Under the pieces are notes generated by a model, which worked only from the letters and a program-made list of their open reading frames with translations, was not told where the DNA came from and did not search any database. A DNA stretch of 64,000 nt from an uncultured Acidobacteriia bacterium (GTDB lineage: Bacteria > Acidobacteriota > Terriglobia > Bryobacterales > Bryobacteraceae): assembly GCA_903929755.1 (NCBI GenBank), contig CAIYVZ010000019.1:1-64000 (forward strand), given 5' to 3'. Shown here one piece after another: positions 1-64,000 of the stretch (the stretch's first letter is position 1; each line of letters begins with the position of its first letter). Position numbers and translations under genes: made by a program.

Positions 1-114
1 AGCAAAAAACGGTCGCGGAACGGCAAATTCCCTTGACTCATGCCGATCACTGTTTCAGACTGAGAGAGTCCTGCGTCGCCGGGTTCGCAACTGATCGACA
101 TCAGATCGGACTGA

Positions 115-2343
115 GTGATCGACATCGTCGGAATACACAGTTTTCTCGTCTTGATGGGCGTCAGCATTGCGGGCTTATCGTGGCGTTTCCCCGGCTTTAT
201 GCGGGCGGGTGTCGATTACTCGCTGAACAGCACCATTCACGAACGCCTGAACGCTTCCTTCATGCTTCTTTACTGGATGGACTGGGTTGGGCGCCAGACT
301 CCGGACGGGAAGAACTTCTATTCGTTCGATTCGGCTACATCGAGCGACGCCTTCGACCAGGCTCTCATCGAATACCATAAGGGGAATTTCGTTGGTGCCA
401 CGAAAGGCATTCAGGACGTGATTGCCAGCTCCGGTGAAACGGAGAAGAGGGTGTTCTGGCTGGGCATGGCGCAGCTTCGGCGGGGTGAATCTGTGAACTG
501 TCTTCCCAATGTCATGATGACGGGGGACCACGTCATGGACATGGACCACGCACAGTACTGTGCCTTACCGATCCGGAAGTATCATGACGACCCCCAATAC
601 GCCCGTGCGGCCGCCAAGACTTTCCTTCACCTGATTGAAACCTGGGGCAAGGACAACCGCCTGTACCACTGGCTGCTGAACTACGCCTGCATGACCTCGA
701 ACGATTTCCCGCAGGGAGTGCCACCTGCTTATCGGGTCAGTGCAGCGTTCATGAGCCGCTTTTATGGCGAGGGCAAGGCGCAAGCGGAGCGGGAGTTCGC
801 GAATATCCGCTTCGATGAGCGGGGCGCCGAACTAGGCGTGAATGTTCATAACGCCGGACGGGGCGTCGCTATTGAGGATTTCGATCTCGACGGCCACCTT
901 GACATGATTACGGGTGGCAGCTTTGATAATCTCCGCTACTTTCACAACAATGGGCACGGCGGCTTCGACGACTGGACAGAGCGCGGCGGCTTTGGAGGCT
1001 ATCGCCAACCATTTTTTATCACCGTCACAGACATTGATAACGACGGTGCGCCCGATATTCTGGTGACGCGCATGTTCCACGATGGCGTAACGCTCTACCG
1101 CAATAAAGGCGACGGAACCTTCCAGGACGTCACAGAGGCCTGGGGCCTGCCGGTCCACCGTGAAGATAATGCACTTTCATCCGCCTGGGGCACAGCGTGG
1201 GGGGACGTCAATAACGACGGCAAAATCGATCTCTTCATTTCCCGTCTCGGCATGGAAATCCCGTTCACGCAGGGCCTGCTGAGCCGCCCGCGCTTTTACT
1301 CCGCACTCTACATCAACGAGGGCGGCAGGTTCGTAGAGCGCACGAAAGAATATGGCCTGTCCGCCGTGGTGCGCGACAAGTATTTCATCGGGGCGGCGTT
1401 CGGTGACTTCAAGAACAATGGTTACCCAGGGTTATACCTTTCCAGTCCCATCATCAACGAAAGTGTCTTGCTGGAGAATCTTGACGGTAAACGTTTCGAA
1501 GTCTCGGATGCCTATACAAAGTCGAATGGCGGCTTTGTCGGGTCTTTTCTGGACGTGAATCACGACGGCAGACTCGATCTCTTTCAGGGGGGGTTCTCCG
1601 ACGCGAGGTCCAGCGTTGAGATGGGCATGTTTGGCGCAAACCCTGACGATTACCGCTCGGGGAAAAGCACGGTCCTGGTCCAGCAGCCGAACGGGAAGTT
1701 TGAGGAGATCAGGGGGTTCTTCGATATGCCGGGGGGCACCATGGGGTCTTCGTACGGTGACCTGGATAACGATGGCTGTTACGACTTCTACCTGGGAACA
1801 GGTAGCCCCGAAGGCTGGTTCATCTATCCCAAGATGATGTACAAGGGCATTCCGGACGGTAATGGTTGTTCGCTGAAGACCGCGAATATCTCGATGACGA
1901 ATAATTTCGCCAGTGTTCAGAAGGCCCACGGTATCGTCTTCTTCGACTTCAATGAAGATGGCCTGCAGGATATTTACTCCAGCCTTGGCGGCATGTGGCC
2001 TGCTGATCGGTGGCCCAATCAGTTCTTCGTCAACCGGAGTGTAACCACGAACACATGGATCAAGCTTCGCCTTCGTGGTCGCAGTACTAACTCTTTTGGT
2101 ATTGGTGCCCGCATCAAAGTAACGGCTCACGATGCCGCCGGGGGTAAGATCGTGCGCGAAGCGCTGGTTGACCAAAAGACAGCCTTTGGCAGTGGCCCCT
2201 ACCTGACGCAGATTGGGTTGGGTAAAGCGGTTGCGGTGGATTCTACTGAGGTCTACTGGCCTGTGTCCCGTTGTCGCCTGAGCTACCCAGTAACACTGGG
2301 CACGCTCACGGTACTGGACGAAGCCGCCTGTCCGTCGCGCTGA
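115..2343 (+). CDS. FG-GAP/VCBS repeat protein with C-terminal ASPIC/UnbV domain (CRTAC1-like)
   Basis: The 742-residue protein has a hydrophobic N-terminal segment (about residues 8-22), a helical stretch to about residue 230, then several FG-GAP-type calcium-binding repeats of the form DxDxDGxxD (for example DIDNDGAPD, DVNNDGKID, DVNHDGRLD, DLDNDGCYD). It ends in an ASPIC/UnbV domain (about 645-735, with SFGIGARIKV, ALVDQKTAFGSG and VYWP). The repeats predict a beta-propeller that is exported or membrane-anchored, probably for binding at the cell surface; no enzymatic role is known for the family. The GTG start follows an in-frame TGA at once. An in-frame ATG at 154 is an alternative, and a 10-bp direct repeat GATCGACATC (92-101 and 117-126) straddles the start, so the true N-terminus is uncertain. 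Confidence 0.85.
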   Translation: MIDIVGIHSFLVLMGVSIAGLSWRFPGFMRAGVDYSLNSTIHERLNASFMLLYWMDWVGRQTPDGKNFYSFDSATSSDAFDQALIEYHKGNFVGATKGIQDVIASSGETEKRVFWLGMAQLRRGESVNCLPNVMMTGDHVMDMDHAQYCALPIRKYHDDPQYARAAAKTFLHLIETWGKDNRLYHWLLNYACMTSNDFPQGVPPAYRVSAAFMSRFYGEGKAQAEREFANIRFDERGAELGVNVHNAGRGVAIEDFDLDGHLDMITGGSFDNLRYFHNNGHGGFDDWTERGGFGGYRQPFFITVTDIDNDGAPDILVTRMFHDGVTLYRNKGDGTFQDVTEAWGLPVHREDNALSSAWGTAWGDVNNDGKIDLFISRLGMEIPFTQGLLSRPRFYSALYINEGGRFVERTKEYGLSAVVRDKYFIGAAFGDFKNNGYPGLYLSSPIINESVLLENLDGKRFEVSDAYTKSNGGFVGSFLDVNHDGRLDLFQGGFSDARSSVEMGMFGANPDDYRSGKSTVLVQQPNGKFEEIRGFFDMPGGTMGSSYGDLDNDGCYDFYLGTGSPEGWFIYPKMMYKGIPDGNGCSLKTANISMTNNFASVQKAHGIVFFDFNEDGLQDIYSSLGGMWPADRWPNQFFVNRSVTTNTWIKLRLRGRSTNSFGIGARIKVTAHDAAGGKIVREALVDQKTAFGSGPYLTQIGLGKAVAVDSTEVYWPVSRCRLSYPVTLGTLTVLDEAACPSR

Positions 2344-2442
2344 TGCCGGTGGGCGGGGACCGGTAAGGCCGCTACATCCAGTTTCGATACTGCTCCCGGC
2401 GAAGTGGGCATTGAATGTAAACAACGTGCCAAACAGCCAAAC

Positions 2443-2841
2443 TCAAACTTTGGAGGTTGGTTGCGTGGCGATGTGTCGTTCTGACAGATAAGCCGAACTC
2501 GTCAATACGATCCCCGTGCCGAGTACAGCCAAAACGACAATAAAAAACGTTTCCTGCGTATAAAAATACAGCGCCAGCGTGGCGATCCACATGGGGACTC
2601 TTGCAATCAGCGTGGCACGGTAAAAGTCTTTGTTCCCGAACCGGATAATGTTCACGACCACCGTGGCAAGGCCGATCATGAGAATTCCAGAAAACCGCAC
2701 AAACGCGCCAGGGTACTCCCTGGTGGCGAATGCCAGTTTCAGGAAAAGATCAGGAACGAACAGCAGGGCCAATCCAGTGATTAGCAGATATGAAGCAAGA
2801 TAGAACAAAGTACGTCGGGTTTTGGGCATTGTGTTCGGCAT
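2443..2841 (-). CDS. Small four-helix membrane protein, unknown function
   Basis: This is a 132-residue integral membrane protein with about four hydrophobic helices (LFYLASYLLITGLALLF, a central FSGILMIGLATVVVNII, an ALYFY helix and FFIVVLAVLGTGIVL). The start at 2841 is chosen because AGGAAGAG lies just upstream of ATG and the hydrophobic part begins soon after; the longer open frame would add about 40 non-membrane residues. I do not recognise the family with certainty. It stands alone, convergent with the FG-GAP gene, and there is no operon partner to suggest a job. Confidence 0.7.
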   Translation of the reverse strand: MPNTMPKTRRTLFYLASYLLITGLALLFVPDLFLKLAFATREYPGAFVRFSGILMIGLATVVVNIIRFGNKDFYRATLIARVPMWIATLALYFYTQETFFIVVLAVLGTGIVLTSSAYLSERHIATQPTSKV

Positions 2842-2982
2842 GATGGACTCTTCCTGTAAGCTTAGGCGACCGCATGCGGTGGTCTGCCCGCGTGAACGAT
2901 TATACTCACCACGGGTCTTCGTCGAGGGCGGCAACATAATGGAGGCGCCAAGCTTACGCATGTCACTTGTTCCGGTGACGAC

Positions 2983-3402
2983 CTACGATGCCGTTAGTTT
3001 GTCACTAAAATAGCTTTTCATCGGTTCCCAGTAGAAATCGAGCCATCCCTGGGTGTAGGAATCGGCCTGTGAACCCGGCACTCTGGAGTGCACGAGCGTA
3101 ACCTGGGTTCCTCCGTTCCTGGGTTCGAAGGTCCATTCCACTTGCGATGGTTCGGCTCCTTCGGGCCATTCTGTGGTTAGCCACGTTTGGAGGATCCGTT
3201 TCCCTGGGTCAAGTTCGAGGATATGACCCGAGATGTAGCCATCCCACGCAGTGAAATCGCTGCCAACCGCGGCTTTCCCTGTGGCTTTGCTGCCGATCAG
3301 CTTGCTGTGCTTCCTGCCGTCGAGCAGCGCGTCGTAGACTTCCGTTGGCTGGGCGCCCTGGATCAATTCACTCTGCCGGATGGTTTTCGTAGGTGTGGAC
3401 AT
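2983..3402 (-). CDS. SRPBCC / AHSA1-type START-like domain protein
   Basis: The 139-residue protein is one SRPBCC fold of the activator-of-Hsp90 (AHSA1) type. An early helix carries a PTEVYDALLDGRKH motif, followed by GSDFTAWDGYISGHILEL and QTWLTTEWPEG, and the C-terminal long helix ends in QGWLDFYWEPMKSYF. Such domains bind hydrophobic ligands or client proteins in the cytoplasm; the ligand cannot be read from sequence. It is only 8 nt from the end of the 644-residue exported protein and could be the last gene of that minus-strand transcript, though it has no signal peptide and may be separate. Confidence 0.85.
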   Translation of the reverse strand: MSTPTKTIRQSELIQGAQPTEVYDALLDGRKHSKLIGSKATGKAAVGSDFTAWDGYISGHILELDPGKRILQTWLTTEWPEGAEPSQVEWTFEPRNGGTQVTLVHSRVPGSQADSYTQGWLDFYWEPMKSYFSDKLTAS

Positions 3403-3409
3403 GTTTGCC

Positions 3410-5344
3410 TTAGGGCAGAATAACCGTCGCCGGCGGATTATTGGCCCCCGAGAGGACTACGTTGGACTGGGCATCCGGGTTTTGATAAACCAGAATTCCC
3501 GTATACGGCGCGCCCGGCGCCAGGGAAATGTTGACGGTAGCAAAGCGCGGGAGTGCGTCCGACGCATCCTTGCTCCAGGGTCCGAAACCGCTGAAGGTGA
3601 TGGTGTCGTAATCACCGGGCTTGGCCGTGGAATTCAGGGTATTGGTGCAGGAAACCGCTGCCAGGCTCTTCATGGTGAAGGTGCCGCCGGAAGTTCCGCT
3701 GTTGCCGTTCGTGTAAGTAAACGAGAACGGAGCGGCAAACGCGTTGCAGGGTATGGAGAAACTGTAGTTGATGCTGTCTCCCAGACTGGAAACGAAGCTG
3801 CCACTGCCTGTCTTGACGGAGGTAGGTTGATCGATGGGATGCGCTGCCTGGACGCGGACGAAGATGTCGAGTTTGGCATTAGGTCCGCCGATGTAAGAGT
3901 TCGCGAAGAGCAGATCGGGAGACGGGAACCGAAACGTGGCAAAAGAGCGGTTATGTTCACCGCTGTAACGGAACACCGTTTCTCCGTTCGGGCCCTTCTG
4001 GAACAGAGCGTAGTTGGACTCGGCTTCGCCAGCGCGGGGTTGCCCGGCGATGAGGAAGAAGGGGTCGGTTGAAATGCGGCCCGCATTTTGGGCGAAAAGG
4101 GCTTCCGCCAGACTCTGGCCGATGAAGATGGGGTATTCCATTTCGCCGATGACGCGCCCAGTGTTCAGATCAATGGCGCCATGGATGACACCGAAGGGTT
4201 CGTCTACAAGCGCCACGCGCTGCAGGTAATACGTGGCCTTGGGGAACTTGAGGAATTCCTGCTGCCCGATCAAGCCTGGCTGGAAGCCTGGTCCTGTAAT
4301 GCTGCTGACAGGTGCGGTGGCAAAGAGTCCGGCCGGGGTCAGGCTCGCCATCGTGAAAGAGACGGTATTGCCTTCGCGAGGTCCGAACTGAACCCCGATC
4401 CGGCCCTGGACGTGGGAACGACCGGGCCCGACGCCGCCCAACTGGGGTACATCGATGTCGAAATTATCGCCGAAATTGGAGAAGAATGAGGCGACTGTGA
4501 ACTCCTGTTGGGTATCGGTCGGGATGTCGGGGCAATTGCTGCCGCAAGGTGTTCCGATCGGGGCCGCAGTGTCGAGGAAGAGGTGGGGGTGGAGGCTGGT
4601 GCCACGGGCGAGTACACTGGCGCAGTTGCCGTCAGGACTGCAAAATGGCAGCGGGAAGCGAACCGGGTCACCTTCAATATCTTTGCCAAGGGGCAGGAAG
4701 GTATTGCCGCGGAAGCGGAAGTCCAGCAGGCCGTCGGGGCGTTGCTTGAAGGTGGCCCATGCATGACCCCGTGTGCCGGGGAAATTGATGACGGGGCGTT
4801 TCAGCTTTGGGTTCACGGCCGCAATGGCGAGCAGGGCAGTGTTGGTGAGGTTTGCGTACCAATCAAGATTGGTGACGCCTCCGGTGGTGAGGTCGAGGTC
4901 ACCTTGGGAAAGTCGAATGGAATCCGAAACCGTATGCAAATACATGGGCATGGAGTAGCCCAGCGGAGCAGACAGAACGCCATCATCGCCGTTCAGGAGG
5001 TGCATCTGCACTACGAAATGGGAGATGTTGTTTAGAGGCGGGTAGAACTGAATAGTGATATTGCCCGTGAGGTGACTATCGGTGATCACCAAGCCGCCGA
5101 ACAGTTGGTTGCCACAGATTCCGTAGGGCAGATCCGCGTCGTTCGTGCAGTCGACGGCACGCAGAGCATCCCCGAAAAAACTGGATTTGTGGTTGACGGG
5201 GAGCGTTTGCACCAGGCCGGGCGGCAGTTTAAGAGGCGTGGCCAGGGGCGGGAAATAGAGGGTGAGTTCAGCCCGGGCGGTTCCGTTCAGGACACCGGTC
5301 ACCAGGCCCATTACGAACAGCGATTTTGTTATTGCACGTTTCAT
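3410..5344 (-). CDS. Exported protein of unknown function, 644 aa
   Basis: A signal peptide is clear (MKRAITKSLFVMGLVTGVL... ending TARAE, about 25 residues). The mature part is beta-rich and low in charge, with paired cysteines such as VDCTNDADLPYGIC and CGSNCPD that suggest disulfides in the cell envelope. I do not recognise a domain. Its start is 18 nt downstream of the SGNH-like gene and on the same strand as the FadL-type porin, so it is probably co-transcribed with them. A role as a surface or secreted partner of the porin is inference from position only. Confidence 0.75.
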   Translation of the reverse strand: MKRAITKSLFVMGLVTGVLNGTARAELTLYFPPLATPLKLPPGLVQTLPVNHKSSFFGDALRAVDCTNDADLPYGICGNQLFGGLVITDSHLTGNITIQFYPPLNNISHFVVQMHLLNGDDGVLSAPLGYSMPMYLHTVSDSIRLSQGDLDLTTGGVTNLDWYANLTNTALLAIAAVNPKLKRPVINFPGTRGHAWATFKQRPDGLLDFRFRGNTFLPLGKDIEGDPVRFPLPFCSPDGNCASVLARGTSLHPHLFLDTAAPIGTPCGSNCPDIPTDTQQEFTVASFFSNFGDNFDIDVPQLGGVGPGRSHVQGRIGVQFGPREGNTVSFTMASLTPAGLFATAPVSSITGPGFQPGLIGQQEFLKFPKATYYLQRVALVDEPFGVIHGAIDLNTGRVIGEMEYPIFIGQSLAEALFAQNAGRISTDPFFLIAGQPRAGEAESNYALFQKGPNGETVFRYSGEHNRSFATFRFPSPDLLFANSYIGGPNAKLDIFVRVQAAHPIDQPTSVKTGSGSFVSSLGDSINYSFSIPCNAFAAPFSFTYTNGNSGTSGGTFTMKSLAAVSCTNTLNSTAKPGDYDTITFSGFGPWSKDASDALPRFATVNISLAPGAPYTGILVYQNPDAQSNVVLSGANNPPATVILP

Positions 5345-5362
5345 ACAGGGTCCCCTAAGGAG

Positions 5363-6661
5363 CTACGGTTCGTTAATGTCCAGCCCCAACATGCGGGCAC
5401 CAAAACTGCCACCGGCTGGTTTCTGGTACGACATGACGGGGTCGGCGGCGGCAATCGCCTGGACGTTGACTGTCGGAAAGCTTGTCTTGTACGTCTGGTT
5501 GATGAAAGAGAGAAGGTCATTGGCGATGAGCGCGTGACCTGTGGTGCCGGGGTAGACGGCGTCCAGGGAGTAAAAACCGCCCAGGTAATCCGCTGTCACG
5601 GTCCGTGTGCCCACCTGCATGCCGGAAACTCTAAGCTTTCGGAAGAAGGCGTTCAGGTCGTATACCACCGCGTTATTGGCCTTGGCAGCGCTCACAATCT
5701 GCGCGTTCAGAGCGTTGATGCGAGAAGTAATATCGGCGGCAACGGCGGCTGTGACGACGGAACCGGCGGGCAACGGGCCGAGGGTACGCTTCCAGAACTG
5801 CGAAGAGATGGCCTGCATGCCGTTCCTGGTGATGTAGTCCTGACCCGTGATGTGATAACCGGCGGTGAGGATGAAGGGGGAGGTGGCGACTACAGAAGCC
5901 GCTATATCCGGGGTGGCGAAGTACGCTGTATCGAAAGGATTCGGGATGGTGGTGACGATGACCTGCGCCTGCAAGTCGCGCAGGCCGCGGACGACGGTAC
6001 CGTAAGTAGCCGCGAACGCTGCAGGGTCAGGCATGCGGGTGGGGTCGCCCGCCACCGCCGCGTCGAGAGCCTCATAAAAGCCGAGTTCCACCAGGGACAA
6101 GGTGGGGAACATGGCCTTGGCGTAATCGAACTGAGTCCATAGTGGAACGGGGCGCTGGAAGAAGAGCTGCGGGAAGCCGAGAATCATGTTCACCACGGTC
6201 TGCTTCATGTTTTTCTGCTGGATGATGGGGGGGACCGGCCGCATGAGGACGGAATCGGCCAGCTTGAGGCCCGGAATGGAAAGATTCAGGACGAACACGG
6301 TGGGTGCATCGTCATTCGGATTGGGCTGGGACTGGAACACGCGCACGGTGCCCTGCGGGTAGACGGGCAGGATGGCTTCGCGCATGGGATAGCCGACGAC
6401 GTCGCCAATGCCGGGTGGCTGGATAAGGGGCTGGGGGAAGGCCGTCTTGAGTTGCGCGGCCACAAGAGCGGGGAAACTGCCGGTCTGGACGGTAGTGCTG
6501 AGACCGAAATTCGCCATGCCGGCGGCAAGGCCCTCACCCATGACGACGAACGTTGTGGTGTCGAGCGGGGAAGTTTGAGCCTGGAGCAGGCCGGAGCAGT
6601 AGATACCAACCCCCAAAACAGCCACAGGGAAAAACTTTACACCCAAATATTGTGTTTTCAT
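5363..6661 (-). CDS. Exported SGNH/GDSL-like protein with degenerate active site
   Basis: A signal peptide (cleavage near QAQT, about residue 29) is followed by a fold resembling SGNH/GDSL hydrolases. The block I position reads FVVMGEGLAAG where active enzymes have GDSLxxG, so the nucleophilic Ser is Gly44. Block V reads LDAVYPGTTGHALIAND where active enzymes have DxxHP, so the catalytic His position is Tyr370. Residue 367 keeps the Asp. Both changes together argue for a non-hydrolytic binding protein. The length (432 aa) is long for the family. It lies 10 nt after the FadL gene and 18 nt before the 644-residue exported protein, in one apparent operon. Confidence 0.75.
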   Translation of the reverse strand: MKTQYLGVKFFPVAVLGVGIYCSGLLQAQTSPLDTTTFVVMGEGLAAGMANFGLSTTVQTGSFPALVAAQLKTAFPQPLIQPPGIGDVVGYPMREAILPVYPQGTVRVFQSQPNPNDDAPTVFVLNLSIPGLKLADSVLMRPVPPIIQQKNMKQTVVNMILGFPQLFFQRPVPLWTQFDYAKAMFPTLSLVELGFYEALDAAVAGDPTRMPDPAAFAATYGTVVRGLRDLQAQVIVTTIPNPFDTAYFATPDIAASVVATSPFILTAGYHITGQDYITRNGMQAISSQFWKRTLGPLPAGSVVTAAVAADITSRINALNAQIVSAAKANNAVVYDLNAFFRKLRVSGMQVGTRTVTADYLGGFYSLDAVYPGTTGHALIANDLLSFINQTYKTSFPTVNVQAIAAADPVMSYQKPAGGSFGARMLGLDINEP

Positions 6662-6671
6662 GATGGGATCC

Positions 6672-8180
6672 TCAATGCTTCTTCATCAGCTTCGGCATGG
6701 CGGGCATATCGAAGCGCAGGGCCATGCCGGCCAGGTGGGCAAAGTTGTGATAAAGGCCATTCGTATATAGATTGGAGTTGGCGGCAACGTCTGTGGTCCG
6801 GTGCTCAAATACCATGGCTTCGTAGAACATGGTGTAGTCCTTGCCGTTCCTCTTTTTGGTAGCGCCTATCGTAAAGCTGTTGCGATTGGCGTCGGGGAAG
6901 AGGGGGCCGACACTTTGATCGGGGACGGGAGAGAGGTCGCGGAGGTAGCCGAGCCGGACTGTCAGGTCTTCGCTGAGGGTGCGTTCCACTCCGACGGCGT
7001 AGTGGTAAGAGTTCTTGAAGTTAAACGCCAGGCGCTGTTCGGCGGGCAGGGCTACGTTCTTCTTATTGGTTTCGTTGATGCCGAAATTGAGGGGCACGCT
7101 GGAGAAGCGTTTGTAATCCTGCATGCGGAAATCGAAGGAAATTCGCATCTTGTGGACAGACGAATTCGAGAGGCCGATGCCGTAGGTGGCGGGAGTGGTG
7201 AACGACCCGGTGATGTTCTGGTTGGGGAAGGCGTTGGTGAGAAAATCGGAGCCGATGTACTGTTGCAGGGGGTAGTCGTTGCCGAAAGCGAAGGAGGCCT
7301 TCCCTTTTAGATGACTGGTGATGGCGGAGCGGAAGGTGAGGCCAACGTTGGTCTTCGAACCCTCATCCTTATAAAGGAACCCGACTGAGAAGCCGACGGT
7401 ATCTGCCGTGCCGGCAACGCGCGACCGGCCTTCCGGCAGAAGGCGGGAGATAACGGCGGCAGCCTGTTCTTTGGGGACGCCGGGGAAGAGCGTATTCGCC
7501 GCCTGACGGCCGAATACCAGACCATCTCCCTTTGGGTTCAGGATGCTTTGCTCCAGCATGAGGTGTGTATGGACGAAAGCGGGTCCGACGGCAATTGCCG
7601 CATTCTTGCTGACCTTATATGCCAGGGTTGGTTGAAACCAGAACTGTTCGAGGCGAGCTCTTGTGCCGGCGAATCTGCCCACAAACTTGGTCAGATTGGG
7701 GTCGCCATCGTGAAAATTCGTGGAGTTGGCGGAGAGGCCGAAGGGGGTGAATATCCCAAAGCCAAAGGTGAGCTTGTCTGACATCTGCGCCGTCATATAC
7801 ATGCTGGCGACGGGAATGAAGTGGGGCTTAATCGATTGGGAATAGCCGTTCGCCGGAACCACCTGGCCGACGGGGGTGGCGGACGGGGTGAAGCGAAAGA
7901 GGCCAACCACAACGAGACTATCCATTTCCATATGCTTGCCGGGCTGGAAGGCAATCCCCGCCGGGTTGTAATACAGTGCTGAGCCATCATCGGCGACGCC
8001 GATAAAGGCCGTGCCCATACCGGCAGCGCGTGCTCCGAGTTCGGCGATGGAGAAAGCCGAGCCGAAACAGGAGAGCGAACCGGCGGTCAGCAATGCCACC
8101 AGGGCCAGAATTCGCGCCCCAGCGGGGCCAGGCATGCGGTTGGCCTCTGGAGCTTCAAGACGTCTCGTAAAATTTCCCAT
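6672..8180 (-). CDS. FadL/TodX-family outer-membrane transport protein (OMPP1)
   Basis: A signal peptide (around residues 23-43) leads into the FadL signature: FSIAELGARAAGMGTAFIGVADDGSALYYNPAGIA, the NPAG motif being diagnostic. The rest (to 502 aa) alternates as beta strands and ends in an aromatic-rich strand, as expected for a 14-stranded barrel. Members move hydrophobic molecules such as long-chain fatty acids or aromatic hydrocarbons across the outer membrane. The first in-frame ATG gives a 20-residue N-terminal extension before the hydrophobic core, so the start may be Met16. It is the central gene of a minus-strand run of exported proteins. Confidence 0.9.
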   Translation of the reverse strand: MGNFTRRLEAPEANRMPGPAGARILALVALLTAGSLSCFGSAFSIAELGARAAGMGTAFIGVADDGSALYYNPAGIAFQPGKHMEMDSLVVVGLFRFTPSATPVGQVVPANGYSQSIKPHFIPVASMYMTAQMSDKLTFGFGIFTPFGLSANSTNFHDGDPNLTKFVGRFAGTRARLEQFWFQPTLAYKVSKNAAIAVGPAFVHTHLMLEQSILNPKGDGLVFGRQAANTLFPGVPKEQAAAVISRLLPEGRSRVAGTADTVGFSVGFLYKDEGSKTNVGLTFRSAITSHLKGKASFAFGNDYPLQQYIGSDFLTNAFPNQNITGSFTTPATYGIGLSNSSVHKMRISFDFRMQDYKRFSSVPLNFGINETNKKNVALPAEQRLAFNFKNSYHYAVGVERTLSEDLTVRLGYLRDLSPVPDQSVGPLFPDANRNSFTIGATKKRNGKDYTMFYEAMVFEHRTTDVAANSNLYTNGLYHNFAHLAGMALRFDMPAMPKLMKKH

Positions 8181-8292
8181 GATGAGTCCCTAACTGCGCC
8201 ACCCCCGGCAGGAACCCATGCTTGCGCAGGGAGATACCGGCTGAAGGCGACTTTTGCGACTGCGGTTGAGCCAGACGACGCTGGCCTGTCCG

Positions 8293-8330
8293 CGATTCGA
8301 CTGCTATTGCGCGATTCGACTGCTATTGTG
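8293..8330. repeat. Two tandem 19-bp direct repeats between exported-protein genes
   Basis: CGATTCGACTGCTATTGCG is followed directly by CGATTCGACTGCTATTGTG, with the first bases of a third copy (CGATCCG) after it. The pair lies in the 188-nt gap between the 207-residue exported protein and the FadL gene, the only long gap in that operon. It may be an operator or a processing site; no protein-binding family can be named. Confidence 0.7.
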
Positions 8331-8368
8331 CGATCCGCTGAACAACCGTGAGATGTGGCGACGGCGAG

Positions 8369-8992
8369 TCAGGGGGTCACGCGTTTGATGGTGAACTTAA
8401 ACACCAAAGGGCAGGCGGGTGGTCCTGAGGGACACTGGGCCGGATCGGTAACAAAGCGAACCGGGGGGGTCAGCAGGGGGGCAGTCTCCGGGGGCAAATC
8501 AGGAAACTGATTTGCTGTCAGGCTCTGCCAGGCCATCGGGATTTCCGGCCCGAAGAAGATATTGACATAGCCCTGCATGGTGTCCCAGCGAACCGTAGAT
8601 GCCTGCCACCGGAAGCGGAGCCCGGTAACGCTGGTGGGAACGCTGGCGGGGAGCATAAATACGTAGTCGGCAATAATGTCGGTGCCGCTGGTGGGAATCC
8701 ATTTGCCGTGGGCGGTGGTGTGTGGGCCAAATGGCGGTCCACCCAGGGCCAGGCTGTCGTTTCCGAGGAATTCCCCGTTTGGATACAGTGTGGGCGTCAT
8801 GAACAGGGCCACTTTGAAGCAACTGGCCTCAGGCGGGGCGCACAACTGTACTGCCTTTCCGAACCAGGCGCCGACCGCGGGATGTTCATACAGGGGTTTG
8901 GCGGTTGGCATCTGGGCGGTTGCTGTCCAACTCAAAGCGAGCGCAGCCGCCAGCATGCGGCCTCCCGCTGCGTGGTGCAATCTGAAAGTCAT
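8369..8992 (-). CDS. Exported protein of unknown function, 207 aa
   Basis: A short charged start, a hydrophobic core (MLAAALALSWTATAQ) and a cleavage-like AQM give a signal peptide of about 27 residues. The mature region has two cysteine pairs (LCAPPEASC and QCPSGPPAC), probably disulfides, and is predicted beta-rich. No family recognised. It is 30 nt downstream of the 200-residue exported protein and precedes the FadL gene, so it belongs to the same envelope-directed transcript. Confidence 0.7.
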   Translation of the reverse strand: MTFRLHHAAGGRMLAAALALSWTATAQMPTAKPLYEHPAVGAWFGKAVQLCAPPEASCFKVALFMTPTLYPNGEFLGNDSLALGGPPFGPHTTAHGKWIPTSGTDIIADYVFMLPASVPTSVTGLRFRWQASTVRWDTMQGYVNIFFGPEIPMAWQSLTANQFPDLPPETAPLLTPPVRFVTDPAQCPSGPPACPLVFKFTIKRVTP

Positions 8993-9022
8993 TGTTATCG
9001 CCTCTTCAGCTCGTTGGTGAAC

Positions 9023-9625
9023 TTAGTCGATTGGCCTGGGGTAGGCTTTGATGGCAGAGGTAATTACCCCAACATTATCTGAGTAAATTTCGCCATAGAG
9101 ATTGCCGATGGCACCGCCGACGGGCCTCGTTGAATTGCTGCCAATCATTTTGCACGGAAACTTGCGACCCACCAGGAACGCATACTTACCGCTGCCCTGC
9201 AGTGTCGTGTAGGTGCCAACCAGCGGACCGCCGGTTGGCGACATTAGATTGCCCAGCGGATTGGTGCTGTCAGCGAGTGGGGTCAAGAGGAATCGACCGG
9301 TTCCAACATGGGAAAAGAGGATCTGGTCGCCATCGACGTCGGTGATCAGGACTCGGTTATCGAACTTGATGGTGCTCTGCGAGGTCGGGATGAATTGAAA
9401 ATTAGTGATGGAAGTGCCAGCGATGGCACCTTCCACGGTCCCCATATGGGTGCCAATGCCGGTGTTCGTATCAAAGGTGATCACGGCGTCGCGTTGGGCG
9501 AAGAACAACTGCAGGCCGCTGTTGAAGACAGCCTGGGGTTGCAGGTCGTCATGGGCACTGGCGGCAGCGGCGGTGATTCCGCCCATGGTCAAAATTCCTG
9601 CCAAAACGTTGCGTCTGTTTTGCAT
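9023..9625 (-). CDS. Exported protein of unknown function, 200 aa, first gene after leader A
   Basis: The N-terminus MQNRRNVLAGILTMGGI followed by a small-residue stretch (AAAASAHDD) resembles a signal peptide with an R-R pair, but not a full Tat motif. The mature part is beta-rich, with FDTNTGIGTHMGTVEGAI and a DVDGDQILFSHVGTGRF segment that looks like a lipocalin-like or allene-oxide-cyclase-like barrel; this is weak. GGAGGAG lies about 10 nt before ATG, a strong ribosome site. The conserved leader element A ends 17 nt upstream, making this the gene most likely controlled by it. Confidence 0.7.
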   Translation of the reverse strand: MQNRRNVLAGILTMGGITAAAASAHDDLQPQAVFNSGLQLFFAQRDAVITFDTNTGIGTHMGTVEGAIAGTSITNFQFIPTSQSTIKFDNRVLITDVDGDQILFSHVGTGRFLLTPLADSTNPLGNLMSPTGGPLVGTYTTLQGSGKYAFLVGRKFPCKMIGSNSTRPVGGAIGNLYGEIYSDNVGVITSAIKAYPRPID

Positions 9626-9641
9626 ACTCGAATTCTCCTCC

Positions 9642-9941
9642 GTAATTGATTAACGAGCCGCCGGAAGCAGGGTACCTGATCCAGCGGGTCTATGGATGAG
9701 GCGGTGACGGAAGTCCCTCCGTACCACCAGTTGTAAGTCTCGGCGGTGGCAAGGCCAAGGCCAAGACATGCTTCGAAACGGTTTTTGGTGAGTCCACTTG
9801 GGCAGGCCCACTGCAGCACAACGCCCTGATCGTGGAATCATCTTCATCTGTTGTAATATTTATAGCTCATGTAAGGATTTTTGAGTTATAAAAAATACTC
9901 TATTGGCAAAGTTTGTGAGTACCGGGCATCATAGTACTGTC
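9642..9941 (-). promoter_or_regulatory. Conserved promoter-plus-leader element, copy A
   Basis: Read on the minus strand, this 300-nt segment aligns end to end with 58816-59154. The first 30 nt (9941-9912) contain GACAGTACTAT, three bases, then GCCCGGTACTCACAAA, with GTACT twice at 15-nt spacing. An AT-rich stretch follows with TATAAATAT (9864-9856), a possible -10. From 9811 down the sequence is highly conserved and can fold. One helix pairs GTCTTGGC (9767-9760) with GCCGAGAC (9744-9737). A 29-nt hairpin (9728-9700) has arms GGTGGT/ACCGCC and ACGGA/TCCGT around loop GGGACT. The element ends just before the Shine-Dalgarno of the 200-residue exported protein. No known riboswitch class is recognised. 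Confidence 0.7.
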
Positions 9942-10310
9942 TGGCATCGCCTCTGGTGCCGGACGGACTGTGCCACGCCCTCAACTTCATATCGAGAGGT
10001 CGCTAATCCATTACTCTCCTCCTGTGTGCATCTGAAAACGCGCAGGCTAAGAAATGCCATCGCGAAAACGTGGCATTCCGGTCGCACAATGGCGACGTCC
10101 TGGTTTCTCAGAGGTATTTGTGGGTTGACCAGCCTTAGGGGGCCGGCCGACTGGGTTATTGATTGCCCGCACTAGCGGCGGCAATGTTCTCGTAACCCGG
10201 CCTTAGCCTACACCCGATTACCTAGCACGTAAATGGCCAGGACGGGGTCGCCTTATGGCGCAATCGAGGGCACTGGCACTCAGAGAGTCTGTCAGGGGAT
10301 AATACGTTAG
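9942..10310. other. Intergenic region with a possible structured segment at 10145-10202
   Basis: No credible gene is seen between leader A and the plus-strand operon; the 90-codon open frame here has no ribosome site or gene-like composition. A compound stem can form at 10145-10202: GGCC (10145-10148) and GGGTTA (10153-10158) pair with TAACCC and GGCC (10193-10202) across a 4-nt bulge. Inside, ATTGCC and CGC (10062 positions on, 10162-10170) pair with GCG (10175-10177) and GGCAAT (10180-10185) around loop ACTA. It could be a leader or small RNA of the downstream UbiB operon. One copy only, so no comparative support. Confidence 0.4.
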
Positions 10311-10601
10311 ATGGCTGACGAATTTGATCGCAAGTACCTGCCGGAGTCTGTCCAGACCGCGTTTGCGGTCTCGCTCGGCGCTGCCTTTACTGGCTTCACC
10401 GCCATGCTTACCCCGATGGAGTCGATTCCGAAATTCGTGGGCGAAGCAAAGGCGCTGGTTGATATTCCCGAGGACTGCGACCGCACGCCGCAGGGAATTG
10501 CCGAGGCGCTGGCCGGAAACGTGATGAGCAAGGGAGCCGAGTTGATGGCCACCTTCAAGATGGCCGGCGAAAAGTTCACGGAAGACGCGAAGAAGAAATA
10601 G
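10311..10601 (+). CDS. Small protein of unknown function upstream of ubiB
   Basis: The 96-residue product is mostly alanine-rich amphipathic helix with a short central hydrophobic stretch (AFAVSLGAAFTGFTAML), no signal peptide and a charged C-terminus ending KKK. AGGGGAT stands about 12 nt before ATG. It is 31 nt ahead of the UbiB gene and appears to open the operon. The length and composition would fit a small membrane- or granule-associated protein; no family is recognised. Confidence 0.65.
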   Translation: MADEFDRKYLPESVQTAFAVSLGAAFTGFTAMLTPMESIPKFVGEAKALVDIPEDCDRTPQGIAEALAGNVMSKGAELMATFKMAGEKFTEDAKKK

Positions 10602-10632
10602 AGGGCTTCCGGGCTCGCCCCGGATTTAGACC

Positions 10633-12318
10633 ATGCGCCTCCGTCATCTGGTTGCCTATCTGCAGCGTTTCGTGCAGGTCAACTCCATCGTTCTTCCCCG
10701 GCTCTGGCTGGCGCTGTGGCGTTACCTCCGGCATAAGCCGACGGGTGGCGCAGAACTGCTGCGCGACGGGCTGGAAAAAACTGGTGGCTGTTTCGTCAAG
10801 TTCGGCCAGATTCTTTCCCTCCAGATCGATACCCTTCCGCGGGAATATTGCGACGCGCTGCTGGGCTTACTGGATCGCGTACCCACTTGCACCCGGGAGC
10901 AGGTGGAACAGATTATTTCCACCGAACTTGGTGGTACGCCCGACCAGATATTCGGTGCCTTCGATTACCTGGCGGTAGCATCGGCCTCCATCGGGCAGGT
11001 GCACAGAGCCAGCCTGAAAGACGGGACTCCGGTCGCCGTGAAAGTGCAGAGACCTCGAGTGCGGGAGGACTTTCGGCGCGATCTGCAGCTGATGCGCAGT
11101 TTCACTCTGCTGATTATGCTGTTTGGCGTGCGCAGTCTTTATTTCGTGCGGGATCTGGTTCGGGAACTGGATTCCTGGACAGACGACGAACTGGACTATC
11201 GCCGCGAGGCAACGCAATGCGAACTGCTGGGCCGCAACGCGAAGGGCTCGAAGACGGAGCGGATTCCGCAGGTCTACTGGGAGCTGAGCACCTCCCGCGT
11301 TCTAACCATGGAGTTTCTGCAGGGACCGAGCGTTTCCACCTACCTTCGCATGGTGGAGAACCAGGACACGGCGGGCATTGAAGGCCTGAAAAGAGGGGGC
11401 TTCGATACTTCGGTTTTCTGCGGCAACATTATTGCGAACTTTCTGCGCGATGCGTTCCACCACGGGGCGTTCCATGCCGATCTTCACCCGGCGAACCTGC
11501 TGATCCTGCCCAATAATGTGGTGGGGTATGTGGATTTTGGCATTGTGGCCAAGCTTACACCCGAGGCCCGGCGGAAGCAGATTGAACTAACGATGGCATA
11601 CGCGGGTGGAGTTCCCGACGCGATTCACCGAGAGTTCCTGAACATCTGCAGAATTACGGATGGTGCCGATGTGGAGGGAATGCGACGCAAGATCGGGGAG
11701 ATGTCGCGGGCCTGGTATGCGCAGCCGTTCATCAATGGTCAGGTTCGGTTTCGCGTGACGATAACGAAGACGATGATGGACCTGCTGAATATATCCCGGA
11801 GCTATGGGTTCCTGGTAGACAGAGAAATGATCCGGTATATTCGGTCCACGGTGCTGGCGGATGGTCTGGTAACGAGGCTTTCGCCTGGTTTCGATATTGC
11901 CGGTGCGCTTCGGAGAGCGGTGGAATCGTACATGATCGAGGAATCGCGCCGGAAGGTTCTGTCGGTCGGCGGGGCTTTGTCGATGGTGACGGATCTGACG
12001 GTCTGGATGCAGAACGGGCCGGCGTCCATGGTGCGGGCTCTGGATCTCTTCGAAAGACGGCAGGTGGTATTCCGGGCTTCGGTCTCGGCACCGCCGCCGG
12101 TACAGAGCGCAGAGTGGCTGCGGATTCAGGCGGCCGCTGGGGCGCTGGGAGTTTTGGGCCTGTTTTTTACCGCTACCGGGGGCTGGAAGGAACTGGTGGC
12201 GGGGTCATTTTTCGCTTATATCGCTATCGTTTTTGTGACATCATGGAGTCTCTGGCTGCTTGTGTTATTATGGCGGCAATTTCGATCAAGGCCCGCTTCG
12301 GCGGGTGCGAATCATTAA
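10633..12318 (+). CDS. ubiB: UbiB/AarF/ABC1-family atypical kinase-like ATPase
   Basis: All UbiB hallmarks are present: KFGQ (residues 56-59) in the N-terminal extension, the alanine-rich loop ASASIGQVHRA, VAVKVQRP with the nucleotide-binding Lys, ELDYRREA, FHADLHPANLLI (His281-Asn288) and the metal-binding DFG (301-303). Two C-terminal transmembrane helices follow (about 495-550). Family members are membrane-associated ATPases that support ubiquinone or other isoprenoid-lipid synthesis rather than protein phosphorylation. At 561 aa it is full length. A second, degenerate copy lies at 12928-14541 and two COQ10/START-like proteins follow, which fits a lipid or quinone role for the operon. The gene symbol reflects the family, not a proven step. 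Confidence 0.9.
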   Translation: MRLRHLVAYLQRFVQVNSIVLPRLWLALWRYLRHKPTGGAELLRDGLEKTGGCFVKFGQILSLQIDTLPREYCDALLGLLDRVPTCTREQVEQIISTELGGTPDQIFGAFDYLAVASASIGQVHRASLKDGTPVAVKVQRPRVREDFRRDLQLMRSFTLLIMLFGVRSLYFVRDLVRELDSWTDDELDYRREATQCELLGRNAKGSKTERIPQVYWELSTSRVLTMEFLQGPSVSTYLRMVENQDTAGIEGLKRGGFDTSVFCGNIIANFLRDAFHHGAFHADLHPANLLILPNNVVGYVDFGIVAKLTPEARRKQIELTMAYAGGVPDAIHREFLNICRITDGADVEGMRRKIGEMSRAWYAQPFINGQVRFRVTITKTMMDLLNISRSYGFLVDREMIRYIRSTVLADGLVTRLSPGFDIAGALRRAVESYMIEESRRKVLSVGGALSMVTDLTVWMQNGPASMVRALDLFERRQVVFRASVSAPPPVQSAEWLRIQAAAGALGVLGLFFTATGGWKELVAGSFFAYIAIVFVTSWSLWLLVLLWRQFRSRPASAGANH

Positions 12319-12360
12319 ATCGCAAATGTAGGATATGACCAAACAGGAGGTCTCGATTCA

Positions 12361-12810
12361 ATGCAGGAACTAATTAACTCTATTGTGCGACTCTCGGCGG
12401 CAGCGACTCTATACAGTCTGCAGCAGGTTCAGAACAGCGTGTCGGAATTCGACACAAAAGAATCTATGCAGAGCCTGGCACAGGTAATGGACGGCGTTAC
12501 CAGGGCCCTGATTTCGAAGCTGGACGCGCGCAAGAAGGAAATTCTGGACAACATCACCGAAACGAGTGATGAGGTGGCCGGGGCTCTGGAACGCGATTTC
12601 AAAGAGATCCGCCACACCGCTGATGAAGTGCTGGACCGCACGATGAATGTGACGCGGGAAATCACCCACCTGGGAATCCGCAAGCCGACAAAGCACAGCG
12701 ATGTAAAGCCGATGTCGAGCGTGAAGAAGGCTGCCGCAACTCCGCGCAAAGCCGGGACGAAAGCCGCGGCAACCAAAGCTCCCGCAACTAAAGCTGCGGC
12801 GAAGGCCTAG
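12361..12810 (+). CDS. Phasin-like helical protein with histone-H1-like Lys/Ala tail
   Basis: Residues 1-105 are continuous amphipathic helix with heptad-like spacing (SLQQVQNSVSEF, ERDFKEIRHTADEVLDRT). Residues 118-149 are a basic tail of repeated KAAAT/KAPAT units. This architecture, helical coat domain plus AAKP-like tail, is that of PhaF-type phasins, which coat polyester granules and bind DNA through the tail. No polyester synthase gene is in the window, so granule binding is inference. GGAGG sits about 9 nt before ATG. It lies between the two UbiB-like genes and is expected to be co-transcribed. Confidence 0.65.
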   Translation: MQELINSIVRLSAAATLYSLQQVQNSVSEFDTKESMQSLAQVMDGVTRALISKLDARKKEILDNITETSDEVAGALERDFKEIRHTADEVLDRTMNVTREITHLGIRKPTKHSDVKPMSSVKKAAATPRKAGTKAAATKAPATKAAAKA

Positions 12811-12927
12811 CCAGTACCGAAAATTCGGCTGAGCTCTATTAGTGGTAGAGGCCAGCGGTAGCCGCAAGCCCGTTTATTCTGATGAGTAGAGTTTAGTTGG
12901 CGCAGTCAGAGGTGGCATCCGCCGCCT

Positions 12928-14541
12928 TTGGCTGCGCTATCTTTTTCTATAGACCCTTTTCTAAGGCTGCAGGGCCTTTCCCGTTTCCCTTTGACGCGTA
13001 CACTTCCAGCTCCCGCCACTGTTTTTAGCCGTTTGGGGCTGCGTTCCGATTCGCTGATTCGCCGGTCGGGAGTGCAGACGGACGTTGTCGCGGTACGGTT
13101 GCGGCACGCATTCGAAGAGTTAGGCGGCGTTTTTCTGGCCTACGGAGTGTATCTCCAGTGGCGCTCCGATGTGCTGACGTCGGGCGAAATTGAAGCGCTC
13201 GGGAGTCTGCAGGTGGACGTGCCGGGAGTGTCTCGCGAGGCTGTGGTTCAGCTGCTCACCTCGGAACTGCCGGGTACAGGCGCTGCGCTGGCGGCCGGGC
13301 TTTCAGAAAAACCTGTCTGGAAGACGCTGAACCGAACCGCTTACGCGAGTAAGGTGCAGGACCAAAACCTTATTGTGCAGGTGGCTCACGTTCCGGTAAC
13401 CGAGGCCGCGGTTGCCGAATTCCGGCAGGGTTTGGCGGCGCTCGGTTTGCCTCAGCTTGTGGCGCTGCAAGCACCTGCTTTGATTGATGAATTTGTGGAG
13501 TGGCTGCGTACCAGTGAATCGCTGGAGGACGAGCGGGCCTATCTGGATGCCATTAGCCAGTACGGCGGAGATACCGGCGCGGTCTACCCGGTAGCCATGC
13601 CCCTGATGTGCACCCCGAAGCTGCTGGTCTGGGCCCCGGTGGAGGGGGCTCCGGTGGAGAGCCTGGTGGCAAAGGGCGATCCCGCTGTTTGTGGTCTCAT
13701 CGCCCGGGCGATCTTCGAACAGTTCTGCGCGCTGGGTATGGTGGAGTGCGACCTTCGGCTGGACGGCATGGTGCTGACGCCCCAGGGCAAGCTGGGTTTT
13801 CGGCGCGTATCGCGACCTGCCGCCACCCCGCCCGGCCTTTCCTCCGCAGCTCTGGAGTATATTGCGGCGGCGATTTCGCGGGATGCGGCACTCTCGTCCC
13901 GTGCGCTGCTGCGGCTCGCCATCTCTTATGAATCTCCGGTGCTGGAAAAACAGCTGATTTCGCAGCTTTCAGCGGTGGATCCGGAACTGAAGGTTCACCG
14001 CTGGTTCCCGCAAAGCGCCGAGACTTTTGAGGCGAACTGGCGCGCTATTTCGAGGCTGGGTGTGGATCGCCGCCTGTATGTGGACTGCCTGCACCGAAAT
14101 CTTGTGGCTACCGGTTACTGGATCGGTGATACGGTCCGGCTGGGGGCTCCGGCGAAGGATCTGATTGCGGAGGCGCAGTGGCCGGTTGTGGGGCGCATTC
14201 TGCAGTCGCGCGTTACCAGTTTGCTAAATCCGGACGAAGCGATGCAGTGGGCGGCCAGCAGTGGCTTGCTGATGCTGGGGGTGATGAAAGAGTCCAGCCG
14301 CCTGGCCGGAGAAATTCGGGATAACCGGCTCAGCATGGGTTTCGACATTACAACGGCGCGGACGCGAACGGAATCGACGAGGCCTGCGTGGCTGCTCCCG
14401 CTGGGGGCGCTGATGCTGGGCGTGTTACTGGTTTGCTTACGCTGGGGGACGTTGGCTCCGGCGGCCATGATACTTCCGGTAAGAGTGCTAACAATTGCCG
14501 CGTTTGCCGGGCTGTTTTGGGTAGTATTGAGAATACGCTAA
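12928..14541 (+). CDS. Degenerate UbiB/AarF paralogue (pseudokinase)
   Basis: The 537-residue protein aligns by eye with the intact UbiB upstream, but the catalytic positions are lost. KxGQ has become AYGVYLQW, VAVKVQRP is LIVQVAHVP (Lys to Gln), HADLHPAN is VECDLRLDG (residues 272-280) and DFG is FRR. The N-lobe helix (FEELGGVFLAYG, matching LEKTGGCFVKFG) and two C-terminal transmembrane helices (about 482-535) are kept. It is a long undisrupted frame, so it is probably a functional pseudokinase rather than a pseudogene, perhaps a partner of the active UbiB. The TTG start at 12928 is uncertain; no strong ribosome site is visible. Confidence 0.75.
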   Translation: MAALSFSIDPFLRLQGLSRFPLTRTLPAPATVFSRLGLRSDSLIRRSGVQTDVVAVRLRHAFEELGGVFLAYGVYLQWRSDVLTSGEIEALGSLQVDVPGVSREAVVQLLTSELPGTGAALAAGLSEKPVWKTLNRTAYASKVQDQNLIVQVAHVPVTEAAVAEFRQGLAALGLPQLVALQAPALIDEFVEWLRTSESLEDERAYLDAISQYGGDTGAVYPVAMPLMCTPKLLVWAPVEGAPVESLVAKGDPAVCGLIARAIFEQFCALGMVECDLRLDGMVLTPQGKLGFRRVSRPAATPPGLSSAALEYIAAAISRDAALSSRALLRLAISYESPVLEKQLISQLSAVDPELKVHRWFPQSAETFEANWRAISRLGVDRRLYVDCLHRNLVATGYWIGDTVRLGAPAKDLIAEAQWPVVGRILQSRVTSLLNPDEAMQWAASSGLLMLGVMKESSRLAGEIRDNRLSMGFDITTARTRTESTRPAWLLPLGALMLGVLLVCLRWGTLAPAAMILPVRVLTIAAFAGLFWVVLRIR

Positions 14542-14560
14542 AGCAGGATCAAAAGGGCGA

Positions 14561-15430
14561 ATGAAGCTGAGCGAAATCATCAGGAACATTGAATTCTTCT
14601 CGGGGCTGGATAACAAGACCCTCCGCCGCATTGAAGAGGTGGCGCTGGTCTGCCAGTTTGAGCCCGGCGAAACGATTGTGAAAGAAGGCGAGCTGGGGCT
14701 CGGCATGTATGTGGTGATCAGCGGGAAGCTGGAAGTGGTGAAGCGGCTGCCGAGTGGAAAACTCAAGCTTGCGGAACTGGGCCCCTCGCAGTTCTTTGCC
14801 GAGATGTCGCTGATTGACGACAAGCCCCGGTCGGCCACCGTGATCACGCTGGAAACCACCGAGTGCCTGTTGCTGACCCGGGACAGCTTCCTGAAACTGA
14901 TGGAGAAGAGTCCGCAGATCGCCGTGCGGATGGCGCGGATCCTGGCGGCACGGCTGCGCGTCTCCGGCGAAATGCAGGTGGCGAGTCACGCTCCGCCCGT
15001 TCCAGCAGCGCCGCCCCCGGAAGTCCCGGAACCTGCTATCCAAACCGGGCCCTTGCCAGGCTCGGCGAAAGCTTTGCTGAATGAGCAGTTGATGTCGGCC
15101 TTCGAGGCGCTGTATTCCCTGAAAGCCATGACGCGGTTTTCCGTGGCGGTGCTGGGCTGCCCCGTAGAGGGGAGCGCGCCGAACGCCCTTGAAGAAATTC
15201 GAATTGGCGAGGTAAAGGTTTTCCTGCTGCCTGCCGATGAGCCGGTAGAGCTGGCCATCTCCGCCTATGGCGCGGGAGAATTCAATCTGCACGTATTTCA
15301 CCCGGATGCCGCCGGGCCCCTGCACTTTGGGCCGGTGGAAATCCGTGAAGAAGATAGCTTCCGCCTGAGTCTGCCCGGTTTTCGTCTACAACCGATGCAG
15401 CCGGAGGCGATGGCGCCGGGGGGATTTTAG
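14561..15430 (+). CDS. Cyclic-nucleotide-binding-domain protein with novel C-terminal domain
   Basis: Residues 1-130 form a cNMP-binding domain: FFSGLDNKTLRRIEE, then FEPGETIVKEGELGLGMYVVISGKL, and the phosphate-binding cassette FFAEMSLIDDKPRSATV (the usual FGE is FAE, with the Arg kept). There is no helix-turn-helix, so it is not a Crp-type transcription factor. A proline-rich linker (about 150-170) leads to about 120 residues of unrecognised, probably beta-rich sequence. The gene is one base upstream of the first START-like gene, which suggests tight coupling. It probably senses a cyclic nucleotide and signals to operon partners. Confidence 0.8.
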   Translation: MKLSEIIRNIEFFSGLDNKTLRRIEEVALVCQFEPGETIVKEGELGLGMYVVISGKLEVVKRLPSGKLKLAELGPSQFFAEMSLIDDKPRSATVITLETTECLLLTRDSFLKLMEKSPQIAVRMARILAARLRVSGEMQVASHAPPVPAAPPPEVPEPAIQTGPLPGSAKALLNEQLMSAFEALYSLKAMTRFSVAVLGCPVEGSAPNALEEIRIGEVKVFLLPADEPVELAISAYGAGEFNLHVFHPDAAGPLHFGPVEIREEDSFRLSLPGFRLQPMQPEAMAPGGF

Positions 15431-15979
15431 ATGCGAGGCTTATCTTTGCGAGGTCTGTCTGTAAAGCGCCAGGCGGAGATGACGCTGGGGTGCGACCCGG
15501 GCGTGATTTACGACATTCTCTCCGACTACGGCAGCTGGGTGGAGTGGATGCCGAAGGTGCGCAGTTCGAAGGTGATTGGCCGCGAGACGAATTTCGCCGT
15601 TGCCGAGATCGAGTTCGACGCGAAACCGGAGTACACGTTCACGCTGGAGTGCATGCACGCGCCGCCGCAGATGGTGATTGCGCGTTCCATGATCGGCCAC
15701 CCGCTGGTGCTGAAGCTGGAGTGGCGGATTACGTCGCCGGCACCGGGTGAATCGCATGTCCACCTCACAGTGGAAGGCCCGGTGAAGTTCCTTTGGAGGC
15801 CGGGTGGCTATGCCACGGTGATGAATCCGGGCCACACGCTGAAGGCGCTGAAACAGCAGGTCTCCACGTTCTCACCGGTGCTGCCGGTGGGCGAGGTACT
15901 GATTGATATTTCCGAGGGCGAAGACGGCCTGATTTGCACCTACAGAGGTAAAAAATACAAGATGGAGGCGGTGGGCTAG
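15431..15979 (+). CDS. SRPBCC (polyketide cyclase / COQ10-like START) protein
   Basis: The 182-residue protein has the SRPBCC N-terminal pattern VIYDILSDYGSWVEWMPKV followed by a beta sheet and a C-terminal helix (VMNPGHTLKALKQQVSTF). The match is to the ligase/COQ10-type START branch, whose members bind hydrophobic ligands including quinones. It starts directly at the stop of the cNMP-binding gene and is followed after 2 nt by a second SRPBCC gene, so the three are translated together. The ligand is unknown. The pairing with UbiB-like genes recalls the Coq8-Coq10 association, an inference only. Confidence 0.8.
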   Translation: MRGLSLRGLSVKRQAEMTLGCDPGVIYDILSDYGSWVEWMPKVRSSKVIGRETNFAVAEIEFDAKPEYTFTLECMHAPPQMVIARSMIGHPLVLKLEWRITSPAPGESHVHLTVEGPVKFLWRPGGYATVMNPGHTLKALKQQVSTFSPVLPVGEVLIDISEGEDGLICTYRGKKYKMEAVG

Positions 15980-15981
15980 AG

Positions 15982-16551
15982 ATGGTAAAAATCGCCACCC
16001 AAATCAACTGGGAACGTGCCGAGGTGTATGCGGTGCTCTCTAATTTTGCGAATTATCCGAAGTGGTTTCCGGGCTGTGAAGGCATGGTGATTCACAGTTC
16101 CGCGGACAACACTACGGTTGTGGACATTACGCTGAACGGCCTGAAGAAGACCGTGATGAACCTGAAGTACGTCTGCGAACCCGATGTTCTGATCAAGTTC
16201 GAACTGGTGAAGCCGGGCGACGTGAACGCCTACGTGGGCAGCTATCGGCTGATGAATGCCGACAGCGGCACCGGCGTGGTTCTGGTGCAGGAAGTTGACC
16301 TGGACGCCGGTGCGCCGAAGTTCATTGTGGACCGGATGATGAAGAAGTCGCTGGAAGAGTGCGGCGCGGCGCTGGTGAAGATGGCGAAATCGCGTCCCCC
16401 TGCTGCCGCCGCTCCAGTTGCCGCGGCGGGCGGGGCTCCGGAGCCTGCTGCGGTTAAGAAAAAGCGTGCCCGCTGTTTACTCCGTGTCGTGAAGATTGAC
16501 TCAGGGGACGAGGTGGTCTGGTTTGGTGGCAAAACGTTTGTCAGCAAGTGA
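15982..16551 (+). CDS. Second SRPBCC (RatA/COQ10-like START) protein
   Basis: The opening [27 protein letters not shown] is a classic COQ10/RatA-type SRPBCC start, and the C-terminal helix [20 protein letters not shown] closes the ligand cavity. A low-complexity Ala/Pro linker (about 138-158) and a basic KKKRAR segment precede a 30-residue tail. It differs in sequence from the adjacent SRPBCC protein, so this is not a recent duplication. Its 3' end overlaps the start region of galT by about 26 nt. Confidence 0.8.
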
Positions 16552-17608
16552 AACGCAGGCGGGGGAAGCCGAGTTTTCCCGTGATCCACATCGCCGCTTC
16601 AATCCTCTGAAGGACGAGTGGGTGCTGGTTTCTCCGCAGCGCGCGACGCGTCCCTGGCAGGGTCAGGTTGAGGCGGTTGTGGCTCCCGCCGTGCTGGCCT
16701 TCGACCCGGGTTGTTACCTTTGCCCCGGCAATACGCGATCCGGTGGCCAAGTGAATCCGGCATACACGGGGACCTTCGTTTTTGAGAATGATTTTGCGGT
16801 TCTGCGGCCCGACACTCCGGCCTGGGAAATGGCGGACGAAGGGCTGCTGCGCGCGCAGTCGGAACCCGGGCGGTCCCGCGTGGTGTGCTTCTCGCCGCGG
16901 CATGATCTGACGCTGGCGCGCATGGACGTTCGCGACGTGGAGCGCGTGGTGGAGACGTGGGCCGGCGAGTACACGGAACTGGGTGGGGACCCCCGAATCA
17001 ATTCCGTGATGATCTTCGAAAATCGAGGCGCCATGGTGGGTTGCAGCAATGCGCATCCTCACGGGCAGATCTGGGCCAACCGTTCGCTGCCTGATGAGAC
17101 GGTGAAGGAACTTTCCACGCAGGGTGCCTGGTTCCGGTCTCACGGTTCCACTATGTTGTCGGATTACCTCCAGCTGGAACTGAGGCACCGCGACAGAATT
17201 GTGGTGGAGAACGAGGCCTTCGTGGTGGTGGTGCCGTTTTGGGCGGTGTGGCCGTTTGAGGTGCTGCTGATGAGCCGCCGAGCGGTGTCCGCCCTTGATG
17301 AGCTGACGCAGGGGGAACGTGCGGCGCTCGCAGCCATCCTGCAGGAGCTGACCATCCGCTACGACAATCTGTTCCAAACTTCGTTCCCCTACACGATGGG
17401 CTTTCACCAGAGGCCTACCGATGGCCAGGCGCATCCGGAGTTCCACCTGCACGCGCATTACTATCCGCCACTGCTGCGGTCGGCCACTGTGAAGAAGTTC
17501 ATGGTGGGTTACGAATTGATGGCCGGGCCGCAGCGCGATATCACAGCGGAAGCCGCGGCGCGGCGTTTGCGGGAAGTCTCGGGAAAGCATTACCTTTCGA
17601 TATCCTGA
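16526..17608 (+). CDS. galT: Galactose-1-phosphate uridylyltransferase
   Basis: This enzyme of the Leloir pathway exchanges UMP between UDP-glucose and galactose-1-phosphate. The GalT features are clear: [18 protein letters not shown] near the N-terminus, ATRPWQGQ, the zinc-type [18 protein letters not shown], and the active-site [10 protein letters not shown] with the uridylylated His. The C-terminal HxHxHYYPP segment is also present ([10 protein letters not shown]). The GTG at 16526 is preferred because a GAGGTGG sequence lies about 10 nt before it; TTG codons at 16496 and 16538 are alternatives. No galK or galE is adjacent, so the context is unusual. Confidence 0.92.
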
Positions 17609-17617
17609 ACAACAGCA

Positions 17618-18478
17618 ATGCCACAAAATGTAAGCGTTAACGGCGACATCATCACAGACCAGGAAATTAAGGCTGGAGTAGCCAGTCTTCGGCAGGATCT
17701 GGAGACGCGTGAAGGTCCCATGAGTCTGGAACAGCGCATGAGCCTGCGCAATCACGTGATCAACGATCTGATTGGTCGGCTGGTGGTGGTGCAGGAAGCG
17801 AAGCGGCTTGGGCTGGCTCCTTCCGAAGAGCAGGTGGGGGAACTGGCTTCCACGCTGGTGCCTCGGGGCGATGGCGAACAGGGCTGCCGCGCCGGAGTGG
17901 ACGAAGAAGTGGTCCGCAAAGAAGCTCGTGAGCGGATTCTGGCGGAGCGCCTGATTGAGCACTGGGGCAAGAACGTGAAACCGCCCACGAAGGGCGAGGT
18001 TCGCGAGTATTACCGGAAGAACCGGGAGCGATTCACGCAGCGCGAGATGGTGCATGCGGCGCACATCGTGAAGAATTTCAACTCTCCCGAAGATATAACC
18101 CCGGAAGCGCGCGAACTGATGGCCGAGTTGCAGGAACGGCTTGTTGCCGGCGAAGATTTCGCGCACTTGGCCACGCAGCATTCCGATTGTCCGGAGAGCG
18201 GCGGCGACCTGGGCTTCTTCCCGCGCGGCACTATGGTGGACGAGTTCGACGCGCAGGTGTTCGAGCTGCCCGTGATGACGCCGACGCCGGTGTTTCAGAC
18301 TCCGTTCGGGCTGCATATCGCTATTGTTTATGAGCGGCGTCCCGCCGGTTTGGCGACGCTGGAAGAGATCGGGCCCAGCATTGAACAACGGCTGCTGCGG
18401 ACGCTGCAGGATCACCACGTGGAGCACCAGTTGACGGAGTTGCGGGGGAAGGCTGTGATTCGCACGGAGGGTGTGTAA
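17618..18478 (+). CDS. PpiC-type peptidyl-prolyl cis-trans isomerase without signal peptide
   Basis: The 286-residue protein has a SurA/PrsA-like helical N-terminal part (INDLIGRLVVVQEAKRLGL) and a parvulin domain (about 135-235) with VHAAHIVKNF, ATQHSDCPESGGDLGFFPRG and TPFGLHIAIV. No signal peptide or membrane helix is seen, so it is probably cytoplasmic, like NifM, which helps a single client mature. It is followed after no gap by the formylglycine-generating enzyme gene. Whether it helps fold that enzyme or a secreted client is unknown. Confidence 0.85.
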   Translation: MPQNVSVNGDIITDQEIKAGVASLRQDLETREGPMSLEQRMSLRNHVINDLIGRLVVVQEAKRLGLAPSEEQVGELASTLVPRGDGEQGCRAGVDEEVVRKEARERILAERLIEHWGKNVKPPTKGEVREYYRKNRERFTQREMVHAAHIVKNFNSPEDITPEARELMAELQERLVAGEDFAHLATQHSDCPESGGDLGFFPRGTMVDEFDAQVFELPVMTPTPVFQTPFGLHIAIVYERRPAGLATLEEIGPSIEQRLLRTLQDHHVEHQLTELRGKAVIRTEGV

Positions 18479-19444
18479 GTGAGCCTGGTTCCGAACCCCT
18501 GCTGTGCGCCGACGAAGGCCCGTGCTGAGGTCTATCAGGTTTCGTGCGCGCGGTCGGCCGAGAGGGTTCGGGCGACGGCGGGGTCCGTGGAAGATATGGT
18601 CCGGCTGGAGGGTGCCCGGTTCCTGATGGGCGGCGAGGATTGGGACGCGATTCCGGCGGATGGCGAAGGGCCGGTGCGGCCCGTGATTGTGGATCCGTTC
18701 TACATGGACCGGTACGCGGTGACGAACGAGCGATTTGGCGAGTTCGTGGCGGCTACGGGGTACCGGACGGAGTCCGAAGCGTTCGGGTGGTCGTTTGTTT
18801 TTGAAGGCCACTTGCGGGGGCAGGCCGGTGAAGCTTTTCCGGAGCATCCGATTGGCCTGAAGTGGTGGCGCAAGGTGGATGGCGCGGCGTGGAAACATCC
18901 GGAAGGCGCGGACAGCAGCGTGGCCGGACGCGGGCACTACCCGGTTGTGCATATTTCCTGGAACGACGCGGCGGCTTATGCCGGATGGGCCGGAAAGCGG
19001 TTGCCGACCGAGGCCGAGTGGGAGTTTGCCTCGCGCGGTGGTCTGGAGCATGCGCGGTTTCCCTGGGGGGATGAACTGACGCCTGAAGGCAGGCACTTGT
19101 GCAACGTGTGGCAGGGGCAGTTTCCCGACTACAATTCGGCGGAAGATGGCTACGCGGGCGTGTCGCCGGTGGATGCGTTTCCGGCCAATGGTTTCGGGCT
19201 GTTTGGCATTACCGGGAACACGTGGGAGTGGAGTGCGGACTGGTTCTCGCCGGACTACCATTTGTTGGGGACGCGGGTGAATCCGGTGGGTCCGGCGGAG
19301 GGCACGAACCGTGCCATGCGCGGGGGCTCTTACCTGTGCCATGCCTCGTACTGCAACCGGTACCGCGTGGCGGCGCGGACGAAGAATACGCCGGATTCGG
19401 CGACAACGAATATCGGGTTCCGATGCGTTCGCGATGTAGCTTAG
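18479..19444 (+). CDS. Formylglycine-generating enzyme (sulfatase-modifying factor)
   Basis: Residues 38-321 form the FGE-sulfatase domain: GGSYLCHASYCNRYR carries the two redox cysteines (Cys287 and Cys292) that bind copper and catalyse oxidation of the sulfatase cysteine to formylglycine, followed by ARTKNTPDSATTNIGFRC as in the human enzyme. Earlier signatures (FLMGG, RLPTEAEWEFASRGG, FPWGDE, NTWEWSADW) are intact. Most bacterial paralogues lack the cysteine pair, so this is likely a true FGE. No sulfatase gene is in the window. The GTG start directly follows the PpiC stop. The 3' end overlaps the next gene by 22 nt. Confidence 0.92.
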   Translation: MSLVPNPCCAPTKARAEVYQVSCARSAERVRATAGSVEDMVRLEGARFLMGGEDWDAIPADGEGPVRPVIVDPFYMDRYAVTNERFGEFVAATGYRTESEAFGWSFVFEGHLRGQAGEAFPEHPIGLKWWRKVDGAAWKHPEGADSSVAGRGHYPVVHISWNDAAAYAGWAGKRLPTEAEWEFASRGGLEHARFPWGDELTPEGRHLCNVWQGQFPDYNSAEDGYAGVSPVDAFPANGFGLFGITGNTWEWSADWFSPDYHLLGTRVNPVGPAEGTNRAMRGGSYLCHASYCNRYRVAARTKNTPDSATTNIGFRCVRDVA

Positions 19445-20289
19445 TTGTACTCGCGCTCTGCTCGGCGGCATTGTGTAATCCAGCAAGCGCCCAGCAGGTG
19501 CAGAATCCCTCGCCGATGGTGGAGCACACCCGGCCACATCTGCGGCTCGTACAGCCAGGCGCACCCCTCCCCGGGAAGCACATAAAGCTGGCGGCGGGTT
19601 CGCTGTTTATCCCTCAGAAACTCGTGGGACGAAAACAGGTGCCGTTGTTCGTGCATTTCCACGGCGGACCCTGGGTTCCCGAACTGGCGGCGGCGAAGCT
19701 GGGGCTGGCGTTAATCACGATTGACACTGGTTCCGGATCAGGGGTGTATGCGAAGCAGTTCGCCGATCACGCGCTTTTCGGCGAGTTGCTGCGGGACGCG
19801 TCGGCGCAGGGCGGCGTCCCTTTCTCATCCGTCACGTTGACAGCCTGGAGCGCGGGACATGGAGCCATTCGCGAGATTCTGGCCGTGCCGGAATACTATG
19901 CGCAGGTGTCGCGTGTGCTGCTGATCGATGGTCTCCATACGGGGTACGACGGTGGGAAACCGGGCCCATTGGAATCGAAGCTGGAGCCGGATCACCTGGA
20001 GATCTTTCTGCAGTTCGCGCAGGATGCGGTGGCGCGGAAGAAGAGCATGCTGATCACGCATTCCGAGATCTTTCCGGGGACGTTTGCCAGTACCACCGAA
20101 ACCTCGGACTGGCTGCTGGCTCAGATGGGCCTGAAGCCTGTGCCGAAGCTGAAAAACGGCCCGATGGGGACGCAGCAGTTGAGCGAAGTGAAGCGCGGTC
20201 GGTTTCAGATGATTGGCTACGCAGGGAATTCCGCGCCCGATCATGTGGACCAGTTGCATTCGCTGAGCGTCTATTTGAAACGGCTCTGA
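19423..20289 (+). CDS. Exported alpha/beta-hydrolase-like protein
   Basis: A signal peptide (MRSRCSLVVLALCSAAL, cleavage near ASAQQ) precedes an alpha/beta hydrolase core. LFVHFHGGPWVPE is the oxyanion segment, TAWSAGHGA holds the probable nucleophile Ser in a relaxed AxSxG elbow, and PDHVDQLHSL near the C-terminus could supply the His. The ATG at 19423 is chosen because the signal peptide begins there; the longer open frame runs back through the FGE gene out of frame. Substrate unknown. Overlap with FGE by 22 nt indicates co-translation. Confidence 0.75.
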   Translation: MRSRCSLVVLALCSAALCNPASAQQVQNPSPMVEHTRPHLRLVQPGAPLPGKHIKLAAGSLFIPQKLVGRKQVPLFVHFHGGPWVPELAAAKLGLALITIDTGSGSGVYAKQFADHALFGELLRDASAQGGVPFSSVTLTAWSAGHGAIREILAVPEYYAQVSRVLLIDGLHTGYDGGKPGPLESKLEPDHLEIFLQFAQDAVARKKSMLITHSEIFPGTFASTTETSDWLLAQMGLKPVPKLKNGPMGTQQLSEVKRGRFQMIGYAGNSAPDHVDQLHSLSVYLKRL

Positions 20290-20303
20290 AACAGCCGACC
20301 GCT

Positions 20304-20897
20304 TCATTCGTTATCCAGCCGCGCCTTTTTGCCCAGATAGCCGCCATGGTGGCGCAGGCCGAAGTCATGGCGGGTGAACCCCCGCAGATCCATCAGCGTG
20401 AGCGCCAGGGCGTCGCTGATGGCCAGCATGGCCACGATGCTGGCCGTGGGCGTCAGGCCGTGCGGGCAGGGTTCTTCAATAATGCCCATGTCGAGGATAA
20501 TGTCGCTCAGGGTTCGGAGTTCGGAATCCGGGTGCGAGGTGACGGCGATCACGGTCTTCAGGCCAATATGCCGGCCGAGTTCCAGCATCTCCAGAACTTC
20601 CCTGGTCTTGCCGCTGGTGGAGAACGCAACAATGCAGTCCTCGGGCCCGATCAGGCCCAGGTCTCCGTGCGCCGCTTCGCCCGGGTGGATATACGACGCG
20701 GGCGTCCCGGTAGAGCAGAGCGTGGATGCGAACTTGCGCGCCACGTGCCCGGCTTTACCCATCCCGGCTGTCAGTACCTTGCCCGGACAATCGCGGAGGG
20801 CGAGGACCGCGCGCTCGAATTCCGACGTCACCCGAATGGCCGAGATGGCCGCGGCTTCAGCAGCCAGAATATCGGCGATGCGTCCCGCAATATTCAT
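20304..20897 (-). CDS. SIS-domain sugar isomerase, KdsD/GutQ-like, without CBS domains
   Basis: The 197-residue protein is a single SIS domain. TAGMGKAGHVARKFASTL, STGTPASYIHPGEAAHGDLG and SDALALTLMDLRGFTRHDFG closely follow arabinose-5-phosphate isomerase (KdsD), which supplies arabinose-5-phosphate for Kdo synthesis. The usual CBS pair at the C-terminus is absent and nothing is left of it. The catalytic-site HGDLG and the TSGKT phosphate-binding stretch are kept. It overlaps the thioesterase gene by 4 nt. Confidence 0.85.
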   Translation of the reverse strand: MNIAGRIADILAAEAAAISAIRVTSEFERAVLALRDCPGKVLTAGMGKAGHVARKFASTLCSTGTPASYIHPGEAAHGDLGLIGPEDCIVAFSTSGKTREVLEMLELGRHIGLKTVIAVTSHPDSELRTLSDIILDMGIIEEPCPHGLTPTASIVAMLAISDALALTLMDLRGFTRHDFGLRHHGGYLGKKARLDNE

Positions 20898-21295
20898 TGG
20901 CGGCTGCGCAGCGCATCGGCGAAGGCTGTCGGCAGAGCTTGTGCGCGCTGCGTCCCGATATTCATGCAGACGATGACCACCTTACCCCTGGCGCATTCCT
21001 GATGCTCCTTGATGGCGTGGAAACCCAGTTCGAAGGATGAATTGCCGACGCGATTGACGGAGATTTCGATGTTGATGGCATCGTCGTACACCAGCGCGCC
21101 TGAAATATCGCACTCGGCGTGCACGCGGGGCCAACCGGCTTCCCGGTCCGCCAGGCCTGAGTAGCCCAGGCCAAGCTCACGAAGAAACTCCTGCTCGGCG
21201 GCTTCGAAGAAACGAAACAGGGCGGTGTAGTGGATGCGCTGCGAACTGTCGGTATCGACGAAGCGGACGCGCGTGCTCCAGATAAAAGCGGCCAT
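20894..21295 (-). CDS. Acyl-CoA thioesterase, 4-hydroxybenzoyl-CoA thioesterase (YbgC) type
   Basis: The hotdog-fold start is diagnostic: TRVRFVDTDSSQRIHYTALFRFFEAAEQEFLRELG, with the catalytic Asp in FVDTD and the H-Y of the 4HBT motif. The start at 21295 (MAAFIWSTRVR) is preferred over an upstream ATG 36 nt before it. At about 133 residues it has normal length. It overlaps the SIS gene by 4 nt, a typical translational coupling. Physiological acyl substrate unknown. Confidence 0.85.
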   Translation of the reverse strand: MAAFIWSTRVRFVDTDSSQRIHYTALFRFFEAAEQEFLRELGLGYSGLADREAGWPRVHAECDISGALVYDDAINIEISVNRVGNSSFELGFHAIKEHQECARGKVVIVCMNIGTQRAQALPTAFADALRSRQ

Positions 21296-21350
21296 TCCCA
21301 GAATCATGGCACATCGGGCATCATGGCACACCGGCGCTGGACGCGAGGCC

Positions 21351-22052
21351 TTAGCGGTGGGCGGCCCAGGCGGTACCGCGCCGCAGCAGGTCGCCCACCT
21401 CGGGCGTTTTCAGCGCTTTCACGTCGTGCCCCAGAGGCGTGGTGAAGACCCGGCCTTTGCCATACTGCAGGGTCAGCGCCATGGGATAGTCTTTGTCCAT
21501 CACGTTGGAATGGGCGGTGGCCAGAATCTTGACGGGCCTGTTGCCTTCCTTGAAATCGTAGTAGAGTTCGTCGTCGGTCTCGAAGTCGGCAAGGCCTTTG
21601 GTGATGGGGTCTTTCCTGTCGACGATGGTGACCTTGAAGGGGCCGCGTTTGTCGTGTTTCGAGATCTGCGCCCGGCCCGAGATGTTGGGAAATTCATCCC
21701 AGTACGGAAAAGCGCCGCCCGCCCAATGAACCGTTACCAGACCCTTGCCGGACGCGAGAAACTTCAGGATATTCGCCTTCACTTTTTCGTCTTCCGTGAG
21801 AGGCTTGGCGTTGCGGAAATCGAAGACCGCGACGTCGTAGGTGAGGAAGGCGTCCTTCGCGATGAAGTTGGGGTCGGCTTCGAGCGTTACTTCGAACCGC
21901 TTGTCCACTGCGAGGATCGCCTGGATCTCAGCGGAGGTTTCCTTCCAGACGTGGCCGTTGTAGGAGTTTTCTCCCGTCACGATCACCACTTTCGTATGCT
22001 TCTGAGCAAACGTGCTGAGCGCGCTCAGCAGGATCAGGGCGATAAGCTTCAT
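21351..22052 (-). CDS. Exported ThuA-like (trehalose-utilisation) domain protein
   Basis: A signal peptide (MKLIALILLSALSTFAQ) precedes a class-I-glutamine-amidotransferase-like fold of the ThuA type. VVIVTGENSYNGHVWKE, FDFRNAKPLTEDE, GLVTVHWAGGAFPYWDEF, DELYYDF and GRVFTTPLGHD are the family landmarks. Homologues act with sugar oxidoreductases and TIM-barrel isomerases in sugar modification. The ATG at 22052 overlaps the stop of the TIM-barrel gene by 4 nt and gives the signal peptide directly. Confidence 0.85.
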   Translation of the reverse strand: MKLIALILLSALSTFAQKHTKVVIVTGENSYNGHVWKETSAEIQAILAVDKRFEVTLEADPNFIAKDAFLTYDVAVFDFRNAKPLTEDEKVKANILKFLASGKGLVTVHWAGGAFPYWDEFPNISGRAQISKHDKRGPFKVTIVDRKDPITKGLADFETDDELYYDFKEGNRPVKILATAHSNVMDKDYPMALTLQYGKGRVFTTPLGHDVKALKTPEVGDLLRRGTAWAAHR

Positions 22053-22942
22053 GGCTGTTGCATCCTTTCCCGAAGGTTTGTGAAGTCGCGTTCGAGGGCG
22101 TCCAGAATGGGCAGGCCTTTCCAGAAAGGGTCGCGCTCGATAAAGCAGTGTTTGGTTCCGGCGCGGCGCGCGGCGGCAAGCACCGCCGGGTAATCGACGA
22201 TACCGGTGCCGACAACCGCCGGGGTGGCGGGTCCCAGCAGTTCGGGCGACGTCATCGCCATTTCCGTAGTTGGCGTGAAGCCGGGTTCGAAATCTCTGGC
22301 GTGCAGCATGGTGCAGCGCTCCGGGTGGTTCGTCAGATAGTAGAGCGGATCGCGTCCGGCGACGCAGACCCAGCCGCAATCGAGTTCCAACTTGACCAGG
22401 TCGGGGTCGGTAAGCCGCAGCAGTTCGTCGTAAGCGACCACACCATTCCAGTCGCGGAATTCGAAGTTGTGGCCGTGATACGCCAGTTCCAGGCCCTCGC
22501 TGCGAAGCCGGGCACCCATACGGCTCAGATGGTCGGCATTCCAGCGCCAGTCGTCCAGATCCATGGCGGCGATGGCGGCGAAGAAGGCCGCGAACATGCC
22601 TCCTTCCGGATCGATATTGAGCTTCGACATATCCCGAATCCAGGGCGCCGCGCAGACAATCGACCCCGCTCCCAGTTCATGCGCGAAGGCGATTTTTCCG
22701 TCCAGATCCTGCAGCAATTCCGGCATGGCGAAATGCACGCTGGGGCAGGCCAGAGAACAACGCTCCAAAGCCGCCCGGATCTCAGAGGCCGAACGGCCAC
22801 CGGCGATAAAGCCGGCGACCTCAGCCTTCTGAAATCCGATGGCGGCCAGGCGAGCGAGGGTTCCTGGGAAGTCTTTGGCCAGTTCTTCGGCCACCGAATA
22901 CAGCTGGAGGCCGATTTGGTGAAAGGTTAGGTTTGAATCCAT
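22049..22942 (-). CDS. Sugar phosphate isomerase/epimerase (AP-endonuclease-2-type TIM barrel)
   Basis: The 297-residue protein has the Xylose-isomerase-like TIM-barrel pattern: GLQLYSVAEELAKDFPGTL, then LAYHGHNFEF with metal His, VKLELDCGWV with metal Glu/Asp, MLHARDF and KHCFIERDPF. Such proteins use a divalent metal to isomerise or epimerise (keto)sugars. No signal peptide. It overlaps the aldo/keto reductase gene by 16 nt and ThuA by 4 nt, giving a tight cassette. Confidence 0.88.
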   Translation of the reverse strand: MDSNLTFHQIGLQLYSVAEELAKDFPGTLARLAAIGFQKAEVAGFIAGGRSASEIRAALERCSLACPSVHFAMPELLQDLDGKIAFAHELGAGSIVCAAPWIRDMSKLNIDPEGGMFAAFFAAIAAMDLDDWRWNADHLSRMGARLRSEGLELAYHGHNFEFRDWNGVVAYDELLRLTDPDLVKLELDCGWVCVAGRDPLYYLTNHPERCTMLHARDFEPGFTPTTEMAMTSPELLGPATPAVVGTGIVDYPAVLAAARRAGTKHCFIERDPFWKGLPILDALERDFTNLRERMQQP

Positions 22943-23898
22943 CCGGTTGCGATCTCCAGATTGCCGGCTTCGTTGAGACGAGCCATCTGAGCATCGGTGA
23001 GGCGGATATCCAGCGCGCGGATATTTTCGTCAAGCTGGGCGACGGAACTGCCCGCGATGATGGGGATAACCGGAGGGTCGCTTTGGCGGAACCAGGCGAT
23101 GATCACCTGATTTACGGAAACGCCGGCTTCCGCTGCCACAGCGCGAAGGGCCGCAAAACGCTGATCGGAATCCGGTCCTGCAAACTGGGCGGGCAAGTTA
23201 GTCGAATCCCGCAGATAAGCGCCTGCGAGCAGCATGGAATACCCAACCAGCGTAATGCCGGTTGCGCGGGCGTAATCCTTCAGATCTTCGTTGATAAAGA
23301 TCTGCGGCCCAAAGTTCGCGCCATAGCGGGGGCGGACATAGGTGTAACGCTGCTCCACTGCCGAGTAGCCTGTCCAGCCTTTGAGCTGCGCCAGCATGTT
23401 GGCTTCGGCGATGCGCCAGACCGTCAGATTACTGGCTCCGATGGCGCGAACTTTACCCGAAGTGATGAGGCGGTGAAAAGCCTCCATGGTTTCTTCGAGA
23501 GGGGTATCGCGGTCGTCGCGGTGCGAGTAGTAGAGATCGAGATGGTCGGTCTGCAGACGGCGCAGACTCATCTCGCACTCACGCTCAATCTCAGCGGCAG
23601 AGAGGCCCCCGGGGCTGCCCGGGTAGTCGAAGCCAAGCTTCGTGGCGATCACCATTTCGTCGCGGCACCCGCGAGCCTTCAGCCAGTTGCCGATGGTGGT
23701 CTCGCTTTCCCCGCCAACGAAACCTTCCAGCCAACTGGCGTAGAAGTTCCCGGTGTCGATGAAGGTTCCGCCCTTCGAGCGGAAGAAATCCATCAGTTCA
23801 TTACAGGTTGCGGCATCGCGCTTACTGCCGAACACGTCAGTGCCAAGACACAGCGCACTGACTTCGATGCCTGTGTTTCCCAGAGTTCTTTTTTCCAT
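22927..23898 (-). CDS. Aldo/keto reductase
   Basis: The 323-residue TIM-barrel NADPH oxidoreductase has the family motifs RTLGNTGIEVSALCLGT, FIDTGNFYASW (Asp and Tyr of the tetrad), VIATKLG (Lys), DLYYSHRDDRDTPLEET (His), IGASNLTVWRI and the cofactor-binding end PIIAGSSVAQLDENI. It probably oxidises or reduces a sugar. It lies directly upstream of the TIM-barrel isomerase and ThuA genes, so the three likely act on one substrate. Confidence 0.92.
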   Translation of the reverse strand: MEKRTLGNTGIEVSALCLGTDVFGSKRDAATCNELMDFFRSKGGTFIDTGNFYASWLEGFVGGESETTIGNWLKARGCRDEMVIATKLGFDYPGSPGGLSAAEIERECEMSLRRLQTDHLDLYYSHRDDRDTPLEETMEAFHRLITSGKVRAIGASNLTVWRIAEANMLAQLKGWTGYSAVEQRYTYVRPRYGANFGPQIFINEDLKDYARATGITLVGYSMLLAGAYLRDSTNLPAQFAGPDSDQRFAALRAVAAEAGVSVNQVIIAWFRQSDPPVIPIIAGSSVAQLDENIRALDIRLTDAQMARLNEAGNLEIATGWIQT

Positions 23899-23922
23899 GT
23901 GCCTGTTACCGGATCGCCGTTG

Positions 23923-24360
23923 TTAACGAGTCGCCAGAAAAACGCCGCCCATGAGCGCGACCGCTCCAGCGACGTTTGAGAGCGAAACCGGTTTCAGCGG
24001 GGAACCAAGCAGGCCGAAGTGCGAGAGCGCCATACCGGCGATGATCTGGCCTGCGATCAGGCCAAACATAACCGCGGACGCGCCAACCTGAGGCATCAGC
24101 CATGCAATTGCAAACACGAGACACGCGCCCATCAGACCGGCGGTGAGCAGTAACGGGTTGACATCTTTAATTCCGTTCAGAGCGCCGGATTCCCAGCCTG
24201 TTGCTCCAATAATGCAGGCGCCGATGGCGCCGATGCACCAGAACAGGGCGTTACCTACGCGGGGGTTTCCAATGGCGGCGCCGACCTTGCCGTTCATGGC
24301 GAGGTGGACGGCGAGAATGACTCCGAGGAACAGAGTGAGCGCTACGAGGGGCGTTTTCAT
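23923..24360 (-). CDS. DMT-superfamily small membrane protein (DUF606/YdcZ type)
   Basis: About four or five helices in 145 residues, with the repeat-like start TPLVALTLFLGVILAVHLAMNGKVGAAIG and a matching MFGLIAGQIIAGMALSHFGLLG. This is the five-helix EamA-related YdcZ family, often forming a paired transporter. The substrate is not known. It lies between the MFS transporter and the aldo/keto reductase, on the same strand. Confidence 0.8.
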   Translation of the reverse strand: MKTPLVALTLFLGVILAVHLAMNGKVGAAIGNPRVGNALFWCIGAIGACIIGATGWESGALNGIKDVNPLLLTAGLMGACLVFAIAWLMPQVGASAVMFGLIAGQIIAGMALSHFGLLGSPLKPVSLSNVAGAVALMGGVFLATR

Positions 24361-24394
24361 TGCGGTAAGTCTCCTTGAATTTAGGGGAAGCGGG

Positions 24395-25675
24395 CTACGC
24401 TTCCTTCGGTTGAATCTTTTCGTTGGTGCGGAACGCGAGCAGGATCATCACCAGGATCCCGGCAGACATGGCGGCCGAGAACATCCAGAACGAGTACCAG
24501 TCGCGGACCTGAACGCCGCTCACCATCTTCGTGAAGTAATCGACCGCGCCGCCAGAGAGCAGCGAACCCGCCAGCATTCCCACGCCGTAGGTGAGGAACG
24601 TGATAAAACCCTGTGCTGTGTTGCGGAGGTGCTGGGGGGCAACCTGGTCGGTGTAGAGCTGGCCGGTCATGAAGAAGAAATCGTAAGCCGCGCCGTGCAT
24701 CAGGATGGCGATGTAGAACATCCACATGCCGCTGCCCGAGTCACCCACCGCGAACAGGGCGTAGCGTACCGCCCAGCAAACCAGGCCGACGATGACGATG
24801 TGGCGGACGCTGAGGTAGCGGAAAATGAAGGGCATCAGCAGCATCATGATGACTTCTGAACCCTGCGCCAGCGTCATAATGCCGGCGGCGTTCTGCACGT
24901 GGACTTCGTTCAGATAAGTGTTGGTGAATGAGTAGTAGAAAGTGAGCGGGATGCAGGCGAGAACCGAGGCCATGGCGAAGAAGAAGTAGGCCTTGTTCTT
25001 CATGATGACCAGTGCGTCCAGACCCAGCACCGCGCGGGCGCTGAAGGCCGTGCCTTTCCCCTTGGGCGGCATGTGGGGCAGCATCGTCAGGCAGATGACC
25101 ACCATCACGATCGAGGCGACCATCGTTGCCCAGAACTGGCCCGTCGTGGTCTCCCACTTCTTGTACCCAACCACCAGATTGATAAAGATCCACCCAAAAG
25201 TGCCCATCAAACGAATCAACGGGAATTCCTTGCCGGGGTCTTTTACCAGCTGGAAGCCGATGGAATTGGTGAGCGCGACTGTGGGGAAGTAGCAGAGACA
25301 GAAGGCCAGCATGATGGCGTAGACTTCCGGGAATGTGGTTGCTTTCGTAACGAGGTACATCAGCAGAGCGCACAAGCTATATAAAACTGCCATCACCCGT
25401 TCGGTAGCGAAGAGGCGATCAGCCACCAGGCCAATGAAAAACGGAGAAATCATTGAGGCAAGGGACACGGTTCCGAAGATCGCACCCGCTTGGGTGCCGC
25501 TAAAATGCAGCGTTGCCGTGACATAAGTGCTGATGGTGACGTACCAGGCTCCCCAAACAACGTAGTTCACGAACATCATGATGCCGAGGCGGAGTTGTCC
25601 GCGCCTTCCGAGCACCACCAGCACCCCGAGACAGATGATCAAAGCCAGAAACGGCCAAATATCGAAATAGGACAT
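24395..25675 (-). CDS. MFS transporter, nucleoside:H+ symporter (NHS) type
   Basis: The 426-residue protein has 12 predicted membrane helices. The LGIMMFVNYVVWGAWYVTISTY start and YYSFTNTYL and GFITFLTYGVGML segments match the NupG/XapB branch. In this context it may import a sugar or sugar-nucleoside rather than a nucleoside. The start at 25675 is chosen because the first helix follows at once; the longer frame upstream is proline-rich and unlikely. It heads an apparent five-gene minus-strand operon. Confidence 0.88.
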   Translation of the reverse strand: MSYFDIWPFLALIICLGVLVVLGRRGQLRLGIMMFVNYVVWGAWYVTISTYVTATLHFSGTQAGAIFGTVSLASMISPFFIGLVADRLFATERVMAVLYSLCALLMYLVTKATTFPEVYAIMLAFCLCYFPTVALTNSIGFQLVKDPGKEFPLIRLMGTFGWIFINLVVGYKKWETTTGQFWATMVASIVMVVICLTMLPHMPPKGKGTAFSARAVLGLDALVIMKNKAYFFFAMASVLACIPLTFYYSFTNTYLNEVHVQNAAGIMTLAQGSEVIMMLLMPFIFRYLSVRHIVIVGLVCWAVRYALFAVGDSGSGMWMFYIAILMHGAAYDFFFMTGQLYTDQVAPQHLRNTAQGFITFLTYGVGMLAGSLLSGGAVDYFTKMVSGVQVRDWYSFWMFSAAMSAGILVMILLAFRTNEKIQPKEA

Positions 25676-25692
25676 TAGTTGTGGAGTATATA

Positions 25693-25727
25693 GGGTTCGG
25701 GGAGTGAGACGCAATCTCAGAAGGCAA
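25693..25727. repeat. Flanking direct repeat, left copy, beside the Uma2 gene
   Basis: GGGTTCGGGGAGTGAGACG followed by CAATCTCAGAAGGCAA recurs with few changes at 26391-26427 in the same orientation. The two copies are about 700 bp apart and bracket the Uma2 gene. They may be target-like or recombination sites of a small mobile cassette, or the remains of a dispersed repeat. Confidence 0.6.
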
Positions 25728-25851
25728 ATTTGCGGTTGAGGGGGGGGCAGGCCCTCTATTTCACCGAACAGCGACTCCTGCGTACCAGCCGCCGGAGACC
25801 CCGGCTGTGGGAATGAAGCCGCAGGACGCCGGATCGCGGTAGCATGAGTGC

Positions 25852-26352
25852 ATGGTGGCAACAACGCTTGTTTCGGTCGAAGAATATCTCGACAGCGTCT
25901 ATCGCCCTGACGTTGACTTCATAAATGGCGAATTGCTGGAGCGAAATGTGGGTGAGCTGAGCCACGGCACTGTGCAGCTGAATGTCGCCTCATGGCTGAA
26001 GGGCCGAAGTGGTTTGTGGCGGACAAAAGTTGTGGTCGAGGTTCGGGTCCGAATCAGCGAACGGCGATATCGGATTCCCGATGTGATGGTCCTGTCGCTT
26101 GATGCGCCTCGCGAAGAGATTGTTGAGGCAGCGCCCCTTCTGTGCATCGAGATTCTGTCGCGGCGCGACAGTCTCAACCAGATCTGGGACCGGACGCAGG
26201 ACTACCTGGCGATGGGCGTCCCTGTCTGCTGGATTATCGATCCGCTGGTGCTCCGAGCCTGGACTGTGACCAGCGCTGGTCTGGTGGAAGTCAAGGATGG
26301 CATTCTTCGCGCCGGGAAGATTGAAATGCCCCTCGCCGAAGTTTCGGAATAG
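25852..26352 (+). CDS. Uma2-family (DUF820) putative restriction-endonuclease-fold protein
   Basis: The 166-residue protein matches the Uma2 family of PD-(D/E)XK nuclease-like folds: VSVEEYLDSVYRPDVDFINGELLERNVG, YRIPDVMVLS with the metal Asp, APLLCIEILSRRDS with the ExK-like ending, and DYLAMGVPVCWIIDP. Uma2 proteins are abundant in acidobacteria and cyanobacteria, often in repeats and mobile DNA; their role is unproven. Direct repeats flank it, and its orientation is opposite to the genes on the left. Confidence 0.85.
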   Translation: MVATTLVSVEEYLDSVYRPDVDFINGELLERNVGELSHGTVQLNVASWLKGRSGLWRTKVVVEVRVRISERRYRIPDVMVLSLDAPREEIVEAAPLLCIEILSRRDSLNQIWDRTQDYLAMGVPVCWIIDPLVLRAWTVTSAGLVEVKDGILRAGKIEMPLAEVSE

Positions 26353-26360
26353 GTTTTTCG

Positions 26361-26380
26361 TCGGCCCACATCGTGGCCGA
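26361..26380 (+). terminator. Hairpin after the Uma2 gene
   Basis: TCGGCC (26361-26366) pairs with GGCCGA (26375-26380) with a short inner stem, starting 9 nt after the Uma2 stop. No T-run follows, so it is a weak candidate terminator. Confidence 0.35.
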
Positions 26381-26390
26381 AGGCGGTGCT

Positions 26391-26427
26391 GGGTTCCGAG
26401 GAGTGAGACGCAACCTCAGAAGGTCAA
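26391..26427. repeat. Flanking direct repeat, right copy
   Basis: GGGTTCCGAGGAGTGAGACG followed by CAACCTCAGAAGGTCAA matches the copy at 25693-25727 at nearly every position, with two one-base insertions. It lies just after the Uma2 gene and its hairpin, and before the zinc-ribbon gene. Confidence 0.6.
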
Positions 26428-26495
26428 GGCCAAATGTACTATAGGTACTATTTTTTTGGTTGATCTCCGCGAAAATCAACTACAATTGGGGTAGC

Positions 26496-26699
26496 ATGCT
26501 CGAATGTCCCCGTTGCCGATCCTCGGATCTTTTGATCCGCCTGCCCGTTGGATGGGAGCGAATCCGAATGTTGTTCTCAAGCCTAAGGAAGTACAGGTGC
26601 GCCCTGTGTGCGTGCGCTTTCCTGGCACCGGACCGGAGGCGCCAGCCGCGCCTGACTGAGCGGGATACCGTTCCCTTTCGGCTCAAACCGCCCCTGTGA
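26496..26699 (+). CDS. Small zinc-ribbon protein
   Basis: The 67-residue product has two CxxC knuckles, CPRC near the N-terminus and CALC about 30 residues later, with a basic C-terminal half. That is a minimal zinc ribbon, possibly nucleic-acid binding. GGGGT lies just before ATG. It ends beside the 15-bp tandem array. No family assigned; small size makes the call moderate. Confidence 0.5.
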   Translation: MLECPRCRSSDLLIRLPVGWERIRMLFSSLRKYRCALCACAFLAPDRRRQPRLTERDTVPFRLKPPL

Positions 26700-26716
26700 T
26701 GCGCGCGGATCACACC

Positions 26717-26881
26717 ATGGCGGATCAAACCATGGCGGATCAAACCATGGCGGATCAAACCATGGCGGATCAAACCATGGCGGATCAAACCATAGCGGAT
26801 CAAACCATGGCGGATCAAACCATAGCGGATCAAACCATGGCGGATCAAACCATGGCGGATCAAACCATGGTGGATCAAACC
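26717..26881. repeat. Tandem array of a 15-bp unit, 11 copies
   Basis: The unit ATGGCGGATCAAACC repeats 11 times without interruption. Two units carry ATA for ATG and the last has GTG for GCG at its second codon. A partial unit precedes (GCGGATCACACC). The unit length is a multiple of three, so frames stay open, which produces an artificial MADQT repeat on the plus strand. The stop codon of the OPT transporter (26877-26875, minus) lies in the last unit. Confidence 0.95.
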
Positions 26882-28893
26882 ATGGCGGAAGGTGGTGCCG
26901 GGTCGTCCGGCTTGCCCGCATTCGAGAGTGGAACCTGGATCAGGATCAGCGCCAGCAGTGCCAGTACCACCAGCCCCAGCAAGTACGACGGATTCGCCGA
27001 GATCTGCGGCACCTTGATGTCCTTGTAGTTGAACCAGGCGATCACCAGGCCCATCAGCGCCTCTCCGGCAATCAGGCCTGACGCCGCCAGAACTCCCACG
27101 TTTTCCACCCTCGTCTTCTGGCCCTCGTTCAGACGCCGCTTCGCTCCAATTGCGTCCGTCACCCAGCGAATCATGCCGCCGATGAAGATGGCGAAGGTTG
27201 TGCCGATCGGCAGATACATGCCGATAGCGACCAGCATCGGGCTTTTCACGCCGGTCATAATGAGGGCCACGCCCAGCAGAATGCCGCCCACAATCAGAGG
27301 CCAGGCCATATCGCCGCCCACAATCCCCTGTGCCAGGGAGGCCATCAAACCAGCCTGCGGCGCGGAGAGTTTCGGGTCTCCGAAACCAATGCCGCCCGTG
27401 TTGATGTTGCCCTGGTGCAGCGCGAGCAGCGGGAAGTACATCACCGCGCTGGCTGCGACCACCGCGATCAGCTCCACGATCTGGATGTTTCGGGGCGTGC
27501 CGCCGATGATGTAGCCGACCTTGAAATCCTGCAGCAGTTCCCCGGCCACGGCGCTGGATACGCAAACCACAGCTGCGACTCCGAGAACGGCAATGACGCC
27601 GCTGGGGCCCGAAACGCCGAGCGACACCATCAGCAGCGCCGCGATGATCAGCGTGGAGAGTGTCAGCCCTGAGATGGGGTTATTGGAAGATCCGATCACG
27701 CCCACCAGGTAGCCCGAAACCGTGGCAAAACAGAAACCCACCACCAGCATGACGACGGCTGCCACCAGCGCGGGGACAAGGCCCTTCGAAAGGTAGAAAT
27801 ACAGCGCAATCATGGCAAGAAACACCACAAAAATGCCGGCCAGAACCACTCGGGAGCTCATGTAACGCTCGGTGCGTGCGGTCTGTTCAAGGGGGGCGGA
27901 GCCGGATTTGAGTTCCGCGAACGCTCTTGCCAGGCCGCCCATCAGGGACTTACGCATTTTAAAGAGCGTGAAGCACGCGCCTGTCAGCATAGTGCCGACT
28001 GCGATCGGGCGCACAATAAACCGCCACACGCCATTCGCCAGCGCCAGCCAGCTCTCGTCCGTATGGTTCGGCGGCAGGTAAGCAGAGAGTTGCGGTCCGA
28101 GGAAGTAGATGAGCAGCGGGATCATCAGGCCCCAGGCGATCACAGAGCCAGAAAAGTTCAGGGACGCCAGTTGCGGTCCAATTACGTAGCCGACACCGAT
28201 GTAAGCCGGGCTGATGGAGGGTCCGGAGAATACGGTGACGCCGCCGGTTTGCAGGGTTTTGGCGGAACCGAGAGGCCCCAGTCGCAAGGCTGTCCTGCCC
28301 AGATTGCCGATCCGGAAGAACCAGTCCTGATCGGTGGCGAAACCGCCAAAAGCACTGGTGAGGAAGGCCAGGCCCCCGAACGCCATGTTGTAAAAAAGAT
28401 ACTTGGCCGCCTGCGAGCCTACCTGGCCGGCTTTGTGAATCTGCGAAGCCGCCACCGATTCGGGGAAGGGCAGGGAATCGTCTTCCACCAGCGCGCGCCG
28501 GATCAGGGAGACAAAAAGCACGCCCAGAATACTGCCCACCATCATGAGCGCGGTGGATTTCCAGTAGGATCCCGAAGAGTCGAAGTTGACCCAGGAGCCT
28601 GAAATCACGAACGCCGGGATGGTGAAAACCGCTCCTGCCGCCACCGATTCGCCAATCGAGCCGGCAGTTCGCGCGATGTTTTCTTCGAGGATCGTGCCCT
28701 TGAATAGCCGCAACACTGCCATGCCGATGACCGCCGCCGGGTAAGTAGCGGCGATGGTCTGCCCCGCCTTCAGCCCCAGATACGCATTCGCAGCACCCAG
28801 GACGACGCACATCACCAGGCCGATCAGCGTGGCCCGGAGAGTGAACTCGCTCATCTTCAGGCCAGGCGGGACAAACGGCTTATGTTCGCTCAT
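26875..28893 (-). CDS. OPT-family oligopeptide/metal-chelate transporter
   Basis: The 672-residue membrane protein has about 14-16 helices and starts with the family pattern FTLRATLIGLVMCVVLGAANAYLGLKAGQTIAATYPAAVIGMAVLR. NPISGLTLSTL and GDMAWPLIVGGILLG are further OPT landmarks. Members carry peptides or iron-siderophore-like ligands by proton symport. The C-terminus runs into a 15-bp tandem array, which supplies the last residues and stop codon. It overlaps yqeY by 4 nt. Confidence 0.92.
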   Translation of the reverse strand: MSEHKPFVPPGLKMSEFTLRATLIGLVMCVVLGAANAYLGLKAGQTIAATYPAAVIGMAVLRLFKGTILEENIARTAGSIGESVAAGAVFTIPAFVISGSWVNFDSSGSYWKSTALMMVGSILGVLFVSLIRRALVEDDSLPFPESVAASQIHKAGQVGSQAAKYLFYNMAFGGLAFLTSAFGGFATDQDWFFRIGNLGRTALRLGPLGSAKTLQTGGVTVFSGPSISPAYIGVGYVIGPQLASLNFSGSVIAWGLMIPLLIYFLGPQLSAYLPPNHTDESWLALANGVWRFIVRPIAVGTMLTGACFTLFKMRKSLMGGLARAFAELKSGSAPLEQTARTERYMSSRVVLAGIFVVFLAMIALYFYLSKGLVPALVAAVVMLVVGFCFATVSGYLVGVIGSSNNPISGLTLSTLIIAALLMVSLGVSGPSGVIAVLGVAAVVCVSSAVAGELLQDFKVGYIIGGTPRNIQIVELIAVVAASAVMYFPLLALHQGNINTGGIGFGDPKLSAPQAGLMASLAQGIVGGDMAWPLIVGGILLGVALIMTGVKSPMLVAIGMYLPIGTTFAIFIGGMIRWVTDAIGAKRRLNEGQKTRVENVGVLAASGLIAGEALMGLVIAWFNYKDIKVPQISANPSYLLGLVVLALLALILIQVPLSNAGKPDDPAPPSAMV

Positions 28894-29339
28894 TGCAGTC
28901 TCGCTTTTACCTTTTCACTTAGAAGTCGTCCATCCACGGTCTTGCCCGTCAGCTTCGCAGTGGCGGCTTTGATCACCAGGCCCATTTGTTTGGCCGAGGT
29001 TGCGCCGGTCTCGCCGAGGGCGGCTTCCACTGCGGCCAGAATCTCTTCTTCGGAAGCTGAGGCGGGCAGATAGCTTTCAATGATTAACTTCTCCGCGTCC
29101 TCCCGGTCTGCCAGCTCTTCACGGCCACCCTTGCGGAACATTTCGGAGGCGTCAATTCTCTGCTTCACCAGACTTTTCAGCAGTTGCTGTTCGCCGGCTT
29201 CACCCAGCGGCTTCGAGGGATCCACCGAGAGCGCCTTCTGCAACGCGGTCTTGATCATCCGGATTGCGCCGAGTTTTAGTTCCTCTTTGGCCTTCATGGC
29301 GGCCACAAGATCTTTCTGCAACTGGTCGATTAAAGGCAT
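28890..29339 (-). CDS. yqeY: GatB/YqeY-domain protein
   Basis: The 149-residue helical protein has the YqeY signature: KDLVAAMKAKEELKLGAIRMIKTALQKA, RKGGREELADREDAEKLIIESYLP and MGLVIKAATAKLTGKTVDGRLLSEKVK. It resembles the tRNA-binding tail domain of GatB, and is suspected to act in tRNA-dependent amidation. It is divergent from serA across 129 nt and translationally coupled to the OPT gene. Confidence 0.93.
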   Translation of the reverse strand: MPLIDQLQKDLVAAMKAKEELKLGAIRMIKTALQKALSVDPSKPLGEAGEQQLLKSLVKQRIDASEMFRKGGREELADREDAEKLIIESYLPASASEEEILAAVEAALGETGATSAKQMGLVIKAATAKLTGKTVDGRLLSEKVKARLQ

Positions 29340-29409
29340 ATGTTTGATATTCTAAAGACTCTACTTCCTTCCCGTGTCCATAAGCAAGCAACACCTCCTT
29401 TTCACGGGT

Positions 29410-29449
29410 TTGACACCTGTTTCTACATCCGTCGGCCTGGTCGCCGACG
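29410..29449 (+). promoter_or_regulatory. Possible serA promoter and leader hairpin
   Basis: A consensus -35 TTGACA is at 29410-29415, with no good -10 at the usual spacing. A hairpin CGTCGGC (29430-29436) / GCCGACG (29443-29449) follows, 19 nt before the serA ATG. It could influence translation; support is weak. Confidence 0.35.
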
Positions 29450-29468
29450 TTGAGGCCGCATAAAAATA

Positions 29469-31046
29469 ATGAACGTTTTAATCGCAGAACCCATGGCCCA
29501 GGCGGGCATTGAACTCTTTCAGGCGCAGGCCGGCTGGAACGTCATCGTCTCCAACCCCAAAGAGTATGCAAAGCATCTTGCCGACTGCGAAGCCCTGGTT
29601 GTGCGCTCCGCCGTTCAGGTGAATGGCGACGTTCTGAAGCAGGCCCCGAAGCTGAGGGTGGTTGGCCGCGCCGGTGTAGGCGTGGACAACGTGGACCTCC
29701 AGGCCGCCACAGCAGCCGGCGTTCTCGTCATGAACACCCCCGGCGGCAATGCCGTTTCGGTGGCCGAACACACCATCGCGCTCATGCTCTCTATGGCCCG
29801 CGCCATTCCGCAGGCCAGCGCCTCCACCAAGTCCGGCAAATGGGAGAAAAAGAAGTTCCTTGGCAGCGAACTCCGCGGCAAGACGCTCGGTATCGTCGGC
29901 CTCGGGTCTATCGGCCGTGAAGTGGTGAAACGTGCCCGCGCTTTTGAAATGCGCGTGGTCTCTTATGACCCGTACGTCACCACCGGCATCGCCCGCGACC
30001 TCGGCGTCGAACTTGTCTCGCTCGACGACCTCTATGCCCAGAGCGACTACATCACGGTTCACGTTTCGCTCACGCCCGAGACCGACAAGCTCCTGAACGA
30101 AACCGCCTTCGCCAAAATGAAGACCGGCGTTCGCATCGTCAACTGCGCCCGCGGCGAACTCGTGGATGAACTCGCCCTCAAGGCCGCCATCGAATCCGGC
30201 AAAGTTGCCGGTGCCTCGCTCGACGTGTTCGCGAAGGAACCGACAGACGCTTCGTTCCCCCTCTTCAGCCTTGACCAGGTTCTGGCCACCCCCCACATTG
30301 GCGGCTCCACGGAAGAAGCCCAGGAAATCGTCGGCGTCCGCATCGCCGAACAGATGGTGGAATACCTGCAGAACGGTGTCGCCATCAACGCGGTCAACAT
30401 GCCGTCGCTCTCCCCTGATCAATACAAGGCGGCGACCCCCTTCATTGACCTCTGCGAACGCCTCGGCCGCTTCTCCGCCCACCTTCTGACGGGCAACCCC
30501 ACCGTCATCCGTCTTACCTACTTCGGCCGCATCGCCGACATGAACACCACGCTGCTCCGCAACGCGGGTCTGGCCGGGGTTCTGAACCGCTCCACAGCCG
30601 CCCGCGCCAACGTGATCAACTCGATGCAGATCGCCTCCGAACGCGGCTGGACAGTGGCTGAAATTCATGACAAGAAGTCCGGCCACGCCGACTCCGTCCG
30701 TCTCGAAATCGAAACGGACTCGTCGCTGACCACGGTAGACGGCGCTGTTGTTCTTGGGAAACCCCGCCTGATGCAGGTGGATGGCATTTACTGCGAAGCG
30801 CCCCTCACCGGACCGCTGGTTTGCATGAAGAATCTGGATGTCCCCGGCGTGATCGGTCACGTGGGTTCGGTCCTCGGTTCCAACCTGATCAATATCGCCA
30901 ACTTCTCGCTTGGGCGCCGCGATTCCGGCGAACCGCTGGAAGCGATCGCAGTGGTTTCCACCGACACCCTGGTGCCCCAGGATGTTCTGGATCAGCTGAT
31001 GTCCAACCCGGCCGTCAAGTTGGCCCGCTCGGTCGTCATCGCCTAG
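29469..31046 (+). CDS. serA: D-3-phosphoglycerate dehydrogenase
   Basis: This is the long (525-residue) form of the first serine-pathway enzyme. VVGRAGVGVDNVDLQAATAAGVLVMNTPGGN, the Rossmann GLGSIGREVVKRA, NCARGELVDELAL, and DVFAKEP then ATPHIGGSTEEAQ with catalytic His are all present. Residues about 315-450 form the allosteric substrate-binding domain, and the ACT domain ends the protein (about 452-525). Part of its 3' end is duplicated at 31201-31250. Confidence 0.96.
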   Translation: MNVLIAEPMAQAGIELFQAQAGWNVIVSNPKEYAKHLADCEALVVRSAVQVNGDVLKQAPKLRVVGRAGVGVDNVDLQAATAAGVLVMNTPGGNAVSVAEHTIALMLSMARAIPQASASTKSGKWEKKKFLGSELRGKTLGIVGLGSIGREVVKRARAFEMRVVSYDPYVTTGIARDLGVELVSLDDLYAQSDYITVHVSLTPETDKLLNETAFAKMKTGVRIVNCARGELVDELALKAAIESGKVAGASLDVFAKEPTDASFPLFSLDQVLATPHIGGSTEEAQEIVGVRIAEQMVEYLQNGVAINAVNMPSLSPDQYKAATPFIDLCERLGRFSAHLLTGNPTVIRLTYFGRIADMNTTLLRNAGLAGVLNRSTAARANVINSMQIASERGWTVAEIHDKKSGHADSVRLEIETDSSLTTVDGAVVLGKPRLMQVDGIYCEAPLTGPLVCMKNLDVPGVIGHVGSVLGSNLINIANFSLGRRDSGEPLEAIAVVSTDTLVPQDVLDQLMSNPAVKLARSVVIA

Positions 31047-31058
31047 TCGTTCCTGAAG

Positions 31059-31199
31059 TCAATTCTGTTCCTGATATCTTCGGAACTCATGCTTTTCAGC
31101 TGCCCGGGCTGAGATGATCCGGATGATTTCTTCGCCATGTCTCTTTTCTCGATACACGTGAACCACGATTAGAACAGGGCCAGACACGCGGGTCAGCCA
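31059..31199 (-). pseudogene. C-terminal fragment of a BrnT-family toxin
   Basis: On the minus strand an open stretch reads LTRVSGPVLIVVHVYREK and continues GEEIIRIISARAAEKHEFRRY before a TGA at 31061-31059. The IRIISAR(K/R)A segment followed by basic residues is the signature end of BrnT (DUF497) ribonuclease toxins. The N-terminal half, with other active-site residues, is missing, and no BrnA antitoxin follows, as serA is at once downstream. The upstream break coincides with the serA-tail copy. It is too short for an ordinary gene call. Confidence 0.7.
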
Positions 31200-31200
31200 G

Positions 31201-31250
31201 GCTGTGCTGGACCAGCTAATGTCCAATCCGGCGATGAAACTCCCCCGGGC
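31201..31250 (+). repeat. serA: Decayed duplicate of the serA 3' end
   Basis: GCTGTGCTGGACCAGCTAAT and the next 30 nt match GATGTTCTGGATCAGCTGAT and onward in serA (30981-31030) at about four of five positions. It encodes the beginning of a matching LDQLMSNPAMKL stretch. The copy is out of context and separated from the original by the BrnT fragment. Confidence 0.7.
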
Positions 31251-31333
31251 CTCTCGCCTTCGGTTAACTTAGGTCTGGCCGAGCCTCCTTCACATCCTGA
31301 TCGGAAAGCATTACGATCGCTGCAGGAGGTATT

Positions 31334-32875
31334 ATGCCTGAAAAAAGAGGATTCAGTCTGAAATCCCGTTCCGTATTCATGAGACTCTCTGCGGCGGCCC
31401 TCGTATGTTTGCTGGCGGCCGGGGCGCTTTTTGCGCAGGCCGGGTTCAACGACGACCGGGTGATGCTCCAGGGTTTCTACTGGGAGTCAAACCGTTTCGG
31501 CCACACCGAAAAGTACCCGGAACTCGGAAACAAGCATTGGTACGAAGTGGTGCAAAGCAAAGCTCCCGAAATTCGCGCAGCCGGATTCGATCTGATCTGG
31601 CTGCCACCACCCGCCTGGGCTGGAGACCTGAAAGAAGGCTACAGCCCCAAACAGTATTTCCGCTTCGATAACAGCTACGGTAGCTTCGGGCAGCATCGCG
31701 CCGCCCTGGAAGCGCTGCTCACGAACGGCATAGAGCCCGTCGCCGACATCGTCATCAATCACCGCGACGGAACGAACGGCTGGGCCGATTTCACGAATCC
31801 GGCCTGGGGAACCTGGGCCATCTGTCAGGATGACGAGGCGTTCTCATCGCCCGACTCCGGTATCGCCAATACGCCCGCCGACCAGCGCGGAAAGTGCGAA
31901 GAATATCCCGATTACCGGGCCGGCGGCACCTACGCCTATCCCTCCTACCGGGATATAAACCACACGGACCTACGCGTCCGGGCCGACATTGAACGCTTCT
32001 TGTTGAGTCTCCAGTCTCTGGGGTACCGCGGCTGGCGCTACGACATGGTTCACGGCTATGGCGCCAGGTGGATCTCCGTCTACAACCGCCTGACACACCC
32101 CACGTTCTCAGTGGGTGAATACGACTGGAGCGAACAGGAGCAACAGCGCGGCTGGACCATGGCCACCGCCACGGACCCTGCCGCAACAGGCGAGTCACGC
32201 CTCCGCACCGGCAGCGATGTCTTCGACTTTGCCACCCAGTGGCGTCTGAAAGAGATCACGCAGGGTAATTACACAGCGCTCTACGGCTTCGGCTTTGGTG
32301 TGGGCCTTGTTGGCGACACCACGGATGGTCTCGCCTGGAAAAACCGTGCCGTTACCTTCGTGGAGAATCACGACACCGGGTACCGAACCGATCCGGACCG
32401 CACGCCACAGGAAGACCACAAGTTCGATTCGTTTGCCAATAACTGGCAGGTGGAGCAGGCGTACGCCCAAATTTTGACCCACCCCGGTGTCCCGAGCGTT
32501 TACTGGAAGCACTATTTCGAATGGGGCTCAGACCTGCAGAACAAGATCAGCGCGCTGATTAACGCCAGAAAAATAGCGGGCGTTACTTCCGGCAGTCGCG
32601 TCGATATGCAGGGAAATGCGCGCACGGCTGGCGTCTATGCCGCCCGGATTACCGGCAGCCACGGCATGTTGTACGTCCGGATCGGCGGTAACGAACAGAA
32701 GTGGCAGCCGTCAGATTCCGGGTATGCGGATTATCGTGAGTATGCCCGCGGAGCCGGTTGGCAGGTCTGGGTCGGATTGCCGGGAAATCCGCCATTGGAG
32801 CATGCCACGCCACACGCACCTTTCCCCGTTCCGACTTTTCGTCCGGCGGCTCAAATTCAACCACCGCCGGAGTAA
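31334..32875 (+). CDS. Exported alpha-amylase, glycoside hydrolase family 13
   Basis: A signal peptide (about residues 14-36, ending LFAQA) precedes the GH13 barrel. The four conserved regions are visible: DIVINH (I), GWRYDMVHGYG with the nucleophile Asp (II), FSVGEYDW with the acid Glu (III) and FVENHDT with the transition-state Asp (IV). The layout, and a C-terminal beta domain ending RAAGWQVWVG-like (ARGAGWQVWVG), resemble plant-type alpha-amylases. GCAGGAGG precedes ATG by 6 nt. It stands as a single gene convergent with cysN. Confidence 0.95.
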   Translation: MPEKRGFSLKSRSVFMRLSAAALVCLLAAGALFAQAGFNDDRVMLQGFYWESNRFGHTEKYPELGNKHWYEVVQSKAPEIRAAGFDLIWLPPPAWAGDLKEGYSPKQYFRFDNSYGSFGQHRAALEALLTNGIEPVADIVINHRDGTNGWADFTNPAWGTWAICQDDEAFSSPDSGIANTPADQRGKCEEYPDYRAGGTYAYPSYRDINHTDLRVRADIERFLLSLQSLGYRGWRYDMVHGYGARWISVYNRLTHPTFSVGEYDWSEQEQQRGWTMATATDPAATGESRLRTGSDVFDFATQWRLKEITQGNYTALYGFGFGVGLVGDTTDGLAWKNRAVTFVENHDTGYRTDPDRTPQEDHKFDSFANNWQVEQAYAQILTHPGVPSVYWKHYFEWGSDLQNKISALINARKIAGVTSGSRVDMQGNARTAGVYAARITGSHGMLYVRIGGNEQKWQPSDSGYADYREYARGAGWQVWVGLPGNPPLEHATPHAPFPVPTFRPAAQIQPPPE

Positions 32876-32884
32876 CTACTCCGG
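32867..32884. terminator. Hairpin between convergent amylase and cysN genes
   Basis: CCGGAGT, loop AACT, ACTCCGG: a perfect 7-bp stem spanning the amylase stop codon. It lies between two convergent genes only 11 nt apart and so could end transcription in both directions, though no T-run follows on either strand. Confidence 0.45.
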
Positions 32885-32886
32885 GC

Positions 32887-34464
32887 TTAAATCCCCTCGC
32901 CCTCGATCAGCTGTTCTTCCTGGCTGATCAGGACGCCCCGCCGTTCCAGTTGCTGCACCGCATCGTGCGTTGCCAGGCCGCTCAGGTCAATAGCAGTCGT
33001 CGTTGCGCCGGACGTAATAATCAGGATCATCCCGACCACCGCCGCCAGGGACAGGGCATTGGCCGGAGCTACGCCCATTACCGCAACATTTGCACCACGA
33101 TCGAACAGTTCACGTTCCAGAAGATAGGCCGACTCGCTGTCTTCCACCAGCACTACCGCCGGTTTGTGCCCGAATCTTGCCGCCCGTTCACTCTCCGATA
33201 CCTGGCCCCGGACTTCCTCTTTACCCTCGGTCCCGGTAATCATCCCCGCGCCCAGCGTTTCATTCGAAAGCGGGTCAATAATGATGAACGCGCCCGTGAT
33301 CCGGTTCTTCGCGTAGTGGTCGAAGTACAGAGGATGGTGCGTCTGAATCGAAATCTCGCCGATCTCGTTCAGTTGCAGACGCGCCGCGCCCACCCGTTCC
33401 AGGGAATTTACGTCCATCCGGAAATTCACCGAACGAATCACGCCACGGACCTGATGGGACGTGTGCTTAATGAAGTAACTGCGGCCAGGTTCCAGCGCGG
33501 TCGCGTTCATCCAAACACAGTTCGCGCGAAAACGCCGGGCCACGTGCGGAACTGCGTCCGCCGCGACAATCAAATCCCCGCGGCTGATATCAATTTCGTC
33601 CGCCAGACAAAGCACAACGGACTGCTGCGCATAAGCGCTGTCCAGATCGCCATTCCACGTCACGATCCGGGTAATTTTCGAGCGCCGCCGTGCCGGCAGA
33701 GCCAGAACTTCCTCGCCCGCGCGGAATGTGCCCGAAGCCATCTGTCCCGCATAACCCCGGAAGTCGAGATCCGGACGCAACACATACTGCACCGGGAACC
33801 GGGCCGGAGCCGACGCCAGATCTTCATCCGCGTTCACCGTCTCCAGGTGATCCAGCAGAGCCTTGCCTGTAAACCACGGCGTCTTCGGGCTCAAATCCAC
33901 CACGTTGTCGCCGTCGCGTGCGCTCATGGGAATGAACACGGCTTTGGGGGCGCCAATCTTGCGCAGAAACTCCGTAAACTCGACGTGAATCTTTTCGTAG
34001 ATGTCCCGGTCCCACTCCACCAGGTCCATCTTGTTAATGGCCACTACGAAATGCTGGATGCCCAGCAGATTCGCAATAAACGCATGGCGGCGCGACTGCG
34101 GCAACACGCCATTGCGCGCGTCGATCAGAATAATGGCCAGATGCGCAGTGGAGGCACCCGTGGCCATATTCCGTGTGTACTGCTCGTGCCCCGGCGTATC
34201 GGCGATGATGAACTTGCGTTTCGGCGTCGAGAAATACCGGTACGCCACGTCAATCGTGATGCCCTGTTCGCGCTCAGCCCGCAAACCATCGGTCAGCAGC
34301 GCCAGATCAATCACGCCGCCGCTGGAATTCACTGAAGCCTTGGCCACACTGGCCAGCTGGTCTTCGTAAACCCCCTTGGAATCGTAAAGCAACCGCCCGA
34401 TCAGCGTGCTCTTTCCGTCATCCACGCTGCCAGCGGTGGAGAATCGCAGAAGTGTCATCGCCAT
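32887..34464 (-). CDS. cysN: Sulfate adenylyltransferase subunit 1 with vestigial APS-kinase tail
   Basis: The GTPase subunit of ATP sulfurylase, which drives formation of adenylyl sulfate. GSVDDGKSTLIGRLLYDSK (P-loop), DTPGHEQYTRNM and NKMDLVEW are intact, and the EF-Tu-like domains 2-3 follow to about residue 415. The remaining 110 residues begin with SESERAARFGHKPAVVLV, which matches the entry to the CysC domain of CysNC fusions, but the P-loop GLSGAGKST is replaced by VEDSESAYL and the rest is about half normal CysC length. The kinase activity must be lost. cysD stands directly upstream, the stop and start adjacent. Confidence 0.93.
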   Translation of the reverse strand: MAMTLLRFSTAGSVDDGKSTLIGRLLYDSKGVYEDQLASVAKASVNSSGGVIDLALLTDGLRAEREQGITIDVAYRYFSTPKRKFIIADTPGHEQYTRNMATGASTAHLAIILIDARNGVLPQSRRHAFIANLLGIQHFVVAINKMDLVEWDRDIYEKIHVEFTEFLRKIGAPKAVFIPMSARDGDNVVDLSPKTPWFTGKALLDHLETVNADEDLASAPARFPVQYVLRPDLDFRGYAGQMASGTFRAGEEVLALPARRRSKITRIVTWNGDLDSAYAQQSVVLCLADEIDISRGDLIVAADAVPHVARRFRANCVWMNATALEPGRSYFIKHTSHQVRGVIRSVNFRMDVNSLERVGAARLQLNEIGEISIQTHHPLYFDHYAKNRITGAFIIIDPLSNETLGAGMITGTEGKEEVRGQVSESERAARFGHKPAVVLVEDSESAYLLERELFDRGANVAVMGVAPANALSLAAVVGMILIITSGATTTAIDLSGLATHDAVQQLERRGVLISQEEQLIEGEGI

Positions 34465-35355
34465 TTAGAAATAGCCCTCGCGCTTCTTGATCTCCATGGA
34501 ACCTTCCTGGTCATGATCGATCACACGGTTTTCCCGCTCCGACCGGCGTACCAGCTTCATCTCGTCAATAATCTTTTCAATCGTATCGGCTTCGGAGCGA
34601 ATCGCGCCCGTACACGGACTGCAACCCAATGACCGCATCCGGCACATCACCATCTCCGGCTTTTCACCTGGCAGCAGCATAAAATCCTGCTCCACCGGCA
34701 CCAGCGACCCTCCGCGCACCACCATCAGCCGCGGCTTCGCGTAGTAGAGTGGCACGATGGGGATGCTCTCGCGCTCAATGTACTGCCAAACGTCCAGCTC
34801 CGTCCAGTTTGAAAGCGGGAACACGCGAATGTGCTGTCCCTTATCCACCCTGGCGTTGTAGGCGTTCCAGAGTTCGGGACGCTGATTCTTCGGATCCCAC
34901 TGCCCGAACTCGTCGCGGAACGAATACACACGTTCCTTCGCCCTCGACTTCTCTTCATCGCGCCGCGCACCACCAAAAGCGGCATCGTAGCCACCCGCCG
35001 CCAAGCCATCCAGCAGCGCCCGCGTCTTCAGCAGGCCGCAACACTTCTGCGTGCCAATCGCGATCGGGTTGGTGCCGCCGTCAATTGCCGCCTGATTCGT
35101 ATGAACGATCAGCCTGGCGCCAATCGACGCGCAGAACTCGTCCCGGAACGTGATCATTTCGCGGAACTTGTACGTCGTGTCAATGTGCAGAAGAGGAAAG
35201 GGAATCCGCCCGGGGAAGAAAGCCTTCTGGGCGAGGCGAACCATTACAGACGAATCCTTGCCTATCGAATACAGCATGACGGGGTTTTGGAACTCGGCCG
35301 CAACTTCGCGGATGATGTGAATGCTCTCAGCTTCGAGCAGGTCTAAATGGTCCAC
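34465..35355 (-). CDS. cysD: Sulfate adenylyltransferase subunit 2
   Basis: The 296-residue PP-loop enzyme forms APS with CysN. The start of [29 protein letters not shown] contains the PP-loop SIGKDSSVM, and [38 protein letters not shown]-type and GCSPCTGAI segments are present ([18 protein letters not shown] here). It is the first gene of the cysDN pair, and with cysN gives sulfate activation for cysteine synthesis. Confidence 0.96.
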
Positions 35356-35405
35356 TGTAAGTACTAACCTTAGGATACCTTATAAAGTTGATCGGATTAG
35401 GGTAG

Positions 35406-36074
35406 TTATCGGTTCGGGTAGATCAGGTTGATTCCGAACTGCAGCAAGGGCTGGTAGATGGTATCCACAATCCGCCATCCCAGCACTAGCCCCAGAATCG
35501 CGATACCCCGAAACTTGAATCGCCATTCGACCAGCTTGCGCGCGCCTTCTTCCGACGTGAACAGGCTCAGCGCCCCGTACCCATCAAGCGGCGGGAACGG
35601 CAGCAGATTGAACACGCCCAGCAGCAAATTCAGAGTGAAAAATGTGCTCAGCACGGCCGCAATACCCTCTGCCATGCTGCCATCCAGATTGCCCCGCGAT
35701 AATGAACCGGTTGCCAGGCCGATGTGTAATGCCAGGCCCGCCAGAATCGCCAGCGTGAAGTTTGCCGCCGGACCCGCCAGCGACATGAGCCCCGCCCGTT
35801 TCGGATGTCGAATGGACCACAGCGGATCATAAGGCGCACTGGCCCAGCCGATCAGGCCTCCGCCCGCGAAGATCCCCAGCAGCGGCATCAACACCATCCC
35901 GAACGGCTCGCGCTTGATGTGGGGCAGGGGATTCAACGTTACCTGCCCACCCTCGAACGCAGTCATGTCGCCCCCCATTTTGGCGGCAAGCGCGTGCGCT
36001 GCCTCATGGCATGTAGTGGACAGCAAAAACACCACGTACTGCATAAAGCCGGAGGCGAAAAGTTCAGGGGTCAT
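35406..36074 (-). CDS. Site-2 protease family (M50-like) membrane metalloprotease
   Basis: About six helices in 222 residues. HEAAH (in STTCHEAAHALAAKMGG) is the HExxH zinc motif, and NLLPFPPLDGYGAL gives the NxxPxxPLDG motif with the third zinc ligand. There is no PDZ domain, as in the short FtsH-like rhomboid-free S2P subgroup. It probably cleaves transmembrane segments in signalling. The start at 36074 (MTPELF) is chosen over the longer frame, which lacks hydrophobic sequence upstream. Confidence 0.88.
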   Translation of the reverse strand: MTPELFASGFMQYVVFLLSTTCHEAAHALAAKMGGDMTAFEGGQVTLNPLPHIKREPFGMVLMPLLGIFAGGGLIGWASAPYDPLWSIRHPKRAGLMSLAGPAANFTLAILAGLALHIGLATGSLSRGNLDGSMAEGIAAVLSTFFTLNLLLGVFNLLPFPPLDGYGALSLFTSEEGARKLVEWRFKFRGIAILGLVLGWRIVDTIYQPLLQFGINLIYPNR

Positions 36075-36099
36075 TTTGGGGGGTGTTGGCGAAAGAGGA

Positions 36100-36282
36100 C
36101 TAAAGGCACGTCGCGCGCAGGCCGATCTTCCGGCGCAGGACATTCAGCCGTTTTTCGGGAGCCAGCGACAGGCGATAGCGGATCAACTCAACCAGAGCGC
36201 GGTCGCTTTCGAGGCGCAGGGCTTCTGACGCTGTCAGGGCCGTCTTGCTCTCCGCCTCCGGGTTCGACCGCGTTTTCTTCAT
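36100..36282 (-). CDS. Small helical protein overlapping the nucleotidyltransferase gene
   Basis: A 60-residue Glu/Arg/Leu-rich helical protein (ESDRALVELIRYRLSLAPEK). Its ATG lies inside the 3' end of the nucleotidyltransferase gene in another frame and has GGAGAGG about 8 nt upstream. The 95-nt overlap and order suggest a partner protein, perhaps an antitoxin for the nucleotidyltransferase. This is inference; no family is recognised. Confidence 0.5.
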   Translation of the reverse strand: MKKTRSNPEAESKTALTASEALRLESDRALVELIRYRLSLAPEKRLNVLRRKIGLRATCL

Positions 36283-36727
36283 GAAGAGTCCTCTCCAGAA
36301 TACTAAGGACCGCAGTGTCTTTCTCGCGACCCGCCGCCCTCTTACTCTGAATGATGTCGGCAAGCGAGGCTACCAGCACCGCTTGCCCCCCTATCGGCAC
36401 CACTTCCGCGCGACTGCGAACACTCTCATATGACGCAAACCCATCAATATGACCCATGAAATCGATCTGCAGCCCATCCTGATCCCTCTGCAGCCGAAAG
36501 AGGGCTGAAACCGGGTAGTAAGGCCGCAGAATCGTCGCGCCCAGTTCCTGGGCCACAGCTTTCAGCCGCTGCATATTCCGCGGCGTCTTCCGGAAAAAGA
36601 AATCGATGTCGATCGTGGAAACAGGCGCACCATGCAGCGCCGCGCCCATGTTCCCGATCAACAGGGCTTCCAGCCCATGCCGGGTCATTGCTCTGGCAAC
36701 GAGTGTGAGTTCCGGCTGGGCATCCAC
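36188..36727 (-). CDS. Nucleotidyltransferase of the MNT/AbiEii type
   Basis: The 179-residue protein has LLIGNMGAALHGAPVSTIDIDFFF, in which the GxxA(x)hG and TxDIDF carry the nucleotidyltransferase metal aspartates, and DIIQSKRAAGREKDTAVL near the end, the usual close of this family. Members act as toxins that modify tRNA or as antitoxins. The last 35 residues, after LERTLHEE, overlap the small helical gene and look out-of-frame-like (Gly/Arg/Pro-rich), so the gene may have been extended by a frameshift. Confidence 0.75.
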   Translation of the reverse strand: MDAQPELTLVARAMTRHGLEALLIGNMGAALHGAPVSTIDIDFFFRKTPRNMQRLKAVAQELGATILRPYYPVSALFRLQRDQDGLQIDFMGHIDGFASYESVRSRAEVVPIGGQAVLVASLADIIQSKRAAGREKDTAVLSILERTLHEENAVEPGGGEQDGPDSVRSPAPRKRPRSG

Positions 36728-36733
36728 CGCTTG

Positions 36734-37276
36734 CTACGCCTTGGCCCGCGGCACAAAACTCAGCGAAGCTGAATTCATGCAATACCGCAGCCCGGTCGGC
36801 TTCGGACCATCCTCAAACACGTGACCCAAATGCCCGTCGCACCGCGAACACACTACTTCCACCCTCTTCATGCCATAGGCCGTATCCGTGTGTTCGGTCA
36901 CGTTCTCTTTGGCAAGCGGTATATAGAAGCTCGGCCAACCGGTGCCGGATTCGAACTTCGTCTTCGAATCGAACAGCGGCGTATCACAGCAAACGCAGTG
37001 GTACAGGCCGTCCGCATGGTTGTTCGCATACTTGCCGGTGAACGCGCGTTCGGTGCCCGCTTTTCGGGTCACTTCAAACTGTTCCCGGTCCAGTTGCTTC
37101 TTCCATTCGGCTTCTGTCTTGACGACTTTTTCCACTTCCACCACTCCCTTGCGAACTCCCGCCGCATCAAACTGCACAATCTTCACCATGTGGACGCCCT
37201 TGTTCTCGGCCCCCGCCAGCCAGGCTGACGCGCCCACTAACCCTGCCGCTCCCTGAAAAAGTTCTCGCCGGTTCAT
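36734..37276 (-). CDS. msrB: Exported peptide-methionine (R)-S-oxide reductase
   Basis: A Tat-like or Sec signal ([20 protein letters not shown]) precedes MsrB. The zinc CxxC pairs (CVCCDTPLF and [10 protein letters not shown]), the GTGWPSFY motif and catalytic RYCMNSASL are all present. It repairs the R-epimer of methionine sulfoxide in envelope proteins. The ATG at 37276 overlaps the msrA stop as TAATG; the longer open frame upstream lies within msrA. Confidence 0.95.
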
Positions 37277-37935
37277 TACTTCTTCCCCCCGTTGATTTCC
37301 TTCCGGTACCACTCCGGATACTTCTTCTTCAGATCCTCAATCTTCGGCAGGTCCTGCGACACAATGTACGGCTGCGTCGGATTCTGGTCCAAATAGTGCT
37401 GGTGATAAGCCTCGGCCGCATAAAACGCTTCCAGCGGCACCACTGCCGTCACGATAGGGTCCCGAAACACCTTCGCCGCATTCAACTGCTTGATGTAGGC
37501 TTCCGCCCCGCTCTTCTGCTCGTCGTTGGCATAGAAGATCGCCGAGCGGTACTGCGTGCCCACGTCATTATGCTGCCGGTTCAGCGTTGTCGGATCGTGC
37601 GCTACGTCAAAGAAGATCTTCAGGATCTGCCCGTAGCTGATCACCGACGGGTCGTACGTCACCTTGATCGATTCCGCATGCCCCGTGTTTCCGTCGCTCA
37701 CCTGATGGTAGGTCGCGGTCTTTTTCGCGCCCCCCGAATAGCCCACCTGCGTGTCGAGTACACCCTTCGTGTGCTCATAAACGCCTTCCAGGCCCCAGAA
37801 GCATCCGCCGGCCAGAACCACTACGGCCGACTTCGCCGGCGCAGCGGGCGCTGGCAGCGTCGGGTCGGGGAATGACGAAGCACCAAAAGCGGCGCTCGCC
37901 AGCAACGCTCCCATAAACATTCCACTGAATCTCAT
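37276..37935 (-). CDS. msrA: Exported peptide-methionine (S)-S-oxide reductase
   Basis: A signal peptide ([20 protein letters not shown]) is followed by [21 protein letters not shown], whose GCFW holds the catalytic Cys, then [26 protein letters not shown] and TQYRSAIFY. It reduces the S-epimer of methionine sulfoxide. The start at 37935 follows a strong GGAGGT. msrA then msrB are in one envelope-repair operon, stop and start overlapping. Confidence 0.95.
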
Positions 37936-38005
37936 AAAACCTCCACCTCTCAGATGCCGGGACTCGCGGTCTTTATTCCGCGGTTGGACCCTGCTCTCAA
38001 TAATA

Positions 38006-39700
38006 TTACGAATTTCCCACGCCGTTGGTTGCCCTTGCTGCCCGGACCAACTCCGCCGCATTCCGAACCGCTTCCGGTGTCAAGGTCTCACCGCTCAGCA
38101 TCCGCCCGATCTCTTCGGTGCTCTCCGTCGCGTCCAGCTCATCCAGTTGCGCCACCGTCCGCCCGTCCTTCTCAAACTTCCCCACCCGGTAATGATGATC
38201 CGCGAAACAAGCAATCTGCGCCAGGTGGGTGACACAGATCACCTGATTCTCCGCCGCCAGCTTCTTCAGCCGCCGAGCCACACCTTCCGCCGCCCGCCCG
38301 CCAATCCCGGTGTCAATTTCATCAAAAACCAGTGTCCGGAGATGTGTCGCAGCCGCTCCCCGGGACCCCACCAGACAAGCCTTCAGCGCCAGCGCCACGC
38401 GGGATAATTCACCGCCCGAAGCCACCTTCTCCAACGGCTTCGGCTCTTCCCCCGCGTTCGGAGACACCAGAAACCGAACCCGGTCCGCGCCGCTCTCCGT
38501 CCACGCCACATGCTCCAGCGCAATCCGGAAAACCGCCCGTTCCATCGCCAGCGGTCGCAACTCTTCTTCCACCCTCTTCGATAACTTCGCCGCCGCCGCC
38601 GCCCGGTGCGCCGTCAAAGCCCGCGCGCCCTCTTCATACTTCTTCGCCAGCACATTCTGCTCCTGTCGCAGCTGCTCCAGTCGCTCGCCAGCCGTCTCCA
38701 CTTCCAGAATCCGGCGCTTTACGTCCTCCACGAACGTCAAAATCTCTTCCACTGACCGGCCATACTTCCGCTTCAGCTTCTCAATCGCCGCCAGTCGGTT
38801 CTCAATCTCTTCGAGGCGCGCCGGATTTGCCTCCACCCGCCCCAAATAATCCCGCAGTGAGTACGCCACATCCTGCACCGCTATCAGCGCCGGCTCCAAA
38901 GCCTGCCGAACCGGCATCATCGACTCATCAATTCGCCCCAGCTCATCCAGCTTCTTTGAAACCGTCCGCAGCATGCTCCACGCCGATTCCGGCGTCTCAT
39001 ACAGAGCTTCCCAGGCCGACCCCGCCGCTTCCAGCAACTTCCCCGCGTTCTGCTGCACCTTCCGCTCGGCGGCTAACTCCACATCCTCGCCCGCCTGTAG
39101 TTCCGATAACTCAATTTCGTTTCTCTGGAACTGCCAAAGATCCAGCAGCCGAAGCTTCTCCTGGTCCGAACTCTCCAGCTCCGCAACCTGCTCGCCCACC
39201 GCCTTCCACGCGAGATAGACCTCCCGCAGCGCCCGACGCTCATCCCGAACTCCCGCATAGGAATCCAGCATCGATAACTGCGCCACCGCGTCAAACAGCA
39301 ACTGTTGATCATGCTGCCCGTGGATATCCCCCAAATGCGCGCTCAGCTCTTTCAGCAGCGCCACTGTGGCCGGACGGTTGTTCACAAACACCCGGCTCTT
39401 CCCGTTCGAAAGAATCTCCCGCTCCAGCAGCAGTTCGCCCTCTTCGGTCTCCAGCCCCGCCGCTTCCAGTGCCCGTTCCGACCTTTCCGGCGCATCAAAC
39501 CGCCCCGAAACCCGAGCCCGGGCCTCACCCGACCGGATCATCTCCGCCGACGCCCGCCCGCCCAGCAGCAGCCCCAGCGCATCCACCACAATCGACTTCC
39601 CACTTCCCGTTTCGCCCGTCAACAGATTCAGGCCCGCGTGAAAACGAACGCGCAGGCGATCTACTACGGCGTAATTTTCGACAACCAGTTCGTGCAGCAC
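38006..39700 (-). CDS. recN: DNA repair protein RecN
   Basis: The 564-residue SMC-like ATPase has the Walker A GETGSGKSIVVDALGLLLGG near the N-terminus, coiled-coil arms (about 170-380) and a C-terminal Walker B with LVFDEIDTGIGGRAAE and CVTHLAQIACFADHHY. It acts in double-strand-break repair. Normal length. It runs on the minus strand, so the long plus-strand open frame here is its shadow. Confidence 0.95.
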   Translation of the reverse strand: MLHELVVENYAVVDRLRVRFHAGLNLLTGETGSGKSIVVDALGLLLGGRASAEMIRSGEARARVSGRFDAPERSERALEAAGLETEEGELLLEREILSNGKSRVFVNNRPATVALLKELSAHLGDIHGQHDQQLLFDAVAQLSMLDSYAGVRDERRALREVYLAWKAVGEQVAELESSDQEKLRLLDLWQFQRNEIELSELQAGEDVELAAERKVQQNAGKLLEAAGSAWEALYETPESAWSMLRTVSKKLDELGRIDESMMPVRQALEPALIAVQDVAYSLRDYLGRVEANPARLEEIENRLAAIEKLKRKYGRSVEEILTFVEDVKRRILEVETAGERLEQLRQEQNVLAKKYEEGARALTAHRAAAAAKLSKRVEEELRPLAMERAVFRIALEHVAWTESGADRVRFLVSPNAGEEPKPLEKVASGGELSRVALALKACLVGSRGAAATHLRTLVFDEIDTGIGGRAAEGVARRLKKLAAENQVICVTHLAQIACFADHHYRVGKFEKDGRTVAQLDELDATESTEEIGRMLSGETLTPEAVRNAAELVRAARATNGVGNS

Positions 39701-39744
39701 TTCATCCAGATTATAAGGAACGTTTGGAGCATAATGAGAATGTC

Positions 39745-40218
39745 ATGAAACTTCGTCTCGCCACCCTCGCTTTCACTTTCTCCGCGCTGGCTTTTGCGCA
39801 GGACACCACCCTCGGCAAGCCCCTCACTCTGGCGCAGCCCGCCACCCTCATACAACTCTTCGCCAAAGCCGACTCCCTCGTCGGCCAGACCGTGCAAGTC
39901 ACTGCCAAAGTCACCGAAGTGTGCGAAATGATGGGCTGCTGGATGGACCTCACTGACAACGAAGGCCATCTCCTCCGCATCAAGGTGGATGACGGCGACA
40001 TCGTTTTCCCCAAAGACTCCGTCGGGAAGACCGCCATCGTGGAAGGCAAGCTGGAAAAGTCCGAACTGAGCAAGGAACAGGTCATCGCCGCCGCAAGGCA
40101 CGAGGCAGAAGAACAGCACAAGAAATTCAACCCCGGGAAAATCAAAGCCGGTAAGACCACGTACCAAATCGCGGGCTGGGGTGCAGTAATAAAAGCCGCC
40201 GTTATCGCCGCCAAGTAA
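39745..40218 (+). CDS. Exported DUF4920-like protein
   Basis: A 157-residue protein with a signal peptide (MKLRLATLAFTFSALAFAQ). The mature region matches DUF4920: VGQTVQVTAKVTEVCEMMGCWMDLTD with a CxxxxC pair, then IVEGKLEKSELS. The fold is OB-like, of unknown role, often in redox or copper settings. The Met at 39745 is the start; the long open frame before it is antisense to RecN and not coding. Confidence 0.8.
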   Translation: MKLRLATLAFTFSALAFAQDTTLGKPLTLAQPATLIQLFAKADSLVGQTVQVTAKVTEVCEMMGCWMDLTDNEGHLLRIKVDDGDIVFPKDSVGKTAIVEGKLEKSELSKEQVIAAARHEAEEQHKKFNPGKIKAGKTTYQIAGWGAVIKAAVIAAK

Positions 40219-40253
40219 CTTCAGCCGCCTGAATGCTGTATGCTCATCGGGAT

Positions 40254-41570
40254 ATGAGCTCGGCCAACGTTGACCGTCACGCGTCCTTCAATAAGTCCAA
40301 AATCTTCCTCGTAAGCGTCCTCGCCCTCGTCACTGCCGGTATGGCAGCCTCCCTGCGCGCCGACATCGCGAGTGAACTCCAGAAGACCTTCTTCGACCCC
40401 ATCGATAAGGCGCATTCCGCCGAAATGATCGGCTCCGTGCTCGGCGTGCCCTTTCTCGGCTTCGCCATCACCATCGCGCTCGGCAGTCCCCTGCTCGACA
40501 TCATTGGCATGGGCCTCCTCCTGCCCCTCTCCGCCGTCTGCTTCATCCTCGGCACCCTCACTATCCTGTTCGCCAACACCCTCGCGTCCGGCCCTGGCAT
40601 CTATAACGTGATCTGGATGGGCGCCGTCATTACCGGCATCGGCTGGGGTCTGGTCGAAACCGTCGTCAACCCCCTCACCGCCACCCTGTACCCCGATGAC
40701 AAGACTGCCAAGCTCAACGTTCTCCATGCCTGGTGGCCCGGCGGCCTCATCATCGGCGGCCTCCTCGGTTACTTCCTCGGCGAAGCCCATGTCTCGTGGC
40801 AGATCAAGCTCAGCCTCATCCTCATCCCCGCCATCGCCGTCATCGTTCTCTGCATGGGCCTGAAGTTCCCACCCACCGAACGCGCCGCCTCCGGCATCAG
40901 CATGGGCGACATGTTTAAGGAATTGCTGAAGCCCATGTTCCTGGTCCTCTTCTGCTCCATGTTCCTGACCGCCGCTTCCGAACTCGCGCCCGGCCAGTGG
41001 GTCGATCTCGCGCTCACCCGCACCGTCCACATGCAGGGTATTCTGCTGCTCGTCTACGTCTCCGGCATCATGTTCGTCGCCCGCCACTTCGCTGGCCCCA
41101 TCGCCCACAAGCTTTCGCCGATGGGCCTGCTCTGGTGCTCCTGCGCTCTGGCCGCTCTCGGCCTCATCGCGCTCAGCATGGCCAACTCGCCCGTCACCGG
41201 CATCCTTGCCGCCACCATCTGGGGCTGCGGCGTCTGCTTCATGTGGCCGACGATGCTCGCCACCGCCTCCGAACGCTTTCCCCGAGGCGGCGCTCTCCTC
41301 ATGGGCCTCATGGGCACGGCCGGAACGCTCTCCATCAACTTCGTGCTCCCCCACATGGGCAAGATCTTTGACAGCAAGAAAATCGAGCTCGCCGGCAGCG
41401 ACGAAGCCTTCAAGGCTCTCACCGGCGACAAGCTCGACTCCGTCCTGGGGCAGGCCTCGCAGGCCTCCTTCCAGGCCGTCGCCATCCTCCCCGCCATCCT
41501 GCTCATCGTCTTCGGAGCCATCTGGTTCTATGACCGCTCTAAGGGCGGCTTCAAAGCCCAGAAGCTGTAG
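40254..41570 (+). CDS. MFS transporter, FucP-like sugar porter
   Basis: The protein has 12 predicted helices. The GLVETVVNPLTATLYPDDKTAKLNVLHAWWPGG segment is the fucose/glucose-galactose porter signature, and LGVPFLGFAITIALGSPLLDIIG supports it. ATG at 40254 is preferred; an upstream ATG at 40233 lies in the same frame. The sugar imported is unknown, but amylase and sugar-modifying genes are near. Confidence 0.85.
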   Translation: MSSANVDRHASFNKSKIFLVSVLALVTAGMAASLRADIASELQKTFFDPIDKAHSAEMIGSVLGVPFLGFAITIALGSPLLDIIGMGLLLPLSAVCFILGTLTILFANTLASGPGIYNVIWMGAVITGIGWGLVETVVNPLTATLYPDDKTAKLNVLHAWWPGGLIIGGLLGYFLGEAHVSWQIKLSLILIPAIAVIVLCMGLKFPPTERAASGISMGDMFKELLKPMFLVLFCSMFLTAASELAPGQWVDLALTRTVHMQGILLLVYVSGIMFVARHFAGPIAHKLSPMGLLWCSCALAALGLIALSMANSPVTGILAATIWGCGVCFMWPTMLATASERFPRGGALLMGLMGTAGTLSINFVLPHMGKIFDSKKIELAGSDEAFKALTGDKLDSVLGQASQASFQAVAILPAILLIVFGAIWFYDRSKGGFKAQKL

Positions 41571-41599
41571 GGCAGGCATCTCTGCCTCCAGGAGCCATA

Positions 41600-41932
41600 A
41601 TGGAAGCAATGGCGACTTTCCACATGACCGAAGCCGAGGTGGCACGCGATCTGCATGCCGTGCTGGCACCGCTGGTTTTGGCTGATGCGCAGCGCGGCAT
41701 TGAGGTCGTCATCGAACAGGACCAGCGTCCCATCGCTGTCCTGAAGTCGCCAGCGCACGCAGAGTCTGCCCCAAAAAAACCAGGCCGAAAGCTCAGTGAG
41801 TGCATCGCCATGGCAGACGCCTGGGAAGCCAGACTCGGCTACCCACCCCTTCCGGATGAGACCTTCGCCACCGACGTGCAGGCAGGCATTGATGCCCGGC
41901 GCGACTCGTTCGAGCCGCCCGCATGGGAGTAG
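41600..41932 (+). CDS. vapB: Phd/YefM-like antitoxin
   Basis: The 110-residue product starts FHMTEAEVARDLHAVLAPLV, a prevent-host-death-like N-terminus, followed by EVVIEQDQRPIAVLKSP, typical of these DNA-binding antitoxins. The acidic, flexible C-terminal half (WEARLGYPPLPDETFATD) would wrap the toxin. Its stop overlaps the start of a toxin gene by 10 nt, the normal arrangement, but that toxin is broken. Confidence 0.75.
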   Translation: MEAMATFHMTEAEVARDLHAVLAPLVLADAQRGIEVVIEQDQRPIAVLKSPAHAESAPKKPGRKLSECIAMADAWEARLGYPPLPDETFATDVQAGIDARRDSFEPPAWE

Positions 41933-42087
41933 TCCTCGATTCCAGTGTCCTCATAGCGGCGGAGCGTGAGAAACTTCCGGTTAGTCAGCTTCTCCGGCAA
42001 CTCGCCGCCGAGCATTTGTCAACCGAGCATAAGTCAACCGAGTTCCTGCTGTCGTCCATCCCGGGTCTCCGCGTCCTGCCCCTTTAG
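41923..42087 (+). pseudogene. vapC: VapC PIN-domain toxin with internal deletion
   Basis: The frame opens MGVVLDSSVLIAAEREKL, the standard PIN start with the first metal Asp, and closes SIPGLRVLPL, the standard PIN end. Only 54 codons lie between, against about 130 usually, so the middle, with the other catalytic acids, has been removed in frame. GTCAACCGAG occurs twice (42018-42027 and 42034-42043 region), at the join, suggesting deletion by short repeats. The antitoxin upstream remains intact. Confidence 0.75.
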
Positions 42088-42097
42088 CCGCACGCCC

Positions 42098-43507
42098 ATG
42101 CATAGCCCCGCCTCCATCGCAGCCCGCCTCGACCGCCTCCCCCTCACCCGCACCATCTGGCGCCTGGTCACCCTCATCTCCATCGGGGGAGCCTTCGAGT
42201 TCTACGATATTTTCCTCGCCGCCTACATCGCCCCCGGCCTCAACGGTAGCGGCATCTTTAAAGGCAGCACCCTCGGCCTCTTCGGCATCGGCGGCATGGG
42301 CTTCTTCATCTTCTGTTCCTTCATGGGGATGTTCCTCGGCTGCATCGCCTTCGGTCCCGTCGCCGACCGTTTCGGCCGCCGGTCCATCTTCGTGACCGCC
42401 CTCCTCTGGTACTCCGCCGCCACCGCCGTTATGGCCTTCCAGTCCACAGCCGCAAGCGTGGACCTCTGGCGCTTCATCGCCAGCATCGGCGTCGGCCTCG
42501 AACAGGTCACCATCGACACGTATTTACCCGAACTGGTGCCGCCCGCCCATCGAGGCAAGGCTTTCGCTTACTACCAGCTCATCGCCTTCAGCGTGGTTCC
42601 CGTGGTGGCACTGCTCGGGTGGCTTCTGGTTCCCCAAACTCTTCTCGGCCTGGACGGCTGGCGCTGGGTCACACTCGTCGGTTCCGTCGGAGCCATCTTC
42701 GCCTGGTGGCTGCGTCGAGGTCTCCCCGAAAGCCCCCGCTGGCTCGCTATCCACGGCCGGGCCGCAGAAGCGGACCTCGTCGTATCCCAACTCGAAGCCG
42801 CCATAACCGCCGAAACCGGCCAGCCGCTCGCGCTTCCGGTCGTCCAGTTCGCCACCCCAACCGGCTCGAATCAGATCGCAGCTTCCCGTCTCGCTGATCT
42901 CTTCCGCCCACCCTACGTGAGCCGGACCCTCGTCATGTCCGTCTTCAACCTCGTCCAGACCATCGGCTTCTACGGTTTCTCCAGCTGGGTCCCCACGCTC
43001 CTCATCGCCCGCGGCATCCGCATCACCACCAGCCTCCGGTATTCGTTCATCATTGCCATGGCCGCGCCCTTAGGCCCGCTCGTCGGCATGTTCGTAGCCG
43101 ACAAGGTGGAACGCAAATGGCAGCTCGTCACGGCCGGAATCACCATCGGCCTCTTCATGTTCCTCTTCGCCCACCAGACCCTGCCCGCAATCCTCATCGC
43201 CTGCGGAGTCGTCGTCACGCTGGCCAACAACTGGATGTCCTTCGCCTTCCACAACTACCAGGCTGAGCTCTTCCCCACGCGAATCCGTGGCCGCGCCGTA
43301 GGCTTCGTCTACGGCTGGAGCCGCCTCTCCGCCGCCTTCGCCGGCCTGGCCATCGGCTTTTTCCTGAAGGCGGGCGGCACCCCCGCCGTAGCCCTCTTCA
43401 TCGGAGCCGCCATGGCCATCATGGTCGTTACCATCGGCGTCTTCGGCCCCCGTACTCGTGGCCGGTCGTTAGAGGACATCTCCAGAGAAGACATCTCCAG
43501 CCATTAG
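42098..43507 (+). CDS. MFS transporter, sugar/aromatic-acid porter type
   Basis: The 469-residue 12-helix protein shows MFS motifs: GPVADRFGRRSIFV in loop 2-3, LPELVPPAHRGKAFA, and WLLPESPRWLAIHGR-type (RRGLPESPRWLAIHG), with FPTRIRGRAVGFVYGWSRL near the end. The MFS SP/AAHS branch fits. ATG at 42098 is chosen over the longer frame because the preceding 44 residues run through the VapC remnant and are proline/serine-rich. Confidence 0.88.
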   Translation: MHSPASIAARLDRLPLTRTIWRLVTLISIGGAFEFYDIFLAAYIAPGLNGSGIFKGSTLGLFGIGGMGFFIFCSFMGMFLGCIAFGPVADRFGRRSIFVTALLWYSAATAVMAFQSTAASVDLWRFIASIGVGLEQVTIDTYLPELVPPAHRGKAFAYYQLIAFSVVPVVALLGWLLVPQTLLGLDGWRWVTLVGSVGAIFAWWLRRGLPESPRWLAIHGRAAEADLVVSQLEAAITAETGQPLALPVVQFATPTGSNQIAASRLADLFRPPYVSRTLVMSVFNLVQTIGFYGFSSWVPTLLIARGIRITTSLRYSFIIAMAAPLGPLVGMFVADKVERKWQLVTAGITIGLFMFLFAHQTLPAILIACGVVVTLANNWMSFAFHNYQAELFPTRIRGRAVGFVYGWSRLSAAFAGLAIGFFLKAGGTPAVALFIGAAMAIMVVTIGVFGPRTRGRSLEDISREDISSH

Positions 43508-43527
43508 GCTCCCCCAAAATGCAGAAA

Positions 43528-43561
43528 ACCGGGCGCAGGCAAAACTTCTGCCCCGCCCGGT
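43528..43561 (-). terminator. Rho-independent-type terminator of the TIM-barrel gene
   Basis: ACCGGGCG (43528-43535) pairs with CGCCCGGT (43554-43561) with an inner GGCA/TGCC pairing. On the minus strand the stem is followed by TTTTC. It stands 26 nt after the stop of the minus-strand gene at 43587 and between two convergent genes, so it probably serves mainly the minus strand. Confidence 0.65.
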
Positions 43562-43586
43562 CTTCCAGCCTTTCGCGAACGAGGCC

Positions 43587-44561
43587 CTACCCTTCTAAAG
43601 CCTTCTTCGCAAACGCCATGCACTTTTTCACTTCTTCCGGTGACGTGCCTGCGCCACGGTACTCGTACTCGGCCAGCGCCGAAATCGGCCACTTGTTCTT
43701 CTTCAGCAACTGCAACACGCCCTTGATATTCGTGTCGCCCTCGCCCCAGATCGTGTTGTCGCCCTGATCCTTTTTCCTGTCCTTAATGTGCAGGATCACG
43801 ATCTTGTCATGGTGCTGCTCCAGGTACGCAACCGGGTCATAACCCGCCGCCGTGAAGTGGCCGATGTCCAGATTAATCCGGTACATCTTCGACATTTCGA
43901 GCGCCGTTGCAAAGCTCTCGGGCGTTGCAAATTCATTCGGATCTTTAATATTCGAGTGCCCGTGCATCGCCACCAGAATCTTATGCTTCTCGGCGAACGG
44001 CGCAACCTTTTTTGCCACCGGCAGCGTCGTCGACGCCGTCAGCACATTCACGCCCAGCGCCTTTGCAAACTCAAAGCCGCGGTCGATTTCCGCGTCCGTC
44101 ATCGCAGCATTGAAGCTGTAGTTGTAACCCACCAGCTGAATCCCGGCGGTATCGAACTGTTTTCGGATGTTCTTGAAATGCGACAAATCCACGGTAAGCC
44201 GCCACTGGCGCAGGTCTTCCCGCGCCTTGGCCTGCGCCGCGCGCGCTGCCGCGATTGCCGCCTCATCCTGCGGTCCGCGGCCCCGGCCGCCACCAGGCCC
44301 CCGGCCCGGAATCGCCGGAGCATGTCCCAGCGCCGGAGCCTCCACATGCCCGGCAAAAAGTTCGCAGGCGCCAACGCCGGCATCCACCATGCCCTTGATC
44401 GCGTCATCCAGCGACAAGTCCCGGTAGCTGTACGACTGGCTGCCCAGCAACACCCCATTAATTTTGGAGTTGATCTTCGCTCCAAATGCGGACGGCCCGA
44501 AGGCGGTCGAAAGCGGCAGCGACGCTGCGGCAAGTTTTCCAAAGTCTCTGCGCGAATACAT
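43587..44561 (-). CDS. Exported TIM-barrel sugar isomerase/epimerase-like protein
   Basis: The N-terminus MYSRRDFGKLAAASLPLSTA has a twin-arginine SRRDFxK motif, so folded export is likely. The rest is an AP-endonuclease-2-like barrel: ILVAMHGHSN with metal His, INLDIGHFTAAG, and KIVILHIKDRKKDQGDNTIWGEGD. A Gly/Arg/Pro-rich insertion (about 82-100) is unusual. Probably acts on a periplasmic sugar. No close operon partner. Confidence 0.85.
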   Translation of the reverse strand: MYSRRDFGKLAAASLPLSTAFGPSAFGAKINSKINGVLLGSQSYSYRDLSLDDAIKGMVDAGVGACELFAGHVEAPALGHAPAIPGRGPGGGRGRGPQDEAAIAAARAAQAKAREDLRQWRLTVDLSHFKNIRKQFDTAGIQLVGYNYSFNAAMTDAEIDRGFEFAKALGVNVLTASTTLPVAKKVAPFAEKHKILVAMHGHSNIKDPNEFATPESFATALEMSKMYRINLDIGHFTAAGYDPVAYLEQHHDKIVILHIKDRKKDQGDNTIWGEGDTNIKGVLQLLKKNKWPISALAEYEYRGAGTSPEEVKKCMAFAKKALEG

Positions 44562-44648
44562 TTCTGTTCTTCCTTACGGTTAATCAGTTTATAACGGAAG
44601 TCGCCCTGTCATCTGGCCCCTAATGTTTTTTGTCTGCCGTGCCGATAG

Positions 44649-46817
44649 ATGGCAGGAACAGACTCCGCAGGATGCCCGAACGCTTATGAACCCTGCCTGG
44701 CCAGACACGCGTTGCATGCAGACGAGATTACAAACATGACCGGCCATATCGCCGTGGGGTCCAGTCTGGCGGAAACCGCCTGGTTCTTGGGCTTCTTCGT
44801 TCTCGCCTCGCTTCTCGTCCTGGTTCGTCGGGAACGCCGCCGCACCGCGAGGGAACACGCGCTCCACGCCGCCTTCCAGGTCCGCACCGCCGAACTGGAC
44901 CGCGAACGTCTCCGTGAGCGTGGCCGGAGCGCCGTGCTGGAGCAATTGGTCGGAAATCAGCCCCTCGGCGAAGTCCTCGACAGCATCGCTTCTGAGTTCA
45001 ACCGCGAACTTCCTGGGTGCCTATCCTGCGTTCTTCTGCGACGGAACGACGGCTGGCGTCTGGTCGCGGCCCCTGGAGTTCCCCGGGAATGGTCCGCAGC
45101 ACTCAGGACGACCCTGTCTGTCAAAGGTCAGTTGCCTTTAGATTCTCCGGAAGGATCTTCCTTGGAAGCTTTTCTCGCGGCCCTCTCGGGAAGCCGGCCG
45201 CTGGCAATCCATTGCCGCGCGATCGGCAACGCGGACTCCCGGACGGGCATGTTGCTTGTCTTCGAGACAAACTCGGTTACCGTGCCCGCCGATGCGCTGG
45301 CATCTTCTCTCCAGTCCGCTTCGCAATTGGCCTATATCGCTATCGAGCACTGGCGATTCTATGAAGACTTGAGGCACAGGGCACACCACGACTCGCTGAC
45401 TGGTTTGCCGAATCGCAGTCTCATGGAGGAGCGCCTGGCGCAGTCGCTCCAGGAGGCCGGGGCTACCCGCCAGATGCTCGCTGTGCTTTCCGTTGACATT
45501 GACCGTTTCAAGAGGCTCAACGATATCATCGGCCACCGGTCGGCGGATATTGTTCTCGCCGAAATTGCCGCCAGAATCGCAAAGACACTCCGTGCCGGAG
45601 ATGTCGTGGCCCGCATGGGGGGCGATGAGTTCATGGTCATCGTATCCAATATCCAGAAACCCGTCGAGGTGGATGAAGTTTCCACCCGAATCCTGGATGC
45701 GATCCGCCAGCCCATGTTGGTCGGGGGCAAGGCCGTCTCCCCCACCGCCAGCCTCGGCAGCGCGCTGTTCCCTGGTGACGCCGGCGATTCCGATGGTCTT
45801 CGCCGCAAAGCGGAAGGCGCCATGCGCTGCGCCAAGAATCTGGGACGGAATCGGACGCAGTCGTTCGGCGTGCGAACTGACCTGCTGGATCGCGACCGCA
45901 TCGAAGAAGAGATCCGCGAGGCCCTCGAATTCCAACGCTTTGCTGTCCACTACCAGCCAAAGGTGGGTGCTGCCGGGTGCTTCTGCGGCCTCGAGGCCCT
46001 CGTTCGTATCTCCAGCGCGGCATACGGTTCCCTGTCCCCGGCGGTGTTCATTCCCGTGGCCGAAGAGTCCGGGTTGATCCATCAGCTGGGAGCCTGGGTC
46101 CTGTCCGAAGTCTGTGGCCAGATGGTCGATTGGCACACTCGCGGTCTCGGTTGGGTACCCGTCGCGGTCAACGTCTCTCCCGCTCAGATCTCCCGGCCTG
46201 GTTTCTCCGCCGAAGTCCAGGCCTGCCTCCGGCATTTCGGCGTGCCACCCTCAAGCGTGGAGCTGGAACTAACGGAGAGCATCGTTCTCGGTGGTGGCCA
46301 CCAGGGCGAAACCCAGATGCGCGAACTCCGCGATACCGGCATTCGTTTTTCCATCGATGATTTCGGCACAGGTTACTCCTCTCTCAGCTACCTCTATCGC
46401 CTCCCCGTAGATGCCATCAAGCTCGACCGCTCGTTCGTCCAGGCCCTCAGCACGGATCAGGCCGCCCGCCGCCTCGTCCAGGCTATGATTGGCGTCGCCG
46501 AAGGTCTGGGTTTAGCCGTTATCGCCGAGGGAGTCGAAACCAACGACCAGAGGTTAGCGCTCATCGCCGCGGGCTGCCCCGTCATGCAGGGGTACTTTTT
46601 CGCGCACCCCGCCCCGGCGGCGGAGATTGAACATTTTCTGCAGCCAGTTCTGCGGCCAGTGACCGGCGACGATGAGAGCCTTCGCGCCCTGGACGTACCG
46701 GCCCCCTGTACGGTTTCACCCCCAAACCCTTTGGAAGCATCCCATCCCTCGTCCAGCTCGGACGACTTATTGCATCTCGGCCACGCCGTCGCCTCCGCTG
46801 AGTTCCAGCAGGTATAG
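44649..46817 (+). CDS. GGDEF-EAL cyclic-di-GMP protein with N-terminal membrane anchor
   Basis: A membrane helix (about 42-58) and coiled-coil precede a GAF-like region (about 90-230). The GGDEF domain (about 245-400) keeps ARMGGDEFMVI, and the EAL domain (about 420-690) keeps GLEALVRI, NVSPAQISR, ELTES, DDFGTGYSS, KLDRSFV and AEGVET. So both synthesis and breakdown of c-di-GMP look possible. An ATG at 44736 is a plausible start, as the preceding 29 residues look non-native. The last 45 residues are a low-complexity tail. Confidence 0.92.
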   Translation: MAGTDSAGCPNAYEPCLARHALHADEITNMTGHIAVGSSLAETAWFLGFFVLASLLVLVRRERRRTAREHALHAAFQVRTAELDRERLRERGRSAVLEQLVGNQPLGEVLDSIASEFNRELPGCLSCVLLRRNDGWRLVAAPGVPREWSAALRTTLSVKGQLPLDSPEGSSLEAFLAALSGSRPLAIHCRAIGNADSRTGMLLVFETNSVTVPADALASSLQSASQLAYIAIEHWRFYEDLRHRAHHDSLTGLPNRSLMEERLAQSLQEAGATRQMLAVLSVDIDRFKRLNDIIGHRSADIVLAEIAARIAKTLRAGDVVARMGGDEFMVIVSNIQKPVEVDEVSTRILDAIRQPMLVGGKAVSPTASLGSALFPGDAGDSDGLRRKAEGAMRCAKNLGRNRTQSFGVRTDLLDRDRIEEEIREALEFQRFAVHYQPKVGAAGCFCGLEALVRISSAAYGSLSPAVFIPVAEESGLIHQLGAWVLSEVCGQMVDWHTRGLGWVPVAVNVSPAQISRPGFSAEVQACLRHFGVPPSSVELELTESIVLGGGHQGETQMRELRDTGIRFSIDDFGTGYSSLSYLYRLPVDAIKLDRSFVQALSTDQAARRLVQAMIGVAEGLGLAVIAEGVETNDQRLALIAAGCPVMQGYFFAHPAPAAEIEHFLQPVLRPVTGDDESLRALDVPAPCTVSPPNPLEASHPSSSSDDLLHLGHAVASAEFQQV

Positions 46818-46826
46818 AATACCCGT

Positions 46827-47645
46827 TTGCCTTCCACAAAGAATGCAGGGGTTCTCATTACGGGTGCGGGACGGGGTATTGGGAAACGTCTCGCTCTCGG
46901 TTTCGCAAAATCAGGGGCGCGTGTCGGCCTGTTAGGTCGCAATCAGGCCGAACTCGATTCCACCAGACTCGAAATTGAAGACGCAGGCGGTACCGCGCTG
47001 GGGCTTCGCGCCGATGTCTGCAAACCGGAAGAGGTCCTTACCGCCGTCGGTCGCATGACCAGCCTGTGGGGTGGTGTGGACGCGCTCATCGCCAACGCCG
47101 CTATCCAGGGCCCCCTCGGACCCTTTGTCGAAAACCGCCCCGCCGCCTGGCGCGAAGTCTTTGAGATCAACGTCTACGGCGTCATCAACTGCTGCCACGC
47201 TGTGCTGCCCCAAATGCTGAAACGCCGCAGCGGCAAGATTCTAACCATCTCCTGCACGGGAGTTGCTTCCCCCCGCCCAGGCTTCGCCGCCTACTCGGCC
47301 AGCAAAGCCGCCATCGCGCGCTTTGTCGAAAGTCTCGCCGAAGAGGTCCGCGACCGCAACGTCCAGGTAAACTCCATGCTCCCGGGTGGAGCCTACACCA
47401 GCATGACCGACGAAATCCTCCAGGCCGGAGACCAAATCGATCCTGCGGAGTTCGAACTTGCCAGTCAGGTCCGCCTCACCGGAGGAATTCCCGCTGAAAA
47501 GCAGATCCAGCTCGCCCTCTTCTTAACATCTGAGCGTTCCAACCACGTCACCGGCAAGCTCATCCAGGTTCAGGACGACTGGAAGCGCCTCGAAAATGAA
47601 AACGGCCGCCCTGACGCCTACACGCTGCGCCGCCACCACCGCTAA
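46827..47645 (+). CDS. Short-chain dehydrogenase/reductase
   Basis: The 272-residue SDR has the cofactor motif TGAGRGIGKRLALGFAKSG, NAAIQG, and YSASKAAIARF with catalytic Tyr/Lys. The Ser comes in ISCTGVASP. The start at 46827 is a TTG directly after the GGDEF-EAL stop; no ATG is available before the Rossmann motif. Substrate unknown; the end differs from fatty-acid KRs. Confidence 0.88.
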   Translation: MPSTKNAGVLITGAGRGIGKRLALGFAKSGARVGLLGRNQAELDSTRLEIEDAGGTALGLRADVCKPEEVLTAVGRMTSLWGGVDALIANAAIQGPLGPFVENRPAAWREVFEINVYGVINCCHAVLPQMLKRRSGKILTISCTGVASPRPGFAAYSASKAAIARFVESLAEEVRDRNVQVNSMLPGGAYTSMTDEILQAGDQIDPAEFELASQVRLTGGIPAEKQIQLALFLTSERSNHVTGKLIQVQDDWKRLENENGRPDAYTLRRHHR

Positions 47646-47674
47646 TCTGCCTCAACCCGCTAAACTGAAGCGAA

Positions 47675-49846
47675 ATGCGTCACATGCGACATTTCGTGGT
47701 CCTGGCCACCCTCGCGGCCACCGTTTTGGGTGTCCTGAGCGTGACCGCCCTCTATTCGGCCACCAATAATTCCATCCGCGGTTTTGACGCCGCGTCCGCC
47801 GCTGCCGAAATCAAATGGGAGGAAGCCGCCCGCGCCATTCCTGAATCCGCACGCGTCCGCCGCGTCATGGAACGCCTCTCCGGCCAGGCCCACCTCGCCG
47901 GCACCCCCCAGTCCAAAGAAACCGCCGAATACCTCGAGGCCCAACTCCGCGAGTTCGGCCTCGAAGCCCATCTCGAGCAGTACGAAGCCATGCTGCCTCA
48001 GCCGAAATCCCGGCTCCTCGAAATGACGGTCAACGGCAAGAAATTCACCGCCAAACTCGCCGAACCCACCATCGACGCCGACAAGAATTCCGCCGACCCC
48101 GGAATGGTCCCCAGCTTCAACGCCTACTCCGGTGATGGCGACGTCAGCGCGCCTCTCGTCTACGTCAACTACGGTGTTCCCGCCGACTATGAAACTCTCG
48201 CCGCCAAAGGTATCGACGTAAAGGGCAAAATCGTCATCGCCCGCTACGGCGGCAGTTGGCGCGGCATCAAACCCAAAGTCGCCGCCGAACATGGAGCTGT
48301 AGGCTGTCTCATCTACTCCGACCCCAAAGACGACGGCTATTACCAGGGCGACGTTTTCCCCAAAGGTGCCTTCCGCCCGCCAGACGGCGTCCAGCGCGGC
48401 AGCGTCATGGACATGGTCCTCTACCCCGGTGACCCCCTCTCCCCCGGCTGGGCCTCCGAGCCAGGGTCCAAACGCCTCACCATCCCGGAAGCCTCCACCC
48501 TCATGAAGATCCCGGTGATGCCCATCTCGTACGCCGACGCCCAGCCGCTTCTCGAAAACCTTGACGGTCCCGTCGCCCCCGAAGCCTGGCGCGGCGCCCT
48601 GCCCTTCACCTATCACATGGGCCCTGGCACCGGCATCGTCCACCTCAAGCTGGAAATGGACAACTCAACCAGGCCCCTCTACGATGTCATCGCCACCATC
48701 AAAGGCTCCGAATTCCCTGACCAGTGGATCCTCTTCGGCAACCACCATGACGCCTGGGTTCATGGCGCCGACGACCCACTGTCCGGCGTCTCCGCCCAGC
48801 TCGAAACCGCCCGCTCCCTCGCCCAGCTCACCCGCCAGGGCTGGAAGCCCAAACGCACCATCATGATGGCCTTCTGGGACGGCGAAGAGTACGGCCTCAT
48901 CGGTTCCACCGAGTTCATGGAAAAGCACGCCGACGAGCTCAACCAGAAGCTCGTCACCTACATCAATTCCGATTCCAGCGGCAATGGTCGCATCTCCGCC
49001 GGCGGCTCCCACACCCTCGAAACCTTCGTCAAAGAAATCCTCCGCGATATCAAGGACGTCGATAGCGACAAGAGCCTGCTCGACGCCGCCGTCGCCCCCC
49101 GCGCTACCCCCCGCCGCAACGCCTCGCCATCAGCAGCCCCCCCCGGTGAATTCCACCTCAGCCCCCTCGGCTCCGGTTCCGACTACACCCCCTTCCTCCA
49201 GCACCTCGGCATCGCCTCCCTCAGCATGGGCTTCGAAGGCGAAGGTGGCAACGGCATTTACCACTCCAACTACGACGATTTCTACTGGTACAGCCACTTT
49301 TCCGATAAGGACTTCACTCACGGCCCCGCCCTCGCCCGCGTCACCGCCACCGCTGTCCTCCGCCTCGCCGACGCCCCCCTCCTGCCCTTCGAATTCGGCC
49401 GTCTCGCCGCCTCCATCAATACCTACCTGGACGAAATCGAAAAGCTCCCCTCTCAGAAGACGAAGACAGACCTCACCGCCGTCCGAGCCGAGCTGAAGAA
49501 ATTTCAGAAGACCTCCACCGACCTGGAAAAAGCCTGGTCCACTGCCAACGCAAAGCTCTCCTCCGCCAACCCTCAAAAACTCGCGGCCATCAACCAGATC
49601 CTCTTCCAGAGCGAGCGTAAGCTGACCCTCGATCCCGGTCTCCCCGGCCGTCCCTGGTTCCGCCACCGCATCTACGCCCCCGGCATGTACACGGGCTACG
49701 CCGTCAAAACGCTGCCCGGTATCCGCGAAGCCGTTGAACTCAACAAGCCGCAGGAAGCGGCAGAACAATCGAAACAGGTCATCCAGGTCCTTGCCACTCT
49801 GAGCGGCCAACTGGAACAGGCAGCAAAACTGCTGGGAGCTTTGTAA
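47675..49846 (+). CDS. M28-family metallopeptidase, glutamate carboxypeptidase II-like
   Basis: The 723-residue protein has a signal anchor (VLATLAATVLGVLSVTALYS), a PA domain (about 160-330) and the M28 zinc core: GNHHDAWVHGADDPLSG (His and bridging Asp), FWDGEEYGLIGSTEF (catalytic Glu), YINSDSSGNGR (Asp) and GNGIYHSNYDDFYW (His). A C-terminal dimerisation domain follows. Family members remove C-terminal residues from peptides in the periplasm. Followed by an amidohydrolase with the start overlapping the stop by 1 nt. Confidence 0.93.
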   Translation: MRHMRHFVVLATLAATVLGVLSVTALYSATNNSIRGFDAASAAAEIKWEEAARAIPESARVRRVMERLSGQAHLAGTPQSKETAEYLEAQLREFGLEAHLEQYEAMLPQPKSRLLEMTVNGKKFTAKLAEPTIDADKNSADPGMVPSFNAYSGDGDVSAPLVYVNYGVPADYETLAAKGIDVKGKIVIARYGGSWRGIKPKVAAEHGAVGCLIYSDPKDDGYYQGDVFPKGAFRPPDGVQRGSVMDMVLYPGDPLSPGWASEPGSKRLTIPEASTLMKIPVMPISYADAQPLLENLDGPVAPEAWRGALPFTYHMGPGTGIVHLKLEMDNSTRPLYDVIATIKGSEFPDQWILFGNHHDAWVHGADDPLSGVSAQLETARSLAQLTRQGWKPKRTIMMAFWDGEEYGLIGSTEFMEKHADELNQKLVTYINSDSSGNGRISAGGSHTLETFVKEILRDIKDVDSDKSLLDAAVAPRATPRRNASPSAAPPGEFHLSPLGSGSDYTPFLQHLGIASLSMGFEGEGGNGIYHSNYDDFYWYSHFSDKDFTHGPALARVTATAVLRLADAPLLPFEFGRLAASINTYLDEIEKLPSQKTKTDLTAVRAELKKFQKTSTDLEKAWSTANAKLSSANPQKLAAINQILFQSERKLTLDPGLPGRPWFRHRIYAPGMYTGYAVKTLPGIREAVELNKPQEAAEQSKQVIQVLATLSGQLEQAAKLLGAL

Positions 49847-50766
49847 TGACAGCCGAAACCCCTTGGGGACCCCTCGAAATCGCCGACGCGCACGTCCACT
49901 TCTTCTCGCCCGCCCTCCTCAAGGCCCTCTCCGAGCAGAAGCCCGAGTTCCAGGATGCCGAAAACGTCGCCAAACTCCTCGGCTGGGACTTTCCTACTTC
50001 CCCCGAAGCCCTCGCCTACCGCTGGGCCGGTGAACTCGACCGCCACAACGTCCAGCGCGCCATGCTCATCGCCAGCATCCCCAACGACACCCATTCCGTC
50101 GGCGCGGCCGTCACTAAATACCCGGACCGCTTCTCCGCCGTCTACATGACCAACCCCATGATGCCCAGCCCCGACATCCGTCTCGAAGCTGCCATTCGTG
50201 AAGACGGCGTCAGCGGCATCTTCCTCTTTCCTGCCATGCATCATTTCTCGATGCACGACCCCAAGGTCCGCGCTCTCATCCAGGTCCTCGCCGGCCACCC
50301 CAAACCTCTCGTCTACGTTCATTGCGGCGTTCTCAGCGTCGGCTTCCGCAAGAAACTGGGCCTCCCGTCGCCGTTCGATATGCGCTACTCGAACCCCATC
50401 GACCTCCACGAACTCGCCTCCAGTTTCCCCCGAGTCAATTTCGTCATCCCCCACTTCGGCGCGGGTTACCTGCGCGAAGCTCTCATGGTGGCGGACCTCT
50501 GCCCCAACGTCTACCTCGATACCTCCAGTTCCAATAGCTGGCTCAAATACCTCCCCGGCCAGAACAGCCTCGAAAGCGTCTTCCGCCAGGCTCTCGACGT
50601 GGTGGGTCCGAAACGCCTGCTCTTCGGCTCCGACTCCTCGTTCTTCCCCCGAGGCTGGGTCAAAGGTGTCTACGACAACCAGGTAGAGATCCTCTCCCGC
50701 ATCGGTATCTCTGCCGACGACGCAGCGGCCATCTTCGGTGGCAACCTGCGCCGCCTGACAATTTAA
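49846..50766 (+). CDS. Amidohydrolase-2-type metal-dependent hydrolase
   Basis: The 306-residue TIM barrel opens with IADAHVHFFSP, the metal-binding HxH. LVYVHCGVLS, VIPHFGAGYL (His) and LLFGSDSSFFPRGW (Asp) complete the ACMSD-like metal site. The reaction is unknown; members decarboxylate or hydrolyse carboxylates. The gene starts one base before the peptidase stop, so it is coupled to it. Confidence 0.88.
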   Translation: MTAETPWGPLEIADAHVHFFSPALLKALSEQKPEFQDAENVAKLLGWDFPTSPEALAYRWAGELDRHNVQRAMLIASIPNDTHSVGAAVTKYPDRFSAVYMTNPMMPSPDIRLEAAIREDGVSGIFLFPAMHHFSMHDPKVRALIQVLAGHPKPLVYVHCGVLSVGFRKKLGLPSPFDMRYSNPIDLHELASSFPRVNFVIPHFGAGYLREALMVADLCPNVYLDTSSSNSWLKYLPGQNSLESVFRQALDVVGPKRLLFGSDSSFFPRGWVKGVYDNQVEILSRIGISADDAAAIFGGNLRRLTI

Positions 50767-50829
50767 CGTTTCCTAAGAAAAACAGAGAGAATTTCCCGCT
50801 CCTCGCGCCACTTACTCTGCAGTAACTCT

Positions 50830-51612
50830 GTGTTTTCCTTCCCGTTCTTACGGAAGAAGAGCCGTGCGGGCTCGTCTTCTGAGAACACCCTCGTGCGCCT
50901 CGGCCGGGTGTTAAACAAACTGGAACCCGGCAGCATTTCGGGTGAGCTTCGCGGTCTTGACTGCGCAACCATGCTGGAAGGCTTCGAAGCGATGCCGCCT
51001 CCCGAACGCCGTCTGGGTGCTGGCCTGCACCCTCTCATCTTTCCTCTCAAGTCGGCACGAAAGATCGCCGTCCTGCGCCAAGGCTTCTCCCTCCCTGCCA
51101 ACGCCCGGGAATTCGCCGCCAACGACTCGGCCGGGATTCACGCTTGGGCACCCGACGCCCTCGTCGCTCCCCTCAACACTGCTCTGCTGCTGGCCGACCA
51201 CAAGCTCACTGGCCGTTTCCCCCTGCCTTCGCTCGAAACCGCGCTCATAGTAACGACCAGAATTGACGACGCCCCCCTCGCCCCGCACCACCGCGACCTT
51301 CTCTGGCGAGCCTTCGAAGTACCTGTCTTCGAACAACTCCTCAGTTGGGATGGCTCCGTCATCGCCCGCGAATGCGAACTGCATTGCGGTCTCCACCTGG
51401 CGGACGACAACGTGATCGCCACTCTCCGTGACGACCAACTCCTCCTCACTCACCTCAATCACATAGAGGAGCCCATCGTCCTCGCCCGTACCGGCTACTC
51501 CGCGCTCATGAGCAAGGACCCCTGCGACTGCGGCGCAACCACCGCCCGGCTCGGCTGTCTGACACCTGTCCGAACCCGGGCCCGCGCCGCCAGCGCTGGG
51601 TCTGCGGATTAA
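50830..51612 (+). CDS. Short protein with PaaK/adenylate-forming-like C-terminus
   Basis: The 260-residue product has a C-terminal half that recalls phenylacetate-CoA-ligase-type enzymes: ARECELHCGLHLADDN, LLLTHLNHIEEPIVLARTGYSAL, and KDPCDCGATTARL, which match the E..GLH, iTnL..ramPliRYrTGD and CpCG...pRl pattern. The AMP-binding P-loop region is absent and the protein is half normal length. It may be a reduced or degenerate relative. The last residues run into a copy of the S53 protease tail. Confidence 0.5.
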   Translation: MFSFPFLRKKSRAGSSSENTLVRLGRVLNKLEPGSISGELRGLDCATMLEGFEAMPPPERRLGAGLHPLIFPLKSARKIAVLRQGFSLPANAREFAANDSAGIHAWAPDALVAPLNTALLLADHKLTGRFPLPSLETALIVTTRIDDAPLAPHHRDLLWRAFEVPVFEQLLSWDGSVIARECELHCGLHLADDNVIATLRDDQLLLTHLNHIEEPIVLARTGYSALMSKDPCDCGATTARLGCLTPVRTRARAASAGSAD

Positions 51613-51664
51613 TCGTCAACAGCACCGGCGCGCTCGTCACCCCGCCCACCGTCACCACAACCCG
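51609..51664 (-). repeat. Copy of the S53 protease 3' end
   Basis: The plus-strand sequence here matches 51811-51866, the end of the S53 protease gene, at about four of five positions. On the minus strand it reads VVVTVGGVTSAPVLLTIN, against VVVTVGGVASAPVLLTITP. No further protease sequence precedes it, so it is an orphaned gene tail, about 150 nt beyond the real stop. Confidence 0.75.
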
Positions 51665-51803
51665 CAGTAACCGAAACAGCCTCCACCGCGCGAGGATGGG
51701 TTACCGCGCCGCTCGCTGAAGCCGCTCTTCGCCGCAGAGCGTTCGCACCGGCTCTACCCAACCGCGACGGTAGGGAAGCGGCACGAGACAGCCCTGGGAC
51801 AAG

Positions 51804-54503
51804 CTACGGCGTAATCGTCAGCAGCACCGGCGCGCTGGCCACGCCGCCTACCGTCACCACGACCTGGATCAACCCGGTTGGGGCATTCGCCGGAATCGTG
51901 TAGTTAATCTGCGTCGCGCCAATCGCCCACGATGGCACACCCAAATACGCGATAGACACCGGAATGCCACCCACCGAGACCGAAACGGCCCCCGCCGGGC
52001 GCGGTGTTATCCCCGCCAGCGGCACCGCCCCAGCGGTCAAAGCCGGCGTCGCCGCGCCCTCTCCCGTTATGTACAGCGTTATCGTCTGGCCTCGTTTGGC
52101 CGACTGATCCGGTACCGGAGCCCCGTTCGAAAAATTCACAAACACGCCCGGAGCCGCTGCAGTCACATTCAGCGAACTCGTCGCCGCCTGGCCGTTGTAA
52201 CTCACCCGAAGCGTCGCCGGACCCGGCAAAATCGTGTACGGAACCTGCGCGTTAATCTGCGTCGCAGAAACGTAGTACAGCGGTGCCGCCGTCCCATTGA
52301 TCGTCACGGTCACGCCCCCCAAACTCGTCGGCAGCGGCACCACAGTTGCCTGTTGCGGCGCCCCGGCCAGCAGAGACCCAAACACCGCCAGAATCATCCC
52401 GGGAGCCACCACTGGCTTGTAAGAAGCAGCATTCACCGCGCCGGTAATCACCATCCCCGTCGCCGCCGTCACCGAAATCGAAAGCGCCCCGCTCGCCGTC
52501 GCGTTGTAACTCGTATCCCCGTTGTACTTCGCCGTAAAGGCATTCGGCCCCAGCGTGAATTGAGCCGCAGACACCGGCAGCGTAGCCGTCGCCTTCCCCG
52601 CCGACCCTGACAGAGAGGCCGTCCCCAATGGCGTCGAGCCGGAAAAGAACGCCACGGTGCCCGTCGGCGTGCCGCTGTTCGAACTTGTCACCGTCGCCGT
52701 CAGCACCGCGCTACCGTTTAGCGGCACATTGCTAACGTTCGAAGTCAGTTGCACCGTCACATTCGCCTTGGGACTCCCCCAGTTCGTCACCAGGTTGAAC
52801 GCATCCACCGTCCCCAACCCTGTTACCAGGTCGTAACCAGCCCCCGCCGTATATCCGATATTGGGCGAAGTGCACGCCGTTACTCGATTCGAACAGGGAT
52901 TTACAATGTTGCTCCCCGTCGTAATGTCGTGAAACGCGCTCGGCGCGCTCGAAGCCATCGCATAGAGCCTCGGATTCACGTTCCCCATGCCCGCTGTGGT
53001 CTGCAGGCCATTCGATACCTGATACTGATTCAGCAAAGCCACAATCCCCGCAAAAGTGGGTGCTCCCGCTGAAGTCCCCCCCACAACCTGCAAATTCCCG
53101 TTCTGGTAAACCAGATACCCGTCATGCGATGCCGACGCCGACATCGAAACATCCGGCACATCCCGGGCACCGTCGTTCGGCACGCCCGCCCCCACCTGCC
53201 ACGACGGTTTCTCAAAAAAAGTACTGACACCCCCGCCCGATGAAGACAAATTCCCGACCGTCGAATCGTTCCACGCCGTCTCCGGAATATAAGAAACCAC
53301 GGAAGCCTTATTGGCGTCGTTCGCCGCATTCCAATACGTTCCCGTGCCTTCGCTGAACGTCGTTCCGCCCACGCCCGTCACTTCCGGAATACTCGCCGGA
53401 GCATCCACCTGTAACTGCGCCACTGTCCGCGACGTATTCGAAAAGCAGTCCGCCGCTCCGCTGTCGCCCGACGCCGCCACCCACGTAATCCCCTGCGAAG
53501 CCGCCCGCTGAGCGTAAGTCCGCAGCAGCGACATATCCGCCGCCCCCGTCTGCGATTCGCACAGGCCGTAACTCATGCTCAACACCGGCGCCAGATTCTG
53601 GTCAATCACGTAGAAAACCGCGTCCGTCACATCCGGCGCGTACACGAAGATGATCGATGCATTCCGTGCCACCGCGCCGGCCCACTCGATATCCAGAATC
53701 GACTCACCGACGTCTGTCTGTACAATCCCAGGATCCGTTTTCCCAACCAGCACTATCTGCGGATCGTTAGCCGCCAGATTGAAACTCGTCCGAAATAACT
53801 GCAGATCCGAGAGCGGCACCTGCGATTGCCCCACAATCGCAATCTTCTGCCCGGTGCCGTCAATCTTCTTGTCGTAAAGCGGCTTCAGGTCGTAAAGGAC
53901 CGAGTAATCGTCCGGTGCCAGGTAATGATTCCCCGAAGTCGCCGAAGTATAACGGGGATGCCGCATCCGAAAGTCATGCAACCCCCGGACCGCTGCAATC
54001 TTTCCCTCCAGCACCGCACCCACCGAAGGCTCCGAAGCATTCGCAAAATGCGTCACCCCGTCCACTGCATACCGATGGATCTCTGTCCCGAACGCAGCCT
54101 CAACCTGACGAATCGACCCGCTGAACGCAACCGCATTCCGTCCCCGCGCCACCGCTCCAACCTGCAGCCCCTGGCTCGCCAGCCAGCCGACCGTAACGCC
54201 GATATCCGAGTCGCTCGCGCCAAACCGCTTCGCGTAATCCTCCGGCGTCAGCCACTTGTGATACTCCGCCGCTGCCGGATCCTGCTGACGAGCCAAAAGC
54301 TGTTCCAGCGCCGCCTGCTTTTGCGCAGACAAAGCAAACACCACCTGTAGTCCCGCAAGTGCGCCATCCGGAGAGCGCCCCAAATCCGCAGCGCCCTTGA
54401 GCGCCGGATGAACATGCCCCCGCAACGTGCCGCGGCGAGCCTGCCCCGCCGCCAGACAACAGAACAACGCGAAAGTGACTGCAATCCCCCAACTACGACG
54501 CAT
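51804..54503 (-). CDS. Exported S53 serine protease (sedolisin/kumamolisin) with Ig-like tail
   Basis: The 899-residue protein has a signal peptide, an activation prodomain (about 25-190), then the S53 catalytic domain: GESILDIEWAGAV supplies Glu and Asp, SYGLCES gives the oxyanion Asp region, and GGTSAGAPTFAGIVAL holds the Ser. The Ca site (DLVTGLGTVDAFN) follows. Downstream are a Big_3-like Ig domain (PTGTVAFFSGSTPLGT) and a long acidobacterial-type beta domain (about 690-899). It works at low pH outside the cell. Its last 56 nt are duplicated downstream. Confidence 0.93.
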   Translation of the reverse strand: MRRSWGIAVTFALFCCLAAGQARRGTLRGHVHPALKGAADLGRSPDGALAGLQVVFALSAQKQAALEQLLARQQDPAAAEYHKWLTPEDYAKRFGASDSDIGVTVGWLASQGLQVGAVARGRNAVAFSGSIRQVEAAFGTEIHRYAVDGVTHFANASEPSVGAVLEGKIAAVRGLHDFRMRHPRYTSATSGNHYLAPDDYSVLYDLKPLYDKKIDGTGQKIAIVGQSQVPLSDLQLFRTSFNLAANDPQIVLVGKTDPGIVQTDVGESILDIEWAGAVARNASIIFVYAPDVTDAVFYVIDQNLAPVLSMSYGLCESQTGAADMSLLRTYAQRAASQGITWVAASGDSGAADCFSNTSRTVAQLQVDAPASIPEVTGVGGTTFSEGTGTYWNAANDANKASVVSYIPETAWNDSTVGNLSSSGGGVSTFFEKPSWQVGAGVPNDGARDVPDVSMSASASHDGYLVYQNGNLQVVGGTSAGAPTFAGIVALLNQYQVSNGLQTTAGMGNVNPRLYAMASSAPSAFHDITTGSNIVNPCSNRVTACTSPNIGYTAGAGYDLVTGLGTVDAFNLVTNWGSPKANVTVQLTSNVSNVPLNGSAVLTATVTSSNSGTPTGTVAFFSGSTPLGTASLSGSAGKATATLPVSAAQFTLGPNAFTAKYNGDTSYNATASGALSISVTAATGMVITGAVNAASYKPVVAPGMILAVFGSLLAGAPQQATVVPLPTSLGGVTVTINGTAAPLYYVSATQINAQVPYTILPGPATLRVSYNGQAATSSLNVTAAAPGVFVNFSNGAPVPDQSAKRGQTITLYITGEGAATPALTAGAVPLAGITPRPAGAVSVSVGGIPVSIAYLGVPSWAIGATQINYTIPANAPTGLIQVVVTVGGVASAPVLLTITP

Positions 54504-54568
54504 GCGATTCCAGACGGCCTAACAGCCGGCGCGGTTTCTCCTCTTACAATTATGGATTTCCCCTGGCC

Positions 54569-56920
54569 CTAAAGTTGCATCTTGGCCAGCAAACCCGGAT
54601 ACCGTGGATCGCTCCGCAGACTATCGAAAATCGGGTTCGACTTCAGCCCCAGAATATTCGGATCCCGATCCGTTATAGCCTGGTCCAGCAACTCGAAGGC
54701 GCTTTCGCGATCCCCCAAAGCCGTATAAACATAAGCAATACTCACCGGCGAAATATAAGCGGCCGCCGCCCGCCGTTCAATCGATTGCAGCAAAGGCCGA
54801 ACCGCCGCAATATCCCCGGCAGCCGCCAGCGTCATCGCCTCCAGCGAATCTACGAAATTGCTGCTCGCATCCGCCGCCCGCGCCTGCACATAACAAGCCG
54901 CCGCCTCCGCATACTTGCCCGCCTGCGTGTACACCTGGCCCATCATCGCGTGCGCCAGATAGTACTGCGGATTCATCTCCAGCACCTTCCGGAACTGAGC
55001 AATCGACAAATCGAAATTCCGCTGCAGGTAGTGCAGAAAACCCAAATGCACCCGGAACAGAATCGACAGCGGATCCAGTGACAACGCATTCTGCACCTGC
55101 GTTACCGCTTCATCCAGACGCCCCGTCGGCCGCAGAAAGAAGAACGAGTACATATCCCGAGCCACCGGCGAAGCCGGATTCAGCTCAATCGACCGCAGCA
55201 ACTCGCGCTCCGCCCCAGGCCAGTCCCAGTCGTACAACGCCAGCACCGCGCCCAGCGTTGCATGTGCCTCCGCCACCGTGTCGTCCAGTTCCAGCGCCTT
55301 CCGCACGGCGGCCTTAGCCTTCGGCATTACGTCCCGGGGCGAAGCGAACCCCAGAAAACCTTCTGAAAACCACGACGATGCCAGCCCGTCATGCGCCAGC
55401 GCGTATCCCGGGTCCATCCGAATGGCCTGTTCAAATAACCGCCGGGCCGCGTCCAGCCCCTCGCGCGTCATCTTGTAAAGCTCGTACCGGCCCCGCAGAT
55501 AAAGATCGTACGCTTCCAGGTTTTCCGTAAATCGCCGCACCACCATCACCGTGGAAACTGCCGCTATCGGCTGGTTTAAATCCCCGGTCAGAGCCGTCTT
55601 CAGGTGCCCCACAATCGCCACCGAGATCTCATCCTGAATCTCGAAAACGTCCGTCATCTCCCGGTCGAAACGTTCCGACCACAGATTGCTGCTGTCCCCG
55701 ACATTGATCAGCTGAACACTGATCCGCACCCGGTTCCCGGCCTTCCGAACGCTCCCCTCCAGCACACTTGCCACATTCAGAGACTCCCCTATCTTGCGGA
55801 TATCCTGCTGTGCGCCCCGGAACACGAACGCCGAGGTTCGCGCCGTCACCCTTAACCCCGAAACATGTGTCAGCGCGTTAATAATCTCTTCCGCCAGACC
55901 GTCGCTGAAGTAGTCGTTCTCCTTGTCCGAACTCATGTTGACGAACGGCAACACCGCGATCGACGGCGACGCCTTCGCCGGAGCCTGCCGAGTCCAAACC
56001 CCGGAAGCCGCGCTCATCACGCCCGAACGCGTCGCGAAGTAGATCTCCTCCAGCGCCGCCTTCACGTCAGCCATCTGCTGAAACCGCTGGTCGGGGTCTT
56101 TCTTCATACAGCGCGCCAAAATCGCCTGCAGTTCCGCCGGAGCCTCTGCTCCGGCTTCCGCCAGTGACTTCGGATCGTCCCGCAGCACGGCCGCCAGTGT
56201 CTCCAGCCCCGATTTTCCGTGGAACGCGCGCGCCCCCGTCAGCATCTCGTGCACCACCGAGCCGAACGAGAAAATGTCCGACCGCGGATCGATCTTGCGC
56301 CCCTGCGCCTGTTCCGGTGACATGTACGCAACCGTGCCGATAATCGCCCCAGCCGCCGTTTTCGGCCCCGCCGCGATGTGGACTGACCTCGTCACGTCGT
56401 CCTCTGCATCCATAGCCAGAGCCCCGCCGCTGTCGTCTCCCGAAAGCTTCGCCAGCCCGAAATCCAGCACTTTCGCCAGACCTTCCGGCGTCACCATCAC
56501 GTTCGCCGGTTTCAAGTCCCTGTGCACGATCCCGATATTGTGTGCCGCACTCAGAGCGTCGGCCATCTGCATAGCAATCCGGATTGCATCCACCGCCGGA
56601 ATCTTGCCGCCCGCGATCATATCGCCCAGCGTCTGCCCCCGAACCAGCTCCATCACGATGGAGTCCCCGCCCGTTTTTTCATCCCCCCAGGCCACAATGT
56701 CGTGGATGGTGATGATATTCGGATGGTTCAGTGACGAGGCCGCCCGCGCTTCCTGCAGGAACCGGGCCCGCATATCGGCAGAATCCGCAGTGGTGCTAAT
56801 CAGCACCTTGATCGCTACATGACGCCCCAGTTGGGTGTCGCGGGCCTTGAAGACAGCCCCCATCCCGCCTTCCCCGAGTTTCTCGAGGACTTCGTAGTGG
56901 GAAATGGTGGTTCCAATCAT
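54569..56920 (-). CDS. Ser/Thr protein kinase with TolB-like and TPR regions
   Basis: The kinase domain (1-275) is intact: GEGGMGAVF, the Lys in VAIKVL, VHRDLKPANVMV, DFGLAK and GTVAYMSPEQAQG. Next is a TolB-like/adenylate-cyclase-associated domain (about 315-460: IAVLPFVNMSSDKENDYFSDGLAEEI, then FRG and EGSVRKAGNRVRISVQLI), then TPR-like repeats to the end. There is no clear transmembrane helix, so it is probably cytoplasmic. It is divergent from the dead S41 gene, with which it may share a regulatory region. Confidence 0.93.
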   Translation of the reverse strand: MIGTTISHYEVLEKLGEGGMGAVFKARDTQLGRHVAIKVLISTTADSADMRARFLQEARAASSLNHPNIITIHDIVAWGDEKTGGDSIVMELVRGQTLGDMIAGGKIPAVDAIRIAMQMADALSAAHNIGIVHRDLKPANVMVTPEGLAKVLDFGLAKLSGDDSGGALAMDAEDDVTRSVHIAAGPKTAAGAIIGTVAYMSPEQAQGRKIDPRSDIFSFGSVVHEMLTGARAFHGKSGLETLAAVLRDDPKSLAEAGAEAPAELQAILARCMKKDPDQRFQQMADVKAALEEIYFATRSGVMSAASGVWTRQAPAKASPSIAVLPFVNMSSDKENDYFSDGLAEEIINALTHVSGLRVTARTSAFVFRGAQQDIRKIGESLNVASVLEGSVRKAGNRVRISVQLINVGDSSNLWSERFDREMTDVFEIQDEISVAIVGHLKTALTGDLNQPIAAVSTVMVVRRFTENLEAYDLYLRGRYELYKMTREGLDAARRLFEQAIRMDPGYALAHDGLASSWFSEGFLGFASPRDVMPKAKAAVRKALELDDTVAEAHATLGAVLALYDWDWPGAERELLRSIELNPASPVARDMYSFFFLRPTGRLDEAVTQVQNALSLDPLSILFRVHLGFLHYLQRNFDLSIAQFRKVLEMNPQYYLAHAMMGQVYTQAGKYAEAAACYVQARAADASSNFVDSLEAMTLAAAGDIAAVRPLLQSIERRAAAAYISPVSIAYVYTALGDRESAFELLDQAITDRDPNILGLKSNPIFDSLRSDPRYPGLLAKMQL

Positions 56921-56988
56921 TTAGAGGAGTGGCGCTGCCAAAAGAAGTACCGCATCAAAAAAAGACGACCGCTGACAAAAGACCGCCT

Positions 56989-57018
56989 GAACATGAGTGT
57001 TACATACGGCATATAATG
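56989..57018 (+). promoter_or_regulatory. Possible promoter for the S41-like gene
   Basis: TATAAT (57013-57018) is a consensus -10, and TGAACA (56989-56994) a partial -35 at 18-nt spacing. It lies in the 150-nt gap between divergent kinase and S41-like genes, 53 nt before the ATG. Confidence 0.45.
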
Positions 57019-57070
57019 GCATCAGCGGAATTGCGTACCAAAAGAAGGGTCCTCCGCGTCATAACTCTAT

Positions 57071-58279
57071 ATGAACAACCGTGCCAAATTCCTGGTCGTC
57101 CTGTCGTCCACTGGTTTAGTTGCTTTCCTCCTGCTTGGTGCGGTTGTTACGCGGAGTGTGGCGGCCGATACTAATACGGGCCGCAACGGAGTTTACCCGC
57201 ACATCGCGGTCTACTCTGAAGTGCTCTCACGTATCAAGAGTGAGTACGTAGCTGAGCCCGATATGAACGGTGTCTCGCTGGGTGCCGTCAACGGTATGCT
57301 CGAAGCGATCGACCCTTACGCCAGCTACCTCAACGCCAGCCAGTTCAAGGAATACGTCAAGAACTTCGATTCCTTTAAGGGCGACCTCGGCCTGGTTCTG
57401 GCCAAGAAGTACGGCTACATCACGGTTGTCTCCGTCGTCCCCGGCTCCCCGGCCGATAAAGCCGCGCTCACCACTGGCGATTTCATTGAAACCATCAAAG
57501 GTGTCGGGACTCGCGACATGCCTCTCGCCTTCGCCGCCCTCCTGCTCCGCGGCGAGCCGAATTCTACTATCGACATGACCGTCCTCCGCCGCAAGCCGGA
57601 ACCCCAAAAGCTGACCATGACGCGCACCGTGCTTACCTACCCTGCCGTCGAATCGAAGCTGATGGCCGATGGCGTCGGCTACATCAAGGCCCCCGTCCTC
57701 ACCAGCGGCAAGGTGAAAGAAATCGCGGCCGCCGTCACTTCCCTCGAAAAACAGGGTGCAAAGAAGCTCCTCCTCGACCTCCGCTACTGCGCCACAGGCG
57801 ATCCGGAGGACGGCGCCGAACTGGCAGGGCTCTTCCAGGGCACCGGTACACTGACCTGGGCCGAAGGCCAGAAGTTCCCCAAAAAGACCTATTCGGGTGA
57901 CGAGAAGAAGGTAATCACCAAACTGCCCCTCGTCGTGATGACGAACCGCGGCACTGCCGCCGCCGCTGAAGTGGCAGCCGCCGCCCTCCAGGGCAACAAG
58001 CGCGCCTCCCTCGTGGGCGAGCACACCTACGGTGACGCTTCCGTCCGCCGCCCCATAACCATGGAAGACGGCAGCGCCATCATCCTCTCCGTCGCCAAGT
58101 ACTACACGCCCGACGGCAAGTCCATTCAGGACAATGGCGTTACGCCGGAAACTCTCGTCGTGGAACCCGATCAGACCGGTGTCGATTCAGACGACGACGG
58201 TATCCCCGACGTCCCCGCCAAGAAGTCTGCCGACGATTCCATCCTCAAGAAGGCTCTGGAAGTCCTGGCGAAGAAATAA
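57071..58279 (+). CDS. S41 (CtpA-like) protein lacking the catalytic dyad
   Basis: A signal anchor (FLVVLSSTGLVAFLLLGAVV) is followed by a CtpA-like fold with a PDZ-like part (about 95-180: ITVVSVVPGSPADKAALTTGDFI). In active S41 peptidases the core reads G-T/S-A-S-A-S-E, then Lys 25 residues later. Here it is RGTAAAAEV with Ala297 at the nucleophile and Asp322 (HTYGDAS) at the Lys position. Both catalytic residues are gone, so no proteolysis is expected. The C-terminus carries DSDDDGIPD, a calcium-type repeat. It may be a peptide-binding or regulatory homologue. Confidence 0.85.
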   Translation: MNNRAKFLVVLSSTGLVAFLLLGAVVTRSVAADTNTGRNGVYPHIAVYSEVLSRIKSEYVAEPDMNGVSLGAVNGMLEAIDPYASYLNASQFKEYVKNFDSFKGDLGLVLAKKYGYITVVSVVPGSPADKAALTTGDFIETIKGVGTRDMPLAFAALLLRGEPNSTIDMTVLRRKPEPQKLTMTRTVLTYPAVESKLMADGVGYIKAPVLTSGKVKEIAAAVTSLEKQGAKKLLLDLRYCATGDPEDGAELAGLFQGTGTLTWAEGQKFPKKTYSGDEKKVITKLPLVVMTNRGTAAAAEVAAAALQGNKRASLVGEHTYGDASVRRPITMEDGSAIILSVAKYYTPDGKSIQDNGVTPETLVVEPDQTGVDSDDDGIPDVPAKKSADDSILKKALEVLAKK

Positions 58280-58301
58280 CGCTCGGCCTCAGCCGATCGC
58301 T

Positions 58302-58801
58302 CTACCGAACCTGAAGTAATTCGGCATAGAACTTGTGCATCCGGTCACCCGAGAGGTTGATCCGCAGCCCCAGTTCGTCCGTGTTCATTTGATCGGCCAG
58401 TTGCTCCTTGCCCGCGCCACCAGCGTATCCAGCTTTGTCTTCAGCCTGGCCACATCGGCCTGTGTCACTACGGCTCCCGTGTCGGGCACCGCAACATCGA
58501 AGTCCAGCTTCAGAATGTCTCCCAGTACCTCTCCCCAGCCCGCCAGGCTTCCGCCCGCCGCGAAATCCGGGAAGAACACCACGGTGTCGCCATTGGTGTG
58601 GGCGTTTCCGAAATCCAGCAGGTTCGCCTGTTCCTGTGCCAGCACCTTAGCTCCACCTGCCAGCAACTCGGTATTCAGGCTGGTGTGCTCTCTATGGTAA
58701 TCGGTGTTAATCAAAACGCGCACGGCTTGGTCAGAAAATGAGACCTTGTGGGTACGCCCCAGCAGCGCTTTGTAGTTTCCTGGCAGCTTGCCTTCCACCA
58801 T
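58302..58801 (-). pseudogene. Frameshifted, N-terminally truncated metallo-beta-lactamase-fold hydrolase
   Basis: An open frame (58801-58385) reads VRVLINTDYHREHTSLNTELL and GNAHTNGDTVVFFPD, the degraded HxHxDH and AHT...P segments of the MBL fold; His and Asp of the first motif are changed to Asp and Glu. The N-terminal beta strands are missing. After a stop near 58385 the frame shifts and continues DQMNTDELGLRINLSGDRM to a stop at 58302. It is a remnant. It ends next to leader copy B. Confidence 0.65.
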
Positions 58802-58815
58802 AATCAGCCCGCCCC

Positions 58816-59154
58816 GACAGTACTATTGGGCCCGGTACTCACAAAATTAACCAACAAGGTATTTGTTTTTGCACGAATCTGGTTATATAAGATATAAATG
58901 TTAACAGAAGTATAAGTAACGCTAGGATAAGGCCGTTTTGCTGCCGTGGGCCTGTCCAAGTGGACTCACCAAAAAGTACAAGGAAGTAAAACAACAAAGG
59001 AAACGCTTACTCGCAGCAACGCGTTTCATAGCATGTCTTGGCCTTGCCACCGCCGAGACTTTCAACTGGTGGTACGGCGGGACTGCCGTCACCGCCTCAT
59101 CTTTAGACTCGCTGCATCAGTTACCCTGCTTCCGACGGATCGCTAATGAATTAC
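58816..59154 (+). promoter_or_regulatory. Conserved promoter-plus-leader element, copy B
   Basis: This 339-nt segment aligns end to end with the minus strand of 9941-9642. The box GACAGTACTAT, three bases, GCCCGGTACTCACAAA (58816-58845) is nearly identical, the AT-rich part with TATAAATG (58893-58900) is the same length but diverged, and from 58946 the match is close. Insertions are 45 nt here after 58974 and 6 nt in copy A. Hairpins: GTCTTGGC (59035-59042) with GCCGAGAC (59052-59059), and 59068-59096 with arms GGTGGT/ACCGCC and ACGGC/GCCGT around loop GGGACT. The acyltransferase ATG (59146) lies inside the conserved segment. Confidence 0.7.
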
Positions 59155-60243
59155 TTCAGTGCCGTGCCCGATAGCCCCCGACTTTTGGCTGTTTCGTCGT
59201 TTCGCTCAAATAGCAGTAACCTGGATATTATCCGGGCCGTCGCCGTGATGAGTGTCTTCTTCGCCCACCTTAGGGGTCTCTTAATGCGAGAAGAATCCCT
59301 CACCGCATGGCACTTCGCCCAAATGGGCGTACTTACTTTTTTTGTCCATACCAGCATGGTGCTCATGTTCTCCCTGGAGAGAACACAACTCTTCGGTCGA
59401 GACCGGTTTCTTTCCTTTTATTTACGGAGAATATTTCGCATCTACCCCCTAAGCATTTTCTGCGTGACCGTGGCAATGGTTACACATCGAACTCCCGACA
59501 TTCTGGATCCTTTTGCCTATTGGACAGGCAAGCAATACTTCGTTAACCTGGCGCTTCTCACAAACCTGTTTTACGTCCGAAATATGGTGGGCGGACTCTG
59601 GACTTTGCCGATCGAAGTGCAAATGTACGTCACCCTCCCTTTTTTGTTTCTCTTGGGCCGCAGGTGGGGCTTGTGTGGCCTGATGCCTCTCTGGATACTT
59701 TCGGTCCCGCTGGCGATGCTTCAGCTCCACTACACGCAAAGACTGAATATGTTGGGTTTCGCACCCTGCTTTATCGGAGGTGTGATCTCATGGAACCTCT
59801 CGACCAGAGTTCCCCGCCGCCTGCCGGGCTGGCTCTGGCCATTCGCTTTTGTGGCGACCTGGCCGGTGTTTTTCGCCGCCCAGCATGAAACGGATATGCC
59901 CTTCCGGTGGGCATTTTGCTTTTTGCTTGGGCTGAGCATCCCGTGGTTTCAGGAGATTAACTGCGCGCCCCTACAGTGGCTGGCCCACGTACTGGCAAAA
60001 TACAGCTACGGCGTGTACCTTTCGCACATCGGGGTTATTCTCTGGTGCTTTTCCCTGCCCGTGCCCAGGGTGGTGCAATGGGTAGTCTTTCTGCCGCTTG
60101 CTTTCGTGGTGCCCTTCGCGCTCTTTCATTTGGTTGAAGATCCCATGATAAAAGCTGGCCAAAGGCTTTCAAACCGAATGTTCCGAGATTCCTCTGCGAT
60201 AACTCTTGAGGCTGGGGCTGATACGATTCGACGATCTCGTTAA
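59146..60243 (+). CDS. Membrane acyltransferase 3 (OafA/NodX type)
   Basis: The 365-residue protein has about 10 membrane helices, opening SNLDIIRAVAVMSVFFAHLRG, the family start with the key His, and ending LVEDPMIKAG near the last helix. Such enzymes O-acylate surface sugars or lipids. Composition is lower in GC than neighbouring genes. ATG at 59146 lies in the leader element; GTG at 59161 and later codons are alternatives, and no good ribosome site is visible before 59146. Confidence 0.85.
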   Translation: MNYFSAVPDSPRLLAVSSFRSNSSNLDIIRAVAVMSVFFAHLRGLLMREESLTAWHFAQMGVLTFFVHTSMVLMFSLERTQLFGRDRFLSFYLRRIFRIYPLSIFCVTVAMVTHRTPDILDPFAYWTGKQYFVNLALLTNLFYVRNMVGGLWTLPIEVQMYVTLPFLFLLGRRWGLCGLMPLWILSVPLAMLQLHYTQRLNMLGFAPCFIGGVISWNLSTRVPRRLPGWLWPFAFVATWPVFFAAQHETDMPFRWAFCFLLGLSIPWFQEINCAPLQWLAHVLAKYSYGVYLSHIGVILWCFSLPVPRVVQWVVFLPLAFVVPFALFHLVEDPMIKAGQRLSNRMFRDSSAITLEAGADTIRRSR

Positions 60244-60902
60244 CGGTACCTACGCGGCCGAGTACACCGCTTCGGGATCTCAGAACTCCGCACGGAGCGG
60301 GTGACGGGCAAAGTGTCATTCAGCGTACCCTATGGCATCCGCCGTAACCGGAAATTTGAGCCACGGCACAACAAGCGGAGTTTTGATTACCACGACGGTC
60401 GGCGCACAACCTCGTGATGTCAATGGTTGTTACCAGGCGGTCGAGTTGGTTGCGGAGGACCGAATGCAGAATGCGCAAGGTGTAAGGCTCGGTCTGAAGG
60501 CGCGCCTTACAGGCATCTCCATAAGCTCGGCGAGATAGCTTTTCGACAGACAGAGTATGCCGAGACCGGATCGCTATCCGATCTCGGCATGCTTCATGGC
60601 CGCGAGAACCGCTTCCGCCAGTTCGCCGGTGAAGGTCCGACCAGCAGCGCATCGTCCATTTAGGTGACGGAGGACGGCACCGGTACTTTTGGTGGGCCGT
60701 AGAACCTATCCAAACAGAATCACTGCATTTCCAAGTGAGCCGCAGCCAGCAGGGAGATGGTGATCTGGAGACACCGCGCCTCTCATGAACATTACGTTCT
60801 GCGAGGGGCAGATGCCTGAATTCCCCCATCTATCCCATTCTCCCTGCAAACTGCGATGGTGTTCCCCGCAGGAGGAGTCTAACCACATGGAAGCGGACTG
60901 GC
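60244..60902. other. Intergenic region with a 40-nt hairpin, no gene seen
   Basis: No convincing coding sequence is visible in 660 nt; the minus-strand open frame has poor composition and no start signal. At 60554-60593 AGTATGCCGAGA pairs with TCTCGGCATGCT, and CGGAT with ATCCG, around loop CGCT, a 17-bp stem with one mismatch and no T-run. It could be a transcription end, a repeat remnant or a structural site. Strand composition changes sharply across the region. Confidence 0.5.
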
Positions 60903-61967
60903 CTACCGAAGGAGCTGGCACACCGCGGCGGTAACCTGCGCGGTGGTGGCTTTGCCTCCCAGATCGGGCGTATGCAGGGCGGGGTCGGCCATGGTGGTCT
61001 CGATGGCCCGCATCAGCCGGGCAGCGGCGGCGGGTTCGCCGAGGTGCTCCAGCATCATTTGACCGGACCAGAAGGTACCGACGGGATTGGCGATTCCCTT
61101 TCCCGTGATATCGAAGGCCGAGCCGTGGATGGGCTCGAACATGGACGGGAAGCGGCGCTCGGGGTTGAGGTTGGCGGTGGGGCCGATGCCGAGGGAACCG
61201 GCGAGGGCGGCGGCAAGATCGGAGAGAATGTCGGCGTGGAGGTTGGTGGCGACGACGGTGTCGATGGAGGCGGGTTTGAGCACCATGCGCATGGTCATGG
61301 CGTCCACCAGCATTTTGTCCCAGGTGACGTCAGGGAACTCTTTGGAGACTTCGGCGGCGATTTCATCCCACATAACGAGGCCGTTGCGCTGGGCGTTGGA
61401 TTTGGTGACGACGGTGAGGAACTTACGGGGACGGGACTGGGCGATGCGGAAGGCGTAGCGCATGATACGTTCGACGCCGGCGCGGGTGAAGATGGCGACT
61501 TCGGTGGCTACCTCTTCGGGGAGGCCGCGGTGGGAGCGTCCGCCCTGGCCAGCGTACTCGCCTTCGGAGTTTTCGCGGACGATAATCCAGTCGAGGTCGG
61601 CGGGGCCGACGTCCCGAAGGGGGCCGGAGATGCCTTTCAGGAGACGTGCGGGGCGGACGTTGGCGTATTGATCGAAGGGCTGGCAAATGGCGAGACGAAG
61701 GCCCCAGAGCGTGACGTGGTCGGGGACCTCGGGCGCACCGACGGCTCCGAAATAGATGGCGTCGAAGTCTTTCAGCTGCGAAAGGCCGTCGGCGGGCATC
61801 ATCACGCCGTGGCGGTGGTAGTAGTCGGAGCCCCAGGGGAAATGGGTGACATCGAGGGAGAAGCCTCCGTCGGCCTGGGCGCAGGCGGCGAGGGCTTCGA
61901 GGCCGGCGGCGATGACTTCTTTGCCAATGCCGTCACCGGGGATGGCGGCGATCCTGTATTTTTTCAT
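60903..61967 (-). CDS. Tartrate/D-malate dehydrogenase-like decarboxylating enzyme
   Basis: The 354-residue protein is of the isocitrate/isopropylmalate dehydrogenase fold. Its start YRIAAIPGDGIGKEVIAAG, YFGAVGAPEVPDHVTLWGLRL, IVRENSEGEYAGQGG and the metal/substrate segment DAMTMRMVLKP, plus MFEPIHGSAFDITGKGIANP, point to the tartrate dehydrogenase/D-malate dehydrogenase branch, which oxidatively decarboxylates D-malate or tartrate. ATG at 61967 is chosen as the fold begins at once; the longer upstream frame is antisense to the esterase. Confidence 0.9.
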   Translation of the reverse strand: MKKYRIAAIPGDGIGKEVIAAGLEALAACAQADGGFSLDVTHFPWGSDYYHRHGVMMPADGLSQLKDFDAIYFGAVGAPEVPDHVTLWGLRLAICQPFDQYANVRPARLLKGISGPLRDVGPADLDWIIVRENSEGEYAGQGGRSHRGLPEEVATEVAIFTRAGVERIMRYAFRIAQSRPRKFLTVVTKSNAQRNGLVMWDEIAAEVSKEFPDVTWDKMLVDAMTMRMVLKPASIDTVVATNLHADILSDLAAALAGSLGIGPTANLNPERRFPSMFEPIHGSAFDITGKGIANPVGTFWSGQMMLEHLGEPAAAARLMRAIETTMADPALHTPDLGGKATTAQVTAAVCQLLR

Positions 61968-62861
61968 CTGCTTCGATAATATCGGGACGTGGCGATTTCT
62001 TTTTCTGAACCGGTGAAGGCTGTCCTTGCGCGGATGGCGGCGATGGATGACCGCGATGGCAGTATGGAGGCCGCGCGCGGGTATTTGTTGCGGATTTCCG
62101 CGTTTTCCGGGGTGGGTGCCCAGATGGTGAGCGTGGAAGACCGGGAGGTCCCGGTGCCGGTTCGGATTTATCGGCCCGCGGAGGGCGTGCTGCCAGCCGC
62201 CGTGTTTTTTCATGGGGGGTGGTTCTGTTTGGGGAGCCTCGAAACGCATGACGCGGCGATCCGTGACATCGCAAAGGCGGCGAACTGCGTGGTGGTTGCG
62301 GTGGATTACCGACTGGCACCGGAGCATCCGTTCCCGGCGGGTGTGAGCGACTGTCTGGCGGCTACGGCGTGGGTTCGGGAACATGCCGGGGAGCTGGGAA
62401 TTGATGGGGAGCGGATCGCTGTGTTCGGGGATTCGGCGGGCGGGGCCCTGGCGGCCGCTGTGGCTCGGCATTTCCCCTGGCTGAAGGGCCAGGTGCTGAT
62501 TTATCCAGTGGCAGATGCAGCGATGGATACGGAATCATGGGATACCTTCGCGGAGGGGCCGACGGTGACTCGGGCGCGCGGCGTCTGGGCGTGGGATTTG
62601 TATGTGCCGGATGTTGCGGAGCGGGGGAATCCGGATGCTTCGCCAGGGCGGGCGGAAGATTTTCGGGGTTTGCCTCCAGCTTTGGTGATTACCGCGGAAC
62701 TGGATGCTTTACGGGATGAGGGTGAGGCTTATGGTGCGCGTTTGCAGGCGGCGGGGGTGGCCACGACGGTGATCCGCTGGCCGGGGATGATTCATGGCTC
62801 CATGCTGATGGCTACGGTGCTGCCGGAAGCCCCGGAGCTGCTGGCGAGGATTGCGGCGGGG

Positions 62862-64000
<1,139 letters not shown>

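Follow-up and report, generated by a model that had tools for sequence, protein, structure and literature searches.

A pair of long upstream repeats, here called A and B, belongs to a family of five copies, none of which was seen in the relatives searched, and this family is probably a lineage-specific, non-autonomous mobile promoter-leader cassette whose copies have been kept as promoters of envelope genes. Both repeats lie in the analyzed stretch of 64,000 nt (hereafter, the window; C19:1-64000), and the genome searched for further copies, G000, comprised 6.86 Mb in 212 contigs. The whole cassette, about 250-340 nt long, would consist of an operator-like box of two AGTACT-type half-sites, a fixed-length spacer with TATAWAT, and a hairpin-bearing leader. 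Copies landing before genes of envelope or exported proteins would have been retained as promoters, a single DNA-binding regulator that recognizes the box would control the downstream genes jointly, and expression would then be fine-tuned by the leader where it is retained (A, B, and partly C). A candidate mover, offered as a lead only, is a TnpA of the IS200/IS605 type working in trans.

Copy A as a whole occupies positions 9642..9964 of the minus strand. Its 5' edge is the limit of homology with copies C and D, and its 3' end (...AATTAC) lies just ahead of GGAGGAG, a Shine-Dalgarno-like site belonging to the gene that opens a FadL operon. Copy B was delimited at 58816..59154 of the plus strand by alignment with A and by BLAST. 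In a global alignment, A (9941-9642, minus strand) and B (58816-59154, plus strand) were identical at 242 of 291 aligned columns; the large indels were 45 and 6 nt, and the opening 137 nt had equal length in both, just as the initial annotation of this DNA had described. Cheap gap costs introduced extra small compensating gaps in the early leader of this alignment. Its score of 928 was reached by none of the random window stretches, at most 300 in number, the best of which scored 232, and BLAST found the homology with an E-value of 7.7e-49. The same annotation had seen a conserved 30-nt box, a diverged spacer, and a conserved leader, a picture that agrees with the identities of 27/30 in the box, 28/47 in the spacer, 10/11 in the -10 region, 37/41 in the leader core, and 119/133 in the remaining leader. 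The early leader was identical at 21/29 columns in the global alignment and at 15/31 in the multiple alignment. The box and later leader together matched at 183/204 columns versus 59/87 for the spacer, -10 region, and early leader (Fisher p 1.3e-5), and the variance of identity over 20 columns was equalled by 18 of 10,000 shuffles.

BLAST of the genome returned A, B, and two further sites. Copy C (C123, two pieces within 1115-1276) contains the promoter and a shortened leader without the segment holding both hairpins, and copy D (C139:28625-28705) contains the promoter only. A promoter profile built from A-D recovered these four and added copy E (C78:5570-5685, E-value 2e-16), which has the promoter and the first ~55 nt of the leader; the full leader is present in A and B. 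Copies C, D, and E all precede genes for exported or membrane proteins, in line with the proposal, made for the original pair, that more copies should be sought upstream of surface genes. A leader profile detected fragment F (C211:4410-4454, corresponding to L032:2909-2960; E-value 0.001), a solitary piece of 41-45 nt that resembles the 3' leader hairpin and lacks the promoter. The same profile also matched the start of the E leader (E-value 0.15 in the genome search). A short box pattern had four matches in the genome and missed copy E. The closest pair was C and E, with 83% identity over 158 nt. Additional homology of 23-28 nt upstream of the box was found in A, C, D, and E and is absent from B. 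A separate 48-nt repeat with 81% identity is shared by window positions 41187-41232 and the contig of copy D (L007:2500-2547).

Box A (9912..9941, minus strand) carries the half-sites AGTACT and GGTACT, 15 nt apart, the distance being 16 nt in C and E; box B lies at 58816..58845 (plus strand). The -10-like TATAAAT was found at 9858..9864 (minus strand) in A and at 58893..58899 (plus strand) in B, and its distance from the box is constant within 1 nt in all five copies: from the first AGTACT-like half-site to the end of TATAWAT there are 81, 81, 80, 80, and 80 nt in A-E. Pairwise identity among the copies ranged from 42% to 76% in the spacer, from 73% to 100% in the -10 segment, and from 60% to 90% in the box. 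In some pairs the box is hardly better kept than the spacer (18/30 and 24/45, respectively, between A and E), and its constant part is the half-sites. Since no common -35 was seen across the copies by eye, the simplest assumption is that an activator acts at the box, and the fixed-length spacer ending in TATAWAT is probably part of an activator-dependent promoter. The box-spacing-TATAWAT pattern had no matches in 100 shuffles of the window; it was written from the five copies, and matching it is therefore no independent test. Just upstream of the box, copy A has an imperfect inverted repeat (9943..9960, minus strand) that is lacking in B; only copy D has it as a perfect palindrome, with 6-bp arms. 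The folding z-scores of this repeat were -1.4 in D and +0.4 to +0.9 in A, C, and E.

The leader of copy A (9642..9850, minus strand), predicted to be transcribed, includes the core GTTGTGC..CACCAAAAA, two tandem hairpins, and a 3' hairpin. In copy B, hairpin 1 (59035..59059, plus strand) has 8 bp, and hairpin 2 (59068..59096, plus strand), which had been noticed in the initial annotation and was found again here, has 12 bp with one bulge and one double change relative to A, C-G to A-U. The 3' part of the B leader (59104..59154, plus strand) is the one with a relative, F, elsewhere in the genome. Folding z-scores of the tandem hairpins were -2.8 and -3.3 with DNA parameters, and 39 of 40 cells were paired in A and B versus 30-62.5% when the structures were slid; the covariation, drawn from two sequences only, was equalled by 255 of 500 shuffles and is not separable from chance. 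For the full leader, the z-scores were -2.6 in A, -0.3 in B, and -0.9 in C, the latter two being little better than shuffles, and for the 3' hairpin they were -3.1 in A, -1.0 in F, +0.2 in C, and +0.9 in B. A search of the A-D loci against Rfam 15 at E-values up to 5 gave two matches, both below the gathering score and outside the element.

All five copies are oriented toward the start of the next gene, and A and C stop, as judged by eye, just ahead of a Shine-Dalgarno-like site. The start codons noted earlier after each copy are ATG 9625 for A and ATG 59146 for B; the latter, the listed start of the B gene, falls within the repeat and is provisional. Family matches and the look of the N-termini also support the earlier assignment of A to an exported protein heading the FadL operon and of B to an acyltransferase. 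The first gene after A (9023..9625, minus strand) encodes a 200-aa exported-looking protein with no match in Pfam or NCBIfam, and is followed by the gene of a 207-aa protein, FadL (PF03349, 6672-8180), and a protein with a sub-threshold GDSL match. The 207-aa protein (8369-8992) is also exported-looking; it has a relative in genome G007 and no match in the syntenic operon of genome G003. Copy B precedes a membrane acyltransferase of the Acyl_transf_3 family (59146..60243, plus strand). The gene after C encodes a PEP-CTERM protein. The product of the gene after D looks exported and combines lipase-like, InlB-like, and TIG domains; that of the gene after E, likewise exported-looking, has collagen repeats and a Soli_cterm domain. 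The five products belong to different families or to none, and by family match or the look of the N-terminus all five are exported or membrane-like. A hydrophobic N-terminus was found in 5/5 targets and 34/78 background ORFs at a cutoff of 1.6 (f^5 0.016), in 5/5 and 28/78 at 1.8 (f^5 0.006), in 2/5 and 25/78 at 2.0, and in 1/5 and 19/78 at 2.2, a crude measure whose background consisted of crude ORF calls that included both window targets. The export or membrane bias of the targets is suggestive, not strong. Beyond the acyltransferase gene, a 40-nt palindrome (60554-60593, 85% self-complementary) separates it from the next long minus-strand ORF.

BLAST against 150 relatives left 149 without a match; the one weak match of 39-46 nt, in G024 (E-value 6e-4), was dropped after inspection by eye revealed neither a box nor a promoter. 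The promoter profile with strict filters had zero matches in 120 relatives. A match of the leader profile in one of 40 relatives (G015, E-value 0.016) was likewise discarded, no box or promoter being visible by eye. The short box pattern gave five single matches in five of 150 relatives, and its backward control gave 10. No match to the element was found in plasmids. Phage origin was rejected, the only match being 27 nt long and located in a phage polymerase gene, and viral contigs had no match to the box-spacing-TATAWAT pattern. In genome_contigs, a set from which records near the window's genome were possibly left out, this pattern matched one stretch; it belongs to a gammaproteobacterial bin, is an array of AT-rich repeats, and is not the element.

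In four congeners the DNA ahead of the A-gene orthologue is unrelated to that found here, and the same is true of the acyltransferase orthologue in the one genome compared. A syntenic comparison, which covers locus A only, was made with the congener G003. That genome has the A operon (minus the 207-aa gene), then a conserved stretch which we interpret as a small divergent gene, and, farther out, the kinase gene. The interval before the A gene measures 206 nt in G003 versus 685 nt here, and the element is absent in G003. The element explains 323 nt of the 479-nt excess, and ~156 nt are left over. Taken alone, this pair would also be compatible with loss in G003 instead of gain here.

Signs of insertion, of unequal strength, are present in the flanks at all five loci. 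Beside B lies a metallo-beta-lactamase-fold pseudogene (58385..58810, minus strand) missing its N-terminal part, equivalent to the first 56-71 frame residues of the relatives, and two internal stretches; six of seven relatives match it from 58810 onward, a position 6 nt away from box B, and the seventh from 58819. Upstream of E, a remnant of an IS200/IS605 tnpA with two in-frame stops spans profile positions 34-117 of 126 (NCBIfam) or 28-114 of 121 (Pfam). It scored 73.7 bits as an IS200/IS605 transposase (cut-off 55) and 17 as a REP-transposase (cut-off 80). The remnant has no start and ends at L031:3574 (NCBIfam) or 3586 (Pfam), while homology of the E element starts at 3571; because only 7-9 positions are missing at its end, truncation at the edge of E is not certain. 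A tnpA-related piece of 74 nt, 84% identical to this remnant, was found ~0.5 kb past the B gene (60739..60812, minus strand). No mobility enzyme could be linked to the element beyond these remnants near B and E, and the element itself encodes no transposase, being too short for one.

Downstream of D, the C-terminus of a VapC protein begins at about L007:4767, ~55 nt past the end of element homology (4713). This remnant corresponds to residues 98-131 of 132 of a solved VapC (E-value 5e-5) and matched NCBIfam with an E-value of 8e-8, under the whole-protein cut-off. About 290 nt before D there is what we take, by its look, to be a VapC-like start, for which the searches gave no match. Copy C and its PEP-CTERM gene sit between collinear partial duplicates (L006:633-1007 and 2266-3016), one a decayed partial copy and one another copy of the neighboring gene region, as if both had entered by recombination. 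Terminal inverted repeats were not found in A, B, and C, whose end-versus-end scores were equalled by 423, 984, and 753 of 1000 shuffles; D and E, incomplete on the 3' side, were left out of this test. Flanking direct repeats were not seen by eye at A, B, and C. The sequence GGAGGAGA on either side of A (~10023-10016 and 9641-9634, by eye) was considered as a target duplication and rejected, since it does not fit the 5' edge common to the other copies.

Given that G003 lacks the element and that genes around the copies are broken or duplicated, insertion or rearrangement is indicated. The earlier statement that the repeats are not a transposon holds as far as the lack of a transposase and, in A, B, and C, of terminal inverted repeats is concerned, but in view of the flanks it is not supported. 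The element seems to be a dispersed element and a promoter at the same time.

The mobile cassette kept as an envelope-gene promoter is favored by the five copies, the empty G003 interval, the broken or duplicated flanking genes, and the fixed spacing between box and -10 despite spacer divergence; against it stand, among other points, the missing leader in D and the mostly missing one in E. Its most serious competitor, which we consider rather unlikely, is a decayed selfish element, PATE- or MITE-like and perhaps moved by TnpA in trans, in which the box and -10 would be element parts and the downstream genes incidental. Such an element would account for the gene remnants bordering or close to B, D, and E, the partial duplicates around C, the tnpA remnant beside E with its 74-nt relative past the B gene, the solitary 3' hairpin fragment F, and a length too short for a transposase. 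It fits poorly with five of five copies facing a gene start, with A and C ending (by eye) right before a Shine-Dalgarno-like site, with a -10 and spacing retained while the spacer diverged, and with the lack of terminal repeats and a 5' palindrome that folds well only in D. The view of the initial annotation, a stationary regulatory region shared by surface genes, would make the copies old duplicated promoters with no mobility. The regulatory half of that view gains from the five copies, their constant spacing, and the exported or membrane-like products of all five targets; its non-mobile half is unsupported, given the unrelated DNA upstream of congener orthologues (four genomes for the A gene, one for the acyltransferase), the G003 interval that is syntenic but has no element, and the broken genes at the edges of copies, and as a whole we regard it as improbable.

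Two further readings place the weight on the presumably transcribed part. A cis-acting RNA switch or attenuator duplicated together with its promoter would agree with the A/B conservation of the leader core and later leader over the spacer and with the stable, almost completely paired tandem hairpins. The loci of A-D had no Rfam match within the element, however, C lacks both hairpins, D and E lack nearly the whole leader, and the covariation is no better than that of about half of the shuffles, which makes this explanation very improbable. That the conserved part encodes a small protein was suggested by indels of 45 and 6 nt, both multiples of three, and by one frame open in both A and B, but in that frame 9 of 12 changed codons are non-synonymous, and inspection of copy C by eye showed an in-frame TAG and a 7-nt gap; this reading was already disfavored and is barely credible.

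Mobile promoters are homologous upstream regions that stand before non-homologous genes, have been gained at their loci relative to relatives, and drive transcription. The family described here has such homologous regions before non-homologous genes in five copies, and gain relative to a relative was observed at copy A, the one locus compared. Mobile promoters are an established kind of element (Matus-Garcia et al. 2012, as cited in PMC4596501). As in the putative mobile promoters, similar upstream DNA with a promoter-like site precedes unrelated genes of one genome; unlike them, the cassette combines an operator-like box with insertion signs, envelope-looking targets, and, in some copies, a structured leader. 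Correia repeat enclosed elements of Neisseria and BrickBuilt of Porphyromonas gingivalis, both described with inverted repeats (PMC2649163 and PMC4596501, respectively), are also dispersed, non-autonomous, and able to supply promoters to neighbors. The cassette differs from these and from MITEs by the absence of terminal inverted repeats in the three copies tested (A, B, and C), and from Correia elements and BrickBuilt by having five copies that all face a gene.

The nearest element type by anatomy is the palindrome-associated transposable elements (PATEs) of Haloquadratum, which are related to IS605 (PMC3119063). Like them, the cassette (in A, B, and C) is without terminal inverted repeats or target duplication and too short for a transposase, and it has a predicted hairpin near its 3' end and IS200/IS605 tnpA remnants close by. 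Unlike in PATEs, the 5' palindrome appears to have been lost in most copies, and a promoter function is suggested. With REP palindromes and their transposases (PMC8049555 and PMC3733652) the family shares dispersed hairpins and TnpA relatives, but its unit is far longer, and the remnant at E scores as IS200/IS605 and not as a REP-transposase. The literature searched, consisting of excerpts that included passages of PMC3174227, contained no report of this cassette family. It is unusual in that an operator-like box, fixed promoter spacing, a structured leader, and envelope targets occur together.

The mobile promoter-leader cassette admits a more specific history, which we regard as possible but short of probable: a mobile operator-promoter-leader cassette may have assembled a small regulon of surface-protein genes within one species, with selection keeping the -10, the spacing, and the half-sites as the remainder decayed. 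Each insertion would have delivered the same box, promoter, and, at first, structured leader to a new envelope gene, and at B the cassette would perhaps even have supplied the gene's start codon. How regulators gain unrelated genes is usually inferred only afterwards. Five loci at different stages of decay, one of them with a relative lacking the cassette, would make the growth of a regulon by a moving promoter directly testable, through the parts kept and lost and the joint response of the five genes.
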